This document shows positions 1-64,000 of a stretch of 64,000 nucleotides of DNA, one piece after another. The translations under genes and the position numbers were made by a program. The stretch is from Candidatus Nitrospira nitrosa (GTDB lineage Bacteria; Nitrospirota; Nitrospiria; Nitrospirales; Nitrospiraceae): contig NZ_CZQA01000008.1 in the NCBI RefSeq assembly GCF_001458735.1, forward strand, positions 248,001 through 312,000, written 5' to 3'. The notes beneath the pieces are model-generated. The model had not been told where the DNA came from and ran no database searches. It saw only the letters and a list, made by a program, of their open reading frames with translations. Numbering within the stretch: position 1 is the stretch's first letter; each line of letters opens with the position of its first letter.

Positions 1-97
1 GCTTCTTCCCGGTCTCCACGACCTTCGGGTTGGCTTTGACCTCTTCCTTGCTTTGTGGTTCGCGTCTCGGCTCTTGCTTTCGTTCTTGCTTTTCCAT
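1..97 (-). CDS. Small highly charged protein, N-terminal part only
   Basis: The first 32 codons of a reading frame that runs out of the window, beginning MEKQERKQEPRREP and rich in Lys, Glu, Arg and Gln. A good ribosome-binding site (AGGAGGTG) lies four bases before the ATG, which is why I accept it as a real gene. No signal peptide or membrane segment is visible in this part. No function can be assigned. Confidence 0.5.
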   Translation of the reverse strand, partial: MEKQERKQEPRREPQSKEEVKANPKVVETGKK

Positions 98-204
98 TCG
101 AGCACCTCCTGTCATCCAGGGAAATCCTCGCGGTCAGCTCGCAACTACCTGATATACATGCACCTTACTCTAGGGAACGGAAACCCGTCAAGGCAAGGGC
201 AGAA

Positions 205-239
205 ACGAAAAGCGCCGTTTCCCATCCGGGAAACGGCGC
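205..239 (-). terminator. Intrinsic terminator of the pyrophosphatase gene
   Basis: A perfect 12-bp stem (212-223 with 228-239, loop ATCC) is followed in the minus-strand direction by TTTTCGTTTC. It lies 28 bases beyond the hppA stop codon, the position expected for its transcription terminator. Confidence 0.8.
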
Positions 240-266
240 GTCACTCACTCCATCTCGAATCTTCTA

Positions 267-2321
267 TCAGACGATCAACGAAATGATAAGCAGGGCCACA
301 ATATTAATGACCTTGATCATCGGATTCACCGCCGGTCCCGCCGTATCCTTATACGGATCACCAACCGTGTCGCCGGTCACCGCCGCCTTATGGGTGTCGG
401 TGCCCTTCAACCCCTGCTCTTCGATAAATTTCTTAGCATTGTCCCAGGCACCGCCGCCACTCGTCATGGAAATTGCAACAAACAGACCGGTCACGATGCT
501 GCCGACCAATACCCCGCCGAGCGCCTGTGGGCCAAGCACTAAACCGACGACGACCGGTGCCGCCACGGGAATCAAACCAGGGATCATCATCTTTTGGATC
601 GCGGCCTGAGTCACGATATCGACACAGGTGCCATACTCTGGCTTACCCGTGCCTTCCATAATGCCTGGGATCGTTCTGAATTGCCGCCGCACCTCTTCCA
701 CAATCAGCCCGCCGGCTTCACCAACGGCCCTCATACACATGGAGCCGAAGATGAATGGCAACATGCCGCCCAGAAAGAGACCAACCAAGACTTTTGGATT
801 CGAGAGATCGAAGGCCGCCAGCGCCGGATTATGTGCTGCGACTTCCCGCGAGTATTCGGCAAAGAGCACCACGGCCGCCAACCCGGCAGACCCGATGGCA
901 TAGCCCTTGGTCACCGCTTTTGTTGTATTGCCCACAGCATCCAATGGATCTGTGATGTCCCGAACTTCTTTACCCAAGTGCGACATTTCAGCGATACCGC
1001 CGGCATTGTCCGTAATCGGGCCAAACGCATCGATTGCCACCACGATTCCAGCCATCGAGAGCATGGATACGGCCGCCACCGCCACACCGTACAGCCCACC
1101 GGACTCAGCACCGCCACAGACCCAGTAGCTGCCGAGGATCGCCATCGAAATCACCACGACTGGAGCCGCTGTCGACTGCATGCCCACCGCCAAACCGGCA
1201 ATGATGTTCGTCGCATGGCCGGTTTCACTGGCTTTCGAAATGTACTTCACCGGCTCATACTCCTTTGAGGTGTAGTAGTCGGTGATGAAGACAAGAGCCA
1301 AGGTGACGGCTAAGCCAAACAATGCGGCCATGTAGTAGCTGAATCCACCGACACCACCGACTCCGCCCATGATCATAAAGGTCACGGGCAAGAAAGCGAG
1401 TGCGGCAATCCCTCCGGCCACAAACAACCCCTTATACAGAGCAGGCATGATGTCGCCACCCGGAGCGACCTTGACAAAGAGAATACCGACGATCGTCGCA
1501 AAGATCGTGATGCCACCCAACGCGAGAGGATACAGAATAGGCGCCGTGGCTCCCTTGAACATGGTAAAGGCCAACACCATCGCCGCAACCGTCGTAACGG
1601 CATAGGTTTCAAAAAGATCCGCCGCCATGCCTGCGCAATCACCGACATTGTCACCCACGTTATCCGCGATGACCGCCGGGTTCCGTGGATCGTCTTCAGG
1701 AATCCCTGCCTCCACCTTGCCGACCAAGTCTGCCCCGACGTCCGCTGCCTTTGTGTAAATTCCTCCACCGACGCGCGCAAACACGGAGATCAAGCTTCCA
1801 CCGAATCCGAGACTGAGCAATGCGTGAATGGCCTTTTCCTGACCGGCCATCGATTCGGCGATCGAATAGAACCCTGTAATAGCCAACAGCCCGAGACCGA
1901 TCAATAAGAGACCCGTCACCGCGCCACCACGAAACGCCACAACCAGGGCCGCATTCAACCCATTATGAGCCGCTTGTGCCGTCCGCACATTGGCGCGAAC
2001 CGCAATGATCATACCCACATAACCGGCGAGCGCCGACGCGCTCGCGCCGACCAAGAACCCTGTCGCCGTCAGCAACCCAAATTTATCTGAGACTGCGCCG
2101 GCTGCGGCCAGCACAACAAACAGACCTGCGGCAACATAACCGACGGTTTTGTATTGTCGATTCATATAGGCGCTGGCGCCTTCCTGAATCGCCTTTGCAA
2201 TTTCCTGCATCTTTGCGTTGCCGGCATCAAGCTTGAACACCCACATCGCCAGATACAACCCATAGCCAATGCCCGCCACAGCCGCGATGAGGGCAAATGT
2301 GATAATCGCTGAGTCACTCAC
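267..2321 (-). CDS. hppA: Membrane-bound proton-translocating pyrophosphatase, K+-independent type
   Basis: Integral-membrane pyrophosphatase that couples hydrolysis of PPi to ion transport across the cytoplasmic membrane. The 684 residues match the usual bacterial length, with about 16 membrane segments. The cytoplasmic signature [18 protein letters not shown] is present, and the C-terminal region has the second acidic cluster [14 protein letters not shown]. The segment near residue 463 reads GNTTKA; a Lys at that position marks the K+-independent H+-pumping subfamily, whereas K+-dependent enzymes have Ala. The gene starts with GTG behind AGGAGG. It is monocistronic as far as visible, with its own terminator. 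In a slow-growing chemolithoautotroph it would recover energy from biosynthetic PPi or, in reverse, store it; that role is inferred. Confidence 0.95.
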
Positions 2322-2674
2322 GGGAGATCCTCCTACTGGTTAAACGGATTCCTGATGTCGCACGGCTCTCCGTGGCTTCAACCCATCCAAAGTACATGCG
2401 CGAGTGGGTAAATCCTAAGGTGGGCAGAGTCGATTTTGAAGCGAGCCACCCGAAAAGCTGGGCTATTCTAATGGAGTCTCACGGGAGGGATCAAGACCAA
2501 ATACGGTCACCTTGCAATCACCTCCCTAGTCTGATCCATACTGTCAGACGCTGCTCGGATATATCCTGGGGGACTGATACATGAGATCTCTCACCATCTA
2601 TAGGGGCGAAAGAGGTGCTGACGGATAGGGAGGGAGAGAGACCGTTCATCTCCATAGAGAACAAGAGGTTACGC
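2322..2674. other. Gene-free divergent intergenic region
   Basis: About 350 bases between the divergently transcribed hppA and sugar-dehydrogenase genes, so it must hold both promoters. I see the hppA ribosome-binding site (AGGAGG, near 2331-2336) but no promoter boxes or operator that I can defend. The short open frames here lack ribosome-binding sites. Confidence 0.4.
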
Positions 2675-3838
2675 ATGAGACTGTCCATCTTGATAATCCA
2701 GTGCTTGTACCTGGTCAGCCTACTCGCTGCATGCGGCAGTGAAAACCCGACAAGGAACTCGGCCTCAGCTCTGACTAGTCTCAAACTCCAAACGGTCACG
2801 AAGAATCTAAGCGCCCCGATACTCCTGACTGCGCCTCCCGGAGATATCGATCGCCTGTTTGTTGTGGAACAGGGAGGGACGATCAAGGTTCTCAACAGAA
2901 CCACCGGAGCCGAGCTGGGAACGTTTCTGACCCTAGCCGGGATCACGAGCGGCGGAGAGCGCGGACTCTTAGGACTGGCCTTTGATCCAGAGTACAACGC
3001 CAACGGCCGATTCTACGTTTCCTATACGGATACCACCGGCACGATCATCATTGCCCGCTTTCTAGCCTCGGCAACGAATCCGAACGTGGCTGATCCGGCT
3101 TCACAGGCTATCCTGGTCTCCATTCCCCATCAGGCCTTTGCAAACCATAACGGCGGTATGATCGCCTTCGGGCCAGATGGGTGCCTGTATGCTGGAATCG
3201 GTGATGGTGGTGGGGCGGGAGATCCCAGCAATCAGTCACAGAGTCTCACAAGCCGACTCGGGAAACTCCTTCGGATCGATCCAACAACAGGAACGGCCTG
3301 TACCAACGGAACGCTCAACCCATTCGTCTTGGGTAGCGGCCATCCGCTCGTCTGGGGCTATGGACTACGCAATCCCTGGCGATTTTCGTTTGACGGCGAG
3401 GATCTCTACATCGGCGATGTCGGCCAAGATGCGCGAGAAGAGATCAATGTGTCAACAGGTCCTCATGCGGGCCGCGGGCTGAACTACGGCTGGCGGCTCA
3501 TGGAAGGATCAGCCTGTTTCAATCCAACGTCGAACTGCGATCCTGGCACCCTCACCCTCCCGATCGTAGAATACACACACGACAAGGGAGCCTGCTCCGT
3601 CATCGGCGGCCATGTCTACCGAGGACAAGTGGTGCCCGCCATCCATGGGACCTACTTCTACGCCGATTTCTGTGCCGGGTTCGTCCGCAGTTTCCGCTTG
3701 AACAATGGCTCAGTCATTGAGCAAACCGAATGGCCGCTGCTCGGCAGCCCCTCCATCTCAAGTTTTGGTCAAGATGGCCTTGGAGAGCTCTACCTGACAA
3801 CGCTCACTGGTACGGTGTTTCGGATCGTCCCGAATTAG
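2675..3838 (+). CDS. PQQ-dependent sugar-dehydrogenase-like lipoprotein (YliI/Hip-like beta-propeller)
   Basis: Predicted lipoprotein of the soluble glucose/sorbosone dehydrogenase family, a six-bladed beta-propeller that binds PQQ and oxidises aldose sugars in the periplasm. I chose the ATG at 2675 because it has AGAGG upstream and directly opens a lipoprotein signal peptide ending LLAAC. Family landmarks visible are GGERGLLGLAFDP, the NHNGG block, IGDGGGAGDPSNQSQ, GYGLRNPWRFSFD and IGDVGQDAREEIN, then NYGWRLMEG. Many members have no proven sugar substrate, so the reaction here is open. The gene stands alone, divergent from hppA. Confidence 0.88.
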   Translation: MRLSILIIQCLYLVSLLAACGSENPTRNSASALTSLKLQTVTKNLSAPILLTAPPGDIDRLFVVEQGGTIKVLNRTTGAELGTFLTLAGITSGGERGLLGLAFDPEYNANGRFYVSYTDTTGTIIIARFLASATNPNVADPASQAILVSIPHQAFANHNGGMIAFGPDGCLYAGIGDGGGAGDPSNQSQSLTSRLGKLLRIDPTTGTACTNGTLNPFVLGSGHPLVWGYGLRNPWRFSFDGEDLYIGDVGQDAREEINVSTGPHAGRGLNYGWRLMEGSACFNPTSNCDPGTLTLPIVEYTHDKGACSVIGGHVYRGQVVPAIHGTYFYADFCAGFVRSFRLNNGSVIEQTEWPLLGSPSISSFGQDGLGELYLTTLTGTVFRIVPN

Positions 3839-3927
3839 GAATATCCCGATGGTGCAAGACTGGGTCATCGCCCAGTAGGTTTACGACGCTCGCTGACTTT
3901 GCTATAGTCCTGCCGGTAAAGAAACCT

Positions 3928-4182
3928 ATGGGATTCGAACCAAACTATATTGTCGTCGACGGACAGGCATTCAGCAAAGCGAAGCTGGCCCTAGACAATC
4001 ATGTGTATAAGAACTGCCAGATCGATGACTGCGATCTCTACTACAGCGGCGGGCAATATGAGCTGCTCGACACCCATATCACCAACTCACGCCTGATCCT
4101 GAACCACCCGGCTAAAGGCATTTACAATGCCCTGCAGATTTTCAAGATGAAATCCCCTGGCTCCCGCATCGTCTTCGAGTAA
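3928..4182 (+). CDS. Hypothetical protein, 84 residues
   Basis: A small soluble protein starting MGFEPNYIVVDGQ. The pattern of short beta-strand-like segments (VYKNCQIDDCDLYYSGG, then DTHITNSRLIL) suggests a right-handed beta-helix or pentapeptide-like fold, but the family is not recognised. The frame is open further upstream into the previous gene; the ATG at 3928 is preferred because it lies after that gene's stop. No strong ribosome-binding site is visible. A palindromic repeat follows 8 bases after the stop. Confidence 0.55.
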   Translation: MGFEPNYIVVDGQAFSKAKLALDNHVYKNCQIDDCDLYYSGGQYELLDTHITNSRLILNHPAKGIYNALQIFKMKSPGSRIVFE

Positions 4183-4190
4183 CCTCCGCA

Positions 4191-4315
4191 CAGGGTGTTG
4201 AAAAAGCCCGCCAGCTCCGTGCTCGCGTCGCTCAGAGGCTCACCCTACCGCCCAGCAGATGCCTCGCCTCTTCATTCGCTGAGGCCTCGTCGGACGATTT
4301 TTTTTGAACATCCTC
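4191..4315. repeat. Dispersed palindromic element, copy A
   Basis: Begins CAGGGTGTTGAAAAAG and ends with the near-complement TTTTTTTTGAACATCCT, so the whole 125 bp can fold on itself. The same two ends and the internal CCGCCAGC and GAGGCTCA segments recur at 26800, 29162, 36581 and 56376. This copy is the only one downstream of a plus-strand gene. The oligo-T stretch could also end transcription of the preceding gene. Confidence 0.7.
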
Positions 4316-4887
4316 CGTGTTATTCCTGTGTGATCCGGCATCATTCACCTTGTGGTACGGCGATGATGTCAAATTGGTTATTCAACAGGCTGCTGAAGGA
4401 AGCATCGTAGTCCTATACCTAGGACCACAAGAGAAACACCGCTCCTGACAGGGCTACCCAGCGACATTGGTGTACACTCAAGATGACGTTGACCCATGAG
4501 CCTGAGGACGAACACCCATGACTCATGAGTGCCGCTCCTGCCAGTGGCAGGAGATATCCCATGTTCAACGGGCTCAACACACACCAGACCGGCCAATCTG
4601 ACTCGATTGCGGTCGGCCTCCGTACATCCGCCAGTTTGCCCATCGAACGGCTTCTCTATCCATATGCCTGTGCGTAATAGAAGGAATGAGCGTTCGCAGT
4701 AGAGGCTGCTCAGCCCTCACCGTTATGTCCGATAGTCCATTGATCCATCCAGTGACAAGACCCTTCAGAACAGGTGCGAAGATTCCGATAAAGAGATGAC
4801 AGCCGGCAGACACTCCGGCTCTGGGCAGGTTATCACGTCAGCTTGCACCCAATGGACTGTGACCAGGCCATCAGGAATTTACAATAG
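4316..4887. other. Gene-free intergenic region
   Basis: About 570 bases with no convincing gene. It holds a short inverted repeat CTCCTGCC/GGCAGGAG near 4535-4553 and a TTCAACAGGCTGCTGAAG palindrome near 4381 that resembles an end of the neighbouring palindromic element. The promoter of the HDOD/GGDEF operon must lie here but I cannot place it. Confidence 0.35.
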
Positions 4888-5223
4888 ATGAAACGTGTGG
4901 TCGTCTACGAGCTCTTGCCGGATATGGTGCTGGCAAGACCAATCACCAATTCCAATGGACTTCCCATCGTCGCTGCGGGAACGGTCTTGGACACCACGTT
5001 GATCGAGCGGCTCCAACAGCTGGGGTTACCATCGGTGTATGTCGAGGGCGATGCCCTGGACTCCGGTGGAAAGACTCTGGACGAATTGGAGGCCGAACTG
5101 GATCATCGCTTTCGACATGTCGCACACGATCCCATCCAGCAACTGATTCTCCGAACGATTCGCACGCACTTGCGCGCCACCCATGGGATGGGAACGGACG
5201 TCGAGAAGTCGGAGGCCGCATGA
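4888..5223 (+). CDS. Small DUF3391-like protein, first gene of HDOD/GGDEF operon
   Basis: A 111-residue soluble protein whose N-terminal half (LLPDMVLARPITNSNG, then AAGTVLDTTLIERLQQLG) matches the beta-rich segment found in front of many HD-GYP domains (DUF3391-like), here encoded alone. The C-terminal half is helical and charged. Its last codons overlap the next gene by ATGA, so it is translated together with the HDOD protein. A role as a partner or sensor module of the HDOD protein is inferred. Confidence 0.7.
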   Translation: MKRVVVYELLPDMVLARPITNSNGLPIVAAGTVLDTTLIERLQQLGLPSVYVEGDALDSGGKTLDELEAELDHRFRHVAHDPIQQLILRTIRTHLRATHGMGTDVEKSEAA

Positions 5224-6059
5224 CCCTCTTCAATCCAACAGACCTACGCAACCGGATCGAGCAGCTCGGAGACCTTCCCACACTCCCTCATGTCGTACAG
5301 CGGCTGGCCACCATGATTAGTCGTCCCACCGTGTCGGCCGAGGAGATCGGCAGTATCATCGAGAAGGATCAGGTACTGGCCGCAAAGGTGCTTCGCCTGG
5401 CGAACTCCCCCTTTTATGGGTTTCCTTCAAGAATCGGATCCGTCTCCCACGCCGTGATCGTGCTGGGCTTTAACGTCGTGAAGGGGCTCACGCTCTGCGC
5501 CTCGGCGCTGACCATCATGAAAGACGCCGGCATGGACCAGTTGTGGCGCCATTCGCTCGGTGTCGCCATCACCGCCAATCTCCTCGCGACGAGGCTCGAG
5601 ATCAAGAACCCCGAAGAGCTGTTCGTCTCCGGTTTGCTCCATGACATCGGGAAGGTCGTCCTCTATGTAAAGTGGTCCGATGTGGGCACCAGCATTAAGG
5701 ACGCACTGAAGACTCGCGCCGATCACTCACTTTTTGACGTGGAACAAGAATTGACAGGACTGTCACATGCGGAGATCGGCGGCTACTTGGCTGGCGCATG
5801 GCATTTACCGGTTACGCTTCGCGAGCCGATCCTCTACCACCACAACCCAACTCAGTCCAAGGACGCCACATTGCAAACGGCCATCGTCCATGTGTCAGAT
5901 ATCCTGGTCAAAGGTCTGGCTTTCGGCAACCCCGGCGATGACCTCATCCCACCACTGTCCAAGCCGGCCTGGGATCAGGTTGGGCTGGATGAACAGAGTC
6001 TTGCAGAATGCATCGACAAGGCCTCACAAGAATTTGTGACTATTGACGACTACCTATGA
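5220..6059 (+). CDS. HDOD-domain signalling protein
   Basis: A 279-residue single-domain HDOD protein, a catalytically modified relative of HD phosphohydrolases used as a regulatory output domain. Typical features are the N-terminal LPTLPHVVQRL, KVLRLANSPFYGFPSRIGSVSHAV and SGLLHDIGKVVLY, followed by EPILYHHNP. It overlaps both neighbours by four bases (ATGA), giving a tight three-gene operon ending in a diguanylate-cyclase-like protein, so a role in second-messenger or motility control is likely. Confidence 0.88.
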   Translation: MTLFNPTDLRNRIEQLGDLPTLPHVVQRLATMISRPTVSAEEIGSIIEKDQVLAAKVLRLANSPFYGFPSRIGSVSHAVIVLGFNVVKGLTLCASALTIMKDAGMDQLWRHSLGVAITANLLATRLEIKNPEELFVSGLLHDIGKVVLYVKWSDVGTSIKDALKTRADHSLFDVEQELTGLSHAEIGGYLAGAWHLPVTLREPILYHHNPTQSKDATLQTAIVHVSDILVKGLAFGNPGDDLIPPLSKPAWDQVGLDEQSLAECIDKASQEFVTIDDYL

Positions 6060-7051
6060 ACCACTCCAGTGCCGGCCGAAGAATTCTGCTGCTGCACAAT
6101 GAGCTGACCTCAACCCCGACTCTGACCTCGGCCCTGGAGAAAGCCGGGTTCCAAGTGATGGAAGGCCATCTACCTGAGCTCGCGCTCCATGAGCTTGTCC
6201 ACGATCCTCCTTGTCTCGTCTTGGCTGCGGAGGGAACCAACGGGCACTCCGTGGAAACCCTCACGCGCAACCTCAAGCTCGATGCCTTTCTTGGGCGCCT
6301 GCCGCTCATCGTCTTCGTCCGGGACAGTCGGCTCAATGATATCGACTGGGGTTCGTTAGGGGTAGATGACTTCATCACCGTTCCCTATCGCGCAGAGGAT
6401 GTCGTGCATCGCATCAGGCTCTGTCTCAGCCGACTCACTCGTTCACTCGACGCGAATCCCCTCACCCGACTACCAGGTAATACGACCATCCTCTGTGAAA
6501 CCACGGCTCGAATCCAAAGCCGGCAACCCTTCGCTCTCGCGTATCTCGATATCGACAATTTCAAGTCATTCAACGACCGCTACGGCTACGGACGTGGAGA
6601 CGAAGTGCTGATTGTGGCCTGTCGCATCCTCACGACAGTCGTCGGCGAGCTGGCGGGTTCGGAAGGATTTGTGGGCCATGTCGGGGGCGACGACTTTGTC
6701 TTCATGAGCCGACCTGACACCATCGACGCAATTTGCGAGACCATCATCAAGCGATTTGACCTGGTGATTCCGGACTTCTACGACCGTGAAGATCGTCTCA
6801 AAGGCTACATCGACTCGGTGGACCGCCGGGGCAATAAAGAGCAGTTTCCGATCATGAGCCTGTCGATCGCCGTCGTCACCAACGAACAAGTTCCCATTGC
6901 CCATCCCGGTGACGTGAGTAAGATTGCTTCAGAGCTTAAGAAAAAAGCCAAAGCCATAAAAGGAAGTGTCTACGTCAAAGACCAGCGAGGCCAGGTTGTC
7001 GAAATACCGTATGAAACAACGGACCCCACCAAGATTCTTACCGAACAATAA
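6056..7051 (+). CDS. Receiver-like plus GGDEF-domain protein (GGDDF variant)
   Basis: Residues 1-125 resemble a response-regulator receiver fold (RRILLLHNE at the start, VDDFITVPYRAEDVVHRI at the end), but the usual phospho-acceptor Asp is not evident. Residues 135-300 form a GGDEF domain with DPLTRLPGN-like NPLTRLPGN, YLDIDNFKSFND and the signature GGDDF instead of GGDEF, which can still be active in this family because the replaced residue remains acidic. No RxxD inhibitory site is obvious in front of the signature. Third gene of the operon; probably a diguanylate cyclase. Confidence 0.85.
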   Translation: MNHSSAGRRILLLHNELTSTPTLTSALEKAGFQVMEGHLPELALHELVHDPPCLVLAAEGTNGHSVETLTRNLKLDAFLGRLPLIVFVRDSRLNDIDWGSLGVDDFITVPYRAEDVVHRIRLCLSRLTRSLDANPLTRLPGNTTILCETTARIQSRQPFALAYLDIDNFKSFNDRYGYGRGDEVLIVACRILTTVVGELAGSEGFVGHVGGDDFVFMSRPDTIDAICETIIKRFDLVIPDFYDREDRLKGYIDSVDRRGNKEQFPIMSLSIAVVTNEQVPIAHPGDVSKIASELKKKAKAIKGSVYVKDQRGQVVEIPYETTDPTKILTEQ

Positions 7052-7342
7052 AATGACCGTTCCAATTCAACTTTTACCCGATTCTTCCAATGAGACTATA
7101 ACTGCTACACACATATCTCGTACATCTGATGTGCTGAGATGCCCCACGATGATGATTCCCCCTACCAAACGCGGCATGCTGGGATGGTTACACAGTGGCA
7201 GTAGAAATCTTGTGGTAGCCCGCTCAATAGAGACAATCATGAAGCAAGCGCCCACCTCAAAGATTAGTTACAAGGGTATCCGACCCCTACAGGAGCTGAT
7301 TACCGCCGGCATTCCTGAATTTGCGAATACAAAGAGTCTGCA

Positions 7343-7687
7343 CTATTCCCCATAATGTGAGAATGATTCACGATGAAGTGCTCGAACCCATAGGAGACCT
7401 CCCGCCGAGGTTAATAAAACGAGAGAAATTCGGCCGTATAGCGTCCAAAGAAACTTGGCATGTTCCGGATTGGAACAAGTTTCCATGTGGAAGCAATGAG
7501 CAAGCACGACAATATAGAATAAAGTTCCGACGGAAATTAACGAAAAGGTGAGCCGCCACTTTCGCTTAATCGCACGTTCGAGGGCGCTTTCTTTGGCCGC
7601 CGCAAATACCAGAGCAATCATTTGTACAATCGAAAAAGCCGTGATCTGGTTTCCAAGCTCCCAGTATTTGGTGGCCATTTCTTCCAT
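7343..7687 (-). CDS. Small membrane protein, unknown
   Basis: 114 residues with three hydrophobic segments (about 18-30, 45-63 and 85-103). No family recognised. It lies at the 3' end of the minus-strand patatin/lipoprotein cluster, 60 bases beyond the next membrane protein, and may be its last member. The start could also be the internal Met four codons on. The 290 bases to the GGDEF gene show no gene. Confidence 0.55.
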   Translation of the reverse strand: MEEMATKYWELGNQITAFSIVQMIALVFAAAKESALERAIKRKWRLTFSLISVGTLFYIVVLAHCFHMETCSNPEHAKFLWTLYGRISLVLLTSAGGLLWVRALHRESFSHYGE

Positions 7688-7748
7688 GGATCTTATCCTC
7701 GCTAAAGTTTATCTAACGGAAAGTAGAGGCCAGGTGTACCAAACAAGA

Positions 7749-8300
7749 TTAAAGTGCATGCCAGACGCTCTCGAGGATTTTGAATAACATCCTTACTCCC
7801 TCAAAAATACCGTAGCCAACCGCTGCAGACACGAGTGCAAACTTGATCCCTGCACACCACCCCGCCGTTTTGGCCAACGCCTCAGTGGGACTTGAGCGAA
7901 TCATCACAAGGAGCGCATAGTTTTCCACCGCATCCAACGGCCCAGCTAACAAAACCGCCCACGAGAGGAGCATGCCGATTGCAGCCAATGTACTATCTGG
8001 GGAATCTGCCAACATTCCACAGATCAGGGACAACAGAAGCGGATAGAACATCAGGAACGCATAGTCTAGCTGTAGTTGCTTACGCGCGACATTTTTCAGT
8101 TTCTCCCAAGAGTCAAGAATTTTTATGGCATCTGATCTGCTCCAGCTCAGTTGTAATGACACCATACCTTTTGGGGCATCCGGTGTTTTCAGATCTTTAC
8201 CTTGAGCTTTCAACTTCCAAGCCAAGGGAACAACTGTCACTAACAGCACGGCCGAAAAGCACCATTGATACAACTCGGGGAGCCATGCAAAAGGATGCAT
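7749..8300 (-). CDS. Membrane protein, four predicted segments, unknown
   Basis: About 183 residues with hydrophobic stretches near 12-30, 85-103, 112-130 and 150-172, and a charged helix between the first two. Family not recognised. It follows the 3' half of the split patatin gene by about 50 bases in the same direction. The start is uncertain: three Met codons lie within five codons and I took the one opening MHPFAW. Confidence 0.6.
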   Translation of the reverse strand: MHPFAWLPELYQWCFSAVLLVTVVPLAWKLKAQGKDLKTPDAPKGMVSLQLSWSRSDAIKILDSWEKLKNVARKQLQLDYAFLMFYPLLLSLICGMLADSPDSTLAAIGMLLSWAVLLAGPLDAVENYALLVMIRSSPTEALAKTAGWCAGIKFALVSAAVGYGIFEGVRMLFKILESVWHAL

Positions 8301-8349
8301 CATCGGTCTCAACGAATTACTGTTCTTGCTTCAGTTGCTTGTTCCATGG

Positions 8350-9746
8350 CTAGAGAGGCGGCCGAACTCGCAACTCCGGAATCGGGATGGGTGTGAAAGG
8401 GATTGATTTCTCAAGATGCTCCATTTCCTGCGCGAGCTGCGCGAGCTTCTGCACGAATATGACGAGGTCGGCGCAATTTTGGCTCGTGATCTGGCTGGTA
8501 TAACCGGGCGGGCATTCTTGCTTCATGCTTATCTTCAGATCGTTAAGCAGTTTGCAGAAATCGGTTGCATAGATGTTACTTTTGCTGTTGAGACCGACGG
8601 CGGAGACCACTCCCGGCGCTCTAGCAGCCAGCATTTTGAGCAAGACATGTAACCGGACGAACCGGTGCTCGTCCCATCCCGTCACAGAACTCCCGTTTTG
8701 AACTGAACTGAATTTTTGCAGTAATTGCCTAATAGCGTTCTTGCCACGAGCAGCAACCGCTTTAATATCGTGCTCATCCATATTCAGATTTAGCCCACCC
8801 TCAGTTTTATTTAGTCGGACTCGGGCTACTCTATCTCTGACTCCTGGCATGCGCGTAAGCGAATTGTCGTTCCAGTTCTGCATCGATCCGACAATCGCAC
8901 CCATGAACCAGCCCAATGTACCGGCATCTTTTTTTTGCGCCACTTCATCGGAAAGATAATTCCAACGCTCTTCGTATCCTTCGTTATATGTTTTGGCGAT
9001 AAATACGTCAGGCTGACCATCGACTTTTGGTTCTAAAGTGAGGCCGAATGTAGGCCACCGAGGCAGTAAATCGTCGAAGAGGTGTATGGGGAAATTAGAA
9101 CTAATACCCCCATCAGAAAACCAGCAGCGTCGGGGTTGCTTGACAGCTGAGCCTGGGACAATGCAATGAAGTGGAATAGCTGTCAGTAGGAACGGGAAAG
9201 ACAAACTCATGCGCGTCGCCAACAAAACTGGAAAATCATTGGGAGGTGGTAAGGCTAGGAGACCCTTTTTACTCTTTATTTCTCGATCGGATGGCGACTT
9301 CTCGATCATCCAGAGCACGACTTCTTCTGGCAGGCATCGTATCATCTCCTGTTCCATAAAAAAGAGTTCTTCTTTCTCTTCGAGTGGGAAAATATACGGC
9401 CGCCCATGCGAGAGGTTTGTAGAGAACATTTGAAGGTCGATTGAATGAGGCGTGGAGTCATCCGATCCATCGGCCTTTCGCAAGTCACCGAACGTCAAAG
9501 GTTTATCCTTGATCGTTCGACCGGCTGCGGCTTGAATAAGACCGTGCAACCACGGAGTGAGTGCTTCTTGCCCCAAACCATTACAGAGGCCTAAGTCGTT
9601 CTCGACTAGTCGCCTGGTGATGTCCACATAAACCCAATAGCTGATCAGAGCTAAGGCCGTGATCGTGAAGAAGGTACTGAAGACGAGAGAGGCGGCAAGG
9701 AACCCGTATAGACCTGTGTCGATATAGAGAGGTGGCTCCGGTTGGT
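8350..9746 (-). pseudogene. Patatin-like phospholipase, 3' part, cut off by IS3 element
   Basis: The C-terminal part of a patatin-like protein. It has the catalytic-dyad Asp in FSDGGISSNFP (DGG motif) but no nucleophile Ser, which lies in the fragment at 11010. The frame is open without a start right up to the IS end at about 9747 and encodes a hydrophobic segment just there (LYGFLAASLVFSTFF). A first in-frame Met occurs at 9627, but nothing suggests independent translation. Together the two parts would make a membrane-anchored patatin of about 630 residues. Confidence 0.85.
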
Positions 9747-9792
9747 TGGACAGTTTTTACCAGTTCATAAGTGGCGCCTGGCGGATTGCTGA

Positions 9793-10623
9793 CTACGCGG
9801 CAGTCCGTCGTGTGGTCAGATTGTCATAATAGACCTGGTCGGGCGTCTGGCCATCAAGCGCCTGATGCGGTCGGGTCTGGTTGTAGAACAGCAGATAGCG
9901 CTCCAGCCCCTGATAGGCAGTGCTGACCGTGTCATACGCGTGCAAATAGACCTCCTCATATTTCAGGCTTCTCCACAACCGTTCCACGAAGACGTTATCC
10001 CGCCAGCAGCCTTTGCCGTCCATGCTGATCTGAATGCCGTGGTCTTTCAAGAGTCCCGTGAACTCCTGGCTGGTGAACTGGCACCCTTGATCCGTGTTGA
10101 AGATCTCGGGGCAGCCATGCTGCGTGATCGCCTCTCGCACGGCGTCGAGACAGAAGTCCGTGGTCAACGTATTGGAGAGCCGCCAAGCCAACACTCGGCG
10201 ACTGGCCCAGTCCAAGATAGCGAAGAGATACACGAAGCCGCGTCGCATCGGAATATAGGTGATATCGGCCGCCCAGACATGATTGGGACGACAGATCGTG
10301 AGATCACGGAGGAGATACGGGTAGATGGTGTGGGCCGGATGCCGCCGACTCAGATGCGGTTTCCGATACAGCGCCTCAATCCCCATCCTGCGCATGAGGG
10401 TGACCACCTGGCGTCGCCCAATGGCATGGCCCTCCTGCTGTAACAGATCGCGCAGCATCCGAGCCCCGGCAAAGGGATAGTTCAGATGCAGCTCGTCAAT
10501 CCGCCGCATCAACGCCAGCGTCGTCTCGGAGGTCGGCGTCAGCTGGTAATAGGCGGTCGAGCGGGCCAGCTGCAGGAGTTGGCATTGCCGCACAACCGGC
10601 AAGGGATGCGTGCGATCGATCAT
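9793..10623 (-). CDS. IS3-family transposase, OrfB (DDE catalytic subunit)
   Basis: 276 residues with the helix-turn-helix-like N-terminus followed by the integrase core: first Asp in VWAADITYIPM, second in FNTDQGCQFTS, and Glu in NVFVERLWRSLKYEEVYL, the D,D(35)E arrangement of the family. The start ATG overlaps the stop of OrfA (ATGA), so coupling rather than, or in addition to, frameshifting could give the product. Complete length. Confidence 0.95.
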   Translation of the reverse strand: MIDRTHPLPVVRQCQLLQLARSTAYYQLTPTSETTLALMRRIDELHLNYPFAGARMLRDLLQQEGHAIGRRQVVTLMRRMGIEALYRKPHLSRRHPAHTIYPYLLRDLTICRPNHVWAADITYIPMRRGFVYLFAILDWASRRVLAWRLSNTLTTDFCLDAVREAITQHGCPEIFNTDQGCQFTSQEFTGLLKDHGIQISMDGKGCWRDNVFVERLWRSLKYEEVYLHAYDTVSTAYQGLERYLLFYNQTRPHQALDGQTPDQVYYDNLTTRRTAA

Positions 10624-10919
10624 CGCTTTGCGCTCAGCAAGCCGGCCTTGGTGAGCGCGCCTTCTAAAAAATCATTCTCCAAGGTCAGTTGCCCGATCTT
10701 CGCGTGCAGGGTCTTGAGATCCGGAGCCTCCGCTGATGGTTTCGTCCCACCAAATACGTCCGAGGCTCGCGCCAGCAACTGCTGTTTCCATTCTGTGATC
10801 TGGGTGGGGTGGACGCTGAATTGCTCGGCCAATTCGGCCAGGGTCTTATCCCCTTTGACCGCGGCCAACGCCACCTGTGCTTTAAAGGTGGCTCCGTGAT
10901 TCCGTCTCGTGCGTTTCAT
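10620..10919 (-). CDS. IS3-family transposase, OrfA (DNA-binding subunit)
   Basis: About 99 residues beginning [19 protein letters not shown], a classical IS3 OrfA with the helix-turn-helix around [20 protein letters not shown] and a C-terminal leucine-zipper-like helix. I chose the ATG at 10919, where homologues usually begin, over the longer frame. Confidence 0.92.
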
Positions 10920-11009
10920 TGCCTCGCTCCTTTGTGTCGCCACCTTCCGGTGGCGTTGGTGAAGCCAGGCTCCCACTTATCACACTGTCCGAATTTCCGA
11001 AGCCCTCTC

Positions 11010-11507
11010 TTAGATGGGGTCAATGGCTTTACAGTAGAGGAGGACAATTCCCAGCGCAGAAGCCATCCCCGTTATTGTTGCGACCATGGTTGCCGGCCAA
11101 TACGCCTTCATAAGCCCGAAAATGATATGAAGGATTCGCGAAGATGTCGTTCCTCGGTTTAAGGATGCTAAGAGCACGGAAAAAAGCCGGCTCAGATCAG
11201 GCTGAGGTTGAAACAAACTGAGCAGTTTGCTCTTGCCTGGGGCAACCAAACTGCCAAGCTCATCGGGAAGATCTTTTAAGAGTCCGAAGCCCTCCAGTGA
11301 ACCGGTCTGTCGCCGTTGGTATTCCGCTGCGGCGGTCACTGCCGCCGCAATGGCACCGGCGGAAGTCCCCCCAATACTTTGGAAGCGATAGTGGCAGGAG
11401 AGTTCTGCAATCGCCGCGGGATATACTACGCCGCTTGCAATCCCACCCTTCATGACGAGATCGCAGAAGGGTAAGAGTTTATCTGTTGAGGTCTGAGTAT
11501 CTGTCAT
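11010..11507 (-). pseudogene. Patatin-like phospholipase, 5' part with nucleophile Ser
   Basis: The N-terminal part of the patatin: the oxyanion-type loop VMKGGIASGVVYPAA and the nucleophile elbow GGTSAGAIAA (GxSxG), then a membrane segment ending YCKAIDPI and a TAA about 20 bases from the IS end. The ATG at 11507 has AAGGTGG five bases upstream. Without the DGG Asp in the other fragment it should be inactive. Interruption by the IS is direct; the exact original junction is not clear because of the TAA. Confidence 0.82.
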
Positions 11508-11709
11508 AACAACCACCTTCTCGTTGCTTTCTCACGGTCAAGTTGAGGATACCCACAGGATTGCTGTGATCATTGAGAATCCCCTCTCCACAAACGACAA
11601 TCTGTTGGCTCCCCTCCAACCATCAACGACTTCGTCAACGTCTAGTCTCTCAAGCCAGGCGTCATTTTCTGCTGTCTTCATATCTTATAATTTCACTCTT
11701 CGAGTTGTT

Positions 11710-14700
11710 TTACTTGGCCTCCTTCGGATTCGCCGCATCGCCAATAAATACGATCGCTTGTTCATATTGATCCAGGACGCGATTGCGATCGGTCAAAATG
11801 TCTGTCACCTGGCTTCCCACAACCTTGTTCACCTCGGCTACAGCCAACTCTTTGAGAGGATCAGACGCAACAGAGGATGGCATTTTCTTGATTTCCGCCG
11901 ACAACAGCCTGCCGAGTCGAGAAAGGGCACCCACATCCTTCACGATAGCCTGTCCAGGATCCTGGTCCGTCTTCTCCTTTAATGTTGCGGCCATCTTATC
12001 CCACACGACGATTTCCGCCATTAATGCCTGATCCAATGAATCCTTAAATTCCTTCTTGTCCTTAATGTCTGTATGTGCCTCCCACGCCGCGATCAACGTG
12101 TCCCGGAGTTCCTTCGCATGCAGACGCTCGAGTTTAGCCTTGACCTCATCCGTATGGGTTTTATAGGCGCCCTGATGCTTTTCCAACACCTTCTGCAAGG
12201 TAGGTGTGCTTGGATTTTTCTCGAGCTCTTCTTTAGATGCAGATGCATCACGCAATGCACGAGGGAGATCGATCGGCATCTTGGCTCCCAAACTGAAAAG
12301 AGCCAGATTCTTAGCTGATTTTGCTATATCCTCGGTGTCTCCAAAGTAGCGTTTGACGTACCAGTTACCGACATCATCCTTCACCAACGCTTGGTTTGAG
12401 AACCCTACTCCCGACACACGTACACGATTGATATTTTGCCAGTATTGTTTATCTAGTTCGGAGGTCAATGTCCGATCTTGCTTCACCGAGGGGTTGAGAA
12501 TATCCCGCAGTTCCGAAGAAAACGGAAGATTGCGAAGCCCTTGCTTCAGCAGCATATTATCCCAGGCCAAATTGGGATCTTCTTGTAGGGATGTCGAAGG
12601 AAAGCTGGTCCGCAGATACGCAGAAGATGGCCGGATGTAGATCATGCCCGCTCGATGACTGTAGGCATTTTCCAAGGCCTCCGTCGCCCGTTTGCTCTCT
12701 TTTGAGTCTTGACCAAAGCGCTGTGTCACATCCATCTGGTGATGGCGAAGGAAGGCGATTACCGCATCCATAACTTCTCTCGGACTTTTGAAGTCATTGG
12801 GGTCCAGCGGTGGTACCCCAGAGGAAGGGACACGTTTCAATAGGACCTCTTGAGTGTCTTGATATGGTTTCTTTTTTGCTGGATCTTGTTCCAGATCCTC
12901 TTTGTCCTTCAAGTAGGAAAGCAGCAACCCATATATCGTTTTGGGAGAGGTAAATGATCCGTGCTTCTCCGCCTGTTTGAGGACGTCGGCCTTGGCAGCT
13001 TCAATTTTCTCTTTGGCGGTCTGCAATGTGGCTTCCTTCTGAAGAGGCTCCCCTATCCGTTTTTCCAGCTGTGTCTTTTCCGTGTTCAACGCGACAATAT
13101 CCTGTTCGAGACGATCAAACGCGGCCTGCTTTTCATCGCCTATCTTTTCGAGCCGCGCAACCCCCTGTGTTCGCTTGGTTTCCAATTCACCAATGTGTGA
13201 AACGAACTGGTCTAACAGGACGGGTCGGTCCTCCAGAGATGCCTGATTCTCACGCTTTCGATAGTCTGCAAAGGCTTGCGTGGCACCAGAAGACGCGACA
13301 TGGTTCAAGGCATCAGTCCATCTCTGAACATCTTCCTTAGTGGGAGGAGTGCTGTTGTAACTTCCTCGAACAACCGCCAGTGCGTCCTTTAGCGATGGGC
13401 CACTGGCGCCTTTTAAAAAGTCATCCTCATCTTTTGGTTTGTCTACTCCCCATTGTGATTTGACCTGTGTGATCACGTCTTTCGTCAGGACAGCATGGAT
13501 TGCTTCAAGTGTCTTGAGCGAATTGCGATAGTTATTCAGGTCTGTCTCGGCTTGCGATAATACTGTGGTGGTCTTGTCCTTTTCGCCATACAATCCCGTT
13601 TTAGGATTTGCGGTGGGATTACCAAGGCGAGTCTCTATTTCCGCCTTTCTGGCGTTGGCATCGGCGAGCGTCCTCTGAGCGGCCTGCCTGTCATTCTCCA
13701 GATCTTTGAGAAGATCATCCAAGACTTTCTTCGGATCCGGCGAGTATACGGAGCTGGCCGCCGCCACTTCAGCGGCCACTTTCTTCTGCCCTTGCTCGCG
13801 ATACCGGTCCCGTTCGAGTAATTCATTGGCCGAGAACAAAATCGTGTTGCCGACCGCTTGCAACACTCGAACGTAGGACCGATTCCGATATTCAGGCAGC
13901 GTTTTAGTATAGGCGAGGTCTATTAGTTTGTCGCCAAGTAGTCCGCGAGCAAGATATTCCGCTCCTCCCAATAACAATCCGTTCGTACTTGGTGGTGAGA
14001 CCAGTTCTTCATGGTTGGCTAAGAACAATATTTTTTGAGCGAACTCGACCAGGGCTTCAAGCAGCTTGGTTTCATCTTTATCGTCTGAGGTTTCGCTTAT
14101 TCGACCGTCATGCGACTTGAGATAGACCTCCGTCAGCGCATGGATCCCCCTCGGCAATCGACCCCGCTCGAACCCTCCGGCCAAGATTCTCGTGAGCTCT
14201 CCGGCGGAGCGAACCATCCGTGCTTGGTCAGTTTGTTTGTCGCTGTCAACATAACTGCGATAGAGTCCTAATCGAACGATCCGCCGCGAGGCACTTTGGT
14301 TGACCACATCGATTAATTGTCCGATATCGCCGCCAGGAATCGCACGTTTCTCCGAGCGGTCAAGATCCAAAAGGAAATCGGCGGTGTCTTCCGGATCAGT
14401 GGTGAGCGCCCTCCCCAGGCTCCTCTCAAACCGCTCTGGATCGTTTCTGACCGATTCGTCGGTCCATAGGGCATTCTTCTCCGAGTCGGAACGGTTACAC
14501 AGCAAGCCCAGCGCATCGACAGCCCTTTGCATGAGAGAACACTGATTCGTCCTTCCCACCCGATCGAGCGCAGAGACCACTTGGCGCACACTGGTCAACT
14601 CAACCACCAAGTTGACGGCGAGCTCTTTCAAGGAGCGGTAGCGATCCGTCTTTCCTTCATTCCGTTCCGGATTCCGTTCCAGTCGATCGATTTGGATGAG

Positions 14701-15873
14701 TAAGTGCAAACTCTCTTCCCAGAGTTCTCGTGTGGCCTGCCTGGAACTCCAATAGGCCTCGACCAGGTCTCGTATGCGCTCGTTGAGTCTCTTGTAAGCA
14801 GCTGTGCCCTGATCATCATCTCGGAATAATGCTTTGGTCTGCTTAGTCAGCGCCGGATGGTCGGCGTCTTCGCTTAGAAGTTTCCAGACGGCTCGAAACG
14901 GCAATCGGCGTTCGTAGGGATCGTTCTTGGTCTTGTAGACATCGGTTCCCTTCCATCCTTGAATCAATGCTTCTTCGATCGAGAGCTGCTCTTTCTTTTT
15001 GCTGTTGCCTTCAGCGGTCCTATCTTTTTTCTCACTCTTGCATTCAGCGGATGCTGCGGACTTCTCACCCAACGAAGCTGAGGCTTGCAGTGCATCCATC
15101 AGTTCCCCAACTTTTCTGACCGACGTTCCCGACTCTTCATCGCCAGGGACTAACAACGTTCTATATGCATCGAGCAGAGAGGTTGGTTTGGCCTTGCACT
15201 CCGTATTAGATGTGTCCTTTGGGGTAGCTCTCTTGTCTGATTGATCTTTCTTGTCTAATTGATCCTTCGGCCTAGCTTCTGTATCTGCTGTGCCTTGTGG
15301 CTTAAGTCCCTTTGCAATCTGATCAAAAACTTTTTGGTCCTTCTCCCGGTCGGCTTTGAGGGTAGATTGGGCAGCTTGCAATCGCTCCAACGCCTCGTGC
15401 AGCTTTTTTGCGTAGACTGCAAAATCCGGGCTAGCCAAATCCTCATAGAGATGAAGGATTCTGTTCACGCGACGCGCGACAGGCCGCTTCAAGCCGCACT
15501 CTTCTGTGTTATCTCCGCTCGTTTTGTCATCACTCTTCGTTTGAACTTTGCCGTTCTTCTCACCTACCATCAATTCGGGGATGTACCCATGTTCGTACCA
15601 ATGCCCGTTTTTACCCGAACAGTTGTCACTATTTTTCGGAGGTACGCCATCTGTGTCTGGCCACTCGTGGTTGTTTCGGAGGGTAATCAACATCGGCTTG
15701 GCTGCCGTGGCCACCGCCACCAGTTGATGCAATTGCACATGCACTTCATTTACCAACGCGCCTTTATAGACATCGACATCCACGGTTAAGACGCCACAGC
15801 CAATCATCCCTGCCCCAAGCGCAAGTGCGAATCCCAGTCTCTTGATACCGACGAAGAGGTGCGACAGATTCAT
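11710..15873 (-). CDS. Giant coiled-coil lipoprotein, unknown function
   Basis: 1387 residues. The N-terminus is a lipoprotein signal (ALGAGMIGC), so the protein is anchored in a membrane and otherwise periplasmic or surface-exposed. Most of the rest is charged and helical, with long heptad-like stretches, notably about 145-215, 690-760 and 880-990. No enzyme motif is seen. Its ATG overlaps the stop of the preceding lipoprotein gene (ATGA), so the two are coupled. The base composition does not differ obviously from its neighbours. Length and architecture suggest a scaffold or tether rather than an enzyme; that is inference. Confidence 0.82.
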   Translation of the reverse strand: MNLSHLFVGIKRLGFALALGAGMIGCGVLTVDVDVYKGALVNEVHVQLHQLVAVATAAKPMLITLRNNHEWPDTDGVPPKNSDNCSGKNGHWYEHGYIPELMVGEKNGKVQTKSDDKTSGDNTEECGLKRPVARRVNRILHLYEDLASPDFAVYAKKLHEALERLQAAQSTLKADREKDQKVFDQIAKGLKPQGTADTEARPKDQLDKKDQSDKRATPKDTSNTECKAKPTSLLDAYRTLLVPGDEESGTSVRKVGELMDALQASASLGEKSAASAECKSEKKDRTAEGNSKKKEQLSIEEALIQGWKGTDVYKTKNDPYERRLPFRAVWKLLSEDADHPALTKQTKALFRDDDQGTAAYKRLNERIRDLVEAYWSSRQATRELWEESLHLLIQIDRLERNPERNEGKTDRYRSLKELAVNLVVELTSVRQVVSALDRVGRTNQCSLMQRAVDALGLLCNRSDSEKNALWTDESVRNDPERFERSLGRALTTDPEDTADFLLDLDRSEKRAIPGGDIGQLIDVVNQSASRRIVRLGLYRSYVDSDKQTDQARMVRSAGELTRILAGGFERGRLPRGIHALTEVYLKSHDGRISETSDDKDETKLLEALVEFAQKILFLANHEELVSPPSTNGLLLGGAEYLARGLLGDKLIDLAYTKTLPEYRNRSYVRVLQAVGNTILFSANELLERDRYREQGQKKVAAEVAAASSVYSPDPKKVLDDLLKDLENDRQAAQRTLADANARKAEIETRLGNPTANPKTGLYGEKDKTTTVLSQAETDLNNYRNSLKTLEAIHAVLTKDVITQVKSQWGVDKPKDEDDFLKGASGPSLKDALAVVRGSYNSTPPTKEDVQRWTDALNHVASSGATQAFADYRKRENQASLEDRPVLLDQFVSHIGELETKRTQGVARLEKIGDEKQAAFDRLEQDIVALNTEKTQLEKRIGEPLQKEATLQTAKEKIEAAKADVLKQAEKHGSFTSPKTIYGLLLSYLKDKEDLEQDPAKKKPYQDTQEVLLKRVPSSGVPPLDPNDFKSPREVMDAVIAFLRHHQMDVTQRFGQDSKESKRATEALENAYSHRAGMIYIRPSSAYLRTSFPSTSLQEDPNLAWDNMLLKQGLRNLPFSSELRDILNPSVKQDRTLTSELDKQYWQNINRVRVSGVGFSNQALVKDDVGNWYVKRYFGDTEDIAKSAKNLALFSLGAKMPIDLPRALRDASASKEELEKNPSTPTLQKVLEKHQGAYKTHTDEVKAKLERLHAKELRDTLIAAWEAHTDIKDKKEFKDSLDQALMAEIVVWDKMAATLKEKTDQDPGQAIVKDVGALSRLGRLLSAEIKKMPSSVASDPLKELAVAEVNKVVGSQVTDILTDRNRVLDQYEQAIVFIGDAANPKEAK

Positions 15874-16529
15874 GGCTGCGCTCCTGTTTCCTTCGGAAAT
15901 TGATCCTTGGCCGCCTCCAGCTGTGCCTCCACCAGGTGCTTTTCCGCTCGCACGTTCGTGATCGCTTCAAAGAGCAACCCATTCAGCGCGCGACTATCCT
16001 GATCGATCTTGGCTTGAGTCACAGCTCCTAGCGCTTCATCCATCGCCTTAAAGAACTTATCGGGGCTGGAGCCCATCAGAATAACCAACCGATGATCCTT
16101 CGGCACTTCTCGAAATCCTTCTGGACCGAACTGCATCAGGCGGCGTCCAATTGTCAACTTGGACAGCTCATCGGATTTCGCCTTAGTCATAACGATCTTG
16201 CCATCCTTCTTGTCGATCTCGACCGAGCTTCCCAATGAGTCGATCAACTCGGCCGGCACCCAGCCGGAGCCAAATCGCATCCAGCTGATGATACTGGCTT
16301 GCCCCCGTACTCGGACTCGATACAGCGCCGGTGGAACTTGTTCTTGAGGATCGAACGAGCCAAGGTAATACACCTGCTCAATATCATGACCAGGGATGAC
16401 GGCCCCAACCCCCGTGCCAATCACCGCTCCAAGCGCCACGTTTTGTGGGATGGAGTTACATCCGGTGGTGAGGCTGACGGCAATCGGCAATAACAACCAG
16501 CAAGCGTTAACAGGAAATTTCATCTGCAT
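15870..16529 (-). CDS. Lipoprotein, unknown, coupled to the giant lipoprotein
   Basis: About 219 residues. The start at 16529 is supported by AGAGG eight bases upstream and by the lipoprotein signal that follows (PIAVSLTTGC). After it comes a short Gly-rich hydrophobic stretch (ALGAVIGTGVGAVIPG) and a soluble domain with ISWMRFGSGWVPAELID. The C-terminal 50 residues are helical. No family recognised. Directly upstream of and overlapping the 1387-residue lipoprotein, so probably its partner. Confidence 0.8.
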   Translation of the reverse strand: MQMKFPVNACWLLLPIAVSLTTGCNSIPQNVALGAVIGTGVGAVIPGHDIEQVYYLGSFDPQEQVPPALYRVRVRGQASIISWMRFGSGWVPAELIDSLGSSVEIDKKDGKIVMTKAKSDELSKLTIGRRLMQFGPEGFREVPKDHRLVILMGSSPDKFFKAMDEALGAVTQAKIDQDSRALNGLLFEAITNVRAEKHLVEAQLEAAKDQFPKETGAQP

Positions 16530-16596
16530 CGTATAACCTCTATTATGGAAAGCGCTTTCGTCATGCATGTAGAGCAGCGGCATCCTAACGTTCTTC

Positions 16597-17076
16597 TTAT
16601 GGAGAACCGGCTTTTTCTGATTTCTGCCCAGCTTCCGCTCCTTTTGCGCTCTTCCCAAACAAATACCCCGCGATGGCCCCAAGGATTCCAATGGGCGCAG
16701 TCAGTTGCTGATCTGACTTTGCAAGCGTGGCGACGAGTACCGTGGCAAAGATGACGAGGACGAGACCGCTTCCGGCCACGATGCTTTCAGGTGGGGCTCC
16801 TCGTTTATTCAGAATGGTTAGGACGAATGCCAGCGCAAGAATCGCCGTACCCATAATGCATAGCGCCAGGAGACGACGGTTGTCCTCTTCGGCAGCCCTG
16901 AGCAAGGAATATCCTGTGTCCACCTCACCCACACCCCCTACATCTGACTCTGCAGATGGTGCGCTAGCCGAGAAATGTTGCACTAAGCTGGAAACCTTTT
17001 CTGACTGGGGTTCCGCGTAGAGCGGACTAGACAATACGGAACCGAACATAACAATGCCAATTATCACTCTGTACAT
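16597..17076 (-). CDS. Membrane protein with signal peptide, unknown
   Basis: 159 residues: a cleavable signal (GSVLSSPLYA), a Ser-rich linker, then two membrane helices around residues 70-88 and 97-116, and a third weaker one at 125-140. Family not recognised. It lies nine bases downstream of the next gene and in line with the lipoprotein genes. Confidence 0.7.
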   Translation of the reverse strand: MYRVIIGIVMFGSVLSSPLYAEPQSEKVSSLVQHFSASAPSAESDVGGVGEVDTGYSLLRAAEEDNRRLLALCIMGTAILALAFVLTILNKRGAPPESIVAGSGLVLVIFATVLVATLAKSDQQLTAPIGILGAIAGYLFGKSAKGAEAGQKSEKAGSP

Positions 17077-17085
17077 AATTATCCC

Positions 17086-17487
17086 TCACTCAATCTGGCG
17101 GAGCGCCTCGCTGTAATACTCGACTTGTGCCCAGTTTTTTGCCTTCGCGGCTGACTCAAGATTCTTTCTGAGCCCGTCCTTCAACTGTTGTTGTTCTGCA
17201 CCGGAGAGCTTTTTGGCTTGCACAGAGAGATCCTCAATGCGCCTACGTTCTTGGGAAGACAGTTCAGGTGTGGTGCCCGGTCTCTGTACCATCGAACGTT
17301 GCTGTGCTGCCGAGGGTGGTGAATAGGGAAACAGTTCTGCCGACCAGGCTAGCCCCCCGATCGTTAACAATGCGGTGATGGTGAGCAGAGCGATAACAAG
17401 AAATCTGGTCAACAAATGCCTGTTGTGGTGGGGGTACGATGATGAGAGTGTGCCCTTAGCCTGCGCTAAGAGTATGAATTCAACCAT
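17086..17487 (-). CDS. Single-pass membrane protein with periplasmic helical domain
   Basis: 133 residues: a membrane helix at about 28-48 and a charged helical domain of about 60 residues at the C-terminus (SSQERRRIEDLSVQAKKL). Strong ribosome-binding site (GAGGAGG) before the ATG. First gene of the minus-strand run that leads through the two lipoproteins and patatin, so the cluster promoter should lie upstream of it. Confidence 0.7.
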   Translation of the reverse strand: MVEFILLAQAKGTLSSSYPHHNRHLLTRFLVIALLTITALLTIGGLAWSAELFPYSPPSAAQQRSMVQRPGTTPELSSQERRRIEDLSVQAKKLSGAEQQQLKDGLRKNLESAAKAKNWAQVEYYSEALRQIE

Positions 17488-17977
17488 GACAGCCTCCTCT
17501 ACTTACAACGGTTCTTCCATCCTGTTGGGCGCGAGACAATACCAATCCCCCCGTATAAGCACGATTCCTCTTTGGAATAAGATAGAATGGCCCTGCGCGC
17601 ACAGATCCTTAGTGCTCTATTTAATGTAGGTACTTATGTACCTATATCGCTACGAGATGCCATCCCACACGCTGCTATCCGCTCCCCCCAGCAAAGAACG
17701 GGCCGTGATGAAATGGTAAGAAAGACAGGAATGTTGAAGGATTGCACTGCTGCCCAAGGAAGGAGGAGACACTGAAAGTGAATCTTTTTCAATCCAGTGA
17801 ATCTGAAAGGATTCAGCTGGAGGTCGCCCGCGATTGCGCCAGGCACAAGTCATGACTGCTCTCATCGGTCGTTAGACTCGAAGCAGTAAACTGAGTCGGC
17901 TCCGAGATCGAGAAACATCCCTGATCTTGGCTCCTTACACCTCAGGATTGATTCTTATTTTGGAACGTGGGCTCCGC
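17488..17977. other. Gene-free region with a repeat-like hairpin
   Basis: About 490 bases without a convincing gene. Near 17630 is the palindrome TAGGTACTTATGTACCTA, a possible operator in front of the lipoprotein cluster. Near 17780-17815 an imperfect hairpin (GAATCTTTTTCA with TGAAAGGATTC) resembles one at 19908-19940; both follow an AGCAA(A/G)GAACGGGCC segment. Confidence 0.4.
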
Positions 17978-19630
17978 TCACAACGTCTTCATATACTCGA
18001 TCAAGGGCCAAACCTCTTGTTCCAAATCAAGCTCACCGCCATAGGTGAACGCATCATGTCCCGTATTCAAATTGCCTGACGTACCTGTATCCACCCAGGT
18101 TCCGCTCTTGTCGTCTTCTATGAAGCCGACATGCTTCGGATCAAACTGCCTCGTTCCGACGTAATACGGCTTTCGCTCTCCTGAAACCAGGAGCTGATAG
18201 AGATTGGGAACGGAGCCGTTATGTAGGTAGGGAGCTGTCGCCCAAATGCCATCGAGCGGGCGGGCCTTGTAGCGATCCAGCTTCGTCTCGTCCCTCCCAA
18301 AATCCAATCCCCATCGCCAAACGGCGGCAAGCGTTTCTCCCACAAACGGAAAGATCTCTCCGACATGGCTCCAACTGAACACAATATCCTTGACCGTGGG
18401 ACCAGCGGCTACGGCAATCTTCTCTTGTCTGCCGTCTGAACCCCGCAATTCCCGGTGATCGGCATTGGCTACCATGTTGCCGTCCGTTTTCAGGTCTTTG
18501 ACCGGGGTCATGGTGACCCGAAGGTATTTGAGTGGCTCTTCTCGCTTTTGATCGGCATGGCAACTCGCGCATTTCTTCTCAAAGACGACCCGCCCACGTT
18601 CCGCTTTCTCACGATCAATGGCCCCAAGGATATTCTCAGGCCATGCCGGAGATCGAAGCTTATGCACAAGGTGTTGTAACGTTCGTTGATTGCTGAGCGG
18701 AATCGTACTCGGCTCCTGGAACGCGCCGGCATGCGGATCATATTTGGCAAATGCGCCGATGCCCTGCGTGATATTGCGCACCATGGGAATGTCCGGAGCC
18801 ACCCCGTTCCACTGGGTTTGATTGTGATGGGACGTGTCCCACAGAAACGGAAAGCTCACAGGGGCATCGTTCTTGGAAATCCCGACCGGCTCACTACCGG
18901 ACATGAAGATGAGTTGATTGAAGATCAGCCCCACGGCATCAAGTCTCGCATAGCCTGGAGGAGTTGGAGGGTCGTTCCGGTGGTGCCACATCTCCCCTTC
19001 AGTCACGACGCGACCCAATCGCTCAAGCAGCACCTTGTCCCACTCTCCTGAAAAGTTCTTGGCGTACCGCTTGAACTTGTCCCCATTCTTCAGCCCGTCT
19101 TCATAGGTAGCCTTGAGCGCAGCTTGCAGATCCCACAGAAATTGGTTGAGATTGGCCATCGTGGGTGCACCGTCGATACGCATTTTCTTTCCTTGATACT
19201 CGATTTGGGCTGTATGACATGCCGCACAAGTTACACCAAGCCAGTTACCATGCCAGGCCTCCCTACCCGATGAAGTCGTGTTAATCACGAATCCGAGGGG
19301 CCAGTCTTGAACATCCTTGTCGATATCAGAATCCTGGTCCCTATCTGCCTTTTCCAATGGCAAGAACCGCCATCGATCAAAATTCGCTCGAGCAAAAAAT
19401 TTATCGGTCGAGAGCGGCATTTCTAGATACTTGATCAACTCATAGGGAGCGATTTGACTCCCTTGATTGGTGGTGTAGAACCGGATTTGATCGGACTTGT
19501 CCCAACATTGCTGAAGATTGATGTGCGTCCCACTTGGATCCGGCCAGAGTTGGAGATTCGTGAGACAGGAGGTTGAAGTACATCCAGTCAGAATAAGGCA
19601 CAGGCCCAATATGATCCAAAATTGCCTCAT
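17978..19630 (-). CDS. Diheme c-type cytochrome lipoprotein, RoxA/cytochrome-c-peroxidase-like
   Basis: 550 residues. The start at 19630 has AAGGAG and opens a lipoprotein signal (LCLILTGC). Two heme-binding motifs, CAACH near residue 130 and CASCH near residue 355, are far apart as in RoxA-type rubber oxygenases and other large diheme proteins. PLDGIWATAPYLHNGSVPNL near the C-terminus is typical of the diheme peroxidase superfamily. RoxA-like proteins oxidise polyisoprene, but most relatives have unknown substrates; here it is only safe to call it a periplasmic diheme redox protein. It is monocistronic. Confidence 0.85.
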   Translation of the reverse strand: MRQFWIILGLCLILTGCTSTSCLTNLQLWPDPSGTHINLQQCWDKSDQIRFYTTNQGSQIAPYELIKYLEMPLSTDKFFARANFDRWRFLPLEKADRDQDSDIDKDVQDWPLGFVINTTSSGREAWHGNWLGVTCAACHTAQIEYQGKKMRIDGAPTMANLNQFLWDLQAALKATYEDGLKNGDKFKRYAKNFSGEWDKVLLERLGRVVTEGEMWHHRNDPPTPPGYARLDAVGLIFNQLIFMSGSEPVGISKNDAPVSFPFLWDTSHHNQTQWNGVAPDIPMVRNITQGIGAFAKYDPHAGAFQEPSTIPLSNQRTLQHLVHKLRSPAWPENILGAIDREKAERGRVVFEKKCASCHADQKREEPLKYLRVTMTPVKDLKTDGNMVANADHRELRGSDGRQEKIAVAAGPTVKDIVFSWSHVGEIFPFVGETLAAVWRWGLDFGRDETKLDRYKARPLDGIWATAPYLHNGSVPNLYQLLVSGERKPYYVGTRQFDPKHVGFIEDDKSGTWVDTGTSGNLNTGHDAFTYGGELDLEQEVWPLIEYMKTL

Positions 19631-20037
19631 GCTTGTCTCCTTTACATAGGACATCGGAAATCGAACGCCGAGGAGGACAGGTCATTACCGTGCGAAGCGA
19701 AATACCATGCCGCCGCCCGAATGGTTGTCATAGTTCTTCCAACCATACCGTCCACTCCCTCTCTGCCTTTTAATTCATCACCGCTCAGAACCAGCAATGC
19801 CCTAACATTCCTGGTTCCTCAGCAAGGAACGGGCCAGCCATCACGTTCAGAAATCACTCTAATTTGCGGGAATTGCCGAGTTGCTTTCCGAGAAGGATCC
19901 TGCAGCGGTGGATCTCTTTTGATTCAGTGAACCGAAAAGGATTCAAAGTGCCTAGGGTGGTACCGATGCTGCCGCGGAGGGTTCTATGAGCAGTCTTGAA
20001 TGATGGCTGTATCTAGAAGGAGGTGACTGTTCAGAAG
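19631..20037. other. Gene-free region beyond the duplicated gene tail
   Basis: About 400 bases with no gene. It contains the hairpin-like segment at 19908-19940 that resembles the one near 17780, and the ribosome-binding site of the diheme cytochrome gene at its left end. The duplicated tail of the 20937 gene begins at its right end. Confidence 0.35.
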
Positions 20038-20216
20038 CTATTCACACTTCTGCAGCAATGTTCCGAGGCATTTGAGCGTCCCCAGAGGATTGGTCAAGGA
20101 CTTGCGCAGAACAGACCCAGGCGGGGGGTTGATCACATTACGCCCGGTGGTCGATAAGAAATTCTCGATCCCCTTCGTGCCTTCCTTCGCTCCATCGACG
20201 AGAACCCTCATGATCC
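20038..20216 (-). pseudogene. Duplicated 3' end of the 20937 lipoprotein gene
   Basis: About 178 bases closely related (roughly 80% by eye) to 20937-21115, the last part of the large lipoprotein gene. The copy stays in frame and encodes GTKGIENFLSTTGRNVINPP and a C-terminus identical to the gene's, CLGTLLQKCE, with its own stop (TAG against TGA). Similarity ends at the stop codon. The toxin-antitoxin pair 20314-20832 lies between the two copies. No start codon context of its own, so not an independent gene. Confidence 0.85.
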
Positions 20217-20313
20217 GTGGCAACCACTGTATTGAGGGAAGCACAGGGGTAAGATCCGTTCAATCAAAACCTGGTTCAACCTCAACCGATTCCCTACTCT
20301 TTTGTAGCTCCCG

Positions 20314-20607
20314 TTACTCCCTCCCAACCCAATACATCGGGCGACGCTTCAGATTCATGACTGCAAGCACACGCACCCGATCTGATTTGATGGTATAGAG
20401 AAGCGCGTAGGGAAATCGGAGAAGGAGTCGGCGACGAATCGTCTCCGTGATCAGCGGAGCAGCTTCAGGGAAATTCGCAATGGCTTGAGTACAATGCTCG
20501 ACTTCATCAAGAAACGCCGCTCCGAGACAAGGACTTTCTGACTCGTAATACTGGGCGGCTTCGTTCAATTCACGGCGGGCCAATCGATGGTACGAGACGC
20601 GCTCCAT
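20314..20607 (-). CDS. ParE/RelE-family toxin
   Basis: 97 residues of the RelE/ParE fold: N-terminal ARRELNEAAQYYESE, central helix with FLDEVEHCTQAIANFPEAAP, and the C-terminal strand with RFPYALLYTIKSDRVRVLAVMNLKRRP. These toxins inhibit gyrase or cleave mRNA; which applies is unknown. Its ATG follows the antitoxin stop directly (TGAATG), the usual coupled order with the antitoxin first. Confidence 0.9.
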   Translation of the reverse strand: MERVSYHRLARRELNEAAQYYESESPCLGAAFLDEVEHCTQAIANFPEAAPLITETIRRRLLLRFPYALLYTIKSDRVRVLAVMNLKRRPMYWVGRE

Positions 20608-20832
20608 TCACTTCAGCTTGGCTCTCGCTTCACGAAACATGTCCTTCGCAGAAACGGCGGACTCTGGTTGAACATCCATCTCCGCTGATCTGCGCTGGGC
20701 CTCTTCAGCCCAGAGCCTAGCATTTTCCTCTTCGGACAGATCTTCCAAGCTCGCCAACAATTTTCCAGCCAAGCGGGCTCGGGACTTTGGATCAAGCTTC
20801 AGCGCCTCGGCTTCAAGTTCGGTGATACTCAT
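20608..20832 (-). CDS. Antitoxin of ParE/RelE module (addiction-module component family)
   Basis: 74 residues, beginning MSITELEAEALKLDP with the helical pattern SRARLAGKLLASLEDLSEEE typical of the short addiction-module component family paired with ParE-like toxins. The C-terminal half should wrap the toxin. It lies 104 bases downstream of the stop codon of the lipoprotein gene, within the segment bracketed by the duplicated gene tails. Confidence 0.88.
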   Translation of the reverse strand: MSITELEAEALKLDPKSRARLAGKLLASLEDLSEEENARLWAEEAQRRSAEMDVQPESAVSAKDMFREARAKLK

Positions 20833-20936
20833 GGACGCATTTTACTCCAAACCAGCTTCTTGAGCCAACGATATCATCTCGAAGTCTAGCTGACACATCA
20901 ATCCTTCAACTGCGCTCATACTTCTCACAACAGAAA

Positions 20937-22874
20937 TCACTCGCACTTCTGCAGCAACGTGCCGAGGCATTTGAGTGTCCCCATTGGGTTAAGCAGCGGC
21001 TTGCGTAGGACCGACCCAGGCGGGGGGTTGATCGCATTACGCCCGGCGGTCGACAAAAAGTTCTCGATCCCCTTCGTGCCTGTCCGTGCCCCATCGACGA
21101 GAGTCGCGATGACCCGCCCTAGCCCAAGGTCATGTTCGAACTCAACTCCCGCGACATGTACCTTGATCGGGTCCGGCTTGCCGCAATCCGGACCAGAAGG
21201 GAACGTCTCGTCCTTGTTGACCAATGCCGTGATCTCTTTCACTCGGTCTTCGGCGTCAACGTCATCACCCTCGCTCCACGAAGCCGACGTCAAAAACTCA
21301 GCCCGAAAACCATTTGCATCAGCGACAAACTGCGTCGGTGCATAGGTAACGGCCGCAAACGGTTTCGGCGCCGTGACGGTGACCGTCTTGATTCCACGAA
21401 GCACCTGATCCGCCTTCACCATCTTGGGAAGACCGATCAATGCAGGAATAAGGGTGGGCTTTCCCCCTCCCACGAATTGACTCAGTGTGACGCCAAGAGC
21501 AAGACCCTCATCATCCATGACCGTGATAGGGAACTTCGAACAGACAAGCTGATTCGCAATAACCAAAACCGGTACTCCTAGATAGGTGCGGAGTGCCAAG
21601 GACAGCGTACCAGCCAAGACAGGGGATGCGGTCCCTTCCAGTGTCGTGCGCTTCCCGACACCACCCCCAATTAATGGGTCAAAGTGGACATACATAATGG
21701 TGTTGGCCTCAATGTCCGCCGAAGCCGAATAGGCCAACCCATTTTCGCTCCATGCCGAGGTGACCTGCTTGAGGGTCACGGTTCCCCAGGCCGCATCACG
21801 ACTATCCAACTCGACCGAAAACCCACCGGCTCCGAGCAGATTGTCCCGCCATTGTTTCTCAAATAGCTTGCCGCGGGATCTGATTGATTGAAAGGAGACG
21901 GTACGCTCATCGCTGGATCGCTCATTGAACTGCGCCGTGAGTTTCTCAAGCAACGGTTTCCTGACGATGACGGCTGAGTCACCGGATGCAAAGGTCAATC
22001 CGATCGCGGCGGCGCGAATGGCATAGGTCAACCGTCCAATTTCAGTCTCCAACTGCTCCGTCGGTACCCGGGCAACTGGTCTGGGTATATAGGGGGTCTT
22101 GTCGCCGTACCGTGCAAAAATCCAGAACCCCGAGTCGGTCATCAAAAACTGAGAATAGCGGGCCACGATCGGCATCTCGAACTTCGGACTGGCATAGGCG
22201 ATCTTGATCTGAAAACCCTTCTCCTCGTCCTTCAGCACCTCACTTCCCGAAAGCCCCAACACAAGCTTGTCCAGCCTAGCTGTTGGTACCTTTACCACAA
22301 GGTCTTTTTCAATCTGGTCGATCATTCGGTTCCTAAGATAGTCGCGCACCGCCGCAATGTTGTGAAACCGCAGAGAATACCAGGAGAGATCGGGATGGAG
22401 CTCTCTCACCTTTACCCGAAATGCAAGTTGGTCTTCATGGGTGTCCGTATCCGGCTCGGGCGGCAGGAACAAGAGATCGCCTGTCATCGCTGCATCAAAT
22501 TGGAGATGATTCGTGGGACTGGCAACGGAGACCTGAAGCGCTAGTTCACTGCGGCCGGCCCTACTGACCAGTTGAATGTCTTCTATCCTGATAGATAGAT
22601 CTTCGAGACCCTCAGGTGGCTTGGCCGGAGTGATGATCAGCCCCTTGAGCAGCGACAGCAACTTGACCATGCCCCGATTCGAGATCCCGATCCCTAGGTC
22701 AGCCGCAGCATGTCCACCACCCTGCTGCTGAAGCTGATCTTGCAGCGCCAGGCTCTCATACACCGCCCGCTGATGGTCGACGATTAGTTGGCCTTCTCGG
22801 TCTGAACCACACCCAGACAGCACCATCGCCCACAGGGCTAGCAGCCACAGAGATCGCATGGAACTCTTGCTCAT
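20937..22874 (-). CDS. Large lipoprotein, unknown function
   Basis: About 645 residues from the start chosen because it directly opens a lipoprotein signal (LALWAMVLSGC); several other Met codons are possible. The body is rich in beta-strand-like segments with no catalytic motif recognised, and repeated blocks such as LIGGGVGKRTTLEGTASPVL. It resembles a large periplasmic or outer-membrane-associated protein. The C-terminal 59 residues are duplicated at 20038-20216, beyond a toxin-antitoxin module. Confidence 0.75.
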   Translation of the reverse strand: MSKSSMRSLWLLALWAMVLSGCGSDREGQLIVDHQRAVYESLALQDQLQQQGGGHAAADLGIGISNRGMVKLLSLLKGLIITPAKPPEGLEDLSIRIEDIQLVSRAGRSELALQVSVASPTNHLQFDAAMTGDLLFLPPEPDTDTHEDQLAFRVKVRELHPDLSWYSLRFHNIAAVRDYLRNRMIDQIEKDLVVKVPTARLDKLVLGLSGSEVLKDEEKGFQIKIAYASPKFEMPIVARYSQFLMTDSGFWIFARYGDKTPYIPRPVARVPTEQLETEIGRLTYAIRAAAIGLTFASGDSAVIVRKPLLEKLTAQFNERSSDERTVSFQSIRSRGKLFEKQWRDNLLGAGGFSVELDSRDAAWGTVTLKQVTSAWSENGLAYSASADIEANTIMYVHFDPLIGGGVGKRTTLEGTASPVLAGTLSLALRTYLGVPVLVIANQLVCSKFPITVMDDEGLALGVTLSQFVGGGKPTLIPALIGLPKMVKADQVLRGIKTVTVTAPKPFAAVTYAPTQFVADANGFRAEFLTSASWSEGDDVDAEDRVKEITALVNKDETFPSGPDCGKPDPIKVHVAGVEFEHDLGLGRVIATLVDGARTGTKGIENFLSTAGRNAINPPPGSVLRKPLLNPMGTLKCLGTLLQKCE

Positions 22875-22989
22875 TGTTTTTCTATTTAACATCACATGCT
22901 GGGCATGTGGATGAACAAACAGGGGATCTAAGCTAGCCGCATAGTCGTCAGTATAACTGTTCACCCAAGTAGTGCGGTGCTACGGGTCG

Positions 22990-23262
22990 CTAGACTTCGC
23001 CCCTAGCCTTGGGACCAGGATAATCGTTACCCAAATCCCAACCAGCCGCGACACGTTGTCTAGCGTTCTGTAACAGCGAACGGTAATGAGGCATAAATGG
23101 TTCTACAAGGGAATCTTCCAAGGCCGCAGAGACTGCACCTAGCACTAGGAATTCAGAGACATCCGCAAATTCAAGACGATCGCTTTGTTTAAACCGCATC
23201 AAAAACTCGAAGAGAACTAGCGCTTCATCATTGGTGAGTTCGATATGCATACCATTACCCAT
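22990..23262 (-). CDS. Hypothetical protein, 90 residues
   Basis: A soluble protein with an internal core MHIELTNDEALVLFEFLMRF, seen as a recurrent small family of unknown role in bacteria. It starts two bases after the stop of the duplicated cytochrome tail, and its ribosome-binding site (AGGAAAG) lies within that tail, which suggests that the original gene order was cytochrome followed directly by this gene. An inner Met four codons on is an alternative start. Confidence 0.65.
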   Translation of the reverse strand: MGNGMHIELTNDEALVLFEFLMRFKQSDRLEFADVSEFLVLGAVSAALEDSLVEPFMPHYRSLLQNARQRVAAGWDLGNDYPGPKARGEV

Positions 23263-23264
23263 GG

Positions 23265-23372
23265 CTACTTTCCTGTCGGCATATTCTCCGTTCGCTTCAC
23301 GACCTCGATCGGCTGGAAGACGGGATCTTGTGACCGTTGAGACGATTCGGCTTCGACACGTTGGAGTATCCG
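23265..23372 (-). pseudogene. Duplicated 3' end of the 23698 cytochrome gene
   Basis: About 107 bases related (close to 90% by eye) to the last codons of the pentaheme cytochrome gene. Read on the minus strand it gives LQRVEAESSQ...FQPIEVVKRTENMPTGK and a stop, against LQRVEAESSQ...FQPIEIVKRTENVPVGK in the gene. It is in frame, ends at the stop and lacks the rest of the gene. The orphan antitoxin gene 23399-23617 lies between the two copies. Confidence 0.88.
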
Positions 23373-23398
23373 ACTACACCTCGCCCCTTATTTTATCT

Positions 23399-23617
23399 TC
23401 ACAAGACCTTGTTTCGGATGTCTGCTTTGGCGGCCTCCCAATCGAGGAATTGAGATTGCCCCTCGGCAAGTCGTTGGCGGCGATCATCAAGGATATCGTT
23501 GTGCCACGCAGGGGACTCGATGGATTCTTGAAGATGTGTAGTGTCTTCCCTCAGAGACTCCATCGCAGCAAGCTTCTCATGGAGACTCGTACCTTTGAGT
23601 GTAAGATTATAAGGCAT
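23399..23617 (-). CDS. Orphan antitoxin, addiction-module component family
   Basis: 72 residues with the family pattern LHEKLAAMESLREDTTHLQE, ESPAWHNDILDDRRQRLAEG and a C-terminal FLDWEAAKADIRNKVL. Proteins of this family normally precede a ParE-like toxin; here no toxin follows, only the duplicated cytochrome tail. The ribosome-binding site GGGAGGTG is about eight bases upstream. Either the toxin was lost on insertion or the antitoxin acts against a toxin elsewhere. Confidence 0.85.
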   Translation of the reverse strand: MPYNLTLKGTSLHEKLAAMESLREDTTHLQESIESPAWHNDILDDRRQRLAEGQSQFLDWEAAKADIRNKVL

Positions 23618-23697
23618 GGGGTCAAAACACCTCCCACCGAACCAGATTCAAGCCCGTAAGATTTCGCAGCTTCCCTTTATCATTCACGCCTACCCAG

Positions 23698-24930
23698 CTA
23701 TTTGCCCACCGGAACATTCTCCGTTCGCTTCACGATCTCGATCGGCTGGAAGGCGGGATCTTGCGATCCTTGGGATGATTCGGCTTCGACACGTTGGAGG
23801 AATGTGGTCGGACCAGTCAGCGGTGCGTAATTGAGCCCAACTTCAACATCGAAGGTCTTGGTATCTTTGGGTGTGGGGAAGGTAAAGGTTTCCTCTCTCA
23901 TCTCTTCTGGTCTCAGCACCGTATCCTCAGCCACCTTGACTGCTTCAAAGTCGAAGATCGTCGGCTGTCCCTGCGCGTCCAGATACGTCCGACCATAGAC
24001 CCGCTTGTCACTGAACACCGTTTTGAGGTTCTTGCCCTTGACCTCCAGACTCAACACCACCGAAGCCCAAGCCGGATGGGTCGCCGGCAAGTTGTGTGGA
24101 ACGAGACTTTGTACCTTCACCGTCACCATCGTATTGGCGCCATCGACTTTTGTCTGCACCGCTACCTTCGCCGCCTCCTGACGAAGCTTGCCCAAGCGCC
24201 CTGGGAAACTATGGTTTGCGACGGTCCGTTTCTTTTCCCCATTGGCTGATTCGCCTACTTGTTGCGGCATGTGGCAGGTCTGACATTCTTTACCGGACTT
24301 CACGGCCCGGCTCTGATCCCAATTCCCCAGCAAGTCGTTGGCCTTCCCAAGATTCACCGCTGATGGCACCGACTGATGACAGTTCAAACAGAGATCAGAC
24401 TTCTGGAACAGACTCGATTCCATCGATTGATGGGCCAGATTCTGCACAAAGTCTTTGTAGGGTCCATAGAGTGTTTTTCCGCCGACTTCATACTTGGGCT
24501 CAGGAGGATGCTTCGCACGGTCCACGTGCTTGATCAAATGGCACTGACTGCAGGCCACGCCGTCCAATGACGGATCGCCACTCTTCGTTTGATCCACAAA
24601 CAACTGGGCCTGCTCAGAGAACTCACGAACATGCGGCGCATGGCATCGGAAACACAGCGCCTGATCCTTTCCGCCAGGCGACTTCACATAGGCATCCAGT
24701 GCGGCACGGAACGCGGGAGAATGAATGGACTTGGCCAAGGGCGACGTTTCCCATTCTTCGTACACCCGCTCGTGGCAACGTTTACATTTATTGGAATGAG
24801 GAAAGGTCTTCTCGATCGCCGCTTGACTGCTCGAATTCTGAGCCTGCGCAAAAGCCGAGTCGCCACTCAACAAGGTCAGAATACCGGCTGTGATGACAAT
24901 ACAGAGCTTCACGACCGCTTTCATGCTCAT
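23698..24930 (-). CDS. Pentaheme c-type cytochrome (cytochrome c554-like)
   Basis: About 410 residues with an N-terminal signal peptide (LLSGDSAFAQAQ) and five CXXCH motifs: CKRCH, CFRCH, CSQCH, CLNCH and CQTCH, all in the first 250 residues, resembling the cytochrome c554 family of periplasmic electron carriers. The last 170 residues are heme-free and beta-rich. It is a paralogue of the next gene, with matching heme spacing and the shared TLYGPY segment after the third heme. The start is uncertain: a GTG at 24972 overlaps the upstream gene, and I used the Met at 24930. Confidence 0.88.
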   Translation of the reverse strand: MSMKAVVKLCIVITAGILTLLSGDSAFAQAQNSSSQAAIEKTFPHSNKCKRCHERVYEEWETSPLAKSIHSPAFRAALDAYVKSPGGKDQALCFRCHAPHVREFSEQAQLFVDQTKSGDPSLDGVACSQCHLIKHVDRAKHPPEPKYEVGGKTLYGPYKDFVQNLAHQSMESSLFQKSDLCLNCHQSVPSAVNLGKANDLLGNWDQSRAVKSGKECQTCHMPQQVGESANGEKKRTVANHSFPGRLGKLRQEAAKVAVQTKVDGANTMVTVKVQSLVPHNLPATHPAWASVVLSLEVKGKNLKTVFSDKRVYGRTYLDAQGQPTIFDFEAVKVAEDTVLRPEEMREETFTFPTPKDTKTFDVEVGLNYAPLTGPTTFLQRVEAESSQGSQDPAFQPIEIVKRTENVPVGK

Positions 24931-24952
24931 GGGGCGGTGAGAAACTTGTCGA

Positions 24953-26293
24953 CTAGTGAAGTTGTTTAACACGATAGGTCAGAAAATGTCGTTGTGTGTA
25001 TTCATGGATGATCTTTCTCGCCTCATCACGATCCGCATCCGTCTGGAGCGAGCCAAGGTATTTCTCCTGTACCTCCGGTTCAGGAGCGGGAATCAGTGCA
25101 TAGGTGAGCACTGCTTCAATCGACGAGGCAACTGTCCCACTCGGAAGTGTGAAGGCAAAAGGCACTTTTCTTGTATTGCCACCCTTGATGAAGGGATCCG
25201 GAATGGGGCCACGGAGAAGCTTGTCGTAGGACAATCCAAACCGCTGCGTCTCCTCCGTCAAGGTCTGCCCCTTGGCATCCTTCGCCGTCACGGTCAGGAA
25301 GAACTGTTTCAGCACCGGATCGCCATCGGGAAAGATGTGCGGCAAACTACCGACCTTCACAAGACTTCTTCCTTCCACAGTCGTGCCGGTCTTTGTCACC
25401 TCCACATCAATTCGAGGCATCCATTCCGCCTGTACGTTCCGATTCTTGAGCATCGTTCCGGCCACAACGACGCCGCGAAACCAATGGCGACCAATGGATC
25501 GGGTCATGGCACCGCGTCGTGACGTTGAACTCCCGGTTGAAGGCTCCATATGGCAATCCTGACAGATCGTACCTTCCAAGATTTCTCCGGGCAGATTCAT
25601 TTGGGTGACATCTTTCACTTTGTCGAAGTGACAGGAGGCGCAAAAACTGGCTTCTCGAAATTGCGGCGATTGCACAGCCGGATGGACGAGATTCTCTTCT
25701 GGATTCGCATAGGGACCATAGAGCGTTCGTCCTGGCTGTAAGGTAAACGTCGGCGGCGAACTCGCACTCTTGTCCATTCCTGCCATCAAGTGACAGGCCG
25801 CACAGCCGATCCCTTCTACCCCCGACTTTCCGCTCAAGACTTGCCCGATGATCTTTTCGACATGTTCCGGAAACACCGTCACGGCAGGGGCATGGCACGA
25901 CAAGCATCGCCGCTGCTCATCTGCTGTTGGATTCGTTTCTTTCCAAAGACCGAGGACCGTTCGAAAAACTGGTGATGTCAACGAGGTCCCGTGCAAGAGC
26001 GCGGCATCCACACGACCAAAGGTCTTCAAATCAGGCGTCTGCTCCCGGACGCCCTTCCACTCTTCATAATGCCGTTCATGGCACTGCTTGCAGTCTTCTG
26101 AACGGATGAAGACCTTTTCAATGTCCGCCACCCAATCAACCGCGATCTGGTCATTTAGCTTTTGCGTGTCTGCTTGCCCCTGAGCCAGACTGCTCAGGGG
26201 ACTGACAAGTCCAACCAGCGACAGGAAACAGAGCGTCGCAATGCTCCATCTCCATCGTGCGCGACCACTCTGTGCGTTGGCCTTACCTCTCAC
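24953..26293 (-). CDS. Pentaheme c-type cytochrome, paralogue
   Basis: 446 residues with a signal peptide ending SSLAQGQ and five CXXCH motifs: CKQCH, CLSCH, CAACH, CASCH and CQDCH. The C-terminal part is heme-free like its paralogue. It starts with GTG. Together the two genes form a tandem pair translated nearly continuously. A role in periplasmic electron transfer, perhaps linked to nitrite oxidation by its neighbours, is plausible but not shown. Confidence 0.88.
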   Translation of the reverse strand: MRGKANAQSGRARWRWSIATLCFLSLVGLVSPLSSLAQGQADTQKLNDQIAVDWVADIEKVFIRSEDCKQCHERHYEEWKGVREQTPDLKTFGRVDAALLHGTSLTSPVFRTVLGLWKETNPTADEQRRCLSCHAPAVTVFPEHVEKIIGQVLSGKSGVEGIGCAACHLMAGMDKSASSPPTFTLQPGRTLYGPYANPEENLVHPAVQSPQFREASFCASCHFDKVKDVTQMNLPGEILEGTICQDCHMEPSTGSSTSRRGAMTRSIGRHWFRGVVVAGTMLKNRNVQAEWMPRIDVEVTKTGTTVEGRSLVKVGSLPHIFPDGDPVLKQFFLTVTAKDAKGQTLTEETQRFGLSYDKLLRGPIPDPFIKGGNTRKVPFAFTLPSGTVASSIEAVLTYALIPAPEPEVQEKYLGSLQTDADRDEARKIIHEYTQRHFLTYRVKQLH

Positions 26294-26323
26294 ACCTTAC
26301 CTTTGACTTTTTACCGACCAGCG

Positions 26324-26758
26324 TTAGTCTCGTCTACATCCCACGAAGTGAAAATTCACTCCCCATCCGACCGGATCGCCGGGATCCGCCGCCTCATACG
26401 TTCCAACAGTCACGTTACACTCCTTCATGGCCTTTTTGATGGCTCGGCCGAAATCCGCCATGGTTCGAATCTCCTGTTTATTGATCTCCTTGATGACAGA
26501 CCGCACTTTGATCCCGGCATAGTCTGCGCGGGAATTCCCAATCACCTCGAAGACCGCAACCCCTTGCGGTTTTTGAAGATTGAGTTCCTTCTGAATTGCC
26601 TCATCGACGGCACCGACGACGATTCCAAACTCTTCACCCAGCTTCGATGCTTCCTCCTCCGTCATTTCATCGGAGTGCGTCTCAGCCTGTGCCACCCAGA
26701 CTGGGGCGACGAGGAGCACCGCCAGCAACACCACCCCCGGCAATCTCCCTCCGATCAC
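26324..26758 (-). CDS. Periplasmic PDZ-domain protein
   Basis: 144 residues: a signal peptide (VLLVAPVWVAQAE) and then one PDZ-like domain with GVAVFEVIGNSRADYAGIKV and ADFGRAIKKAM. There is no protease domain, so it is a stand-alone binding module. GTG start behind TAGGAG. It is the upstream partner of the pentaheme cytochrome genes, 30 bases before the first, and may organise them in the periplasm; that is inference. Confidence 0.78.
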   Translation of the reverse strand: MIGGRLPGVVLLAVLLVAPVWVAQAETHSDEMTEEEASKLGEEFGIVVGAVDEAIQKELNLQKPQGVAVFEVIGNSRADYAGIKVRSVIKEINKQEIRTMADFGRAIKKAMKECNVTVGTYEAADPGDPVGWGVNFHFVGCRRD

Positions 26759-26799
26759 ATAACGCTCCTATGAACCGGCTCCCGGCTCATCTTGATTCG

Positions 26800-26925
26800 C
26801 AGGATGTTCAAATAGACTATTCAGCGAGGCCGCAGGGAGTCCGGCGACTGAGGCGTACCTTCTGGGGTACGTCGCAAGGAGACGGACGACCGAGAACAAA
26901 GCTGATAGTCTGTTTCAGCATCCTG
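26800..26925. repeat. Dispersed palindromic element, copy B
   Basis: Runs from CAGGATGTTCAAATAGAC to the near-complement GTCTGTTTCAGCATCCTG, with the inner arms GCGTACC/GGTACGT. On the minus strand it begins immediately after the TAG stop codon of the 26926 gene (TAG then CAGGATG). Confidence 0.75.
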
Positions 26926-27756
26926 CTAGAGTTTGGCGACAGGGTCGATGCTGAGCTGAAACCAAGGCGCCACCGCCTTTTGTCCGTTTCGCTCTTTATT
27001 TTCTCCGTTCCAGACAGAGAATGACACGGTTTGGATTCGTCCAGGAAGGAGTGTTGCTTCGTTCTCCTGCTCTTCGCTGAGGAGTGGACGTCGCATCATG
27101 ACGTGCCACACTCCATCCCTCCAAAACCCTTGGCCCTGCACTCGCCCCTGTTTGTCTTTCGTCGTCAATGTGCTGAAACCGCCGCCGATGAGGTCTTCCA
27201 CGGAAGACACTCGCCGTGGAATGACTTCGAACGTTCGCACGCCGCCTTCTTTCTTCTCCGGAGCGCGCGCGGCACGACGATCGATATCGCTCTGCCAGTC
27301 CGCCTTCCAATGCCAAATATTGATGTAGTGATCCAACTGCCCCATGCAAAAGAACGCCGGGGCATCACCGAGAGGGAACCCGATGGCCACTCCGTCCCGG
27401 AAGGTCCCAGGAGTCAGCCGATCGTTCTTGGTGTTGTCCTGCCACTCCAACAAAAAAGCGATCTCGGTTCCATTGTGAACGGTTCGCACGGTCAAGGCCC
27501 GAACCGTGGGCTCTGGCCAGACCGGCCTGGTAATGACTTGACCGCTGAGGGGGATCGTGATCGGTGAGGCCGTTTGCCAGACCGTATCATCGGCCGTCTT
27601 CGGCATCTCGCTTTGGATCAGGAACGATCGGATCGTCATCCCCTCGGAACTGACCAACGGAACCCCAAAGGCGCCGAGTACACTGGCAATGACGATCAGA
27701 CACGATAAGAATCCAAGCACATGAAACCGAACGTTACCGATGGACGTCGTTCGCAC
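26926..27756 (-). CDS. Heme-b gamma-subunit-like protein (NXR/ethylbenzene-dehydrogenase type)
   Basis: 276 residues with an N-terminal hydrophobic export segment and the ethylbenzene-dehydrogenase-related heme-b fold used by gamma subunits of periplasmic molybdenum enzymes, including the proposed NxrC of Nitrospira. The two axial heme ligands of the EbdC type are in place: Met138 in FFCMGQ and Lys260 in ERNGQKA. It is shorter than the paralogue at 33777 because the region with IWDVDDQYPG is missing. It would pass electrons from an iron-sulfur subunit to a cytochrome; the pairing with NXR is inferred from context. GTG start. Confidence 0.85.
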   Translation of the reverse strand: MRTTSIGNVRFHVLGFLSCLIVIASVLGAFGVPLVSSEGMTIRSFLIQSEMPKTADDTVWQTASPITIPLSGQVITRPVWPEPTVRALTVRTVHNGTEIAFLLEWQDNTKNDRLTPGTFRDGVAIGFPLGDAPAFFCMGQLDHYINIWHWKADWQSDIDRRAARAPEKKEGGVRTFEVIPRRVSSVEDLIGGGFSTLTTKDKQGRVQGQGFWRDGVWHVMMRRPLLSEEQENEATLLPGRIQTVSFSVWNGENKERNGQKAVAPWFQLSIDPVAKL

Positions 27757-27840
27757 CGTGCTCTACTCCGAGAAGTAATCGCACTCAGAATACCACAAAC
27801 CTGATCGGGACACATGTGAGAAGACTGGAACGAGGAAGAC

Positions 27841-29094
27841 TTAGGAGAGCTTCAACCGTCGGATCTTGTTTTCTCCGCGCTCGCAGATATAGAGATGGCC
27901 CTGCGAGTCCAACGCCAAGCCGACAGGAGAATTCACCACCGCCTCGATACCAAGCAGACCGTCGCCGTGCTTCAACTGCCCGGCCGATTCCTTCGCGACA
28001 AATCGAGCTGCGCCGCAGCCACCGATGTTCTTGTCTTCGTAGCCGCTGTCCCCATTTCCCGCGACCGTCGTGATCACACCGGTCTTGCCGTCTACCTTCC
28101 GCACACGATGATTCATGGTATCGGAAATGTAGAGATGGCCCTCTCGATCGAAGATCGCGGCTTCCGGAGCATGCAACATGGCTCGGACAGCCGGCTTCTC
28201 ATCACCGTCATATCCATACCGACAGACCCCTGCAACGGTCGAAATCACACCGGTCTGGGCGTCAATCTTCCTGACACGATTGCTTCCCTTGTCGACGATG
28301 TACACATCGCCCTTGCCGTCGACCGTAATCCCGACGATGTCGTAGAGCCGTGCTTCCATCGCAGGCTTTCCATCGTCCAGATACATCGACATATCGAGCC
28401 CGTCGGAACAGACCGGCATGAGCCATCCTTGATCATCGCTGAAATCGATCCCGATCGCATCACCGGAGAGCACCACGAGGTTTCTGGCCACCAGGGGCTG
28501 CTCTCGCGCATCGTCCTCGGCCGTCCAAAATCCGGCGATCGTCGTCACCAGATCCGTGTGGGGGTCATACCGCCGAACCTTATGCGCCTGCGTGTCGGCA
28601 ATGTACAACACATCATTCGGGCCGAATGCGATGGCTGCCGGCCAGGTCAGATTGACCTCGTGCGCTGGCCCGTCTCCGTTAAACCCATGCTGACCGGTCC
28701 CAACCACCGTCGTGATGATTCCCGTCTCATGATCGACTTTCCGAATCCGATTGCTGCCGGAGTCACAGATATAGAGATTGTTTCGGGAATCAAAGGCAAC
28801 TCCCAGAGGCAGATAGAGGCCGGCCTCGCCACAGACTCCGTCATCGCCGCTGTAACAGGTTTCCCCAATCCCGGCGAAGTTGTGGAGCGTCCCTTCTTGC
28901 AGGTGCACACGTCGAATGCGATCCGATCCCGATTCCGCGAAATAGAACCACTGCTCCTCCCGATCGAGTGCCGCGTGATGAGGGAGCGGAATTCCCGCTT
29001 TCACTGCACGCTTGCCATCACCCGTGCTTCGGGCCTTCCCGTTACCAGCAAATGTCTCGATGTAGCCAACGGCCAATCCGAGTTCGGTTTCCAT
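27841..29094 (-). CDS. NHL-repeat beta-propeller protein
   Basis: 417 residues made of about six or seven NHL repeats, each with a phrase such as GHLYISDTMNHRVRKVDG followed by TGVITTVAGNG. No signal peptide is seen, although homologues are often periplasmic. Such propellers serve as binding platforms. It sits upstream of the gamma-like subunit gene, on the same strand 84 bases away, so it may belong to the same transcription unit. Confidence 0.85.
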   Translation of the reverse strand: METELGLAVGYIETFAGNGKARSTGDGKRAVKAGIPLPHHAALDREEQWFYFAESGSDRIRRVHLQEGTLHNFAGIGETCYSGDDGVCGEAGLYLPLGVAFDSRNNLYICDSGSNRIRKVDHETGIITTVVGTGQHGFNGDGPAHEVNLTWPAAIAFGPNDVLYIADTQAHKVRRYDPHTDLVTTIAGFWTAEDDAREQPLVARNLVVLSGDAIGIDFSDDQGWLMPVCSDGLDMSMYLDDGKPAMEARLYDIVGITVDGKGDVYIVDKGSNRVRKIDAQTGVISTVAGVCRYGYDGDEKPAVRAMLHAPEAAIFDREGHLYISDTMNHRVRKVDGKTGVITTVAGNGDSGYEDKNIGGCGAARFVAKESAGQLKHGDGLLGIEAVVNSPVGLALDSQGHLYICERGENKIRRLKLS

Positions 29095-29161
29095 AAGTAC
29101 GACGCTCTCTAGGGAACTGTTAAAAGATGATCTTACCGATCACGCACTTTCGACTCTCGGC

Positions 29162-29290
29162 GCAGAACGTTCAAAAAGACCTTTGCTCTCACCCTCCCCG
29201 AGCTGCTCAGGCAGCGCTAGCCCAGTGGTACGCTGAGCCTCTGAGCGAGGCGAGAACGCCGATGGAGGACTTTTTCAGCATCATATCCTG
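29162..29290. repeat. Dispersed palindromic element, copy C
   Basis: From GCAGAACGTTCAAAAAGACC to GGACTTTTTCAGCATCATAT; the inner arm carries GCTGAGCCTCTGAGCGAGGC. It begins directly behind the TAG stop of the tatA-like gene at 29291. This copy is more diverged in the left arm than copies B and E. Confidence 0.7.
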
Positions 29291-29566
29291 CTAGGCGCGA
29301 GGAGCAGGCTGCACCGTAGCCCCTGCAGACTGATTCAACGGAGCGCTCTGAGCCGGTGCGGCCGTGGCAACTTGAGGAGCCGCAGTCTGCTGCGCCGCTG
29401 CTTGGGCTTCGGCTTCGATGGCCTCTGCCTCATGGACGGACTTCTTAAAGCCCTTGATGGCCTTCCCCAGGCCTTCCCCTAACTGGGGAAGTTTCCCGGC
29501 CCCGAAGATGATCAACACGATCATCAGGATGAGGATCAGCTCGGTGAACCCTAGACTGCCGAACAT
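29291..29566 (-). CDS. tatA: Sec-independent (Tat) translocase subunit TatA/TatE family
   Basis: 91 residues: an N-terminal membrane helix ([20 protein letters not shown]), the [22 protein letters not shown] hinge and amphipathic helix of TatA/TatE in two overlapping parts, then an Ala/Pro/Gln-rich tail. It forms the pore of the Tat system that exports folded cofactor-containing proteins, which suits nearby Tat-type substrates. No tatB or tatC is adjacent. The stop codon coincides with the start of palindromic element C. Confidence 0.93.
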
Positions 29567-29593
29567 AGGACACCTCTTCTAAAAAGGGGAGCC

Positions 29594-29750
29594 CCACGGC
29601 GTTACAGCCGTGGTCCCTTTGGTTTCTTCGGCGAAACTCGCCGAAGCTTGTCCTCCTTCGCCGAGGCTTGGGAGGACACTCGCTCGCATTCCTCCACAGC
29701 TTCATCCACCCTCCGTAGCAAGCTACTGCGAAGGACGAAGCAGCTGTGGC
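29594..29750. repeat. Cluster of hairpins between tatA and the TPR gene
   Basis: Three inverted repeats in a row: CCACGGC/GCCGTGG (29594-29613), CTTCGGCGA/TCGCCGAAG (29626-29646), and a longer imperfect one between CCACAGCTTC and GAAGCAGCTGTGG (about 29695-29750). None has a T-run, so they are better read as RNA structures that separate or stabilise transcripts than as terminators. Confidence 0.55.
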
Positions 29751-29770
29751 TTCCTGCTTAGGCGAGTGAA

Positions 29771-30577
29771 TCAGGACTTCGAACCATCCTTGGCCTTCTT
29801 GGCAAACCTCTCTTTTAGTCGTTTCCTGGCCTCTTCCGCCTGCTCAAACATCTTGCACTTATCATACACGCTGATGAGATTGTAGTAGGCCAGCGGCTCG
29901 TCGGGATTGTGTTCCACCGCATTTTCCATGACCCGAATGGCCAAATCGGTCTTCTTATGATTGAGCGCGATTTCCATCAGCTTGAAGGCCGACTCCAAGT
30001 GCTTCGGGTCCAGCTCCAAAGTGCGAAGATAACACTGAATCCCCATGTCGATCGTGTTGTAATCGGACACCTGCGGATTATCGAGTTCAATATAGACCCC
30101 GGCGAGGTTGTACCATGCGATCGGATCGTCGGGTGTGATTTCTACGAGGCGTTCATAATACCCCTTCGCCTCCATGTACTGCTTCTTGTCCGCATAGAGT
30201 CTCCCCAGGTTGAAGAGCGCCAAGACGTCGTGGGGAAAGACTTGTAGCGCATGTTGGAACTGAGCCTCTGCCTCATCGGCCATGTTCTTCGTCGCATAAA
30301 TCGTCCCCAGATTGGCATAATACATAGCCAGCGAACGATTCATTTCTGTGCGAAGGGATTCCGCCATCTCAATGGCCTTCTTGACCTCTGCCAATGCATC
30401 GTCGAGACGCCCTTTACTGAAATATAATTCCCCAAGCCGACAACGCGCCTGAAAATCATCCGGCTCACTGTCCAACAGCTTTTCAATCCCGGCGATTTCC
30501 TCATCCGGAGTGAGGGGCTGATCGGCAAGATCAACCCCGGTATCCCCTTGCGGGGGCAGAGAAGTAGGTGTGTCCAT
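29771..30577 (-). CDS. TPR-repeat protein, soluble
   Basis: 268 residues with about five tetratricopeptide repeats, for example LGELYFSKGRLDDALAEV, ALFNLGRLYADKKQYMEA and IAWYNLAGVYIEL, followed by a Lys-rich C-terminus. No signal peptide. TPR proteins act as scaffolds for protein assembly. It stands between tatA and a polytopic membrane protein in the NXR-accessory block, so a maturation or assembly function is possible. Confidence 0.85.
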   Translation of the reverse strand: MDTPTSLPPQGDTGVDLADQPLTPDEEIAGIEKLLDSEPDDFQARCRLGELYFSKGRLDDALAEVKKAIEMAESLRTEMNRSLAMYYANLGTIYATKNMADEAEAQFQHALQVFPHDVLALFNLGRLYADKKQYMEAKGYYERLVEITPDDPIAWYNLAGVYIELDNPQVSDYNTIDMGIQCYLRTLELDPKHLESAFKLMEIALNHKKTDLAIRVMENAVEHNPDEPLAYYNLISVYDKCKMFEQAEEARKRLKERFAKKAKDGSKS

Positions 30578-30597
30578 TATTTCACTCGTTCTGGGCG

Positions 30598-31734
30598 TTA
30601 CGCCCGACCGGTCATCAATCCATCCGGTGCCGGCATCATTGGACCGGCACTCGTCGATACTGCTTCGGCCGTTGCTACTTTGGTCCGATCACAGGCCAGC
30701 AGCATCACCCCAAGCACCACCATCAACGTTAAGTTTGAAAACATCAACGCATAGCCGGCGATAAACATCAATCCGATTCCATAACCAGCTAATCTCCCCA
30801 TGGCCACGAGCTTCATGACCGTGTAGGACCAACAGAGTAATCCTCCAACATAGACGGCAAAGGGGAGATAGAACGTATAGCCCATTCCGAACTGAAAGAT
30901 CCACCCGATGCCTTGCGAGGCCTGCCGAAACGCGGACGCGAATCCTGGATCAATGCGTTCCAACAGATAATCGACCACAATGAGCGCCGTAAAGGTCCCC
31001 CCCGTGACCGCCCAAAACCAGATCGCCCGGCTGCGCTGTTGCCGATTCCTCGTTCGTAGCGAGAGGCTCTGACTCTTGCCATAGGCCAGAAACGCACAGA
31101 AACTGGCCAGTATCATCAAGGCCTCGCCCATGCGATGCGATTCGTACACCAGCGGAGGCTGCACGATCGTCCCCATCAGGCTATAGCTCGTCGATACGAT
31201 CTGATAATACAGCCATCCCGATATGCCTAAAAAATAGGTCACCGCCAACACTCGTTGAAGCGGCTCGCGATGGGTCAGCACATAGTCCGACACAAATACG
31301 GCTAGCACCAACAAGGTCAATCCGTTGTAGATGATGGCGCCCAGCATCCCCGGCTGCACCACCAGAAACCCAACGGTGAGTAACAATAAAATGGCGATGC
31401 CGATGATCCCCAGTTTTACCAGCCGACTGTTGCCGGTCCCTCCCCATCGATTGACCATCGTGAGTGTAAGGGCTAAAAACAACAACACCGCCACAATGTT
31501 GAGGAGCCAGGCCCCCACTTCTGTCAAGGTCGTAAATGTCGGCGTAATCCATGGATGAGTCGCAGCCATCTTACTGAGATGCATACCCAGGCGCGACAAC
31601 AAGCGATACAAGACGAGTTCGAGGAAGGACGCCAGAAGGACGAGCTTGATCGTATAGTCAAACAGCGGACCGAAGTCCGATACTTTCCCGATCACCCGTT
31701 CGCTCAGTGTCGCCGACTTCATAACTGAATCCAT
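30598..31734 (-). CDS. Polytopic membrane protein, about ten segments
   Basis: 378 residues with some ten hydrophobic helices and few charged loops. His residues are sparse and no heme, quinone or transporter signature is recognised. It starts 36 bases from the radical-SAM gene and ends 20 bases before the TPR gene, so it is part of the same minus-strand unit. A second Met four codons in is an alternative start. Function unknown. Confidence 0.7.
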   Translation of the reverse strand: MDSVMKSATLSERVIGKVSDFGPLFDYTIKLVLLASFLELVLYRLLSRLGMHLSKMAATHPWITPTFTTLTEVGAWLLNIVAVLLFLALTLTMVNRWGGTGNSRLVKLGIIGIAILLLLTVGFLVVQPGMLGAIIYNGLTLLVLAVFVSDYVLTHREPLQRVLAVTYFLGISGWLYYQIVSTSYSLMGTIVQPPLVYESHRMGEALMILASFCAFLAYGKSQSLSLRTRNRQQRSRAIWFWAVTGGTFTALIVVDYLLERIDPGFASAFRQASQGIGWIFQFGMGYTFYLPFAVYVGGLLCWSYTVMKLVAMGRLAGYGIGLMFIAGYALMFSNLTLMVVLGVMLLACDRTKVATAEAVSTSAGPMMPAPDGLMTGRA

Positions 31735-31770
31735 AGGAATAGGTATTATAGCCGCCGTCCAAAAAGAGGG

Positions 31771-33549
31771 TCAACGTGCGGCCATCGATGCCGGTTTCAC
31801 TCCCGCTTTGGCCCGTGAGATGTAGAGTAACCCATCTGCCATGGCATAATTGAACGGCAGCTCGCACACCACCTCACTGATTCTTCCGTACACATATTGA
31901 TACAACCGCTCCGCCTCATCCGGGGTCATACCTTCTTGCACCTCGTAGAAAAACCCAAGACTCAGATCTTCCGCAGACGGTCGCATGATTCGACGGATGC
32001 CATAGCCCCCTGGATCACTCATGATCGGCGCTTCCTTTTCCAGGTCAAACAAACAGGGCTGGCACGAAAAGCCGTAGGACTCGTGCAGCCGCTTGTTTTC
32101 AACGATGAAGTTCATGGTCTCAAGCGCTTCTTCTTCTTTCTCCGTGGGGAACCCGACGATGATGTAACAATGCATGGCGATACCGAGGTCCACACAGTCA
32201 TCCGCCACCCGCCGCACCCACTCCTGCTTGATCCCTTTCTTCATGAAATCCATGATCCGCTGGTTGAAGGATTCCAACCCAAATACGATCTTCAAACAAC
32301 CGGCATCCCGCATGGAGGACAAGAGCTCACGTGAGAGATTTTTTTCGAAGCGCATCTCGCAGGTCCATTTGACGTCCACCTGCTTGTCGATCAGCTGCTG
32401 GCACAACCGCTTGGTCGGCGACAGAGCAAAACACTCATCGGTGAAAAAGAAGTGGCGAGCCCCGTACCGCTGCTTCAGCCACTGCAATTCCTCGACCGTA
32501 CGGCTCGGGTCCTTTTGTCTGAAATTCTGGTGGTCAAGGGTCAACGCACAGAACGCACAATCCTTGTAGTAACAGCCGCGCGAAAACTGAACCGGGAGAA
32601 CCGGTTCAGGCGAGAGGTAGAGATCCAGCGGGAAGCCATCATAATTCGGGGCCGGGAGCTGATTCACATTCTCGGAATAGAACGGCTGGTTGACCGTGAT
32701 CTTGCCGTTCTGCCTATAGATCAGGTTGGGCACCTTACTGTAATCCTTCTTGCCGGCCAGCTGGTTGACCAGTTCCAACAAGGCTGTCTCACCCTCAAAT
32801 ACGACGATATCGTCGGTGAGCTCGAACAAGCTGGGGCACCGGCGGATGTTATCGACCAAACGGGTAAAGATGCTGCCGCCGATTGTCACATGGAGATCGG
32901 GCGCAGCTTCCTTGATGAGCCGACACAGCGTCAACCCAGGAATGATCTGGGACGTGGCTGTAATCGACACGCCGATCAAGTCTGGTCGATGATTGATGAT
33001 CGATGGGAGGAACTTGTCTCGGAAAAGGCTGAGGTACGGGTTCTGCGCTTCGTCCCGCACGACCCGCATCAAATCCTTCGAGGAATAGATCGAGTAGTTC
33101 CCAAACTGATTATCGACGACGGTCAACCGGGTCGGGAAGTAGACGGAGGATACGACCTCCAGCCATTTGTCGATCATGAACAGACTGGCGCGATAGGCGT
33201 CAGGATCGTAAAACCCTTCGCTCCGTAGTGTCTCTTTGGCCAACTCAATCCGATCGACCAGATACGCAAACCGATCAAGAGAGTCCGTCACCTTCCCATA
33301 ATGCTCACGACTGCCGGGCCCCGTCTCGCCGGTTTGGCTCCGTTCCAACTCGCGTTGCTTGGCCGTCAACTGTTGGTAGACCTCTGCCGCATAACCCCTC
33401 GTCAGAATAGTATCCAACAATTCGATGCCAAGATCACGCTGGGAGACATTGGAAATCCCACCTTGGTGGAGAAATCCTGTCAGAGACGGCAAGCTAAGAT
33501 AGGGCTGAGAAGGATGCCAGGTCGGAGGAAAAAGCAACGAGACGTTCAT
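31771..33549 (-). CDS. B12-binding-domain radical SAM protein
   Basis: 592 residues. An N-terminal cobalamin-binding-like Rossmann domain (PDLIGVSITATSQIIPG, then DLHVTIGGSIFTRL) is followed by a radical-SAM domain with RGCYYKDCAFC, a CX4CX2C cluster motif used by one subgroup of these proteins, and GLESFNQRIMDFMKKGI. The C-terminal third is unassigned. Such enzymes use a 4Fe-4S cluster and SAM for methylations or carbon-skeleton changes; the substrate is unknown. It occurs within the NXR-like accessory block, so cofactor or lipid modification for that complex is one option. Confidence 0.88.
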   Translation of the reverse strand: MNVSLLFPPTWHPSQPYLSLPSLTGFLHQGGISNVSQRDLGIELLDTILTRGYAAEVYQQLTAKQRELERSQTGETGPGSREHYGKVTDSLDRFAYLVDRIELAKETLRSEGFYDPDAYRASLFMIDKWLEVVSSVYFPTRLTVVDNQFGNYSIYSSKDLMRVVRDEAQNPYLSLFRDKFLPSIINHRPDLIGVSITATSQIIPGLTLCRLIKEAAPDLHVTIGGSIFTRLVDNIRRCPSLFELTDDIVVFEGETALLELVNQLAGKKDYSKVPNLIYRQNGKITVNQPFYSENVNQLPAPNYDGFPLDLYLSPEPVLPVQFSRGCYYKDCAFCALTLDHQNFRQKDPSRTVEELQWLKQRYGARHFFFTDECFALSPTKRLCQQLIDKQVDVKWTCEMRFEKNLSRELLSSMRDAGCLKIVFGLESFNQRIMDFMKKGIKQEWVRRVADDCVDLGIAMHCYIIVGFPTEKEEEALETMNFIVENKRLHESYGFSCQPCLFDLEKEAPIMSDPGGYGIRRIMRPSAEDLSLGFFYEVQEGMTPDEAERLYQYVYGRISEVVCELPFNYAMADGLLYISRAKAGVKPASMAAR

Positions 33550-33671
33550 GGCTTGTGATGTCCTTTTGCTCTTGAAAATCAGTGGCTTCGATTTCTTGTT
33601 TTTTATACATTCCGTTCAGGGCGAAATGCAATCCTACCTGGATGGATCGATCGGATGGTATACATCGCCGC

Positions 33672-33722
33672 ACAAAAAAAAGCCTCGGATCGTTCCCCCT
33701 TTCAGGGCATCAATCCGAGGCC
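33672..33722 (-). terminator. Intrinsic terminator of the 33777 gamma-like gene
   Basis: A nine-bp stem GCCTCGGAT/ATCCGAGGC (33682-33690 and 33713-33721) followed on the minus strand by an eight-T run. It lies between the gamma-like gene and the radical-SAM gene, so it separates those transcripts. Confidence 0.8.
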
Positions 33723-33738
33723 TTCTTGAACGTCTATG

Positions 33739-33766
33739 GCGAGGCAGCTCAGAAGCTGCCTCGCCG
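33739..33766. repeat. Perfect 12-bp hairpin downstream of the gamma-like gene
   Basis: GGCGAGGCAGCT, loop CAGA, then the exact complement. It lies ten bases after the stop codon of the 33777 gene and just before its T-tailed terminator, and could protect the 3' end of that mRNA. Confidence 0.6.
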
Positions 33767-33776
33767 AAACAGATGA

Positions 33777-34727
33777 TTACAACTTCAACGTAAACCAGGT
33801 CGACAATGACTTCATACCGTTTCGCTCGATGTTGGCGCCGTCCCACACTGCAAACGCAATGGGCACGGACATCCCCGACTTGAACTGCACATCGTTCGTG
33901 TCACCGGTTTCCAATGTCCGCTTCACGACTACCCGCCAGGTCGGTCCGGTATACCCGCCACCCTTCACGGACCCTGATGGCTCCCAGACACCGTTTCCGA
34001 GCACATCCTGATGAGCTTGCGTCGTAAGGGTGCTGAAGCCGTTGGCACTCAAATCCTCAACCGAACTCACACGGAGCGTCGGGTCAGACATAATGTTTCC
34101 CGACCAGATGCCGGAGTTGAACGGCCCGAGGCTGCGACCGATACGATCAGGATAGGTCACGCCTCCCGCCGGCTCCTCAAAGTAAAAGTCCCAGAAAATG
34201 CCGGGATACTGATCGTCGACATCCCAGATTCCTGCACTGTCCTTGCCCAAGTCCTTCTGCCACTCAGCATTCCAGCGCCAGATGTTGGTGGTGCCCCCGG
34301 ATTGGCCCATACACTGGAACGGCGGAGCTCCGGCCGTGTTCACCGGAAACATCAGCGCCACCTGATCGCGGAAATCCTGCGGGCCGATCGCCGTATCATT
34401 CTTCGTCTGATCAAGCCACTCCAACCGCAATCCCACTTCCTTGCCGTTGGTCATCGCTTTCACGAACACCGACTTCACCGAAATATTCGGGTGCATCGGA
34501 GTCGTGATCAGCTGACCGCTCAGAGGAATGATGACGCCCGGCACGCTCTCCCATACGGGATTGGCACCGTCCATCGGAATTGCACCCTTAACCGTCTTGG
34601 CCGGTATCGTCACCGGCTGACTGACGGCGAGTGGTACTCGCCCCAACGTCAGCATCAGGCCGACAGTGAGGGCGGAGAGAAGAATAGCAAACACCAATTT
34701 CTTGTTGGTCGTCTGCGCTACCCTCAT
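33777..34727 (-). CDS. Heme-b gamma-subunit-like protein, long form (NxrC candidate)
   Basis: 316 residues with a signal peptide (LTLGRVPLAVSQP) and the ethylbenzene-dehydrogenase-related gamma fold. The expected axial ligands are Met140 in FQCMGQ and Lys306 in ERNGMKSLSTW. Compared with the paralogue at 26926 it has an extra loop (about 155-200) of the sort seen in NXR-associated gamma subunits. GGAGGGAG precedes the ATG. A TorD-like chaperone gene stands directly upstream, as for other molybdoenzyme clusters; the catalytic and Fe-S subunits must be elsewhere. Confidence 0.88.
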   Translation of the reverse strand: MRVAQTTNKKLVFAILLSALTVGLMLTLGRVPLAVSQPVTIPAKTVKGAIPMDGANPVWESVPGVIIPLSGQLITTPMHPNISVKSVFVKAMTNGKEVGLRLEWLDQTKNDTAIGPQDFRDQVALMFPVNTAGAPPFQCMGQSGGTTNIWRWNAEWQKDLGKDSAGIWDVDDQYPGIFWDFYFEEPAGGVTYPDRIGRSLGPFNSGIWSGNIMSDPTLRVSSVEDLSANGFSTLTTQAHQDVLGNGVWEPSGSVKGGGYTGPTWRVVVKRTLETGDTNDVQFKSGMSVPIAFAVWDGANIERNGMKSLSTWFTLKL

Positions 34728-34805
34728 AGTATTACTCCCTCCTCGTGAATTATTTAGTAAAGATGACGTCTACTCTCGAAACCATACCGACATGCTCACA
34801 TTTAC

Positions 34806-35777
34806 TTAGGCTGTTCCAGAAGGCCGCCCCTCTTCTTGATCCTTGTCCTTTTCTTTCACATCCATAAAGGACTGAGCTCCGACCTCGTTCAGCAACATGC
34901 TCAACTCATTCCCTTGGTCTTGCGCACCGCACTCATAGGTTTGACCTTCCGGCGAGCTGAACGTTGCGGGCCGATAATCGGTTTCCGTGTAGGGTTGAGG
35001 CGTCACGGCTAAGAACGCCGCCTCGAATTCCATCCAATCGGCTGTCATATCGGCCACCAACTTGAATAGGCCGGAGTCCGCCTTCTTGGCCAACATGCGG
35101 CAGAACAAGGGCACCCATCGACCGATATGATTCTTTAAGAATTTCTTTTGCGCCTCCACCACGATCTGGGTCTTTTCAGGCCCATCGTGACAGAGCGAGT
35201 ACGACTCCTTGTAGGCCAGGAAATGCATGAACTCGAACTCCACACTGAGGTGGTCGAGCCGTTCATGAATATCCTTCGAAAGTTCGACTCCAAACGCCTT
35301 GTAGAATCCGGAGATGTCACCCATGACATGAGACTGGGCGAACACGTGATCGTTCCCGAACAGAGTTTCATAGGGCGGGCAATCGAGCGTAATCACGTTA
35401 CTGAAGACGCGACGATGCTCTGACTGGAGATCACTCAGTTGCCAATTGACACATTCTGAAGAAATCAGCCCCTCCACCAATTCCAACTGCTTCTTCAGCG
35501 CGACCAGCTTGTCCTTGACACGTTGACTCCCATCGGCGCCAAGGGCAACGTCCAGCGCATCAAGAGCCGTCCGACCATCTTCGACAAATTCCCCACACCG
35601 CAGATAATCAAGAAATTCCTCGTCCTCTGGATAGAGGAGGCTCCAGGAGATCTGCAGATAGATCTTGCTGCGACTGAGTGCTCGCTCAACGGCCGGGGAA
35701 TCCTTCAGTGTGGAAGGGGTCGGTAACGTGGCGGTGGCAGATGCAGAGACTCTGTGCATCGGCTGTTGACTCGTCAT
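34806..35777 (-). CDS. TorD-family molybdoenzyme chaperone
   Basis: 323 residues, all-helical, with the family phrases CPPYETLFG near residue 135 and DHLSVEFEFMHFLAYKE near residue 180. TorD-like chaperones hold the catalytic subunit of DMSO-reductase-type enzymes for cofactor insertion and Tat export. The N-terminal 25 residues and the C-terminal 50 are extensions. The strong ribosome-binding site GCAGGAGG supports the start. Its partner is probably NxrA, coded outside this window. Confidence 0.88.
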   Translation of the reverse strand: MTSQQPMHRVSASATATLPTPSTLKDSPAVERALSRSKIYLQISWSLLYPEDEEFLDYLRCGEFVEDGRTALDALDVALGADGSQRVKDKLVALKKQLELVEGLISSECVNWQLSDLQSEHRRVFSNVITLDCPPYETLFGNDHVFAQSHVMGDISGFYKAFGVELSKDIHERLDHLSVEFEFMHFLAYKESYSLCHDGPEKTQIVVEAQKKFLKNHIGRWVPLFCRMLAKKADSGLFKLVADMTADWMEFEAAFLAVTPQPYTETDYRPATFSSPEGQTYECGAQDQGNELSMLLNEVGAQSFMDVKEKDKDQEEGRPSGTA

Positions 35778-35955
35778 AGAAATCGCCTCCTGCCCATCAT
35801 CACCTTAGTCTCCCAATCTCTGACATTCCAAGGTGTGATAGAAAAGCCATGTATGTATATGAAATGGCCGGTATGAAGTCAAGGGAGAACTCTACCGGCC
35901 GCTACCTGATGATGCAATTGCGCTGATCCAATCTCATGATTGAAGCACCACCGGC

Positions 35956-36558
35956 TCATAGAGCGCTCCTTTCCATTTGCCTAGCCGGGATCACACGAAT
36001 CGCGACACGATCATTCACCGTCTTGCAAATCATCTCGCACATGCCGCAGCCCACACAGCTCTCCGGAGAAACCAACAGGCGAAGCAGGGCAAGATCCAAG
36101 GTGAGAGCGTTGGTTGGGCACTTCGAGACACAGGCATGACAACCCTGACCGGCCGTGCAAAATCGATGTGCCACCTCCGCCGTTCCCATTCGAACCTGGT
36201 CACCCTCACTGACCGGCAGGAGCGCATCCGTTCGGCATGCCGAGATGCATGGAAAATCTTCACATATCAGGCAGGGAGACTGATCGGCATAGAGGATAGG
36301 AGTACCATCAGCTGGATGCGCGGTAATGGCCCCAGGGGGACAGGCCGTGACACAATCATTACACGCCGTACAACGGTCCACGAACAATCCCTCTACCACA
36401 GCACCGGGAGGACGCAACCAATCCGGTCGAACCGAAGGTGCAGCAGCCTGGACAGGAGAAGCTTCCGCATGTTTGACGAGTTCCTGTGCAGCCCTGACGG
36501 TAGAGACGACGGAATCCTTCAGAAAATCTCGCCGACCATAGGAGGGATTGGTTGCCAT
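35956..36558 (-). CDS. NapF/NapG-like polyferredoxin with four 4Fe-4S sites
   Basis: About 200 residues. Near the N-terminus YGRRDFLKDSV resembles a Tat signal. Four cysteine clusters follow: CTACNDCVTACPP, CLICEDFPCISAC, CTAGQGCHACVSKC and CVGCGMCEMIC, the pattern of NapF/NapG-type electron-transfer proteins. A TTG upstream could also start the frame; I used the ATG at 36558. No strong ribosome-binding site is visible, and the palindromic element D lies immediately upstream. It may deliver electrons to, or assist the assembly of, the nearby molybdoenzyme system. Confidence 0.85.
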   Translation of the reverse strand: MATNPSYGRRDFLKDSVVSTVRAAQELVKHAEASPVQAAAPSVRPDWLRPPGAVVEGLFVDRCTACNDCVTACPPGAITAHPADGTPILYADQSPCLICEDFPCISACRTDALLPVSEGDQVRMGTAEVAHRFCTAGQGCHACVSKCPTNALTLDLALLRLLVSPESCVGCGMCEMICKTVNDRVAIRVIPARQMERSAL

Positions 36559-36580
36559 GGGCAATATTGACAAAGGTTAT

Positions 36581-36702
36581 GGATGGTCAAAATCGCTGTC
36601 CAGCGCGGCCGCAGCGAGCGAGAGGCCGAGGCGTACATTTTCTGTACGTCGAGGCCTTGAGCGACGCGAGAACAAAGCTGGTAGCCATTTTCACCATCCG
36701 GG
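36581..36702. repeat. Dispersed palindromic element, copy D
   Basis: GGATGGTCAAAATCGCTGTC at one end, and GGTAGCCATTTTCACCATCC at the other, with the inner arms GAGGCGTACATTTTCTGTAC and GTCGAGGCCTTGAG. It starts behind the TAG stop of the 36703 gene (TAG, CC, then CGGATGG). Confidence 0.72.
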
Positions 36703-37701
36703 CTACATCACGCCGTCAGCACGCAGCTTATACACCTCCACACACCGGTCACAGGCTCCGAATTCGACATCCCACCCAGGGTGATTCTCCCGAATGAAGT
36801 CCAGCACGTAGGACTCCAACTTAGTTCCCATATCTTCGACCCACGAATAGGTGGGGAACCGGCAGAGGGGACAGGGAAACCCCGGCATGAGCATGATTTT
36901 ATTCTGAGTTTCCGGTACCTCGCCGCCTTCTACATCCACGGCCCGGTCCATCACGCGAAGGATGTCGGCGGCCATTTCGATCAACTCTGAGTGGGAGAAG
37001 TAGGAGGTCTGCCAGAGCCCCTCGAACACCGACTTCAGTTGAGGAGGCGGAATCTTTCGGTACCAGGACCGAAACTCCTTGAATCGATCCTCCTTGCTCA
37101 ACATCGGTTCCTTGCCCGCCGCAACGAGCCGGCTATCCACGCTCAGACTCCAGAGCACACGATAGCGCTGAAGGATCAGGGTCTCTTCCCCAGGATTCAG
37201 TCCCACCTTGGTGTCGGGGTCGTAACCGAACGACGGATCAATCATATCGGAAATATGCATCAACTCATGCCGGCAGTACCGAGTAAGCGCCGGATCATAG
37301 AATCGACGGGGAATCAGCTTGATTCCGACGCCTTTCATCCCCTTTTCTTCAAACTCTTTCGCCAGGTCTCGTTCGACTGAACCCCATTTTCTGAGAATAT
37401 CGACACCTTCCTGGTCTTCTTTCAAGACCCCTTTGACCAAGACGATGCCGACCTTCTCTCTCAGCAGTGGGTGCTCATTGAAGGAATCACGAACGATATC
37501 CGAAAACCCCCAGATACCGAAGAGGTACTGGTACAGCTTCTTGAACTCTGCCTCCCGATCTTCGAGGATGAACTTCTCATAGATCGGATCAGCATACTCG
37601 TGGAATTCCTTGTAGTAAGTCGGATCCCCTTCTCGTTCCGTCTTTTCCACAAACGAATCAATCACTTCCTGAAGCAACGCTGGTTGGAATCTAATTTCCA
37701 T
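36703..37701 (-). CDS. HELMH-motif protein with two CxxC pairs, unknown
   Basis: About 332 residues from the chosen start MEIRFQPALLQE; a longer frame with GTG at 37935 overlaps the divergent gene and looks spurious. Near residue 190 is CRHELMHISDMID, an HExxH-type arrangement with a following acidic residue, as in zinc metallopeptidases. Near the C-terminus are CPLC and CDRC, probably a metal-binding knuckle. No signal peptide. Metal-dependent peptidase or cofactor-handling function is a guess; family unknown. Confidence 0.75.
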   Translation of the reverse strand: MEIRFQPALLQEVIDSFVEKTEREGDPTYYKEFHEYADPIYEKFILEDREAEFKKLYQYLFGIWGFSDIVRDSFNEHPLLREKVGIVLVKGVLKEDQEGVDILRKWGSVERDLAKEFEEKGMKGVGIKLIPRRFYDPALTRYCRHELMHISDMIDPSFGYDPDTKVGLNPGEETLILQRYRVLWSLSVDSRLVAAGKEPMLSKEDRFKEFRSWYRKIPPPQLKSVFEGLWQTSYFSHSELIEMAADILRVMDRAVDVEGGEVPETQNKIMLMPGFPCPLCRFPTYSWVEDMGTKLESYVLDFIRENHPGWDVEFGACDRCVEVYKLRADGVM

Positions 37702-37969
37702 TGAAAGACTCTCAGTCACATGGAAAGAGGCTATTACCCTACTACCCGCCGAACCGTTCAGGTATAAAGCAACTTTCCGGTTTGAGATTTCGGTGACGTC
37801 CGCTGAACACCCTCGGCATCGATCTAGAGTCTGCTGTTCACACAAGACAAACCCGTCGAAGAGTTGACTTGATCGTGAGGCATCTCTTACGATCTGAATT
37901 ATCGAAGAAATTATACTGGCCGGGTTGGTCACCAATCAAGGACCAGACAGACAAGGAAACGCACGACCT

Positions 37970-39058
37970 ATGCCTGATCCAACGATGACTCCTCTTCTCG
38001 CACCCGGTTCTGTTGACATGCCATCAACCTCACCCATCGATTTCCTGGAATACTGGGGAACTGACTGTCGTGAGCTGAACACCTTCCGTGGGCATTCGCA
38101 TGGAGTGTGGGCGGTTGCCTTTTCCCCAGATGGAACCATGCTTGCGAGCGGGGGCGCCGAACGCCTCGTCCGTATGTGGGATATTGAAACCGGTCGGCTG
38201 CTCCGTTCCCTTCGCGGCCATACTCACGACATCCGCGCCATCGTCTTCACCCCAGATGGGCAAACCCTCGCGACGGCGAGCGAAGACCGCACCATCAGGC
38301 TCTGGAACGGTAAGACCGGCGAACCCGTGAAGCTCCTCTTTACTCGATACGACCATAGCGTGTGCAGTTTATCTCTCTCCCCGGATGGACTCATGCTCGC
38401 GCGTGGGAGCCACAACAAAGACATCAAAATTTGGGAAGTCACCACCGGCACCGAGCTCATGACCCTTCTGGGAAAAGACGAATACGATCACCATTGGTCG
38501 GTGTGTGTTGCGTTCTCACCCGACGGCATCCATCTCGCCAGCGGAACCGACATCGGGAAAATTAAAGTGTGGGAAGTACTCCCAAGCGGCGAGGAAAAGG
38601 TTCTCCACGATGGTCATTGGCGAAAAGACGAAGTGGATTCGACCGAGACCCGTGGCTATTTTGTTGAAGATGACGGCGGATTCCAGAAGCCGATGGACTA
38701 CTGGATCGGGGCCATGACCTTCACCCCGGATGCAAAACTCCTGATCACCGGTAGCCGAGACACCACCATCAAGCTCTTTGAGATGCCGACGGTGGTCGAG
38801 AAGAAAGCGTTGACCGGCCACAAGGGCTGGGTCCGTAGTCTCGCCGTCTCTCCGGACGGAAAAGTTTTGGTCAGCGCCAGCGACGACCAAACCATCAAGT
38901 TTTGGGATCTGTCCACCGGTCGAAACTTCCGAACCCTCAAAGGCCACAGTGGCCCAGTCCGCGGATTGGCCTTTTCTCCAGACGGCAAGCGCCTTGCCAG
39001 CGCTTCCTGGGATCGGACGGTGAAGTTGTGGGAAGGGGGAGAGAAAAAGGAAGAGTAG
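37970..39058 (+). CDS. WD40-repeat beta-propeller protein
   Basis: About 362 residues with seven WD40 repeats, each ending in forms like VRMWDIETG, IRLWNGKTG or IKFWDLSTG and containing AFSPDG. No signal peptide and no fused enzyme domain. The frame is open to a GTG at 37925, but the ATG at 37970 has AAGGA 12 bases upstream and avoids overlapping the divergent neighbour. The last 30 codons are duplicated at 39989-40090 on the far side of a HEPN-MNT toxin-antitoxin pair. Confidence 0.88.
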   Translation: MPDPTMTPLLAPGSVDMPSTSPIDFLEYWGTDCRELNTFRGHSHGVWAVAFSPDGTMLASGGAERLVRMWDIETGRLLRSLRGHTHDIRAIVFTPDGQTLATASEDRTIRLWNGKTGEPVKLLFTRYDHSVCSLSLSPDGLMLARGSHNKDIKIWEVTTGTELMTLLGKDEYDHHWSVCVAFSPDGIHLASGTDIGKIKVWEVLPSGEEKVLHDGHWRKDEVDSTETRGYFVEDDGGFQKPMDYWIGAMTFTPDAKLLITGSRDTTIKLFEMPTVVEKKALTGHKGWVRSLAVSPDGKVLVSASDDQTIKFWDLSTGRNFRTLKGHSGPVRGLAFSPDGKRLASASWDRTVKLWEGGEKKEE

Positions 39059-39110
39059 TCAGAGGCGACTGGCCACACCGGCAGTAGACGATCCGTTGAG
39101 CCCTGTAAAG

Positions 39111-39521
39111 TCAGATGATACAAGAGGAAGGTAGGATTCGACGTATTGCCTGACGAATCGCTCTGGCAACCTCAACAGCCCGAAGTGCCTCTGCTTGTTC
39201 AACCGGCTCCCACACTCCAGGATAGCGCCCTTCTATCGAATAGGGATTCAGCTCTTCGAGCGAGTGCACGTTGAAGTCTTTCAGCAGTCCATCCGGCAAC
39301 AGCGCATAAAGTTCAGTCAGATCATGAATCTTCGGTGGGTCGATGTGCCGGGAAACCAGGAGCGCTTTGAGGTATTTCTCCGCGCATTGTTGTGCATGAA
39401 AACCAACGGTATCCCACGGGATCTCCCTCGCCGCGAGATTATTTTCGATATTGAGCAAGTCATGTTCGGCCTTGATAACCCAGGCCCGGACAAGATCCTC
39501 ATCCTTAAGCCGCACGGTCAT
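39111..39521 (-). CDS. HEPN-domain protein (toxin of HEPN-MNT pair)
   Basis: 136 residues, helical, with LVRAWVIKAEHDLLNIEN, FHAQQCAEKYLKALLVSR and HDLTELYALL, typical of HEPN proteins coded next to minimal nucleotidyltransferases. HEPN toxins are RNases whose activity depends on an R-x4-6-H motif; in this protein the candidate is RHIDPPKIH, with a spacing slightly outside the usual one, so activity is uncertain. It overlaps the MNT gene by 17 bases. Confidence 0.87.
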   Translation of the reverse strand: MTVRLKDEDLVRAWVIKAEHDLLNIENNLAAREIPWDTVGFHAQQCAEKYLKALLVSRHIDPPKIHDLTELYALLPDGLLKDFNVHSLEELNPYSIEGRYPGVWEPVEQAEALRAVEVARAIRQAIRRILPSSCII

Positions 39522-39849
39522 GCAGGATCTTTCCCTCTTGCCACGCGGTCCTTATCACAGTCCCTGGCGCATCGCGGTAAGCTTCAAATTCTTCAGGAGT
39601 CACGACAATGACATCTTTCGGAACGCCCATACCGGCCAGCAACCCATGGATCTCAACCGCTCGCCTTCGCTTAGAACCGTGTGGCTGCATTACGACAAGC
39701 AAATCGACATCGCTATGCGGACCAGCCGTTCCACGGGCATGTGATCCAAAGAGAATGATGCGCTCGGGATGGAATCGCTCGACAATACGTCGGACCATCT
39801 CGGCGATGGTAACTTGAACTGCGCTTATGTCCCTTGCTGGTTGCATCAT
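39505..39849 (-). CDS. MNT nucleotidyltransferase (antitoxin of HEPN-MNT pair)
   Basis: About 114 residues starting MMQPARDISAVQ. The nucleotidyltransferase core is GSHARGTAGPHSDVDLLVV, the GSx10DxD motif, near residue 42. MNT antitoxins inactivate the HEPN partner by adding nucleotides to a Tyr. The frame stays open further upstream across the antisense of the duplicated WD40 tail; that part cannot be original protein, so I placed the start at the double Met. Confidence 0.87.
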   Translation of the reverse strand: MMQPARDISAVQVTIAEMVRRIVERFHPERIILFGSHARGTAGPHSDVDLLVVMQPHGSKRRRAVEIHGLLAGMGVPKDVIVVTPEEFEAYRDAPGTVIRTAWQEGKILHDRAA

Positions 39850-39988
39850 CTTGTTTGCGAACTCCCCATCCTGAGAATACGCTTTTAGGCGGCAGAAATC
39901 ATCCGCGAGGAGACTTTTCGCCTCAGCCTCTGGCGAGTCCGCGGGCCAGAATTTCACGAACCGCGGTGAAAGGTCTATCGGGGGTGTC

Positions 39989-40090
39989 CGAGGTGGTCTG
40001 GCCTTTTCCCCAGACGGCAAACGCCTTGCCAGCGCTTCCTGGGATCGGACGGTGAAGTTGTGGGAAGGGGGAGCAAAGCAAAGCGAGTAA
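39989..40090 (+). pseudogene. Duplicated 3' end of the WD40 gene
   Basis: About 100 bases repeating the end of the WD40 gene (38959-39058), over 90% alike by eye across the central 85 bases. In the WD40 frame it reads [20 protein letters not shown], then [10 protein letters not shown] and TAA, against LWEGGEKKEE and TAG in the gene. Weaker similarity runs about 40 bases further upstream with small length changes. The HEPN-MNT pair lies between the two copies, in the opposite orientation. Confidence 0.9.
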
Positions 40091-40108
40091 CTTAGCCACC
40101 TGATCATC

Positions 40109-40831
40109 TCACTTCGGCGCGATTTCGTAGACCAGCGTCACTGTGGCTTCAATCTTCAGTTCCCCTGACGAAATCGGCACATCACCGGCGCTAGCCTCCA
40201 TGGCCATGCGTGCCATAGGCATAGGAGGTCGAATCGCCTGGCCTCCTTCTGTGACCGAAAGAACCCGCACAAGCTTTACATGAAGTGTTTCGCTCAGCAC
40301 CGATGCTTTCTCACGGGCCTTGGCCGCAGCCTGTTTCAATGCGCTGAGCCGTACTGATTGTTCCTCGCGTAAGCTCCATTGCAACCCCTGAAAACTGTTC
40401 GCCCCGGCCTTTAGGATTTCTTCGATGACGATGCCAACTTTATCAAGGCTACGGATTTCGACGGTCACCATGTTGCTCACCACATAACCGATAATTTCCG
40501 GTGTAGCAGGCGATGCCTCAGTCGGACGGTTCGGCAGCGGTCGATATTGCGGAGAGACTGTGAATGACGAGGTTTGGATTCGCTCTTTGTCGATCTGTAA
40601 ATCCCTCAAGCGCTCCATGACTTTGCTCATGGTCGCACTGTTCCGCTTTTGCGCTTCGGCGAGTGATTTACCAGCGGTTTCCAAGCCGAACGTCACGAAG
40701 GCCGTATCCGGCGCATGCGGGACAGTCCCCGTTTCGCTCACGGTGAGAGTTGATGTCGCGAGCATTGCCTCATCATGAGCAAACGTCACAACCGGAACCA
40801 CCAACAGAATCAACAGCCAAAGACTCCGCAT
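40109..40831 (-). CDS. SIMPL-domain (DUF541) periplasmic protein
   Basis: 240 residues with a signal peptide (LLVVPVVTFAH) and one SIMPL domain: TLTVSETGTVPHAPDTAFVT, then IQTSSFTVSPQY and a C-terminal strand region with ELKIEATVTLVYEI. Family members fold like BP26 and form oligomeric channels or stress-related complexes. GGAGG precedes the ATG. The gene ends next to the duplicated WD40 tail, without a visible terminator. Confidence 0.88.
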   Translation of the reverse strand: MRSLWLLILLVVPVVTFAHDEAMLATSTLTVSETGTVPHAPDTAFVTFGLETAGKSLAEAQKRNSATMSKVMERLRDLQIDKERIQTSSFTVSPQYRPLPNRPTEASPATPEIIGYVVSNMVTVEIRSLDKVGIVIEEILKAGANSFQGLQWSLREEQSVRLSALKQAAAKAREKASVLSETLHVKLVRVLSVTEGGQAIRPPMPMARMAMEASAGDVPISSGELKIEATVTLVYEIAPK

Positions 40832-41003
40832 GGCCCGCCTCCTTTATTCTCAATGGCCACCTACCCTTCCCACAGCTCTACACCGGAAAACTCAGCATAG
40901 TCCCGCGACAACCATGACGCAAGAACTGCCCCATCATCGCCACTTGACCTCACTGTATACATGGGGCATCTTCTCCATGGGAAATACAACAAGAGGCTCT
41001 CTC

Positions 41004-41579
41004 ATGGCCATGACTTCAACCATGCTCCCGATTGGAACCACAGCACCACCGTTCGATTTACAGGACGTCGTGACTGGACAACGCTACTCGCTCGACTCGT
41101 TTGCGACAAGAACAGGGCTACTCGTCATGTTTATCTGCCAGCACTGTCCCTATGTGGTACATGTGGAGCAGGAACTTGCCCGACTCGGACATGATTATCA
41201 GGAGACAAATTTAGGGATCATCGCGATCAGCAGTAATGATTCCAAGAACTATCCCGATGATGCCCCGCCGAAATTGAAAGAAATGGCCATACGTCTAGGT
41301 TTCACGTTTCCGTTCTGTCACGACGAGACTCAGGAAGTCGCGAAGGCCTATCGTGCGGCCTGCACCCCAGAGTTCTATCTTTTTGATCGTGATCGCCGCC
41401 TGGCCTACCATGGACAACTCGATGACAGCCGCCCCGGCAACAACAAGCCGGTCACGGGTCGTGACCTCCGCGCAGCCATCCAAGCCATGCTGACCGGCAA
41501 GCCCGTCGATAGTAATCAGAAACCCAGCATCGGTTGCAGCATCAAGTGGAAGCCGGGCCATGCTCCGCCTTATGCGTGA
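41004..41579 (+). CDS. Thioredoxin-family protein, AhpC/TSA-redoxin-like
   Basis: About 191 residues from the ATG at 41004, which has AAGAGG seven bases upstream. A thioredoxin fold with LLVMFICQHCPYVVHVEQE; the active-site pair is CQHC (CxxC). It then has NSND-like ISSNDSKNYPDD and a cis-Pro-type CTPEFYLFD, features of a widespread AhpC/redoxin subgroup. No signal peptide, so cytoplasmic. Divergent from the SIMPL gene, with which it shares the promoter region. Last ordinary gene before the accessory island. Confidence 0.85.
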   Translation: MAMTSTMLPIGTTAPPFDLQDVVTGQRYSLDSFATRTGLLVMFICQHCPYVVHVEQELARLGHDYQETNLGIIAISSNDSKNYPDDAPPKLKEMAIRLGFTFPFCHDETQEVAKAYRAACTPEFYLFDRDRRLAYHGQLDDSRPGNNKPVTGRDLRAAIQAMLTGKPVDSNQKPSIGCSIKWKPGHAPPYA

Positions 41580-41972
41580 GAGGCCATTGAAGAAAACCCC
41601 TCCCAGTCGTACTCAACTCCTGAAAATCAACTCAACTCTTGACCCAAACCTTGTCAGAAAACGTCTATCCAGCTGATATCAATACCGTCCGCTAACACGA
41701 CCCGCGCATGAGCTGCTAAGGAATCTAAGAATTCCAGACAGTTACCAAAATCCCGCCTTGTAGATTAGGAATGGCACGAGCATTTTCATTCCACATCTTC
41801 TGTGGATAGCCCTGTGTACAAAGTGCAGAATTCCATAAAAGACGGTGCAAATGGCGCATGTATTTACCAAAGTGCCTATTTTTTAGGCATCCGCCTCACT
41901 GTAATATCACCACAACTAATAGTGGCAACAGCCTGAGTTCATTGCGTTATTGCATATTCCTAGAAATAAAGC

Positions 41973-42001
41973 TTGACACAATCTAGACACACCGCCCTAA
42001 T
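41973..42001 (+). promoter_or_regulatory. Sigma70-type promoter candidate reading into the island
   Basis: TTGACA (41973-41978), a 17-base spacer and CCTAAT (41996-42001), four of six matches to the -10 consensus. It points to the gene array and lies about 590 bases before the first cassette gene. In an integron this is where a cassette promoter would be expected, but no integrase gene is present. Confidence 0.4.
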
Positions 42002-42412
42002 CCTGGCGCTCGCGTCATCTATCCAATGGTTATCCACAGGTTCAACACATTTCTGGGGATGACGGCTCCTGGCAACAGGAGCGAGGTTTCGTTTCTGTCA
42101 AGAGGCGAGGAGAAGAAAAGGCGGTTTCATCGAGCAAAAAAACAGATCTAGGGACCAAGTTCTCAAACCAGAGCCGAATGGACGACGCGATCCTCGATTT
42201 GGAATCGGCAGATACGATCCACTGTACCCATCCATACCGCGACTACCCCAACTCGCTAATTTTCTTGGTCCTACTCTTTTTGCAACCACCTGAACAGCAC
42301 ATCGACAATTGGAAAGTCTGTCCAACGCAGTGGCCGGCTGAAAACGCTAACAAGTCTGTATACAGACGCTGCCGAAACCGACCGGCATGTTCCGACCAAC
42401 GCAGTCGGTTTA

Positions 42413-42577
42413 CGCCGATCAGCATAAGAACCCGTTATAACTGGTCGATGGGCTCTAACTAATTGCGTCATCGTCGATGCTGGGATATTGTTTGGGATCA
42501 CTTAAAGGTGCATTTCGCGGATAGAAAATGGCTGATCCGGTTCTCATTATGGATCCGCCTAACAATGTTAGAGGACT
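42413..42577 (+). repeat. attC-like intergenic block 1
   Basis: Begins GCCGATCAGCATAAGAACCC, shared with the blocks at 47260 and 49160. From 42453 to 42577 it starts with CTCTAAC and ends with its exact complement GTTAGAG; inside these lie GCGTCATC and GATCCGC, which can pair as the second boxes of an attC site. The ATG of the Mrr gene follows 15 bases after the end. Confidence 0.6.
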
Positions 42578-42592
42578 CAGCAGGAGATCACT

Positions 42593-43504
42593 ATGGCGAT
42601 ACCTGACTACCAGACGGTCATGCTCCCACTTCTTCGTTTCCTGGAAGACGAGAAGGAGCACAACATCGGCGAGGTAGTGGAGTCGCTCGTGGAGAATTTC
42701 AACCTCTCGGCGGAGGAGAGTCAGCAACTGCTCGGTAGCGGCCAGCAGACTGTCCTTCGGAACCGCGCCGGTTGGGCGCGTACCTATCTGAAAAAAGCTG
42801 GCCTGATTGCCTCGACTCGTCGCGGGTTCTTCCGCATCACCGAGAGCGGTAAGAAGGTTCTTGCCTCGAAGCCTGAGCGAATCGACGTCAAATACTTGGA
42901 GCGGTTTCCGGAGTTCGTGGCCTTCCGCGAACTGCGTCACGAGCGACCGGATGAACCTGCGACGACGGCCAGCACTTCTGGTGATGCCACGCCAGAGGAA
43001 GCACTTGACTCAGCCTACCAGCGCCTCCGACTCAACCTCGAATCCGAGCTTCTGGATCAAGTGAAGGCGGCTTCTCCTGCATTTTTTGAGCGCCTAGTTG
43101 TCGAACTGCTTGTTCGAATGGGTTACGGAGGCACTCTTCGAGATGCCGGACAGGCGGTGGGCAAGAGCGGCGACGGAGGAATCGACGGCATCATCAAGGA
43201 GGATCGTCTGGGCCTCGACTTGATCTACATCCAAGCGAAACGCTGGGATGGCACTGTAGGCCGTCCCGAGATTCAGAAGTTTGCCGGGGCGCTACAAGGA
43301 CACCGAGCACGTAAGGGCGTATTCATAACGACCTCGTCGTTTTCCGGAGATGCCATGGAGTTTACCTCGCGTATCGAAAGCAAGATCGTGCTCATAGATG
43401 GAGCGGCACTCTCTAAGCACATGATTGATCACAATGTTGGGGTATCCACTTCTCGCTCGTACGAAGTCAAGAAGATTGATTCCGATTACTTCAGTGAGGA
43501 ATGA
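42593..43504 (+). CDS. Mrr-type restriction endonuclease
   Basis: 303 residues: an N-terminal winged-helix Mrr_N domain (about 1-95) and a C-terminal PD-(D/E)xK nuclease domain (about 160-290) with FFERLVVELLVRMGYGG, GDGGIDGI (Asp198) and IYIQAKRW (Gln214, Lys216). These are the catalytic residues of the Mrr family, which cuts modified foreign DNA. No methyltransferase is adjacent, as expected for this type IV system. Good ribosome-binding site CAGGAGA. First gene of the array. Confidence 0.93.
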   Translation: MAIPDYQTVMLPLLRFLEDEKEHNIGEVVESLVENFNLSAEESQQLLGSGQQTVLRNRAGWARTYLKKAGLIASTRRGFFRITESGKKVLASKPERIDVKYLERFPEFVAFRELRHERPDEPATTASTSGDATPEEALDSAYQRLRLNLESELLDQVKAASPAFFERLVVELLVRMGYGGTLRDAGQAVGKSGDGGIDGIIKEDRLGLDLIYIQAKRWDGTVGRPEIQKFAGALQGHRARKGVFITTSSFSGDAMEFTSRIESKIVLIDGAALSKHMIDHNVGVSTSRSYEVKKIDSDYFSEE

Positions 43505-43513
43505 GCCAGGGCC

Positions 43514-43572
43514 TTCCTAACAGCAGTAGAAAGCGGAAGGCGCTGCGCGCCGCTGCTGAGGCGGTGATAGGT
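43514..43572 (+). repeat. attC-like site with GC-rich hairpin
   Basis: Directly after the Mrr stop. It starts TTCCTAAC (R-box-like) and contains the hairpin GGCGC TGC GCGCC (43539-43551), flanked by AGCGG and CCGCT, an arrangement typical of integron attC sites. The right box is degenerate (GTGATAGG for GTTAGGC). The next gene starts 5 bases later. Confidence 0.6.
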
Positions 43573-43576
43573 GCTC

Positions 43577-44002
43577 ATGAACGATCTTCGCCAAAGACTC
43601 GTGGAAGCCGCTCTAGCATGGGAGCGGGCTTTTGGCATCGCGCCTTCCATCACATCTGCACTTTCAGAAGTTGACGCCGCCCTGTTGATCGGTTGCTCTG
43701 CCGAAGAGTATTCCACGTCAATGTGCGGAGCAACGGCAGTTCAGAAAGGCCACGACTTCATATTCAATAGCTCACGGTATCAAGTCAAAGCAAACCGTCC
43801 GAGCGGGAAGCCCGGCAGCTTTGTTACGTTGGTGCCAAAAGCGAAAAACTATGAATGGGACTTTCTCATTTGGATCCTCTACGACCAGCAATACCAGATC
43901 CAGGAGGCGTGGCTTTGGGAAGTGAGTGCGTACAAAGCAGCGTTTGATTCCATCAAACGACTTGCGCCTTCGCAATACCGAAAAGGCAAGCGCCTTGCCT
44001 GA
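43577..44002 (+). CDS. Nuclease-like protein with YQVKANRPSG motif
   Basis: 141 residues. A central GHDFIFNSSRYQVKANRPSG resembles the D...(Q)xK core of PD-(D/E)xK nucleases, and PKAKNYEWDFLIWILYD follows. I remember this as a recurring stand-alone small protein family next to mobile genes; the biochemical function is unknown. The ATG at 43577 has AGGTG upstream; a GTG six bases earlier is possible. Defence or DNA-repair nuclease is a reasonable guess. Confidence 0.75.
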   Translation: MNDLRQRLVEAALAWERAFGIAPSITSALSEVDAALLIGCSAEEYSTSMCGATAVQKGHDFIFNSSRYQVKANRPSGKPGSFVTLVPKAKNYEWDFLIWILYDQQYQIQEAWLWEVSAYKAAFDSIKRLAPSQYRKGKRLA

Positions 44003-44011
44003 TCACGCATC

Positions 44012-44135
44012 TAACCCGGCGGTAGAGAGGGCTGAGAACCGCTTTATGGGGGTACGATCTCGGCGCCAACTTCAGCTCGTAGCCATTCTGCGACTCACGG
44101 CATCAGACCCAAAGCCGAAGTACAGGGCTTCAGTT
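44012..44135 (+). repeat. Cassette 3' block, copy 1
   Basis: Starts with ATCTAACCCGGCGG (attC-like left box) ten bases after the stop codon, then GGGCTGAGAACCGCTTTATG, a phrase shared by four other blocks (46611, 47117, 49030, 50325). An inner hairpin can form between ACTTCAGCT and AGCCGAAGT. No right-hand attC core follows here; the next gene is inverted. Confidence 0.6.
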
Positions 44136-44269
44136 GCCCTGATCTGATCGAATATTCCGTTATCCCGGCTTCTCCCCCATCCGCTGCCGCTGCCGGTCTC
44201 GATGTCTTCAGTGACATCCGGAAGTGTTTGGGGCGTTCATGGGTGGGGGTTCGAGCCTGAGTGTACTGG

Positions 44270-45034
44270 TTACGACATGCCTTGTTCGACCAACCCATTC
44301 TCGATCGTGACGCCCATTCGTTCTATCAGCCGAGTGAGTAATGTGAAATGGGCGCGCGAGTCAGTCGCAACGGCCAGCTGTCCAGCCGTCGCCAGTTGTA
44401 TGGTGTACACCTGTGAGGCGGAGGTTTTCAGGAGGGCCAGGCCGTAGTCGAAGAGATCCGCTTCTCTGCCGATGAGCCGTCGCCGGCTGAGTTGACGAAT
44501 ACCGGCCACCGTAAAGGGAGTCGTCTCGAACGACACATCCTTCAGACGAACCATCAAAGGCTGCTCGGCATGGCCATCGTTGTGACGCCCAGTGATGTCT
44601 GTGCCGTCGAACAGACCGCGTTGGAATCGGCGATTCTCCACCAGCGCGCGATGAAAGAGCCCACGCCACGTTGAATCGGTGAGATCACGATCCACAGCGA
44701 TGCAGGTGTCCGGCGTGAGCGGTCCGCTGACGTTGTACCCCTGCACCAGTCGCTGGCTGGCCAGGAGGTCGGGGAAGGCATCGCCCATCCGTTCGGGAAA
44801 GGCCGTGGTCCCGCAGAACGGACTGACTTGGATGGCCATATAGTCCCGGAAATGCACCTGCGGATACCGCTCCAGCAGCCACTGCAAGGTGCGCTCGTGG
44901 CACAGATGGAACGGATAAAATAGGACGCCGGATTGTGTCATGCCAGTGATGCAGCATAGCTGCTCTGCAACAGTATCCGCAAGCTGTCGTCCCAAACGGA
45001 AGCGGTGATAGTGCGCCACAGCGATTCTAACCAT
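44270..45034 (-). CDS. Hypothetical protein, inverted within the array
   Basis: About 254 residues, soluble, rich in His and Arg at the N-terminus (VRIAVAHYHRFRLGRQLADT) with CITGMTQSGVLFYPFHLCHE. Family not recognised and no motif found. It is the only gene of the island on the minus strand. No ribosome-binding site is seen at the chosen ATG. Its upstream region faces the ParDE promoter region. Confidence 0.55.
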   Translation of the reverse strand: MVRIAVAHYHRFRLGRQLADTVAEQLCCITGMTQSGVLFYPFHLCHERTLQWLLERYPQVHFRDYMAIQVSPFCGTTAFPERMGDAFPDLLASQRLVQGYNVSGPLTPDTCIAVDRDLTDSTWRGLFHRALVENRRFQRGLFDGTDITGRHNDGHAEQPLMVRLKDVSFETTPFTVAGIRQLSRRRLIGREADLFDYGLALLKTSASQVYTIQLATAGQLAVATDSRAHFTLLTRLIERMGVTIENGLVEQGMS

Positions 45035-45188
45035 CAATAGAAGGCAGCGAGATGGGGGTCAGAAAACTATTTCGTTGCTCGTGAAGTATGAGGGGAAAGA
45101 CCATGTTGACAGAATGCGGTGGGATTTCTCATGTACTCAAAAAAGTGCTAAACTGCATCAATAGTATGAAGAGGTCGGAGGTCTCACC

Positions 45189-45443
45189 ATGGGAACGACA
45201 CGAAAGACGATCACGGTGACAGAACAACAGGATCAATGGATCAAGGCCCAGATCGAATGTGGAAAGTTTACGAACGACAGCGAATACATCCGAGATCTGA
45301 TTCGACGCGATCAGGATAGCGCCACATTTCAGACGTTGAAAGATGCTATTCAGGAAGGGTTGGACAGCGGAATCAGTGATCGTACTGTGCCACAGATTAT
45401 GGAGGACGTCGAAGCGCGGCTGAGATCGAATGGCCGGTTATAA
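45189..45443 (+). CDS. parD: ParD-family antitoxin
   Basis: 84 residues, a ribbon-helix-helix protein with TRKTITVTEQQDQWIKAQIE, SEYIRDLIRRD and a toxin-binding C-terminal helix. GGAGGT lies before the ATG. ParD both neutralises ParE and represses the shared promoter. It overlaps the toxin gene by 14 bases. TA pairs like this are common as stabilising units in cassette arrays. Confidence 0.93.
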   Translation: MGTTRKTITVTEQQDQWIKAQIECGKFTNDSEYIRDLIRRDQDSATFQTLKDAIQEGLDSGISDRTVPQIMEDVEARLRSNGRL

Positions 45444-45720
45444 CCTCTCGTCAAAGGCCGCTGCCGATCTCGAGAGTATCTACGAATATACGATCCTTCA
45501 GTTTGGGCTGGAGCAGGCGCGGGGTTATCTCTTTGGCTTGCACGAACGGTTTCAGGCGCTAGCAGCGCATCCAACGCAAGGGCGCAGGGCTGATGAACTT
45601 GCCCCAGGATTGCGGCGGGTTGAGTATCAGTCCCACATCGTCTTTTATATTTCCATGGACAACGGCATTCGAATCGTGCGTGTACTCCACCAACGCATGG
45701 ACGTAACACGGCATCTGTAG
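45430..45720 (+). CDS. parE: ParE-family toxin
   Basis: 96 residues of the RelE/ParE fold: SSKAAADLESIYEYTILQFG, AHPTQGRRADELAPGLRRVE and a C-terminal VFYISMDNGIRIVRVLHQRM. ParE toxins poison DNA gyrase. Complete, with no sign of inactivation. It ends 26 bases before an attC-like block. Confidence 0.93.
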   Translation: MAGYNLSSKAAADLESIYEYTILQFGLEQARGYLFGLHERFQALAAHPTQGRRADELAPGLRRVEYQSHIVFYISMDNGIRIVRVLHQRMDVTRHL

Positions 45721-45746
45721 CAACAGCATAGGAGGCTCTCCGAGAA

Positions 45747-45868
45747 ATCCTGTAGTCACAACTCATTGAAACTACAACGGGCAGGCGTATTCTTCACACA
45801 CCGTAGTACGGTCTTATATGGACGGAAACGATCGGATCCAGCTCCTACGAATCCGTCTAAACATTGTT
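45747..45868 (+). repeat. attC-like intergenic block 2
   Basis: CCTGTAGTCACAACTCATTG is close to the corresponding parts of blocks 3 and 4, followed by GGGCAGGCGTATT and, at the right end, GAATCCGTCTAAACATTGTT. The next start codon follows 14 bases after the last GTT. Confidence 0.6.
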
Positions 45869-45881
45869 CGCTGCAAGACCT

Positions 45882-46517
45882 ATGGAATACGAGAAGTGGC
45901 GCGATGACATCTTTGGACAGCCGGTCGGTTCCGATCCGGTCATGCTCGATCTACTTCCGGAAACATATTCTGTCTCGCCCGACGAGCACTTCGCTCATAT
46001 CGATCGCGCACTCTCGGACCCGCAAATCCATGAATTGTTCAACTCAGACCAGATTGGAACTGGGCTGCAATTGATCTATTCGAACTCGTGTAGTGACATT
46101 TGCTTCTGCTACATCAACGCGGGCGACGAGGCGCGTCGAGTTTCCGGGATCGCGAAGCTCAATGATTTATACGCCAAGTATTTCGATCGCTACTGTTTGT
46201 CACCGGTTGGCAGCATTGGCAATGATCACCTCAATGGTGGGATTGGCTATCTCTGTTACATGCTCTGGGATCTATTCGTCCTCTATCCCGGAAATGCCTC
46301 GCCTGCGATGGTGTCCGCGGCACTCGGGGTAATGTCTAACGCCTTACAGATGAAAAACGATAATTGCATCGTGTCTGCGATACATGGTCTGGGACACTGG
46401 GCAACGGATGTACCTCGCGCGCCGCAGGTGCTGCGACAATGGTTGCGGAAGCCGACGACGACAAATCCCACCGTAATCTCTTATGCGAAAGAGGCTACCA
46501 CAGGCTGCATCCTGTAG
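45882..46517 (+). CDS. Hypothetical protein, 211 residues
   Basis: Soluble protein starting MEYEKWRDDIFGQPVG. A central run of conserved-looking residues, CFCYINAGDEARRVSGIAKL and LGHWATDVPRAP, does not match a family I know. The ATG at 45882 is the first Met after the cassette boundary. The gene occupies a cassette of its own between two repeat blocks. Confidence 0.7.
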   Translation: MEYEKWRDDIFGQPVGSDPVMLDLLPETYSVSPDEHFAHIDRALSDPQIHELFNSDQIGTGLQLIYSNSCSDICFCYINAGDEARRVSGIAKLNDLYAKYFDRYCLSPVGSIGNDHLNGGIGYLCYMLWDLFVLYPGNASPAMVSAALGVMSNALQMKNDNCIVSAIHGLGHWATDVPRAPQVLRQWLRKPTTTNPTVISYAKEATTGCIL

Positions 46518-46524
46518 GGCGGCG

Positions 46525-46705
46525 AACTAGGCGTTGCACACGAGCGGACGGCAACGTCGGTGTGGGGTCAACATCACATGTGCCCGCCTGGTGAACGCGG
46601 TCGTCAATGCACAGGGCTGAGGACCGCTTTATGGCGTTCCGATCTCGTCGCCGAACTTCCGCTTGTGGTCGAATGCCTACGGTCGCAAAGTGGAGCGTCA
46701 GACGT
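46525..46705 (+). repeat. Cassette 3' block, copy 2
   Basis: Directly after the stop: GGCGTTGCACACGAGCGGAC with the complement GCAACG nearby, attC-like. Then CAGGGCTGAGGACCGCTTTA at about 46611 and TCGCCGAACTTCCGCTTGTG, the phrases shared with the other copies. The right-hand part with the GTT core is missing. Confidence 0.55.
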
Positions 46706-46792
46706 TCTGTGTAATAACCGGTCGGTCATTGCGCACCAAACGGCGGTGGAAGTAGAAGAGAACACCTTACGCCCGCATGAAGGAGGCGTCCC

Positions 46793-46996
46793 ATGGACAA
46801 TGATCTCCCCTCTTCCCTCTACGCCCTGGGTGCGACGTTCTTATATTTCCTTCCAACCTTTCTCGCCCTCGCACGAGGCCACCCCAACTCCTTCCTGCTT
46901 GCGATCGTGAATCTCTCGCTCGGATGGACCGTGATCGGCTGGGTGGGTGCGTTGTACTGGTCGCTCACGAAGCAACAACGGGGAGGGGAATCTTGA
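46793..46996 (+). CDS. Superinfection immunity protein (T4 Imm-like family)
   Basis: 67 residues with two membrane helices, FLYFLPTFLALARGHPN and LAIVNLSLGWTVIGWVGALY, the pattern of the Imm_superinfect family (LPT.IA..RGH, then LNL.LGWT.IGW). The T4 Imm protein in the inner membrane blocks DNA entry of related phages; bacterial chromosomal homologues have uncertain roles. GGAGG occurs upstream of the ATG. Confidence 0.85.
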   Translation: MDNDLPSSLYALGATFLYFLPTFLALARGHPNSFLLAIVNLSLGWTVIGWVGALYWSLTKQQRGGES

Positions 46997-47067
46997 CTGA
47001 GCGCAAGGTCGAAATGGCAGCAGCCTACAAGCGAAAGACGGTGAAGGATTTTCTGATGGCGAAGTAG
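46993..47067 (+). CDS. Possible 24-residue protein overlapping the immunity gene
   Basis: A TTG overlaps the preceding stop (TTGA), and the GGGAGGGG stretch upstream could serve as a ribosome-binding site. The product would be a basic amphipathic peptide ending TVKDFLMAK. Only the coupling geometry supports it, so it remains a weak candidate. Confidence 0.25.
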   Translation: MTERKVEMAAAYKRKTVKDFLMAK

Positions 47068-47116
47068 AAAAGGGATCGAGCGTTGCGATCTTAACAAGCT
47101 GTCTCCCCCCACACTT

Positions 47117-47405
47117 CCGACTGATGACCGCTTTCAGGCTCTGCAACCTCGTCGCCGAACTTCTGCTTCTGGCCGGTTCTTCAACCATCGGACTCCAACC
47201 CAAAGCAGAAGTCCACAACTGACTGCTACTTGAAGAGGGGGGCCTTACTCCGATCCGCATAAGAACTTGCGGTAAGCGGTCCCACGGTTACAGCTCATTG
47301 AAACAACACCGGGCATGGCGTATTCTTTCCGAACTGTTGTGGCGTGTTATTCGGACAGAAAATGGTAGACCCGGTTCTGATGCTGATCGGCCTAAACCTA
47401 GGTTG
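47117..47405 (+). repeat. Cassette 3' block, copy 3, with attC-like end
   Basis: The best-preserved long copy: CTGATGACCGCTTTC, then ACTTCTGCTT with its exact complement AAGCAGAAGT 35 bases on, CCGATCCGCATAAGAAC, CTCATTGAAACAACACCGGG, CATGGCGTATTCTTTCCGAA, TTCGGACAGAAAATGG and finally GATCGGCCTAAACCTAGGTT. About 280 bases closely parallel 49030-49313. Confidence 0.75.
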
Positions 47406-47437
47406 GCAATCAGAACTTGAGCGATTGAGGCACATGG

Positions 47438-48940
47438 ATGAAAGACAGTGCTGAGTTCTTCTTGCGGGACTACCCTTCGACGCTGTTTCCATTGAGAACG
47501 AATCAGTTTCTCGTAGAGAAATATGCAGTCGAGCTGAAGGCTTTCATAAAAGAAAAGATTATCGACGCAGGAGGATCGTTTCAAAACCAGCAACGCGTGT
47601 TTGCGACCAAACGAGGATGGTTTCTGCGCCGCACGGTCAAGTTGGATCCTGTAGCGGAGTTCTTTCTATATGATCTTGTCTACCGGAACCGGTCATTATT
47701 CAGAGCTTCAAGCAATAGTAAGAGAGCGGTTTTCGGATTTCTCATTGAGAGCGGCCAACCTGTCTCAACGCTAAAAGCATACGTAAATTTTAAAGAACGA
47801 GTAGCGTTAAATAGGGCGACCTACAAGCACTATGCGTATTTTGATGTGGCTTCGTACTTCAATCACATCTATCACCACGATCTTGTGAGATGGTTCGAGG
47901 ACGTTGGGGCGACAGAGCCAGACTTAAGCCTCTTTGGCAAATTCCTCAGAGAGATATCTTCTGGAAGGTCGGTCGACTGTCTTCCCCAGGGGCTCTATCC
48001 AGCAAAGATGGTGGGCGCCTCATTCCTGTCTTTCCTAGAGGCATCCAACAGACTGCGCTCTGCGCAAACCCTGCGGCTGATGGACGACACGTGGATTTTC
48101 GACAACGACCCACGAAATTTGGTTTCTGACTTCACGCTCGTTCAGGCGCTACTAAGTGACAGAGGCCTATCCGTTAACGACAAGAAGTCGGTGGTACTCG
48201 AGGGATATGACGCTGCGGCAGAAATGCCAGCTGATTTAGATCAGATGAAGATCGACCTGCTGAGAAAAAGGCGAGAGGAACTGAAGGAGTCGGAAGGCTA
48301 CGGCGATGAGGAAGAGTATGATGATGACGACGAGGATGAGGACCCCGACACCTTGGCGGAGCTCACGGAAGAAGAACAAGAGTACCTCCTCTCGCTTCTG
48401 AAACGGGACAACGTTCAGGAGGAGGACGCGGAGTTGGTTCTAACTCTCATGCGGGAGAACTCCGCAGACTTGATGAGCTTTCTGCCATCGCTCATGGCTG
48501 GATTTCCAGCTTTATCAAAGAAAATTTATCAGTTTTGTGGTGACGCTGAGGACAAGACCGCAATTACAGATATGATCCTCGAATATCTTGAAAGTTCGGC
48601 CCAAGTGACGGAGTTTCAGTTGTTTTGGTTTGGCATGACGGCAGAAGATCACCTCCTCAATACACCTAAAGCGGCAGAACTTCTCCGAGCTCTTTATGAA
48701 AACGATAGGGCAACAGCTATAACAAAGGCCAAAATACTAGAGATTGCTGACAAACGTTTTGGGTTGCCAGATCTAAGGGACGAGCATCTTCGCACGGGCC
48801 AATCGGACTGGCTGGCTTGGTCTGCTGCCATCGGAGCACGAGTTCATCCAAAAGGTCAGAGGAACCAGCTACTCAAGTACTTTCGCAAGTCGTCCCCGAT
48901 GAATCTCCTGATTGGAGAATTTGTGGAGAAATGCTTTTAG
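47438..48940 (+). CDS. Stand-alone reverse transcriptase, defence-type (DRT/UG-like)
   Basis: 500 residues. The reverse-transcriptase core has motif A YAYFDVASYFNHIYHHDL (Asp136), motif B-like LPQGLYPAKMVGASFLSF (183-200), the catalytic pair in RLMDDTWIFDND (Asp216, Asp217, with Met in place of the usual Tyr/Phe-x) and a motif D-like SVNDKKS at 245-251. An acidic linker (about 288-303) leads to a helical C-terminal region of some 190 residues. There is no intron maturase domain and no retron ncRNA evident. This architecture fits the unknown-group reverse transcriptases used in phage defence, such as the AbiA/AbiK/DRT lineages; the class cannot be fixed by eye. GAGG precedes the ATG. Confidence 0.85.
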   Translation: MKDSAEFFLRDYPSTLFPLRTNQFLVEKYAVELKAFIKEKIIDAGGSFQNQQRVFATKRGWFLRRTVKLDPVAEFFLYDLVYRNRSLFRASSNSKRAVFGFLIESGQPVSTLKAYVNFKERVALNRATYKHYAYFDVASYFNHIYHHDLVRWFEDVGATEPDLSLFGKFLREISSGRSVDCLPQGLYPAKMVGASFLSFLEASNRLRSAQTLRLMDDTWIFDNDPRNLVSDFTLVQALLSDRGLSVNDKKSVVLEGYDAAAEMPADLDQMKIDLLRKRREELKESEGYGDEEEYDDDDEDEDPDTLAELTEEEQEYLLSLLKRDNVQEEDAELVLTLMRENSADLMSFLPSLMAGFPALSKKIYQFCGDAEDKTAITDMILEYLESSAQVTEFQLFWFGMTAEDHLLNTPKAAELLRALYENDRATAITKAKILEIADKRFGLPDLRDEHLRTGQSDWLAWSAAIGARVHPKGQRNQLLKYFRKSSPMNLLIGEFVEKCF

Positions 48941-49029
48941 ACTAAGGAAAGCCCAACCATGCGCTGCACAGCGGATCGGCTCCAGCGCTAGCGCGTTTCC
49001 GGCAACCGGTGAGCAACACGGTATCGTTA

Positions 49030-49313
49030 CAGGGCTGAGGACCGTTTTAGGGCGAGGTGATCTCGGCACCGAACCTCCGCTTCTGGCCGTTTCTACGACC
49101 GTCGACACCCGACCCAAAGCAGACGTACACGACTGACCGCTACCAGATGGGGGCTTACACCGATCCGCATAAAAACCCGTGATACATAGTCCCACTGGCC
49201 CAACTTATTGAAACGGCACCAGCCATGGCGTATTGTTTGCGAACAGTTGTAGCGTGTTACACCGTTAGCAATGAGCAGATTAGGTTTCTCCATAGATCCG
49301 CCTAAATTTGTTC
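49030..49313 (+). repeat. Cassette 3' block, copy 4, with attC-like end
   Basis: Parallel to copy 3 over its whole length: CAGGGCTGAGGACCGTTTTA, CCGAACCTCCGCTTCTGGCC, GACCCAAAGCAGACGT, CCGATCCGCATAAAAACCCG, CAACTTATTGAAACGGCACC, GCCATGGCGTATTGTTTGCG, and the end GATCCGCCTAAATTTGTT. The next ATG follows only eight bases after the GTT. Confidence 0.75.
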
Positions 49314-49320
49314 GGATAAC

Positions 49321-49744
49321 ATGGGTATGCCAACCTGGGACAATGCTAAGCAGTTGTTGGCTGAGTACGATGGAATTGCCACTAAACTCTTCGCGGGCGG
49401 TCTTTCACTTTCTCAACTGCCTGCGGTCATGCCGCGCTCAGCGAACTGTCAGTACTGGCTGAGGTCCGTTAACGGCACAACGCAGCATCTCGAGGTCTAC
49501 CCCTTGGTTAGACGCAACTACAGCGGCGCTCGAAATTACCCTCGCCCTTGTGTTCTGGAATCCGATGGCCCTTCCTCAGAATCTGACGGCTGTCGAGTGT
49601 GAGAAACGCGTGAAGGTACTGGAATCGTTAGCAGAAGCCTGTCGGACAGGCGCTCCCGTCGCCCCATGCATTCTGGCACCCGAGGACAACGGGTCGACGG
49701 AAGAACAACCTGAGAGACATGATGTGTGCGTGGTCGTATGGTGA
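49321..49744 (+). pseudogene. Hypothetical cassette gene with a frameshift
   Basis: A frame from MGMPTWDNAKQLLAEYDGIA to about residue 60 (HLEVYP) continues convincingly in the +1 frame as LDATTAALEITLALVFWNPM and on to PERHDVCVVVW and a stop at 49744. The shift is at or near the CCCC run at 49500-49503. The joined product would be about 140 residues of no known family. A sequencing error or programmed shift is possible, but decay is simplest. Confidence 0.6.
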
Positions 49745-49788
49745 GCCTCGGGGCCGTTAGCCTTGAAAAGGCGGAGGAGGTGAGCAGC

Positions 49789-50277
49789 ATGACCGAAGAC
49801 AACCCTGGTTATGGGGCAAGGTATGAGAAGAATTTGCAGCCGTTCCTTATCGAGATTTCGTCTGAAAAACTCCAAATGTCGAGAAATGTGTCATTTGCCA
49901 GTGCGGGTGTGGCATTGGCTGTGCTTTTGGCATCTTCGCAGATTAAACAGGATTCGGCTTTGATCGCCATCTCCTTAGCATCGGTCGCGACCTCAATCCC
50001 CTGGTTTCTGCTCAATGCAGTGGTTTCTGAAAATCACATCTGGGGTGGCCCCAAATGCTATCCTAACTACTCCGCCTGGGTACTGAAGCCAATCAGTAGT
50101 GCTATGATTCTCGGCCCTTTTTTCTTGCTCTTTCTCGGCCTATGTTGCTTTGTGTTATTTCTTAGCAAAATTGCGGGCGTCTTGTTCCTCGCTAGCAGTA
50201 TATTTGCATTTCAATACAACTTGAGGGTTCAAGATGAACTCGCAGAGTATTTAAGAAGTACTCAGGGAAAAACCTAA
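49789..50277 (+). CDS. Small membrane protein, four segments, unknown
   Basis: 162 residues starting MTEDNPGYGARYEKN, with a short cytoplasmic N-terminus and hydrophobic helices near 35-52, 55-75, 97-118 and 120-140, then a charged tail. The very strong ribosome-binding site GGAGGAGGTG fixes the start. Family not recognised. It follows the frameshifted gene within the same cassette unit or the next, as no attC-like core lies between them. Confidence 0.75.
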   Translation: MTEDNPGYGARYEKNLQPFLIEISSEKLQMSRNVSFASAGVALAVLLASSQIKQDSALIAISLASVATSIPWFLLNAVVSENHIWGGPKCYPNYSAWVLKPISSAMILGPFFLLFLGLCCFVLFLSKIAGVLFLASSIFAFQYNLRVQDELAEYLRSTQGKT

Positions 50278-50324
50278 TAAATCGGTCCAACTTTTCGGGC
50301 CTCTGCTCTTCACTCGGACGTCCA

Positions 50325-50412
50325 CGGTTGAGGTCCGCTTTATGACGGTGCTCTCTCGGCAGCGTACTTCAGCACTTGGCCGATGGCAGTCCTCGACCCT
50401 AAGCGGACGGTT
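50325..50412 (+). repeat. Cassette 3' block, copy 5
   Basis: CACGGTTGAGGTCCGCTTTA, CAGCACTTGGCCGATGGCAG and CCTAAGCGGACGG repeat the first part of the other blocks. About 80 bases later CAGACGTTAAAC, a proper GTTRRRY-type core, precedes the RidA-like gene by 15 bases. Confidence 0.55.
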
Positions 50413-50507
50413 GCTACATAAGATTGGCTTTAGCTGTATTCGTATTCACGAGCCTCATAACCCAATCTTTGACTCATACATTTCAGACGTTAAACAGGAG
50501 AAAGAAA

Positions 50508-50900
50508 ATGAACATTCAAGGCGTATCCACTCAACCCGACCCCTACGCTCCGTACCTACTCTCGCAGGCGATAAAAACAGGGCCATTTGTATTCGTATCC
50601 GGTCAAGCTGGCTACGATGATAATGGGAAGATCGTAGATGGAGGTTTCGCTGCCCAAGGTGAACAAGCATTCTTGAACCTCAAACGCGCGCTTACGGCTG
50701 CGGGAAGCTCTTTGGATAAAGTAGTGAAAGTCACGATATTCGTAACTGACATGGGTCAGTTCAACGATGTGGTCGATCTACGCAGAAGGCATTTTTCGGT
50801 GCCGTATCCAGCAGACAGTATCGTTGAGATTAAGGCGCTTTATACGCCTGACGCAATGATTGAAATCGAAGCCATCGCGCTCACCAGTGATTCAGACTAG
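50508..50900 (+). CDS. RidA/YjgF-family protein lacking the usual Arg
   Basis: 130 residues with the full family fold: AIKTGPFVFVSGQAGYDDNG, FLNLKRALTAAGSSLDKVVK and VTIFVTDMGQFNDVV. RidA hydrolyses reactive imines from amino-acid metabolism with an Arg in the FPARS-like segment; here that segment reads YPADSIVEIKAL, Asp instead of Arg, so the deaminase activity is doubtful. AGGAG before the ATG. Last gene of the island. Confidence 0.88.
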   Translation: MNIQGVSTQPDPYAPYLLSQAIKTGPFVFVSGQAGYDDNGKIVDGGFAAQGEQAFLNLKRALTAAGSSLDKVVKVTIFVTDMGQFNDVVDLRRRHFSVPYPADSIVEIKALYTPDAMIEIEAIALTSDSD

Positions 50901-51769
50901 GTTCAATAGAACCTAGAACGAAAGGTCGTGAATTATTACGCCTGTCGGTTTTGAGATGTCAGATTAATGAAGGATTGCAAAGTGATATGTGCTTTCAATC
51001 AAAAGTGTCCTCTCGAAGGCGCTGCATGGTCCCCTTTTTATTACCAAAAGACTATAATCGCGTGATGCAGGATGGTAATTGTGTTCAGGATTGTTGACGG
51101 CGCGAGGAAGAGTTGGAGAAGCAAGAGCTGAGGCAGGGAGCCATGGCGATAAAACGGAATGGGGTATTCAGTAACACTTTACACTCACGCCTCTCCGATC
51201 AGCTGCCACTTTTTCTGGTGTCCGCTGTATCGACGGGTTAGGCGGCATCTTGATTGCTCCAAATTGTGTCCGGTTTTGGCCGATAGCGGGCATCTGGAAA
51301 GGTCAACTCTGCCGTTTTTCATTCAAAACTCTTGACCCAATCCAACAGCAAACGTCAGTTCAGGTGTGAGCTACTCACCGCAGATCTGAATAGTTCAACA
51401 TTCCTGGCACGTTGCAGCAGCAGAATGCAGCAGCTGCAGAATGGTGGCTGCCTCCGGCACCGTGCATTTCACCTCCCTTTCCCTTAATAACGCTTGACTC
51501 TCACCCCTAATGCGCCCAGGGTGATGCTATGACGTATTGAGCCACGCCGACCGTCCTATCCTCGCGCGTCATTTTCACTCCCTCCCGTATCCTGCGCGAC
51601 CGATTCCCTGGTCTCCGCCGCTTTTGCGCCGCATGTTTTTCGAACGACCTTTGTAGACGTCTTCCATCCAAGCGCCATCGTCGCTTGGGATGGCAGAGGT
51701 GTCCTCCGCACAGGAGTGGAGCTGAGGTCTCTCGACCACATCAGACAATTCAGAAAAGGAGCCATATAT
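50901..51769. other. Gene-free right edge of the accessory island
   Basis: About 870 bases with no convincing gene. It contains GTGTCCGGTTTTGGCCGATA near 51268, a possible decayed start of a cassette 3' block, and AACTCTTGACCCAA at 51326, which repeats the segment at 41634 on the left edge. The ribosome-binding site of the Fe-S carrier gene is at the right end. Confidence 0.45.
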
Positions 51770-52090
51770 ATGATCACCATCACACCGACAGCAGAAGGAA
51801 AGATCCGAGAGCTCATGCAGGAAGAAAAGGACACGCTTGGCCTGCGCGTCTACGTAAAGGGCGGCGGGTGCCATGGCTATCAGTACGGGATGGCCTTTGA
51901 GTCCGTCATGAGCGAAGACGACACCGTCATTGAAAAAGGTGACGTCAAGGTCATCATGGACTCGCAGAGCGCTCCGCTGCTGGCCGGCTGCGAAGTCGAC
52001 TACATGGACAGCGTGCAAGGCTCCGGCTTTGCGATCAAGAACCCACAAGCCAAAACGACCTGCGGGTGCGGCAGTTCATTCAGCGCATAA
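51770..52090 (+). CDS. A-type iron-sulfur carrier (IscA/ErpA/HesB family)
   Basis: 106 residues starting MITITPTAEGKIRELMQEE. The three conserved cysteines are in GGGCHGYQYG and TTCGCGSSF, which bind and hand over a 2Fe-2S or 4Fe-4S cluster. AGGAG precedes the ATG. It lies 59 bases before the alpha subunit of the ferredoxin oxidoreductase, suggesting that it helps insert the cluster of that enzyme. Confidence 0.93.
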   Translation: MITITPTAEGKIRELMQEEKDTLGLRVYVKGGGCHGYQYGMAFESVMSEDDTVIEKGDVKVIMDSQSAPLLAGCEVDYMDSVQGSGFAIKNPQAKTTCGCGSSFSA

Positions 52091-52149
52091 CGACATGGCA
52101 CGGTGCGCCGGATCGCCGGCCACCGACGTCGATAGGAAGGGAGCCAGCT

Positions 52150-53358
52150 ATGAGCGATCCAGTCATCATCGGAACGAAGAATAAGAAGGGGCAGGTCATC
52201 ACCGATCCACGCATCATGATGAACGAGGCACCGCGCACCCCGTCGTTTTTTACCGGCAGCGAAGTCATCAAGGAGGCCGTCAGGCGTGCAAACGTCGATG
52301 TGATGGTGGCCTATCCCATTACGCCTCAGAGCGAAGCTGCCGCGCTGTGCGGCGAGCTCTTTGCCGAGGGCTATATCGGCGATTATTTCCGCGGGGAGAG
52401 TGAATTTGCCGTGATGTCCCAATGCGCCGGCGCCGCCTTCGGCGGGGCCCGTGTCTTCACGACCACCGCCGGGCCTGGGACCATGCGGGCCATGGAAAAC
52501 TTTCCGATGTGGGCCGGATCCCGATTACCGATCCAATGTATCGTGACCTGTCGCGGCATCAACTCCCCCCTGTCGATCCAACCGGACACGATCGAGATTG
52601 CCTACCTCATGAATACGGGCATGCTCGTCTGGCACGCAGAAACCGCACAGGATTTTTACGACTGGATCCTCAAGGGCTACATGGTGTCGGAAGAGCCGGA
52701 TGTGCATTTGCCCTTGGCCCTCTGTTGCGACGGCTTCTTTGTGACCCATACGAAAGACGTCGTCGACCTCACGCCGGTCGACATGTGCCTGCCGCCCTAT
52801 GATCCCTATCGCTCACCCGTCCCCTGCATGGATATGGAATGTCCTCCGGTCCGGATGATGCGCGATCCGTTCGTGATGAAGAGCAACTACATCAGCTACG
52901 CCACACACGCGAGCTGGCAACAAGAAATCTGGGCCGCTGCAGAACGGTCACGCAAACATACGATCGCCTGGCTGGACGGCCTAATCGAGACAGAGGACGT
53001 GGATGCCGACATCCTCATCGTCTCCTCGGGCACTGCCGTCTCTCAGGGACGGGAAGCCATCCGCCTCCTGGCGGACGAAGGCATTCGCGTCGGATTGGTC
53101 AAGATCAAAACCCTGCGCCCCTGGCCGGAAGAAGAACTCATCGAGGCGACCAAGCATGCCTCACATATCATCGTGCCGGAGTTCAACGCCATCGGATGGA
53201 TGGCCAAAGAAATCAAAGCCACCATCCCCAACAGCAAACGGGTCGTCGCCGGTCCGCGTGTCTGCGGCGGCATGACCTTGCCGCCGGAAGTGATCGTCGA
53301 GGAAGTCAAGAAGGCGATCGGCATGCGATCCGGCGTGCTGGCCGGACGTGGAGGATGA
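52150..53358 (+). CDS. 2-oxoacid:ferredoxin oxidoreductase, alpha subunit
   Basis: 402 residues. Domain I phrases include VMVAYPITPQSEAAALCGEL, GESEFAVMSQCAGAAFGGAR and TTTAGPGTMRAMENFPMWAG; the C-terminal domain II has ILIVSSGTAVSQGREAI and VGLVKIKTLRPWPEEEL. Such enzymes decarboxylate a 2-oxoacid to the CoA thioester and reduce ferredoxin, or run in reverse in the reductive TCA cycle. Pyruvate and 2-oxoglutarate as substrates cannot be told apart by eye. AAGGGAG before the ATG; the beta subunit follows after 99 bases. The gamma and delta subunits are not in the window. Confidence 0.93.
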   Translation: MSDPVIIGTKNKKGQVITDPRIMMNEAPRTPSFFTGSEVIKEAVRRANVDVMVAYPITPQSEAAALCGELFAEGYIGDYFRGESEFAVMSQCAGAAFGGARVFTTTAGPGTMRAMENFPMWAGSRLPIQCIVTCRGINSPLSIQPDTIEIAYLMNTGMLVWHAETAQDFYDWILKGYMVSEEPDVHLPLALCCDGFFVTHTKDVVDLTPVDMCLPPYDPYRSPVPCMDMECPPVRMMRDPFVMKSNYISYATHASWQQEIWAAAERSRKHTIAWLDGLIETEDVDADILIVSSGTAVSQGREAIRLLADEGIRVGLVKIKTLRPWPEEELIEATKHASHIIVPEFNAIGWMAKEIKATIPNSKRVVAGPRVCGGMTLPPEVIVEEVKKAIGMRSGVLAGRGG

Positions 53359-53457
53359 ACGTGATGTCCCGACAGACCAGCAGGTAGACAGTTGACTAAG
53401 TAAGCAATGTAACCATCACCGCCGCAACGGCGGACAACAGCGAAAGCGAGGTACCTC

Positions 53458-54348
53458 ATGAGTCTCGATTATGTAAAGTTCAGCCCCGGATTCGAATCCT
53501 TCATGCCGAAAGAATATCGGGACATGGTGGAGCACGGGCCCTTCGGAAAAAAGACGACCGTGTCGCAGATGGGGAGCTTCAAAGAAATCCTCGAAGAGCA
53601 TCCCATGTGCGCCGGCTGCGCGATGACCCTGTTCATCAGGCTCGCCATCGTCGCGTTCCCAAATCCCGAAGACACGATTACCGTTGGGACGGCGGGCTGC
53701 GGTCGGCTGGCGATTTCCCAAGCGGCCATTCCGTTCGTGTACGGCAACTATGGAGACCAGAATGGCGTGGCGAGTGGACTGTCACGCGGATTGCGAGTTC
53801 GTTTCGGCGACAAGCCCAAGGATGTCGTCGTCATGGCCGGTGACGGCGGAACCGCCGACATCGGATTCCAGCAAGTCCTCCACTCCTGGTTCAGGAAGGA
53901 GCGCTTCACGACCATCATGCTGGACAACGAAGTCTACGGGAACACGGGCGGACAAGAAAGCGGCATGACGACGAAAGGCGCCGTGCTCAAGATGGCCCCG
54001 CTCGGCAAGAAGTTCGAAAAAATGGACATGGTTGCCATGGCGAAAATCGCCGGCTGTGCCTACATCGCCACCGTCGTGCCGAATAATCCGCGCCGAGTGG
54101 AAAGTTGCATCAAGAAGGCCGTGCTGATCGCTCGCGAGGTCGGTCCGACCTATATCCAAGCCTACACGTCCTGCAATATCGAGTATGCGATCCCGACCGA
54201 CCAGGTGATGGCCGACGCCAAGACCGTTGAAGACGACCGGTACAAGTTTGCCGAGTATGTGAGCGAGGATGCCAAGGCCTATTTAGCCGAGCGATACGGG
54301 TACAAAGAGTTCGCCCAGAAGCCGGTGGCGGCCATCACGAACGCGTGA
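53458..54348 (+). CDS. 2-oxoacid:ferredoxin oxidoreductase, beta subunit
   Basis: 296 residues binding thiamine diphosphate and a 4Fe-4S cluster. Cluster cysteines: Cys51 and Cys54 in HPMCAGCAMT, Cys81 in GTAGCGRLA, and the fourth in YTSCNIEYA. The thiamine motif is MAGDGGTADIGFQQVLHS followed by MLDNEVYGNTGGQ. The N-terminus carries about 40 extra residues compared with short beta subunits. A strong hairpin follows after the stop. Confidence 0.94.
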   Translation: MSLDYVKFSPGFESFMPKEYRDMVEHGPFGKKTTVSQMGSFKEILEEHPMCAGCAMTLFIRLAIVAFPNPEDTITVGTAGCGRLAISQAAIPFVYGNYGDQNGVASGLSRGLRVRFGDKPKDVVVMAGDGGTADIGFQQVLHSWFRKERFTTIMLDNEVYGNTGGQESGMTTKGAVLKMAPLGKKFEKMDMVAMAKIAGCAYIATVVPNNPRRVESCIKKAVLIAREVGPTYIQAYTSCNIEYAIPTDQVMADAKTVEDDRYKFAEYVSEDAKAYLAERYGYKEFAQKPVAAITNA

Positions 54349-54351
54349 TCA

Positions 54352-54408
54352 GAGGGGTGGAAGATTCCGGAGAAGGCCCTTACGGCGTGCTCGAATCTTC
54401 CACCCCTC
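54352..54408. terminator. Long perfect hairpin after the oxidoreductase genes
   Basis: A 16-bp perfect stem (54352-54367 with 54393-54408) and a 25-base loop, starting four bases after the beta-subunit stop. There is no T-run, so it may act as an mRNA-stabilising 3' structure or attenuator rather than as an intrinsic terminator. Confidence 0.6.
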
Positions 54409-54448
54409 AACCGAGACGCCCGGTTGTGGATTTGAGAGGAGAGCGTTC

Positions 54449-54706
54449 ATGATGAACATTCCACCAAATAACCCGATTCCGAAGCCTCGCTATGCACTGA
54501 GTTATGGCTTACGACTGGACCAAGGCACAGCCAGCGAGCGCATCCATCCTCGCGTACCCGTTCGCCTGCCCAATGGATCGATGGGGAACATGACGCTGCA
54601 CGTGGTGAACGGCACGGCGGATGAAATCAAGGCGCAGTTACTCCACAGCATCGACGCGTTCTTTGACATCTATGCCGACGGTTCACGCGCAACCAGCGGT
54701 GACTGA
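54449..54706 (+). CDS. Small hypothetical protein following the oxidoreductase genes
   Basis: 85 residues beginning MMNIPPNNPIPKPRYALSY. The phrase RLPNGSMGNMTLHVVNGTA is compact and beta-rich and may recur next to such oxidoreductases in related genomes. No family recognised. GAGAGGAGAG precedes the double ATG. On the same strand as the oxidoreductase genes, so perhaps co-transcribed through the hairpin. Confidence 0.65.
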   Translation: MMNIPPNNPIPKPRYALSYGLRLDQGTASERIHPRVPVRLPNGSMGNMTLHVVNGTADEIKAQLLHSIDAFFDIYADGSRATSGD

Positions 54707-54757
54707 GGCATCATCACTCCGGGCCTTTCCTCCGCCTGAAAGAGAAAGCGACCGATC

Positions 54758-55174
54758 ATGCAAACACTTGATATCCATCGCCCAGAAATGCAGGACCTTC
54801 AGTTCGTGCTGCTAGTCACAGCACTCTGCACCTCTCGTCTGACGGTGCTCAATATTCCGGAAACGCTCCGCGCCACCATATTTAATCGCTGCTGGGCGCT
54901 CATTCACGAAACCCCTCCGCCCCGCAGGCTGGAGGATCGGGTCTTGGACCTCCGTCCCTGGACCGAGCTCACAGTCGAGGCAATGATCGAAACGATACGC
55001 GCGGGACTGAGCGAGGCAGGAATCCGAACCTTAGCTTGGGACCATGCAGCAAGCGACCCAACCCGCACCAGCACGCCAGAAGCAAAACCCCTTATTGAAC
55101 GACTCTCGACACTCTATCCTCAACCACCCGAGGACAGTCCCGACGACGATGCCATAGACACGACGTCGCACTGA
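54758..55174 (+). CDS. Small hypothetical protein, 138 residues
   Basis: Soluble helical protein starting MQTLDIHRPEMQDLQFVLLV with an acidic, Pro-rich C-terminal tail. No family recognised. It follows the preceding small gene after 51 bases on the same strand, and no clear ribosome-binding site is present. Last gene of this unit; the aldo/keto reductase is convergent. Confidence 0.6.
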   Translation: MQTLDIHRPEMQDLQFVLLVTALCTSRLTVLNIPETLRATIFNRCWALIHETPPPRRLEDRVLDLRPWTELTVEAMIETIRAGLSEAGIRTLAWDHAASDPTRTSTPEAKPLIERLSTLYPQPPEDSPDDDAIDTTSH

Positions 55175-55245
55175 CAGGACGGCAATACAAGGCAAAAGCT
55201 GTTTGAGCCTCATGAGCTCCTCATCTGATTGTCATTGATCCGCCC

Positions 55246-56217
55246 TTACCATGCATAGGCCTCCGGTGCGGCCCCACCCGGACCAGGGAACAGGTCGTCC
55301 AGCTGCTTCATGGTTTCCTGACTCAGCGTGAGAGTCAGCGCCCGCATCGCGCCATCGAGTTGCTCCATGGTGCGTGGCCCAATGATTGGTGCTGTGACGG
55401 CCTTTTGATGGAGCAGCCATGCCAAGGCGACATCCGCCGGACGCTCGCCAATTCCAGCACACAGTGCTTCATAGGCTTCCAATTTGGTACGCGACTTCGC
55501 GATCTCTTTCTTCAGATCTTCATCCGCGCGGCGCCCGCTATTGGCTGGTTGCAGCACTCCGGCTAAGAGCCCCCGCCCCAGCGGACTCCAGGGGATCAGA
55601 CCGATGCCATAGGCTTCACAAGCAGGGATGACTTCCAACTCAATCGTGCGCTCATTGAGGTTGTACAAACTCTGCTCTGACACCAAGCCCAGAAAACTTC
55701 GGTGACGCGCCGCTTCCTGCGCCTGAGCCAAATGCCACCCAGCGAAGTTACTGCTGCCGACATAGATCACCTTGCCTTCTCGGACCAACTGTTCCATCGC
55801 CTGCCAGATTTCGTCCCACGGTGTCTCCCGATCGACGTGGTGCATCTGGTACAGATCAATCCAGTCGGTTTGAAGCCGGCGCAGACTCGCTTCACACGCT
55901 TGCTTGATATGGCGGGCGGAAAGGCGAGACTGGTTCGGCCACTCCCCCATCCGGCCGAATACTTTTGTGGCCAACACCACTTTCTCTCGGCGACCTCCGC
56001 CCTGGGCGAACCACCGACCGACGATCTGCTCGGTCCAGCCTTCGCCGAGTTTCCAGCCATATACGTTGGCGGTGTCAAAAAAGTTGATGCCGAGATCTAA
56101 CGCTCGATCCATGATGGCGAAGCTGTCCTGCTCACTCGTCTGGGGCCCGAAATTCATCGTCCCGAGACAGAGTCGACTGACTTTAAGCCCTGAGCGACCG
56201 AGATGGCAGTATTCCAT
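55246..56217 (-). CDS. Aldo/keto reductase
   Basis: 323 residues, the usual length, a TIM-barrel NADPH-dependent oxidoreductase. The catalytic tetrad is visible: Asp and Tyr in NFFDTANVYG, Lys in VVLATKVFG and His in YQMHHVD. The cofactor-binding end has ALAWLLHQKAVTAPIIGPRT. The substrate is unknown. I used the inner ATG; a TTG six bases before is possible. Confidence 0.93.
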   Translation of the reverse strand: MEYCHLGRSGLKVSRLCLGTMNFGPQTSEQDSFAIMDRALDLGINFFDTANVYGWKLGEGWTEQIVGRWFAQGGGRREKVVLATKVFGRMGEWPNQSRLSARHIKQACEASLRRLQTDWIDLYQMHHVDRETPWDEIWQAMEQLVREGKVIYVGSSNFAGWHLAQAQEAARHRSFLGLVSEQSLYNLNERTIELEVIPACEAYGIGLIPWSPLGRGLLAGVLQPANSGRRADEDLKKEIAKSRTKLEAYEALCAGIGERPADVALAWLLHQKAVTAPIIGPRTMEQLDGAMRALTLTLSQETMKQLDDLFPGPGGAAPEAYAW

Positions 56218-56375
56218 AAGCAACCGATCTTCTTCAGGAGCAGCTAGAGAGAGGACTCACTCGGGAGAATGGAAACTCACTCACCATAAAAAACTCCCAC
56301 CAACTCTGGCCAGCTATTGAAATCCTTTCTGGCATCACAGCACCAAACTGCAACAGGCAGTACCGGAACAGCCGA

Positions 56376-56499
56376 CAGGATGTTCAAAAAGGCCGTCCAG
56401 CGCGGCCGCAGCGAGCGCAGAGGCGAAGCGTACTATGAGCCGTACGTTGAGCCTCTAAGCGATGCGAGAACAAAGCTGGCGGACTTTTTCAACATCCTG
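56376..56499. repeat. Dispersed palindromic element, copy E
   Basis: The most regular copy. CAGGATGTTCAAAAAGGCCG at one end and CGGACTTTTTCAACATCCTG at the other, with the inner arms GAGGCGAAGCGTAC and GTACGTTGAGCCTC. It begins at the TAG stop codon of the 56500 gene. Confidence 0.8.
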
Positions 56500-56907
56500 C
56501 TAATACCCACGTCCCGTACTTCCCCCACGCCCCATTCGGTCAAGCGGGAGCGCCTCGTAGCGCTGTTTCAGGTCTGGATGCTCGCTCAGGTACTGCTTGA
56601 CCGCCGCATCATCCGCAAAGACTTCAGGGCTCCGTTTCCGATATTCGTCGAGCGTCAGATCATGCTTAGCCAGTACCGCGGTCAGTTTCGTGTTGATCTC
56701 GTCGCGCATCTTGTTCATCTGCTCGGGAGACGGCCGCTGTCCGTCCCCATACCCCGCTCCGCCCTGAAAATAGTTCGTCATCATCTCGCCGATCTCAATG
56801 CGGGAGTTGACGAATTTCTCAACGTCCGCCGGTTCCGCCGCTACGGCAATACCCGAGAACAGAAGCCCTCCTAAGACAATCACAATGGCCTGAGATCGAA
56901 CATTCAT
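56500..56907 (-). CDS. Secreted DUF4168-like protein
   Basis: 135 residues with a signal peptide (GGLLFSGIAVAAE) and a helical domain with EKFVNSRIEIGEMMTNYF and a long central helix, of the DUF4168 type. The C-terminus is Gly- and Arg-rich (RMGRGGSTGRGY). AAGGGAG precedes the ATG. It is transcribed towards element E and lies downstream of the regulator gene with which it may be co-transcribed. Function unknown. Confidence 0.7.
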   Translation of the reverse strand: MNVRSQAIVIVLGGLLFSGIAVAAEPADVEKFVNSRIEIGEMMTNYFQGGAGYGDGQRPSPEQMNKMRDEINTKLTAVLAKHDLTLDEYRKRSPEVFADDAAVKQYLSEHPDLKQRYEALPLDRMGRGGSTGRGY

Positions 56908-57005
56908 CACGCTACTCCCTTCATGAATGAGTGACTCACACAATGACTCTCTTTTTTGTCCGCTGCCTTGCGTCAGAAGGCGCCCAACCTGCAGGAGACC
57001 CATCA

Positions 57006-58451
57006 TCAGGCCTCATCGTCTCCTTCGCTGTACGCCGATGGGATCCCATAGCGCTTACACTTTTCCCACAAAGCCTTTCGGGACAACCCCAAAATCTTCG
57101 AGGCGGTCGTGCGGCTCCCGTCGACTCGCTCCAAAACAGACAGGATATAGTCTTTCTCAAATCCCTCTCGAGCCGTGGCCAACGAGGTCAGGGAGCCCGC
57201 CTGCTTTCTCTTCTCGCTGCTCAACCCTTCGTGACAGAACCCGCAGGCCTCCTGCGTACTTCCTCCAGCATAGGGGCAGGACTGAAATCCACAGAGGTCG
57301 TTCGGTTGAACCGTCGTCTGGTCTCGGCTCAAGGCGACGGCCCGCTCCACGAGATTCTGCAACTCTCGGACGTTCCCCGGATACGAATACCGCAGCAACA
57401 ACTCTCGTGCCGGTTGGGAAAATCGCCGCAGCTGTTTATTGAGTTTCAGCGAACCGGTTTCCAATACATGTTGGGCAATCACCATGATGTCTTCTTGCCG
57501 TTGACGAAGCGGTGGCACGAGGATCGGCACGACGTTGAGTCGATAAAAAAGATCTTCCCGAAACCGGCCCTGCGCGACTTCCTTGCGCAGATCTTTTTGC
57601 GTGGCACAGACAAGCCGGACATCGACCTCAATCGGCTCATTACTGCCGACCCGCTCAAAGACTCGTTCTTGCAACACACGCAAGAGTTTCACTTGGACGA
57701 CAGGAGAGATTTCTCCGATTTCATCAAGGAAGAGCGTCCCCCGGTTGGCCATTTCAAACCGCCCACGTCGCTGGCGTAAGGCGCCGGTAAATGCGCCTTT
57801 CTCATGCCCAAAGAGCTCCGCCTCCAACAGCGTCTCGGGCAAGGCCGCGCAGCTGACCTTAATCAATGGCGATCCCTTGCGCAGGCTGTTCTGATGGAGG
57901 GCATTGGCCACCAGTTCTTTCCCTGTGCCGCTTTCTCCGATAATGAGGACCGTGGAATCGGTTTCTGCCACCATCTTGATCTTGTCCAAAACCGCCCGCA
58001 TCTGGCTGTTGGCCCCCAAGATACCGTGGAAGCAAAACTTGTCTTCGAGCTGATGTTTGAGGTCTTGATTTTCTCGCCGTAAGGCGATGATCCCGCCGAT
58101 CCGCTCGATGATGAGCAGCAATTCATCCATCTGAAACGGTTTCGTGATGTAATCAAAGGCTCCCAACTTCATGGCGCCGACGGCCGTTTCCACGGACCCA
58201 TGAGCGGTAATCATGAGCACTTCCGTTTGAGCGGCCTTCTCTTTGGCTGTCTTGAGTACCGTCAGCCCATCGGCTCCCGGCAACCGGAGATCGGTGATGA
58301 CGAGATCAAAGGTCCGTTTGTCGATGGCCTCGATCCCTTCCAAACCCGTCGCCACGGCCTGCACGTCGCAGCCGACCGCTTCCAACGCATCCAGCATCGA
58401 CAGGCGCATCAGCGGTTCATCATCGACCAGCAAAACCGCCAAGCCTTTCAT
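57006..58451 (-). CDS. NtrC-type sigma54 response regulator with a cysteine cluster
   Basis: 481 residues: receiver domain with phospho-acceptor Asp54 in VITDLRLPG, AAA+ domain with Walker A GESGTGKE, the sigma54-contacting GAFTGA and Walker B LFLDEIGE, and a Fis-type helix-turn-helix (RTTASKILGLSRKALWEKCK). Between the AAA+ domain and the helix-turn-helix (residues 387-406) stands CGFQSCPYAGGSTQEACGFC, four Cys not part of the family, perhaps for a metal or Fe-S cluster. The start at 58451 overlaps the kinase stop (ATGA), so the pair is co-translated. Confidence 0.93.
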   Translation of the reverse strand: MKGLAVLLVDDEPLMRLSMLDALEAVGCDVQAVATGLEGIEAIDKRTFDLVITDLRLPGADGLTVLKTAKEKAAQTEVLMITAHGSVETAVGAMKLGAFDYITKPFQMDELLLIIERIGGIIALRRENQDLKHQLEDKFCFHGILGANSQMRAVLDKIKMVAETDSTVLIIGESGTGKELVANALHQNSLRKGSPLIKVSCAALPETLLEAELFGHEKGAFTGALRQRRGRFEMANRGTLFLDEIGEISPVVQVKLLRVLQERVFERVGSNEPIEVDVRLVCATQKDLRKEVAQGRFREDLFYRLNVVPILVPPLRQRQEDIMVIAQHVLETGSLKLNKQLRRFSQPARELLLRYSYPGNVRELQNLVERAVALSRDQTTVQPNDLCGFQSCPYAGGSTQEACGFCHEGLSSEKRKQAGSLTSLATAREGFEKDYILSVLERVDGSRTTASKILGLSRKALWEKCKRYGIPSAYSEGDDEA

Positions 58452-61400
58452 GCGTCCTTCTCCACCAACGTGCGATCGCGCAAGATAGGTAAATACAGGG
58501 TGAACGTACTGCCCGTCCCAACTTCGCTCTCCACCGAAATTCTCCCTCCATGTCGCTCGACGATACCGAGGCTCACCGAGAGACCCAGCCCTGTTCCCTC
58601 TCCTTCGCCCTTGGTCGTGAAGAAAGGGTCGAAGATATGTGGGAGGACCGAAGCCGGAATGCCGGCCCCGGAGTCTTGCACATCCACACGACACACGCCT
58701 TCCGACACGGAAGTTCGCATGGTCAGTACGCCGCCGTTTTTCATTGCTTGCACGGCATTGAGGATCAAATTCATCAGCACCTGTTCGATCATGTGCCGGT
58801 CGACCATGACCGGCGGAAGGCCCTGTCCCTGTATGATCTCCAATCGAATGTGACTGGGAGCGAACAGATGAGTCGTCAGCGTCAGCACCTGATCGACGAT
58901 TCGGTTGATATCGGCCTGGCTGAATTCCGGCTCATGCTGTTGCGAAAAATCAAGCAATTGGCGAACGATTTTTTGAACCCGTCGGACACCATGCTCCATC
59001 GACGCCCAGTATTCCTCCTGACGTGCCGGAGAGGGTGTCCCTTTTCGGAGGTTATAGAGACAGTTCAGGATCCCACCCAGCGGATTGTTGATCTCATGCG
59101 CCACGCCGGCTGCGAGTTTCCCGACCGATGCCAGTTTTTCGGCATTTTGAATCTGCCGTTCCAGCTTCTTGGTCTCCGTCATATCTCGCGCGATACCGAG
59201 CACTCCCAAGATATGACCATCCACCCCATGCAACGGTGAGACACTGACCATCACGGTGCGTAGCTCACCCAAACGAGTCACAATTTCGACCTCGTAGACC
59301 TGTTTGGCACCGATATCCAACGTGCTCTTCAGCCGGCGCCCACGATGACGCCGTGACAGAAGCAAGAGATAGGGACGGCCTATCAGATCATCCTTGCGAT
59401 ACCCCCAGGCATTGACCTTGCTGTTGACATAGGTGAACTGTTGATTCAGATCGAGCGTATAGATGACATCATTGGCGTTCTCAAGAAGATTCTCCAGGTA
59501 TTGTTTTGTCTCTTCGATTTCCCGCGTTCGCTCGCTGACTTTCAGCTCGAGGTCCTCCCGATACGATTGAAGCTGGCGCTCGAGCTTCTTCCGAACGGTA
59601 ATGTCTCGCAGTTGCACCATGACGAGAAGCGGGTCGGTTCCGCCGACTCGAATCAGGTCCATTTCCACGGGAACCTCATGGCGATCGGCATGGCACACGG
59701 CAATCTCTTGGGTCGTCACCTGCCCCCGCTCCGTACTGACATCAGCCAGCCAGCCTTCGAATACCCCATGATAGTCCGGGAGCAAGACATCGCGAATCGG
59801 CTTCCCGACAATCTCCGATTCCGCATACCCTAAGACCTGGGACTCCCGTTCATTTACAGCGACGATCTCTCCCGTCACGTCGACCATAAACACGGAATCC
59901 GCCACCACATCGAAGAGCGCCTTGTAGCGAGCTTGGGAAGCCGTTAACTGCCTGGTACGCTCCGACACAACCTGTTCCAACCCCACGGTATACCGCTGCA
60001 GCTCCTGCTCCAATCGGCGCCGTTCCGTCACATCACGCACAAAGGCGCGAGAGTGCACCAACCCACCCCGCTCATGATCGAACAGCGCCGTGGCATGAAT
60101 TTCGACGTCGATCCGTCGACCGCTTTTCGTCAATAACACCGTCTCGATCGAACTCTGCCCCCGGCACACCAGCTGTTCGAGGTAGTGCAACACCCGGCCT
60201 TCCTGTCCTTGAGGCACCAGTTCCCACAATTTCATGCTCAACATCTCTTGACGGCTATACCCGAGCTTGTCGAGCCCTGTCTTGTTGACATGCACGAGCC
60301 GTCCGCCTCGATCCAGCTGGCAAATCATTTCCGGTGCATGCTCGATCAGGTCCCGATATTTCTCCTCCAGTTGCCTGATCTCAGCGATCCGCTGTTCCAA
60401 TTGGCCAAAAGACAATTGAAGATTGGTCGCCATCTGATTGAACGCCCGCGCAAGCCCTTCGATTTCATCGCCGGTCCTCAGCTCCACCCGCTGGTCCAAA
60501 CGGCCGCTTCCGATCTGCTGAACGCCGTCGTGCAACACACGAACAGGTTTCGCAATCCGACGAGCGACAAAGACTCCGATTCCGCCGAGCCCCAGTGACA
60601 CCGCGACGCCAAACACGAGAACTTTCGCGATTAATTCTCCCAGCGGAGCGAATGTTTCCGCTGGATCCTGACGCACAATCGTCATCCAACGCTTTCCACC
60701 AAGACTTCCCGGTTCAATGAGATCGGTAAACCGCACCGGTGCCATCCCAATCAGCGCATCCTTGTTGCCGTGCCAATCGTCAGGCGCGATGATCCACCCT
60801 GGTTTCCCGGTAGCGACGGCTTCAAGGGACTCGGTATCGATCGAATGGGCTTCCGGTGCGAGGATCGGGCAAATCACGACTCCCCCATCTGTGGCCACCA
60901 GCATGGCATGTCCGGTCGCACCGAACGACTTCTCCGCGATCGATTGGAAGAGCGTATCGCGTCGTAACAGAATGGTAACGGCTCCGATCACCGCCTGACG
61001 GCGATCATCCAGAATCGGAGTTGCGACAGCCACCACATGCGTACCAAACGCAGGGTCGAAGGTGATGTCACTCACATAGGGTCGTCGGCCGCTGTGCTTG
61101 ACGATTGCTTGCCACCAGGCCGTCTTGGCGTAGGAGTAGTCCACTTGCGGAATCGAGCTGACGACCAATGCACCCTGCCCGTCCGTCACCAAGATGCCGA
61201 TATAGTCGGACTTTCGAATCTCGTGCCACTGAATCAAATAGTTGGTCACGATCCGGTTGACGAACAGCGGAAACTCACTTCGTTTAGCCCGCTGTCCCCA
61301 TCGCTGCTGCCACCCCTTGATGATTTCCGAGATACTGTGCGCGTCCTTGCCTTCGTACGTCCGATTCGCCTCGGAGACGGCTGTGCGGACAAAGGGCATG

Positions 61401-61627
61401 GTCGCAAGCTGCTGGGCTTCGCTCATCCCTCGGGTGATCTGCATCTCGACCAGGCGAGCGGCTTCGACGGCAACTTCCTTGAAATCCGCCCCCGTCGTCT
61501 CACGCAGCACTCGTCGTTCTTCCGCATAGATCAGGATAAGCAGGAGGGCAAGTGGGAGGAGGCCGACCAGGACAATCGCGCCGATGATTTTCTGCTGGAG
61601 ACTATATGACCGGCTCCAGATCGCCAT
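58448..61627 (-). CDS. Membrane sensor histidine kinase (dCACHE-HAMP-PAS3)
   Basis: 1059 residues: an N-terminal membrane helix (12-32), a large periplasmic double-Cache-type sensor domain to about 320, a second membrane helix and HAMP segment near 335-400, and then three PAS domains (about 420-545, 565-690, 705-820). The kinase core follows with the H-box VAHEINNPLGGI, N-box LILNAVQAM, DSGAGIP and GTGLGLS. It phosphorylates the NtrC-type partner overlapping by four bases. The ligand is not predictable. Confidence 0.93.
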   Translation of the reverse strand: MAIWSRSYSLQQKIIGAIVLVGLLPLALLLILIYAEERRVLRETTGADFKEVAVEAARLVEMQITRGMSEAQQLATMPFVRTAVSEANRTYEGKDAHSISEIIKGWQQRWGQRAKRSEFPLFVNRIVTNYLIQWHEIRKSDYIGILVTDGQGALVVSSIPQVDYSYAKTAWWQAIVKHSGRRPYVSDITFDPAFGTHVVAVATPILDDRRQAVIGAVTILLRRDTLFQSIAEKSFGATGHAMLVATDGGVVICPILAPEAHSIDTESLEAVATGKPGWIIAPDDWHGNKDALIGMAPVRFTDLIEPGSLGGKRWMTIVRQDPAETFAPLGELIAKVLVFGVAVSLGLGGIGVFVARRIAKPVRVLHDGVQQIGSGRLDQRVELRTGDEIEGLARAFNQMATNLQLSFGQLEQRIAEIRQLEEKYRDLIEHAPEMICQLDRGGRLVHVNKTGLDKLGYSRQEMLSMKLWELVPQGQEGRVLHYLEQLVCRGQSSIETVLLTKSGRRIDVEIHATALFDHERGGLVHSRAFVRDVTERRRLEQELQRYTVGLEQVVSERTRQLTASQARYKALFDVVADSVFMVDVTGEIVAVNERESQVLGYAESEIVGKPIRDVLLPDYHGVFEGWLADVSTERGQVTTQEIAVCHADRHEVPVEMDLIRVGGTDPLLVMVQLRDITVRKKLERQLQSYREDLELKVSERTREIEETKQYLENLLENANDVIYTLDLNQQFTYVNSKVNAWGYRKDDLIGRPYLLLLSRRHRGRRLKSTLDIGAKQVYEVEIVTRLGELRTVMVSVSPLHGVDGHILGVLGIARDMTETKKLERQIQNAEKLASVGKLAAGVAHEINNPLGGILNCLYNLRKGTPSPARQEEYWASMEHGVRRVQKIVRQLLDFSQQHEPEFSQADINRIVDQVLTLTTHLFAPSHIRLEIIQGQGLPPVMVDRHMIEQVLMNLILNAVQAMKNGGVLTMRTSVSEGVCRVDVQDSGAGIPASVLPHIFDPFFTTKGEGEGTGLGLSVSLGIVERHGGRISVESEVGTGSTFTLYLPILRDRTLVEKDA

Positions 61628-61773
61628 GATGACACCAGGAGAAGCCGTACGGCGCCTCTCACGAAAAACGTTGTTGCGGCAGGCGTCGGCTCAGAAGCTC
61701 GTGCCCCTCCACGGTTCACCATGGACACGACGCAGGACGCGAATGAGGGACATGGCGCTACCGCACCACTCGA

Positions 61774-62691
61774 TCAATTGCGTTTCAAGAGTCGGCCCTG
61801 CGTTCCGGGCCACAACAATAAGAGAGGGCTGGCCACAAATACCGATGAATAGGTCCCAAAAACCACACCCCCTAGCAGGGCCAATGAAAAATCATGGAGA
61901 ACTTCTCCTCCTGCCAAGGTCAAGGGAATGAGGACGAGCACAACCGTCAAGCTCGTCACGATGGTCCTGCTCAAGACCTGGTTGACCGCGCTGTTGATCG
62001 TCGCTTCCTCACTCTCACGGCGCCGCTGCTTCAGATTTTCTCTGATTCGATCGAAAACGACCACTGTGTCGGTCAGCGAATACCCTGCCAGCGTCAAGAG
62101 TGCCGTGACGATCAGGAGTGTGATTTCTTTGTCCAAGATGTAAAAGACCCCGACGACGGCCAACACATCGTGAAAGGTCGCCAGCGCCGCCGCGACTCCG
62201 AAACGCAGTTCGAATCGGGCCGCAATGTACAGAATAATGCCCACAAACGAAATGACGACGGCCACGAGCGCATCTTCCTGAAGTTTCTTGCCGATGGTCG
62301 GGCCGATCTCGGTGGTGGAGTCGACCACGAACTTATTATTGGGGAACTCCTTAGAGAAGATGGCCACCACACGTTCCGCCACTTTTTCCTCAATCGTCGT
62401 GGACGCCTTGACTCGGATCAGCAACTTATTGTCCTGCCCGAATTCCTGTAACTCCGTCTCACTGAGACCGTTGGTCTCCAGCACCTTCCGCGCTTCGTCG
62501 ATCCGAACCGGCTGGTCGAACTTCAGTTGAACCGCGGTTCCTCCGGCGAAGTCGATCCCCAGATTGGCCGCGCCTCGCGCAATCTGCACGAGCGCGATCA
62601 GCCCAAGCAGCACCATGATGCCCGAAAAGAGAAAGGCGAACCGGCGCTTACCCATGAAATCAAAGTTGGTTTTCCCTAGAATCTCTAACAT
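61774..62691 (-). CDS. secF: Protein translocase subunit SecF
   Basis: 305 residues with six membrane helices. Landmarks: NFDFMGKRRF at the start, LGIDFAGGTAVQLKF after the first helix, and the typical GYSLTDTVVVFDRIRENLK. AAGGGAG precedes the ATG at 62691. SecF with SecD uses the proton-motive force to pull exported proteins through the Sec channel. It follows secD by 62 bases. Confidence 0.96.
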   Translation of the reverse strand: MLEILGKTNFDFMGKRRFAFLFSGIMVLLGLIALVQIARGAANLGIDFAGGTAVQLKFDQPVRIDEARKVLETNGLSETELQEFGQDNKLLIRVKASTTIEEKVAERVVAIFSKEFPNNKFVVDSTTEIGPTIGKKLQEDALVAVVISFVGIILYIAARFELRFGVAAALATFHDVLAVVGVFYILDKEITLLIVTALLTLAGYSLTDTVVVFDRIRENLKQRRRESEEATINSAVNQVLSRTIVTSLTVVLVLIPLTLAGGEVLHDFSLALLGGVVFGTYSSVFVASPLLLLWPGTQGRLLKRN

Positions 62692-62753
62692 GCGCGCTCC
62701 CTTTTGATAGCCCTGAGCTTCACCTTGGACAGTCAGTACCGATGGCGTCATGG

Positions 62754-64000
62754 TTAAATGCTCAGCGCTTCAACCTTCTGCTTCTGATACAAGAGATCAA
62801 AAATCACTTTCGTCCCGACCAATGCCGTAAAGAGATTGATCGCGATGCCTAAGCACAGCGTCACGGCGAATCCCTTGATCGGTCCGGTCCCAAAGAGAAA
62901 CAACGCCACCCCTGTAATCAAGGTCGTGACGTGTGAGTCGATAATGGTGAGCAAGGCCTTGTCGTACCCGGCATCGATGGCCGACCGCACCGCCTTCCCA
63001 CTTCGAAGCTCTTCTCGAATACGCTCAAAGATCAAGACATTCGAGTCGACCCCCATCCCGATCGTCAACACGATGCCGGCGATCCCAGGGAGGGTCAATG
63101 TCGCCGTTAAGGCCGACAACGCCCCCATCAGACAGATGAGATTCAAGGCTAAGGCGAAATCTGCAATGAGCCCGGACAGCCGGTAATACACAATCATGAA
63201 CACGACGACCATGACCCCAGCGATCAAGGTCGCCCTGACTCCCTTGTCGATAGAGTCCTGCCCCAGCGATGGGCCCACCGTCAAATCTTGAACGATCTTC
63301 AGCGGTGCCGGGAGGGCACCGGCCCTCAGCACGATGGCCAGATCGTTGGCCTCCTGCGTGGTGAACGTCCCTGTAATTTGCGCTCGTCCTCCGGCAATCC
63401 GTTCTTGGATGACCGGCGCGGAATAAATCGTGTTATCCAACACCACGGCCATGCGCTTTTTGACATGTTCCGCAGTGATGCGCTCGAACTCTTGCCCACC
63501 CTTGGAATCGAAGGTGATCGACACGTACGGATCGTTGAATTGGCCGATGGCGACCCGCGCGTCGCTCAGAACATCACCGGTCAACATTACGCGCTTCCTG
63601 ACCACGTAGGGAGCGCGAAACTCGACCCCCGTGTCCTTGTCGACTACCCGCTCGAACAAGATCTGATCGCCTTCGGGCAGTTTACTCTCAAACTGCTGCA
63701 GCACCTCAGCCTCTTTATCCTTCGAAACATGCCCGGGCAAATCCAGCCGGATGTCTTCATCCAACATTTTGAATTCGAGCAACGCCGTTTCTTTGATCAA
63801 ATCCTTGGCACGCTTTGGGTCCTTGACACCTGGAAGCTGGACGACGATCTGCTTCAATCCCTGCCGCTGCACGATCGGCTCCGCCACCCCGAATTGATCG
63901 ATTCGGTTTCGAATGGTTTCCAACGCTTGATTGATTGCGGAGTCCTTGATTCGCTTGGTCTCCGCCTCACGCAACACCCACACGACGGTTGCCGCGGATT
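62754..64000 (-). CDS. secD: Protein translocase subunit SecD, C-terminal part
   Basis: The last 415 codons of secD; the frame continues across the window edge. Visible are the P1 head-domain end ([17 protein letters not shown]), the [12 protein letters not shown] region and the six-helix membrane domain with [20 protein letters not shown] and [14 protein letters not shown]. Order secD-secF on the same strand is the standard one. Confidence 0.96.

Follow-up and report, generated by a model that had tools for sequence, protein, structure and literature searches.

Toxin-antitoxin (TA) modules in Nitrospira genomes can lie between two copies of the 3' end of the gene that they follow. These brackets probably arise by recombination anchored in the gene tail together with a microhomology join, and the resulting cassettes would then spread by homologous recombination. 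We observed three brackets in the window (the whole 64-kb stretch analysed, from the genome designated G000; other G-numbers denote comparison genomes), each behind a different host gene. The first comprises a predicted lipoprotein gene and a ParE-type module, TA2:

20937-22874, minus strand: host gene 1, a predicted lipoprotein of 645 aa without a Pfam family, encoded by 16 of 79 genus genomes
20937-21116, minus strand: newcomer tail, attached to host gene 1, with its last ~90 nt, TGA stop and post-stop (intergenic) DNA resembling the TA-bearing alleles of G009, G076 and G036
20608-20832, minus strand: antitoxin of module TA2, PF09720 (Pfam E 9e-8)
20314-20607, minus strand: toxin of module TA2, ParE family PF05016 (Pfam E 6e-8)
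20217-20313, minus strand: right flank of TA2, which shares homology with unbracketed carriers as far as '..TCAnTnCAG'; the junction with the displaced tail follows
20038-20216, minus strand: displaced native tail of host gene 1, with a TAG stop and post-stop DNA resembling that of TA-free relatives

A first-pass annotation of the window had described a ParE pair enclosed by a recurrence of the lipoprotein gene's tail, and alignment bore this out: the direct repeat occupies 20032-20217 and 20931-21116 (186 nt, 80% identical without gaps), with a best local block of 162 nt at 85% (E=8e-46). It was also right that the copy is in frame and that the stop codons differ (TAG in the displaced tail, TGA in the attached one). 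Its statement that the similarity ends at the stop holds for this locus but not for the c554 locus of G062 or the G6PD locus of G063, where the duplication extends beyond the stop codon. The two further bracketed TA loci that it placed in the window are both real (repeats of 86% and 97%, cargo with Pfam matches). The toxin and antitoxin genes of TA2 adjoin each other and match PF05016 and PF09720 above the Pfam cut-offs, and by these family profiles the genes at 20314-20832 qualify as a predicted type II TA module.

Among the 16 carriers of the lipoprotein gene, TA2 lies 3' of it in G000, G006, G009, G076, G036 and G060, no TA pair follows it in nine more genomes, and a second tail is present only in G000 and its sister G006. 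The DNA after the stop of the displaced tail resembles the post-gene DNA of TA-free relatives (CTTCTGAA..GTCACCTC in G035; CATCATTCAAGACT in G075). The attached tail of G006 is of the TAG type, as are both displaced tails. The lipoprotein locus is a recombination mosaic. The distal parts of the two G006 tails are more alike than the proximal parts, which is the opposite of what the simplest model predicts, so that later gene conversion must be invoked. At the lipoprotein locus of G036 (L067), TA2 carries a 44-nt deletion spanning the antitoxin end and the toxin start.

The second bracket lies behind a cytochrome gene and involves another module, TA1:

23698-24972, minus strand: host gene 2, a multihaem cytochrome c554-like protein, present in 79 of 79 genus genomes searched
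23698-23799, minus strand: attached tail of host gene 2, one copy of the direct repeat
23399-23617, minus strand: antitoxin of module TA1, PF09720; the RelE-like toxin is deleted here and intact in G009 and G035
23264-23366, minus strand: displaced tail of host gene 2, the other copy of the direct repeat

The c554 repeat (23264-23366 and 23697-23799) is 86% identical, and its cargo in the window is an orphan PF09720 antitoxin, the toxin having been lost and the bracket kept. A 90-aa ORF without a Pfam match (22990-23262) begins 2 bases past the stop of the displaced tail. Downstream regions of c554 were readable in 70 cases from 79 genomes, and 19 of them hold a TA module or what is left of one. 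The c554 tail recurs at five of these 19 loci (G000, G009 and G035 with TA1; G062 and G021 with TA2), compared with none of the 51 TA-free loci (Fisher p about 0.001). The earlier proposal that a tail arrived with the module implies that both tails should not occur without TA genes, and no such locus is among the 51. Direct repeats are common in genomes, and the brackets might seem to need no more than chance repetition, or a gene end duplicated in tandem in the ordinary way and a TA pair inserted afterwards. However, the c554 loci, the native DNA downstream of displaced tails and the codon-position pattern given below already contradict this explanation, repeat E-values reach 1e-46, and we find it scarcely credible.

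In G009, the displaced c554 tail differs from the TA-free G036 allele by 1 mismatch in the 60-nt tail end, and the DNA after its stop by 1 mismatch in 99 nt; the attached distal tail differs from the same allele by 7 mismatches in 60, and its post-stop DNA is different. This comparison is decisive for the anatomy of the c554 bracket. In G062, it is TA2, the module of the lipoprotein locus, that sits behind c554 together with a copy of the c554 tail. The two tails there show 13 differences, all at third positions, and beyond the displaced tail come native post-stop DNA and a decayed antitoxin of TA1, implying that successive modules have occupied one gene end.

The third bracket encloses a HEPN/MNT pair:

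37925-39058, plus strand: host gene 3, a WD40-repeat protein
38967-39058, plus strand: attached tail of host gene 3, whose last 17 nt and post-stop DNA are foreign relative to TA-free alleles
39111-39521, minus strand: HEPN toxin-type protein, PF05168 (Pfam)
39505-39864, minus strand: nucleotidyltransferase (MNT) partner, PF01909 (Pfam)
39999-40090, plus strand: native tail of host gene 3 in its displaced position, leading into the native junction with a convergent SIMPL-type gene

The WD40 repeat (38967-39041 and 39999-40073) is 97% identical, and G000, G006 and G042 have HEPN/MNT after the WD40 gene. Relatives without TA genes show a gap of ~25 nt between the WD40 stop and the convergent SIMPL gene, and the displaced tail in G000 keeps this native junction (compared with TA-free G031 and G036). 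The bracket measures 130 nt in G042 against 75 nt in G000 and may therefore represent a separate event. Further along the window, positions 44026-50382 contain families of diverged direct repeats (D1, D4, D5, D9 and D10).

Across 27 brackets, the differences between attached and displaced tails are distributed 70/49/239 over the three codon positions. The third-position share is thus 0.67, compared with 0.73-0.81 for ordinary alleles of four host genes and with ~0.47 expected for identical copies under neutral decay, the last being our own estimate from simple rates. Duplication followed by decay is rejected at p=6e-14 unless gene conversion interferes, and this value overstates the strength of the evidence because the 27 brackets include kin of shared ancestry and are not all independent. 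The same pattern speaks against a simple tandem duplication predating the TA genes, the outcome that the first-pass annotation had set against its own proposal. The share below the allelic baseline implies some decay after insertion. By this measure the tails are apparently two functional alleles rather than a duplicated tail that decayed. Since the far copy and its downstream DNA match TA-free relatives, the native tail is the displaced one and the attached tail the newcomer, in agreement with the earlier suggestion that one tail came in with the module, swapping the host's 3' end and displacing the old one. Where a close TA-free relative exists, alignment shows the attached distal tail to be foreign. 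An allele without TA genes can also have arisen by precise excision, and empty sites alone do not polarise gain versus loss.

These data also bear on strict insertion with long target duplication, in which a transposition-like event would copy the recipient's own gene end. Such an event gives the same geometry and a similar duplication length, requires no transposase and is associated with selfish, post-segregational-killing cargo; moreover, very young brackets do look like plain copies (98% in G191, 97% at the cation-efflux gene of G001). However, the codon positions put most tail differences before displacement, a signal that gene conversion between tails could blur, and attached distal tails are foreign where checked. 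We regard strict target duplication as quite unlikely.

An unbiased scan, directed at local direct repeats that end on the stop codon of a gene, covered 450 contiguous kb of G000 together with 400 kb from each of G063, G039, G300 and G001 (2.05 Mb, five genomes), with paralogues, CRISPR and intergenic repeats removed by inspection. The three window cases are the sole credible gene-tail brackets in the 450 kb of G000. The full 2.05 Mb yielded seven, of which six hold Pfam-supported TA pairs and one a HEPN-like pair, so that the generalisation first drawn from the window, namely that loci bracketed in this way are TA modules, extends to 7/7 when the HEPN-like pair is counted. Those outside G000 are a bioB host with a zeta toxin (PF06414) and a SnoaL host with ParE in G039, a cation-efflux host with NTP_transf_2/Polbeta and NTase_sub_bind/HepT-like genes in G001, and a G6PD host with the HEPN-like pair, which has no Pfam match, in G063. 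If TA genes are assumed to make up 5% of candidate cargo, which is our own assumption, the chance of at least six TA cargoes in seven is 1e-7. The 400 kb of G300 contained paralogues or internal repeats only. Scan matches at 393 kb, 269 kb and 243 kb were set aside as paralogues or domain repeats, and the region at 137-139 kb of G063 (G063:C1:137554-139705) as a CRISPR-like array of ~73-nt units. The repeats at a VapBC locus near 152.5 kb of G063 are a three-copy intergenic element without a consistent frame and were not counted.

Across Nitrospirota, we observed at least 12 host-gene/TA combinations involving five unrelated TA types: lipoprotein-TA2, c554-TA1, c554-TA2, WD40-HEPN/MNT, SnoaL-TA2, hsdR-ParE, bioB-zeta, bioB-Phd/YafQ, cation efflux-MNT/HepT, response regulator-ParE (G191), 264-aa lipoprotein-ParE (G001), HTH gene-ParE-like (L228) and G6PD-HEPN-like. 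Duplication lengths range from about 57 to 240 nt. Flanking direct repeats accompany 10 of 30 ParE loci of the genus, including three behind hsdR (EcoEI_R_C) and one, in G051, whose repeat is uninspected. In G003, G015 and G016 (L071, L072 and L076), copies of the hsdR tail bracket a TA pair within a type I restriction-modification (RM) locus. Three of 29 PF09720 loci in the phylum are clear further gene-tail brackets (L228, L229 and L232). We did not count L222, a 96% repeat around a TA pair with an unclear host frame, or L214, L217, L223 and L240, where the repeats include no host gene tail. The bioB brackets of G067 and G041 hold a Phd/YafQ-type pair, with both Pfam matches slightly below the cut-off, and the displaced bioB tail and downstream DNA of G039 show 6 mismatches in 100 nt to TA-free G038. 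The host gene in G191 has no close orthologue among relatives and hence no empty site for comparison. The sole non-TA exception, a weak one, is the cation-efflux locus of G030 (L341), with a 56-nt tail fragment past a 310-aa esterase and no TA genes.

The cation-efflux gene provides a view of how brackets spread. One cargo/tail junction is common to eight species at this gene, and the DNA past the displaced tail differs among them; in two cases it is the same as in a relative without TA genes (G012 with G017, G001 with G021). The shared junction with differing downstream DNA strongly suggests two-armed homologous transfer of a tail-TA-tail cassette, the alternative being an ancestral insertion followed by precise losses through tail recombination. 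Two displaced cation-efflux tails stand in a row in G052 (L334), which suggests serial insertion behind one gene.

The founding event is most legible at c554/TA1, the one right junction with a known donor flank, other donor flanks being too diverged to define. Unbracketed TA1 carriers have a common right flank (TAGTCGGGTGCTCCAGCCAGGAACAG..); bracketed alleles track it to GCTCCA and re-enter c554 at CTCCAACGTG, with 5 nt of microhomology (CTCCA) and the module flank cut. This indicates that bracketed TA1 alleles derive from an unbracketed donor form. No decayed tail remnants were found behind unbracketed TA1 carriers. In another bracket, in G001, the join cuts into the 3' end of the toxin, as a variable incoming end would predict. 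The foreign distal tail joins the native gene in register, which constitutes one homologous end. TA2 stands behind the lipoprotein gene, c554 and the SnoaL gene, with the tail of its own host each time, and none of the brackets examined has a recombinase or integrase ORF between its tails. The right junctions of TA1 and TA2 in c554 coincide (about -102, CCTCCA) in G000, G009, G035, G062 and G021, which a random join does not predict; this may reflect coincidence, a break hotspot or shared history.

A Campbell-type event, in which a single homologous crossover within the tail integrates a circle that carries the TA pair and part of the gene tail, would yield the same gene-tail-TA-tail order and a foreign distal attached tail, and the lipoprotein tails do differ in the proximal half, as it predicts. 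However, it predicts differences in both tail halves, and at c554 in G009, cation efflux in G001 and WD40 in G000 the proximal parts match fully or almost fully, only the distal and post-stop parts differing. No circle or replicon genes were seen, and we consider this origin unlikely. A dedicated, integrase-like system that regenerates gene ends and acts on TA cassettes would account for the regenerated 3' end, the displaced native end and the joining of two different modules to c554 at one position. It is highly improbable, given that the brackets examined hold no recombinase between the tails, that TA2 tails differ by gene and duplication lengths vary, and that the known right junction is one of microhomology. 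The 'defined insertion route' of the first-pass annotation is not supported as worded, for like reasons: with no integrase ORF, no fixed attachment sequence (TA2 occurs with lipoprotein, c554 or SnoaL tails), variable lengths and a 5-nt microhomology join, general recombination explains the brackets.

In the tail-anchored recombination that we favour, a TA module already behind a gene in one lineage would enter another through recombination in that gene's 3' end, with the donor tail completing the recipient gene and the module coming after it. The far end of the module would join by short microhomology inside the recipient gene, upstream of the crossover, as shown at CTCCA and presumed elsewhere; a join in this position would retain the recipient's original tail and downstream DNA behind the module. 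The founding step may be a template switch during copying, or homology-facilitated illegitimate recombination with a sister copy. The tail-TA-tail unit would then be a portable cassette, and because its two tails can serve as homology arms, it could spread by ordinary homologous recombination with the gene always intact. Recombination between the tails should excise the cargo cleanly. TA cargo may be over-represented because losing an addiction module poisons the cell, and retention would then follow from the punishment of loss. More tentatively, and with no great confidence, we propose that TA modules spread without a transposase in this manner: two arms made of the host's 3' end would insert the module behind the gene across species, the module's tail would complete the gene, addiction would block loss by tail recombination, and TA families of different kinds would share conserved docking genes.

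The first-pass annotation knew of no described element with this behaviour, which overlooks long target duplication by RM systems, homology-facilitated illegitimate recombination and prophage e14 in icd. Prophage e14 has an integrase and a fixed attachment site, and its insert regenerates the 3' end of icd, leaving the gene active and the native end displaced. The brackets differ from e14 in being TA cassettes of ~0.7 kb with no integrase and many target genes. The location of e14 in E. coli icd is given by Hill et al. 1989 (as cited in PMC11784200). Insertion with long target duplication is known for RM systems (Nobusato et al. 2000; described in section 7 of PMC3874152 and in PMC3031569). 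The brackets resemble it in having selfish killing cargo, no transposase and long, variable flanking duplications (order of 100 bp); they differ in that the cargo consists of TA pairs and what is duplicated is the upstream gene's 3' end, in two copies that appear to be diverged functional alleles. The long end duplications are absent in empty-site relatives, as target duplication entails, but the copies do not come from one target and no RM cargo occurs in the brackets examined; hsdR, one of the host genes, itself belongs to an RM system. Among open-licence papers, we found no report of such insertion for TA modules.

Homology-facilitated illegitimate recombination integrates one end by homology and the other through an illegitimate joining event (PMC3240628; see also PMC5361080, citing Prudhomme 2002 and de Vries & Wackernagel 2002). 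Brackets likewise have one homologous end, and at the one right junction with a known donor flank (CTCCA at c554/TA1) the other end is joined at microhomology. Here, however, the native sequence is kept and duplicated, gene 3' ends are recurrent sites and the cargo is TA. In T6SS effector-immunity and Rhs C-terminal displacement, the 3' part of a gene is replaced by that of an incoming module, and the old part is pushed downstream (Kirchberger 2017, PMC5361080). Serial displacement makes arrays there, and the two displaced tails of G052 are comparable; unlike that system, in which the swapped tail is the toxin, the host here is an unrelated housekeeping gene and its protein is essentially unchanged.

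Taken together, the brackets are a variant of a known insertion geometry, set apart by their TA cargo and allelic tails; their signature is clear, and the retention hypothesis can be tested. They address the old question of what chromosomal TA modules are for and how they travel with no mobile element, since the moves can be read at both ends and the sequence signature can be searched for in any genome. Core genes receive foreign 3' ends in this way, among them biotin synthase and the cytochrome gene that every one of the 79 Nitrospira genomes searched contains, and the brackets show how selfish TA pairs can spread without harming adjoining genes. Because a cassette between direct repeats should vanish fast unless its loss is punished, bracket retention would provide a measure of addiction in nature.

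Follow-up and report, generated by a model that had tools for sequence, protein, structure and literature searches.

The window analysed here is a 64,000-nucleotide stretch of the Candidatus Nitrospira nitrosa genome (RefSeq assembly GCF_001458735.1, contig NZ_CZQA01000008.1, positions 248,001 to 312,000 of the forward strand), and it contains an array of small genes interspersed with two repeat modules, of which "Y" lies ahead of genes and "X" lies behind them (Table 1). One of these genes encodes a stand-alone reverse transcriptase (RT). The DNA on either side of the array, 40001-42311 and 51269-51999, shows synteny with that beside the arrays of sister species (L098 and L101 on the left, L091 and L101 on the right), showing that the array occupies a shared chromosomal hotspot. 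The cassette of slot 1, i.e., the Mrr gene together with the 143-aa ORF, recurs in the sister array L089 at 90% DNA identity, and its Mrr part is matched in L092 at 94%.

Table 1. Features of the cassette array and domains of the DRT5 protein (nucleotide positions of the window, unless residues are stated)
Feature	Position	Strand	Remarks
Whole cassette array	42372-50409	+	four Y, five X
Y copies	42372-42571; 45748-45870; about 47240-47408 (DRT5); 49150-49314	+	
X copies	44028-44128; 46613-46674; 47120-47239; 49031-49110; 50326-50409	+	
Mrr-type (type IV) restriction enzyme, slot 1	42593-43504	+	then 143-aa ORF 43571-44002
attC of slot 2	46521-46612	+	after ORF 45864-46517; score 34.6; ends GTCAATGCAC before X
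Small membrane protein, Pfam Imm_superinfect	46793-46996	+	between two X elements
Y before DRT5 (attI-like left half)	about 47240-47408	+	profile match hmm 4-287 at 47120-47406; alignment
Promoter-like TTGAAA-N17-TATTCT within Y	47298-47326	+	consensus match only
Core GCCTAAACCTAGGTTGGC ending Y	47390-47408	+	G^TT at 47402/47403
DRT5 (UG16) reverse transcriptase ORF	47438-48940	+	500 aa, uninterrupted
attC of DRT5 cassette	48951-49029	+	R'' GCCCAAC; 3' core GTTAC
X closing the DRT5 slot (attI-like right half)	49031-49110	+	
Y of the slot after DRT5	49150-49314	+	then small ORFs 49321-49602 and 49789-50277
RT domain	residues about 1-285		AlphaFold2 model
Acidic linker, disordered	residues 287-305		pLDDT < 50
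C-terminal domain, predicted all-helical	residues 303-498		AlphaFold2 model

By sequence, the RT can be named as DRT type 5, which is the same as UG16 (PMC7699616). The protein matches the NCBIfam equivalog NF041750 (Drt5) with 657.7 bits against a cut-off of 550, its residues 7-498 aligning with positions 1-484 of the model, and the PADLOC Drt5 profiles match the reading frame at an E value of 2e-194. The first-pass annotation had rightly recognized the layout of a defence-associated RT, and its statement that no named class could be given is superseded by these matches. A scan of 84,980 bacterial and archaeal genomes returned relatives at 34 loci in other genomes (one of which, L049, is a 61-residue match only), four more records came from plasmids, and a search of viral contigs and phage records found no DRT5 relatives. 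Of 395 genomes sampled evenly across the phylum, only the window's own carries the gene, which fits lateral (horizontal) acquisition. In a tree of 31 Drt5-related proteins, restricted to this family and with no outgroup from the other DRT classes, the protein is sister to the acidobacterial homologue L016 with a support of 100/100.

The catalytic residues D136, D216 and D217, described earlier as a complete triad, are invariant in all 26 aligned sequences, which argues against an inactivating change in the core across homologues. The motif LMDD, described at the same time as unusual, is indeed present; it is shared with the nearest homologue L016, and most of the family carries FMDD, so that it is better regarded as a family trait. 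An AlphaFold2 model was computed from the alignment of 26 sequences, without a plasmid-record row (mean pLDDT 87.9, pTM 0.88), and it predicts the disordered acidic linker and the helical C-terminal half that had been read from the sequence. The RT core and the layout of linker and helical domain are shown at the level of the alignment and the predicted model. Foldseek ranks DRT4, UG15, Abi-P2, DRT6, AbiA and AbiK at the top for this model, with alignments of 470-580 columns that include the C-terminal half. Lower in the ranking are group II, DGR and retron RTs, with mostly shorter alignments. A sequence search against solved structures gave no match for the protein.

The layout thus has two points of reference. 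With the DRT5 (UG16)/Drt5 family the protein shares a full-length match above the curated cut-off, the core residues, the domain layout and the single-gene organization, whereas it differs in having LMDD rather than the usual FMDD, a longer acidic linker and carriage on an integron cassette. DRT4 (UG15), DRT6, Abi-P2 and AbiK are its nearest solved folds over the full length and are likewise stand-alone RTs with a helical C-terminal half, several of them known to prime on protein without a template; however, they share only 9-16% sequence identity with it and belong to separate families. A different origin, in which a group II intron or retron RT has landed in an integron, would be in line with the entry of group II introns into integrons described in PMC7923331, and a sister-species cassette array does hold a group II intron RT with RVT_1 and GIIM (L101:5698-7038), in contrast to DRT5. 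The Pfam scan of the window gene, however, finds RVT_1 as the sole domain (42.6 bits, cut-off 29.6), with no maturase (X/GIIM) domain, as had been claimed before, and the group II intron RT model reaches 18.6 bits, far below its cut-off of 300. Together with the Drt5 equivalog match and a fold nearest to DRT4, DRT6 and the Abi proteins, this leaves such an origin a negligible probability, in keeping with the layout first proposed.

Purified DRT5 proteins (DRT5S/L) are reported to carry out protein-primed, template-free DNA synthesis in vitro, with a covalently bound product (PMC13275509). The window gene would, as a DRT type 5 (UG16) protein, be a single-gene antiphage polymerase, and the published DRT5 proteins and the fold similarity suggest that its DNA synthesis very likely proceeds with no nucleic-acid template. 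By the same analogy, synthesis is very likely primed on an amino-acid side chain of the polymerase itself, and the DNA would remain covalently attached. The priming serine has been mapped in DRT1 and, according to the same study, the other class 3 DRTs do not conserve it (PMC13275509). Among the invariant residues of the window protein, Y78, Y145, S178, S456 and S486 are candidates for the primed position. Upon infection, which is presumed to supply the trigger, the polymerase activity or its product would halt phage growth through a presumed toxic step, probably at a cost to the cell. The protein is an ordinary member of its family, with a mechanism that analogy accounts for well, found in a somewhat surprising setting.

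This setting is an integron cassette, i.e., an ORF with its own attC and with recombination cores at both ends, the 3' core being shortened. The attC begins 10 nt beyond the stop codon, and its two-arm score is 32.9, whereas the minus strand reaches 21.8 and none of ten shuffles scores above 26.1, which confirms the attC-like cassette of the first-pass annotation. As the training set of the scorer was 17-18 attCs of sister arrays, attC counts within the genus are not independent of it; the strand bias (in 21 arrays, 36 attC-like sites lie on the coding strand and the opposite strand has none) and the attC matches in unrelated genomes are independent of this training. The 3' core of the DRT5 attC is shorter than the GTTAATGCGAC of sister arrays, suggesting that the cassette may no longer move. 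We propose that the gene was taken up as a cassette of about 1.6 kb (core, ORF, attC) and now occupies one slot of an array that has four such attI-like slots in tandem and no integrase gene, where the promoter-like sequence in the upstream attI half could express DRT5 alone. In the aligned Y copies this sequence reads TTGAAA-N17-TATTGT and is among the better conserved parts of Y.

Cassette carriage of DRT5 is also seen elsewhere. In an uncultured gammaproteobacterium (L041), a strong attC lies about 20 nt after DRT5 and is followed by four more attCs in a row; in a cyanobacterium (L046), a disrupted DRT5 frame has attC-like sites on both sides, as judged by eye; and in Methylobacter (L031), an attC-like site lies upstream of the gene. 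Besides the one in the window, at least two DRT5 genes are thus integron cassettes. The sister of L041, L015, has no attC, and the DRT5 cassettes therefore look like separate captures. The cassette setting had been called unusual: the cassette is real, although it is less odd than it seemed, since integrons store defence genes (PMC12409362) and other DRT5 cassettes exist.

The first-pass annotation had also expected the protein to act alone or with the repeat RNA next to it. There is no second gene inside the DRT5 cassette, as it had observed. Beside other DRT5 genes lie HerA, SIR2, HsdR, an OLD-like gene, GmrSD, an S1-domain gene, TldD and an integrase; these are defence genes or unrelated ones, and none of them is a constant partner. 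The repeat could be a noncoding RNA partner, providing a template or scaffold in the manner of DRT2 or DRT9, in view of its adjacency, its palindromic sequence that is able to fold, and the use of noncoding RNAs by other DRT classes. However, it also precedes the Mrr gene and, in sister species, many unrelated non-RT cassettes, it matches DNA behind two integrase genes, and it is missing at all 36 other DRT5 loci. Within the cassette, the ATG comes just 35 nt after the core. Several other DRT5 genes begin less than 40 nt from, or overlap, the preceding gene, which leaves no room for an upstream RNA there. Rfam has no match in the window, and the DRT5 family shows no conserved noncoding RNA beside the RT gene such as marks the RNA-dependent DRTs. 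The repeat was therefore rejected as a partner RNA, a role that is highly improbable for it. In the window as in the cyanobacterium, the moved DNA amounts to little more than the ORF and its attC, which argues that DRT5 needs neither a partner gene nor a dedicated RNA; the integron cassette is then a natural minimal unit of the system.

What the repeats represent is better understood from the genus. X/Y modules occur in 56 of 79 genus genomes, this one included, and a profile made from the window copies found the same modules in 20 further stretches of sister species; they were not found in plasmids. Y ends in GGCCTAAACATTGTTAGG, which resembles an integron simple site, with the next ORF beginning shortly downstream, and a canonical attC ending in ...AACGTTAATGCGAC in many cases abuts X on its upstream side. 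Where array pieces are orthologous between species, they remain similar from the left flank across Y as far as the core (e.g., L098, L101, L102 and L108); on the right, such pieces agree from the core GTTAATGCGAC onwards, over X and the adjoining flank (L099, L100 and L106). The cassettes between these conserved halves differ across species, so that the breaks in homology fall at the two cores. G272 has an empty site that stands by itself, Y...CCTAAACATAGTTAATGCGGCAAGG...X, and the reversed control pattern has no match. An attI lies next to intI, and in sister species Y is found directly behind a full integrase gene (G280) and behind an integrase fragment (G210), though not in this genome. The integrase adjacency, the breakpoints and the empty site lead us to read Y and X as attI-like halves, and the array as tandem slots of the form Y|cassette-attC|X.

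Integron integrases themselves are infrequent in the genus, being present in eight of the 79 genomes (293-474 bits, cut-off 265). In the window's genome, the best score is 85 bits, from part of a 320-aa ORF, and hence it lacks the intI of a complete integron. Behind most of the other integrase genes in the genus, the sequence is a different one; it too ends in GTTAGGC or a close variant, and a cassette ORF comes next. Repeats, attCs, breakpoints, one empty site and integrase adjacency are what is observed of the slots; we further infer that the cassettes were inserted by an integrase, that recombination at these sites is still possible and that cassette genes are expressed from Y.

Two other ways of dividing the repeats were considered. 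X and Y taken together as one 290-nt attC was rejected on account of the canonical attCs upstream of X and of the homology breaks at the cores. A cassette without an ORF, made up of X and Y and with Y for its attC, is less likely because Y lies right behind intI, because an isolated empty Y|X exists, and because arrays tend to open with Y and to close with X.

The array might instead not derive from an integron at all, Y and X being transposon-like or recombination-prone repeats between which genes are swapped by homologous recombination. The copies are 60-80% alike between slots and long enough for some recombination, and a block of about 970 nt (44028-44995), consisting of X and a stretch with a 255-aa minus-strand ORF (44270-45037), is common to many sister arrays at about 90% DNA identity. 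However, homology stops at integron-type cores rather than randomly inside the repeats, canonical attCs precede X in uniform orientation, and Y lies behind integrase genes, which makes this explanation quite unlikely. The block itself occurs in two copies in L089, its 255-aa ORF has no Pfam or PADLOC match, and the block may represent a mobile element within these arrays.

Taking the array as integron-derived, we compared it with three known arrangements. First, integrons are established stores of defence genes, and those that chromosomal and mobile integrons carry (Darracq 2025 and Kieffer 2025, reviewed in PMC12409362) are likewise small genes in single cassettes with an attC; however, the review makes no mention of RTs, and the window array differs in its tandem attI-like slots and in lacking an integrase gene. 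Second, CALINs, i.e., clusters of attCs lacking an integron integrase, two of which are reported in Candidatus Nitrospira inopinata (PMC9024848), share with the window its attC cassettes in a genome without intI, whereas most slots here have attI-like halves on both sides, arranged head-to-tail and usually with one or two cassettes each. Third, arrays containing Delta-attI-type cassettes are known in mobile integrons (PMC12901181) and also have attI-derived sequence inside them; there, the Delta-attI belongs to the cassette, whereas here the cassette retains an attC of its own and lies between the two attI halves. No description of tandem attI-like slots of this kind was found in the literature searched, a body that most subscription journals lie outside. 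The less familiar part of the locus is the array, in which a landing site and a promoter-like sequence recur with each slot, and which is more novel than the DRT5 gene.

We consider it likely that the window gene is a DRT5 antiphage polymerase with template-free, protein-primed synthesis, acquired as an integron cassette in an integrase-less array of attI-like slots. Against this, the cassette could be an inactive passenger or could serve a host function other than phage defence, as the genome without an integrase, the degraded 3' end of the attC and the single copy in the phylum sample might suggest. However, with 58% identity to its nearest relative, the protein still has an intact reading frame and every residue that is invariant in the family, and other cassettes of these arrays match defence families (Mrr, TIR, HerA, SMC/LmuB-like and other defence-type genes), so that a passenger or host role is unlikely. 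The protein adds a divergent member to DRT5.

For the genus, we propose more tentatively, with the balance falling slightly against it, a distinct integron layout in which attI slots lie in tandem, distant from the integrase, and each brings a promoter-like sequence of its own; every cassette would then in effect be first and expressible, and the integrase would be supplied rarely or in trans. The expression of distal defence cassettes has been left open for the V. cholerae integron (PMC12409362), and if the slot array works as proposed, it would offer a testable answer to how such cassettes are expressed.

Some further features of these arrays can be recorded. The window array contains a ParD/ParE toxin-antitoxin pair (45189-45720), with ParE at 68.9 bits in Pfam. 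Integrase fragments lie inside arrays or start them, at L116:1319-1961 (G210) and L117:11409-11914 (G088), as remnants beside attI-like sequence. The first cassettes behind the integrase genes of L109, L114 and L119 apparently encode TIR-like proteins, as judged by eye from the start of their sequences.
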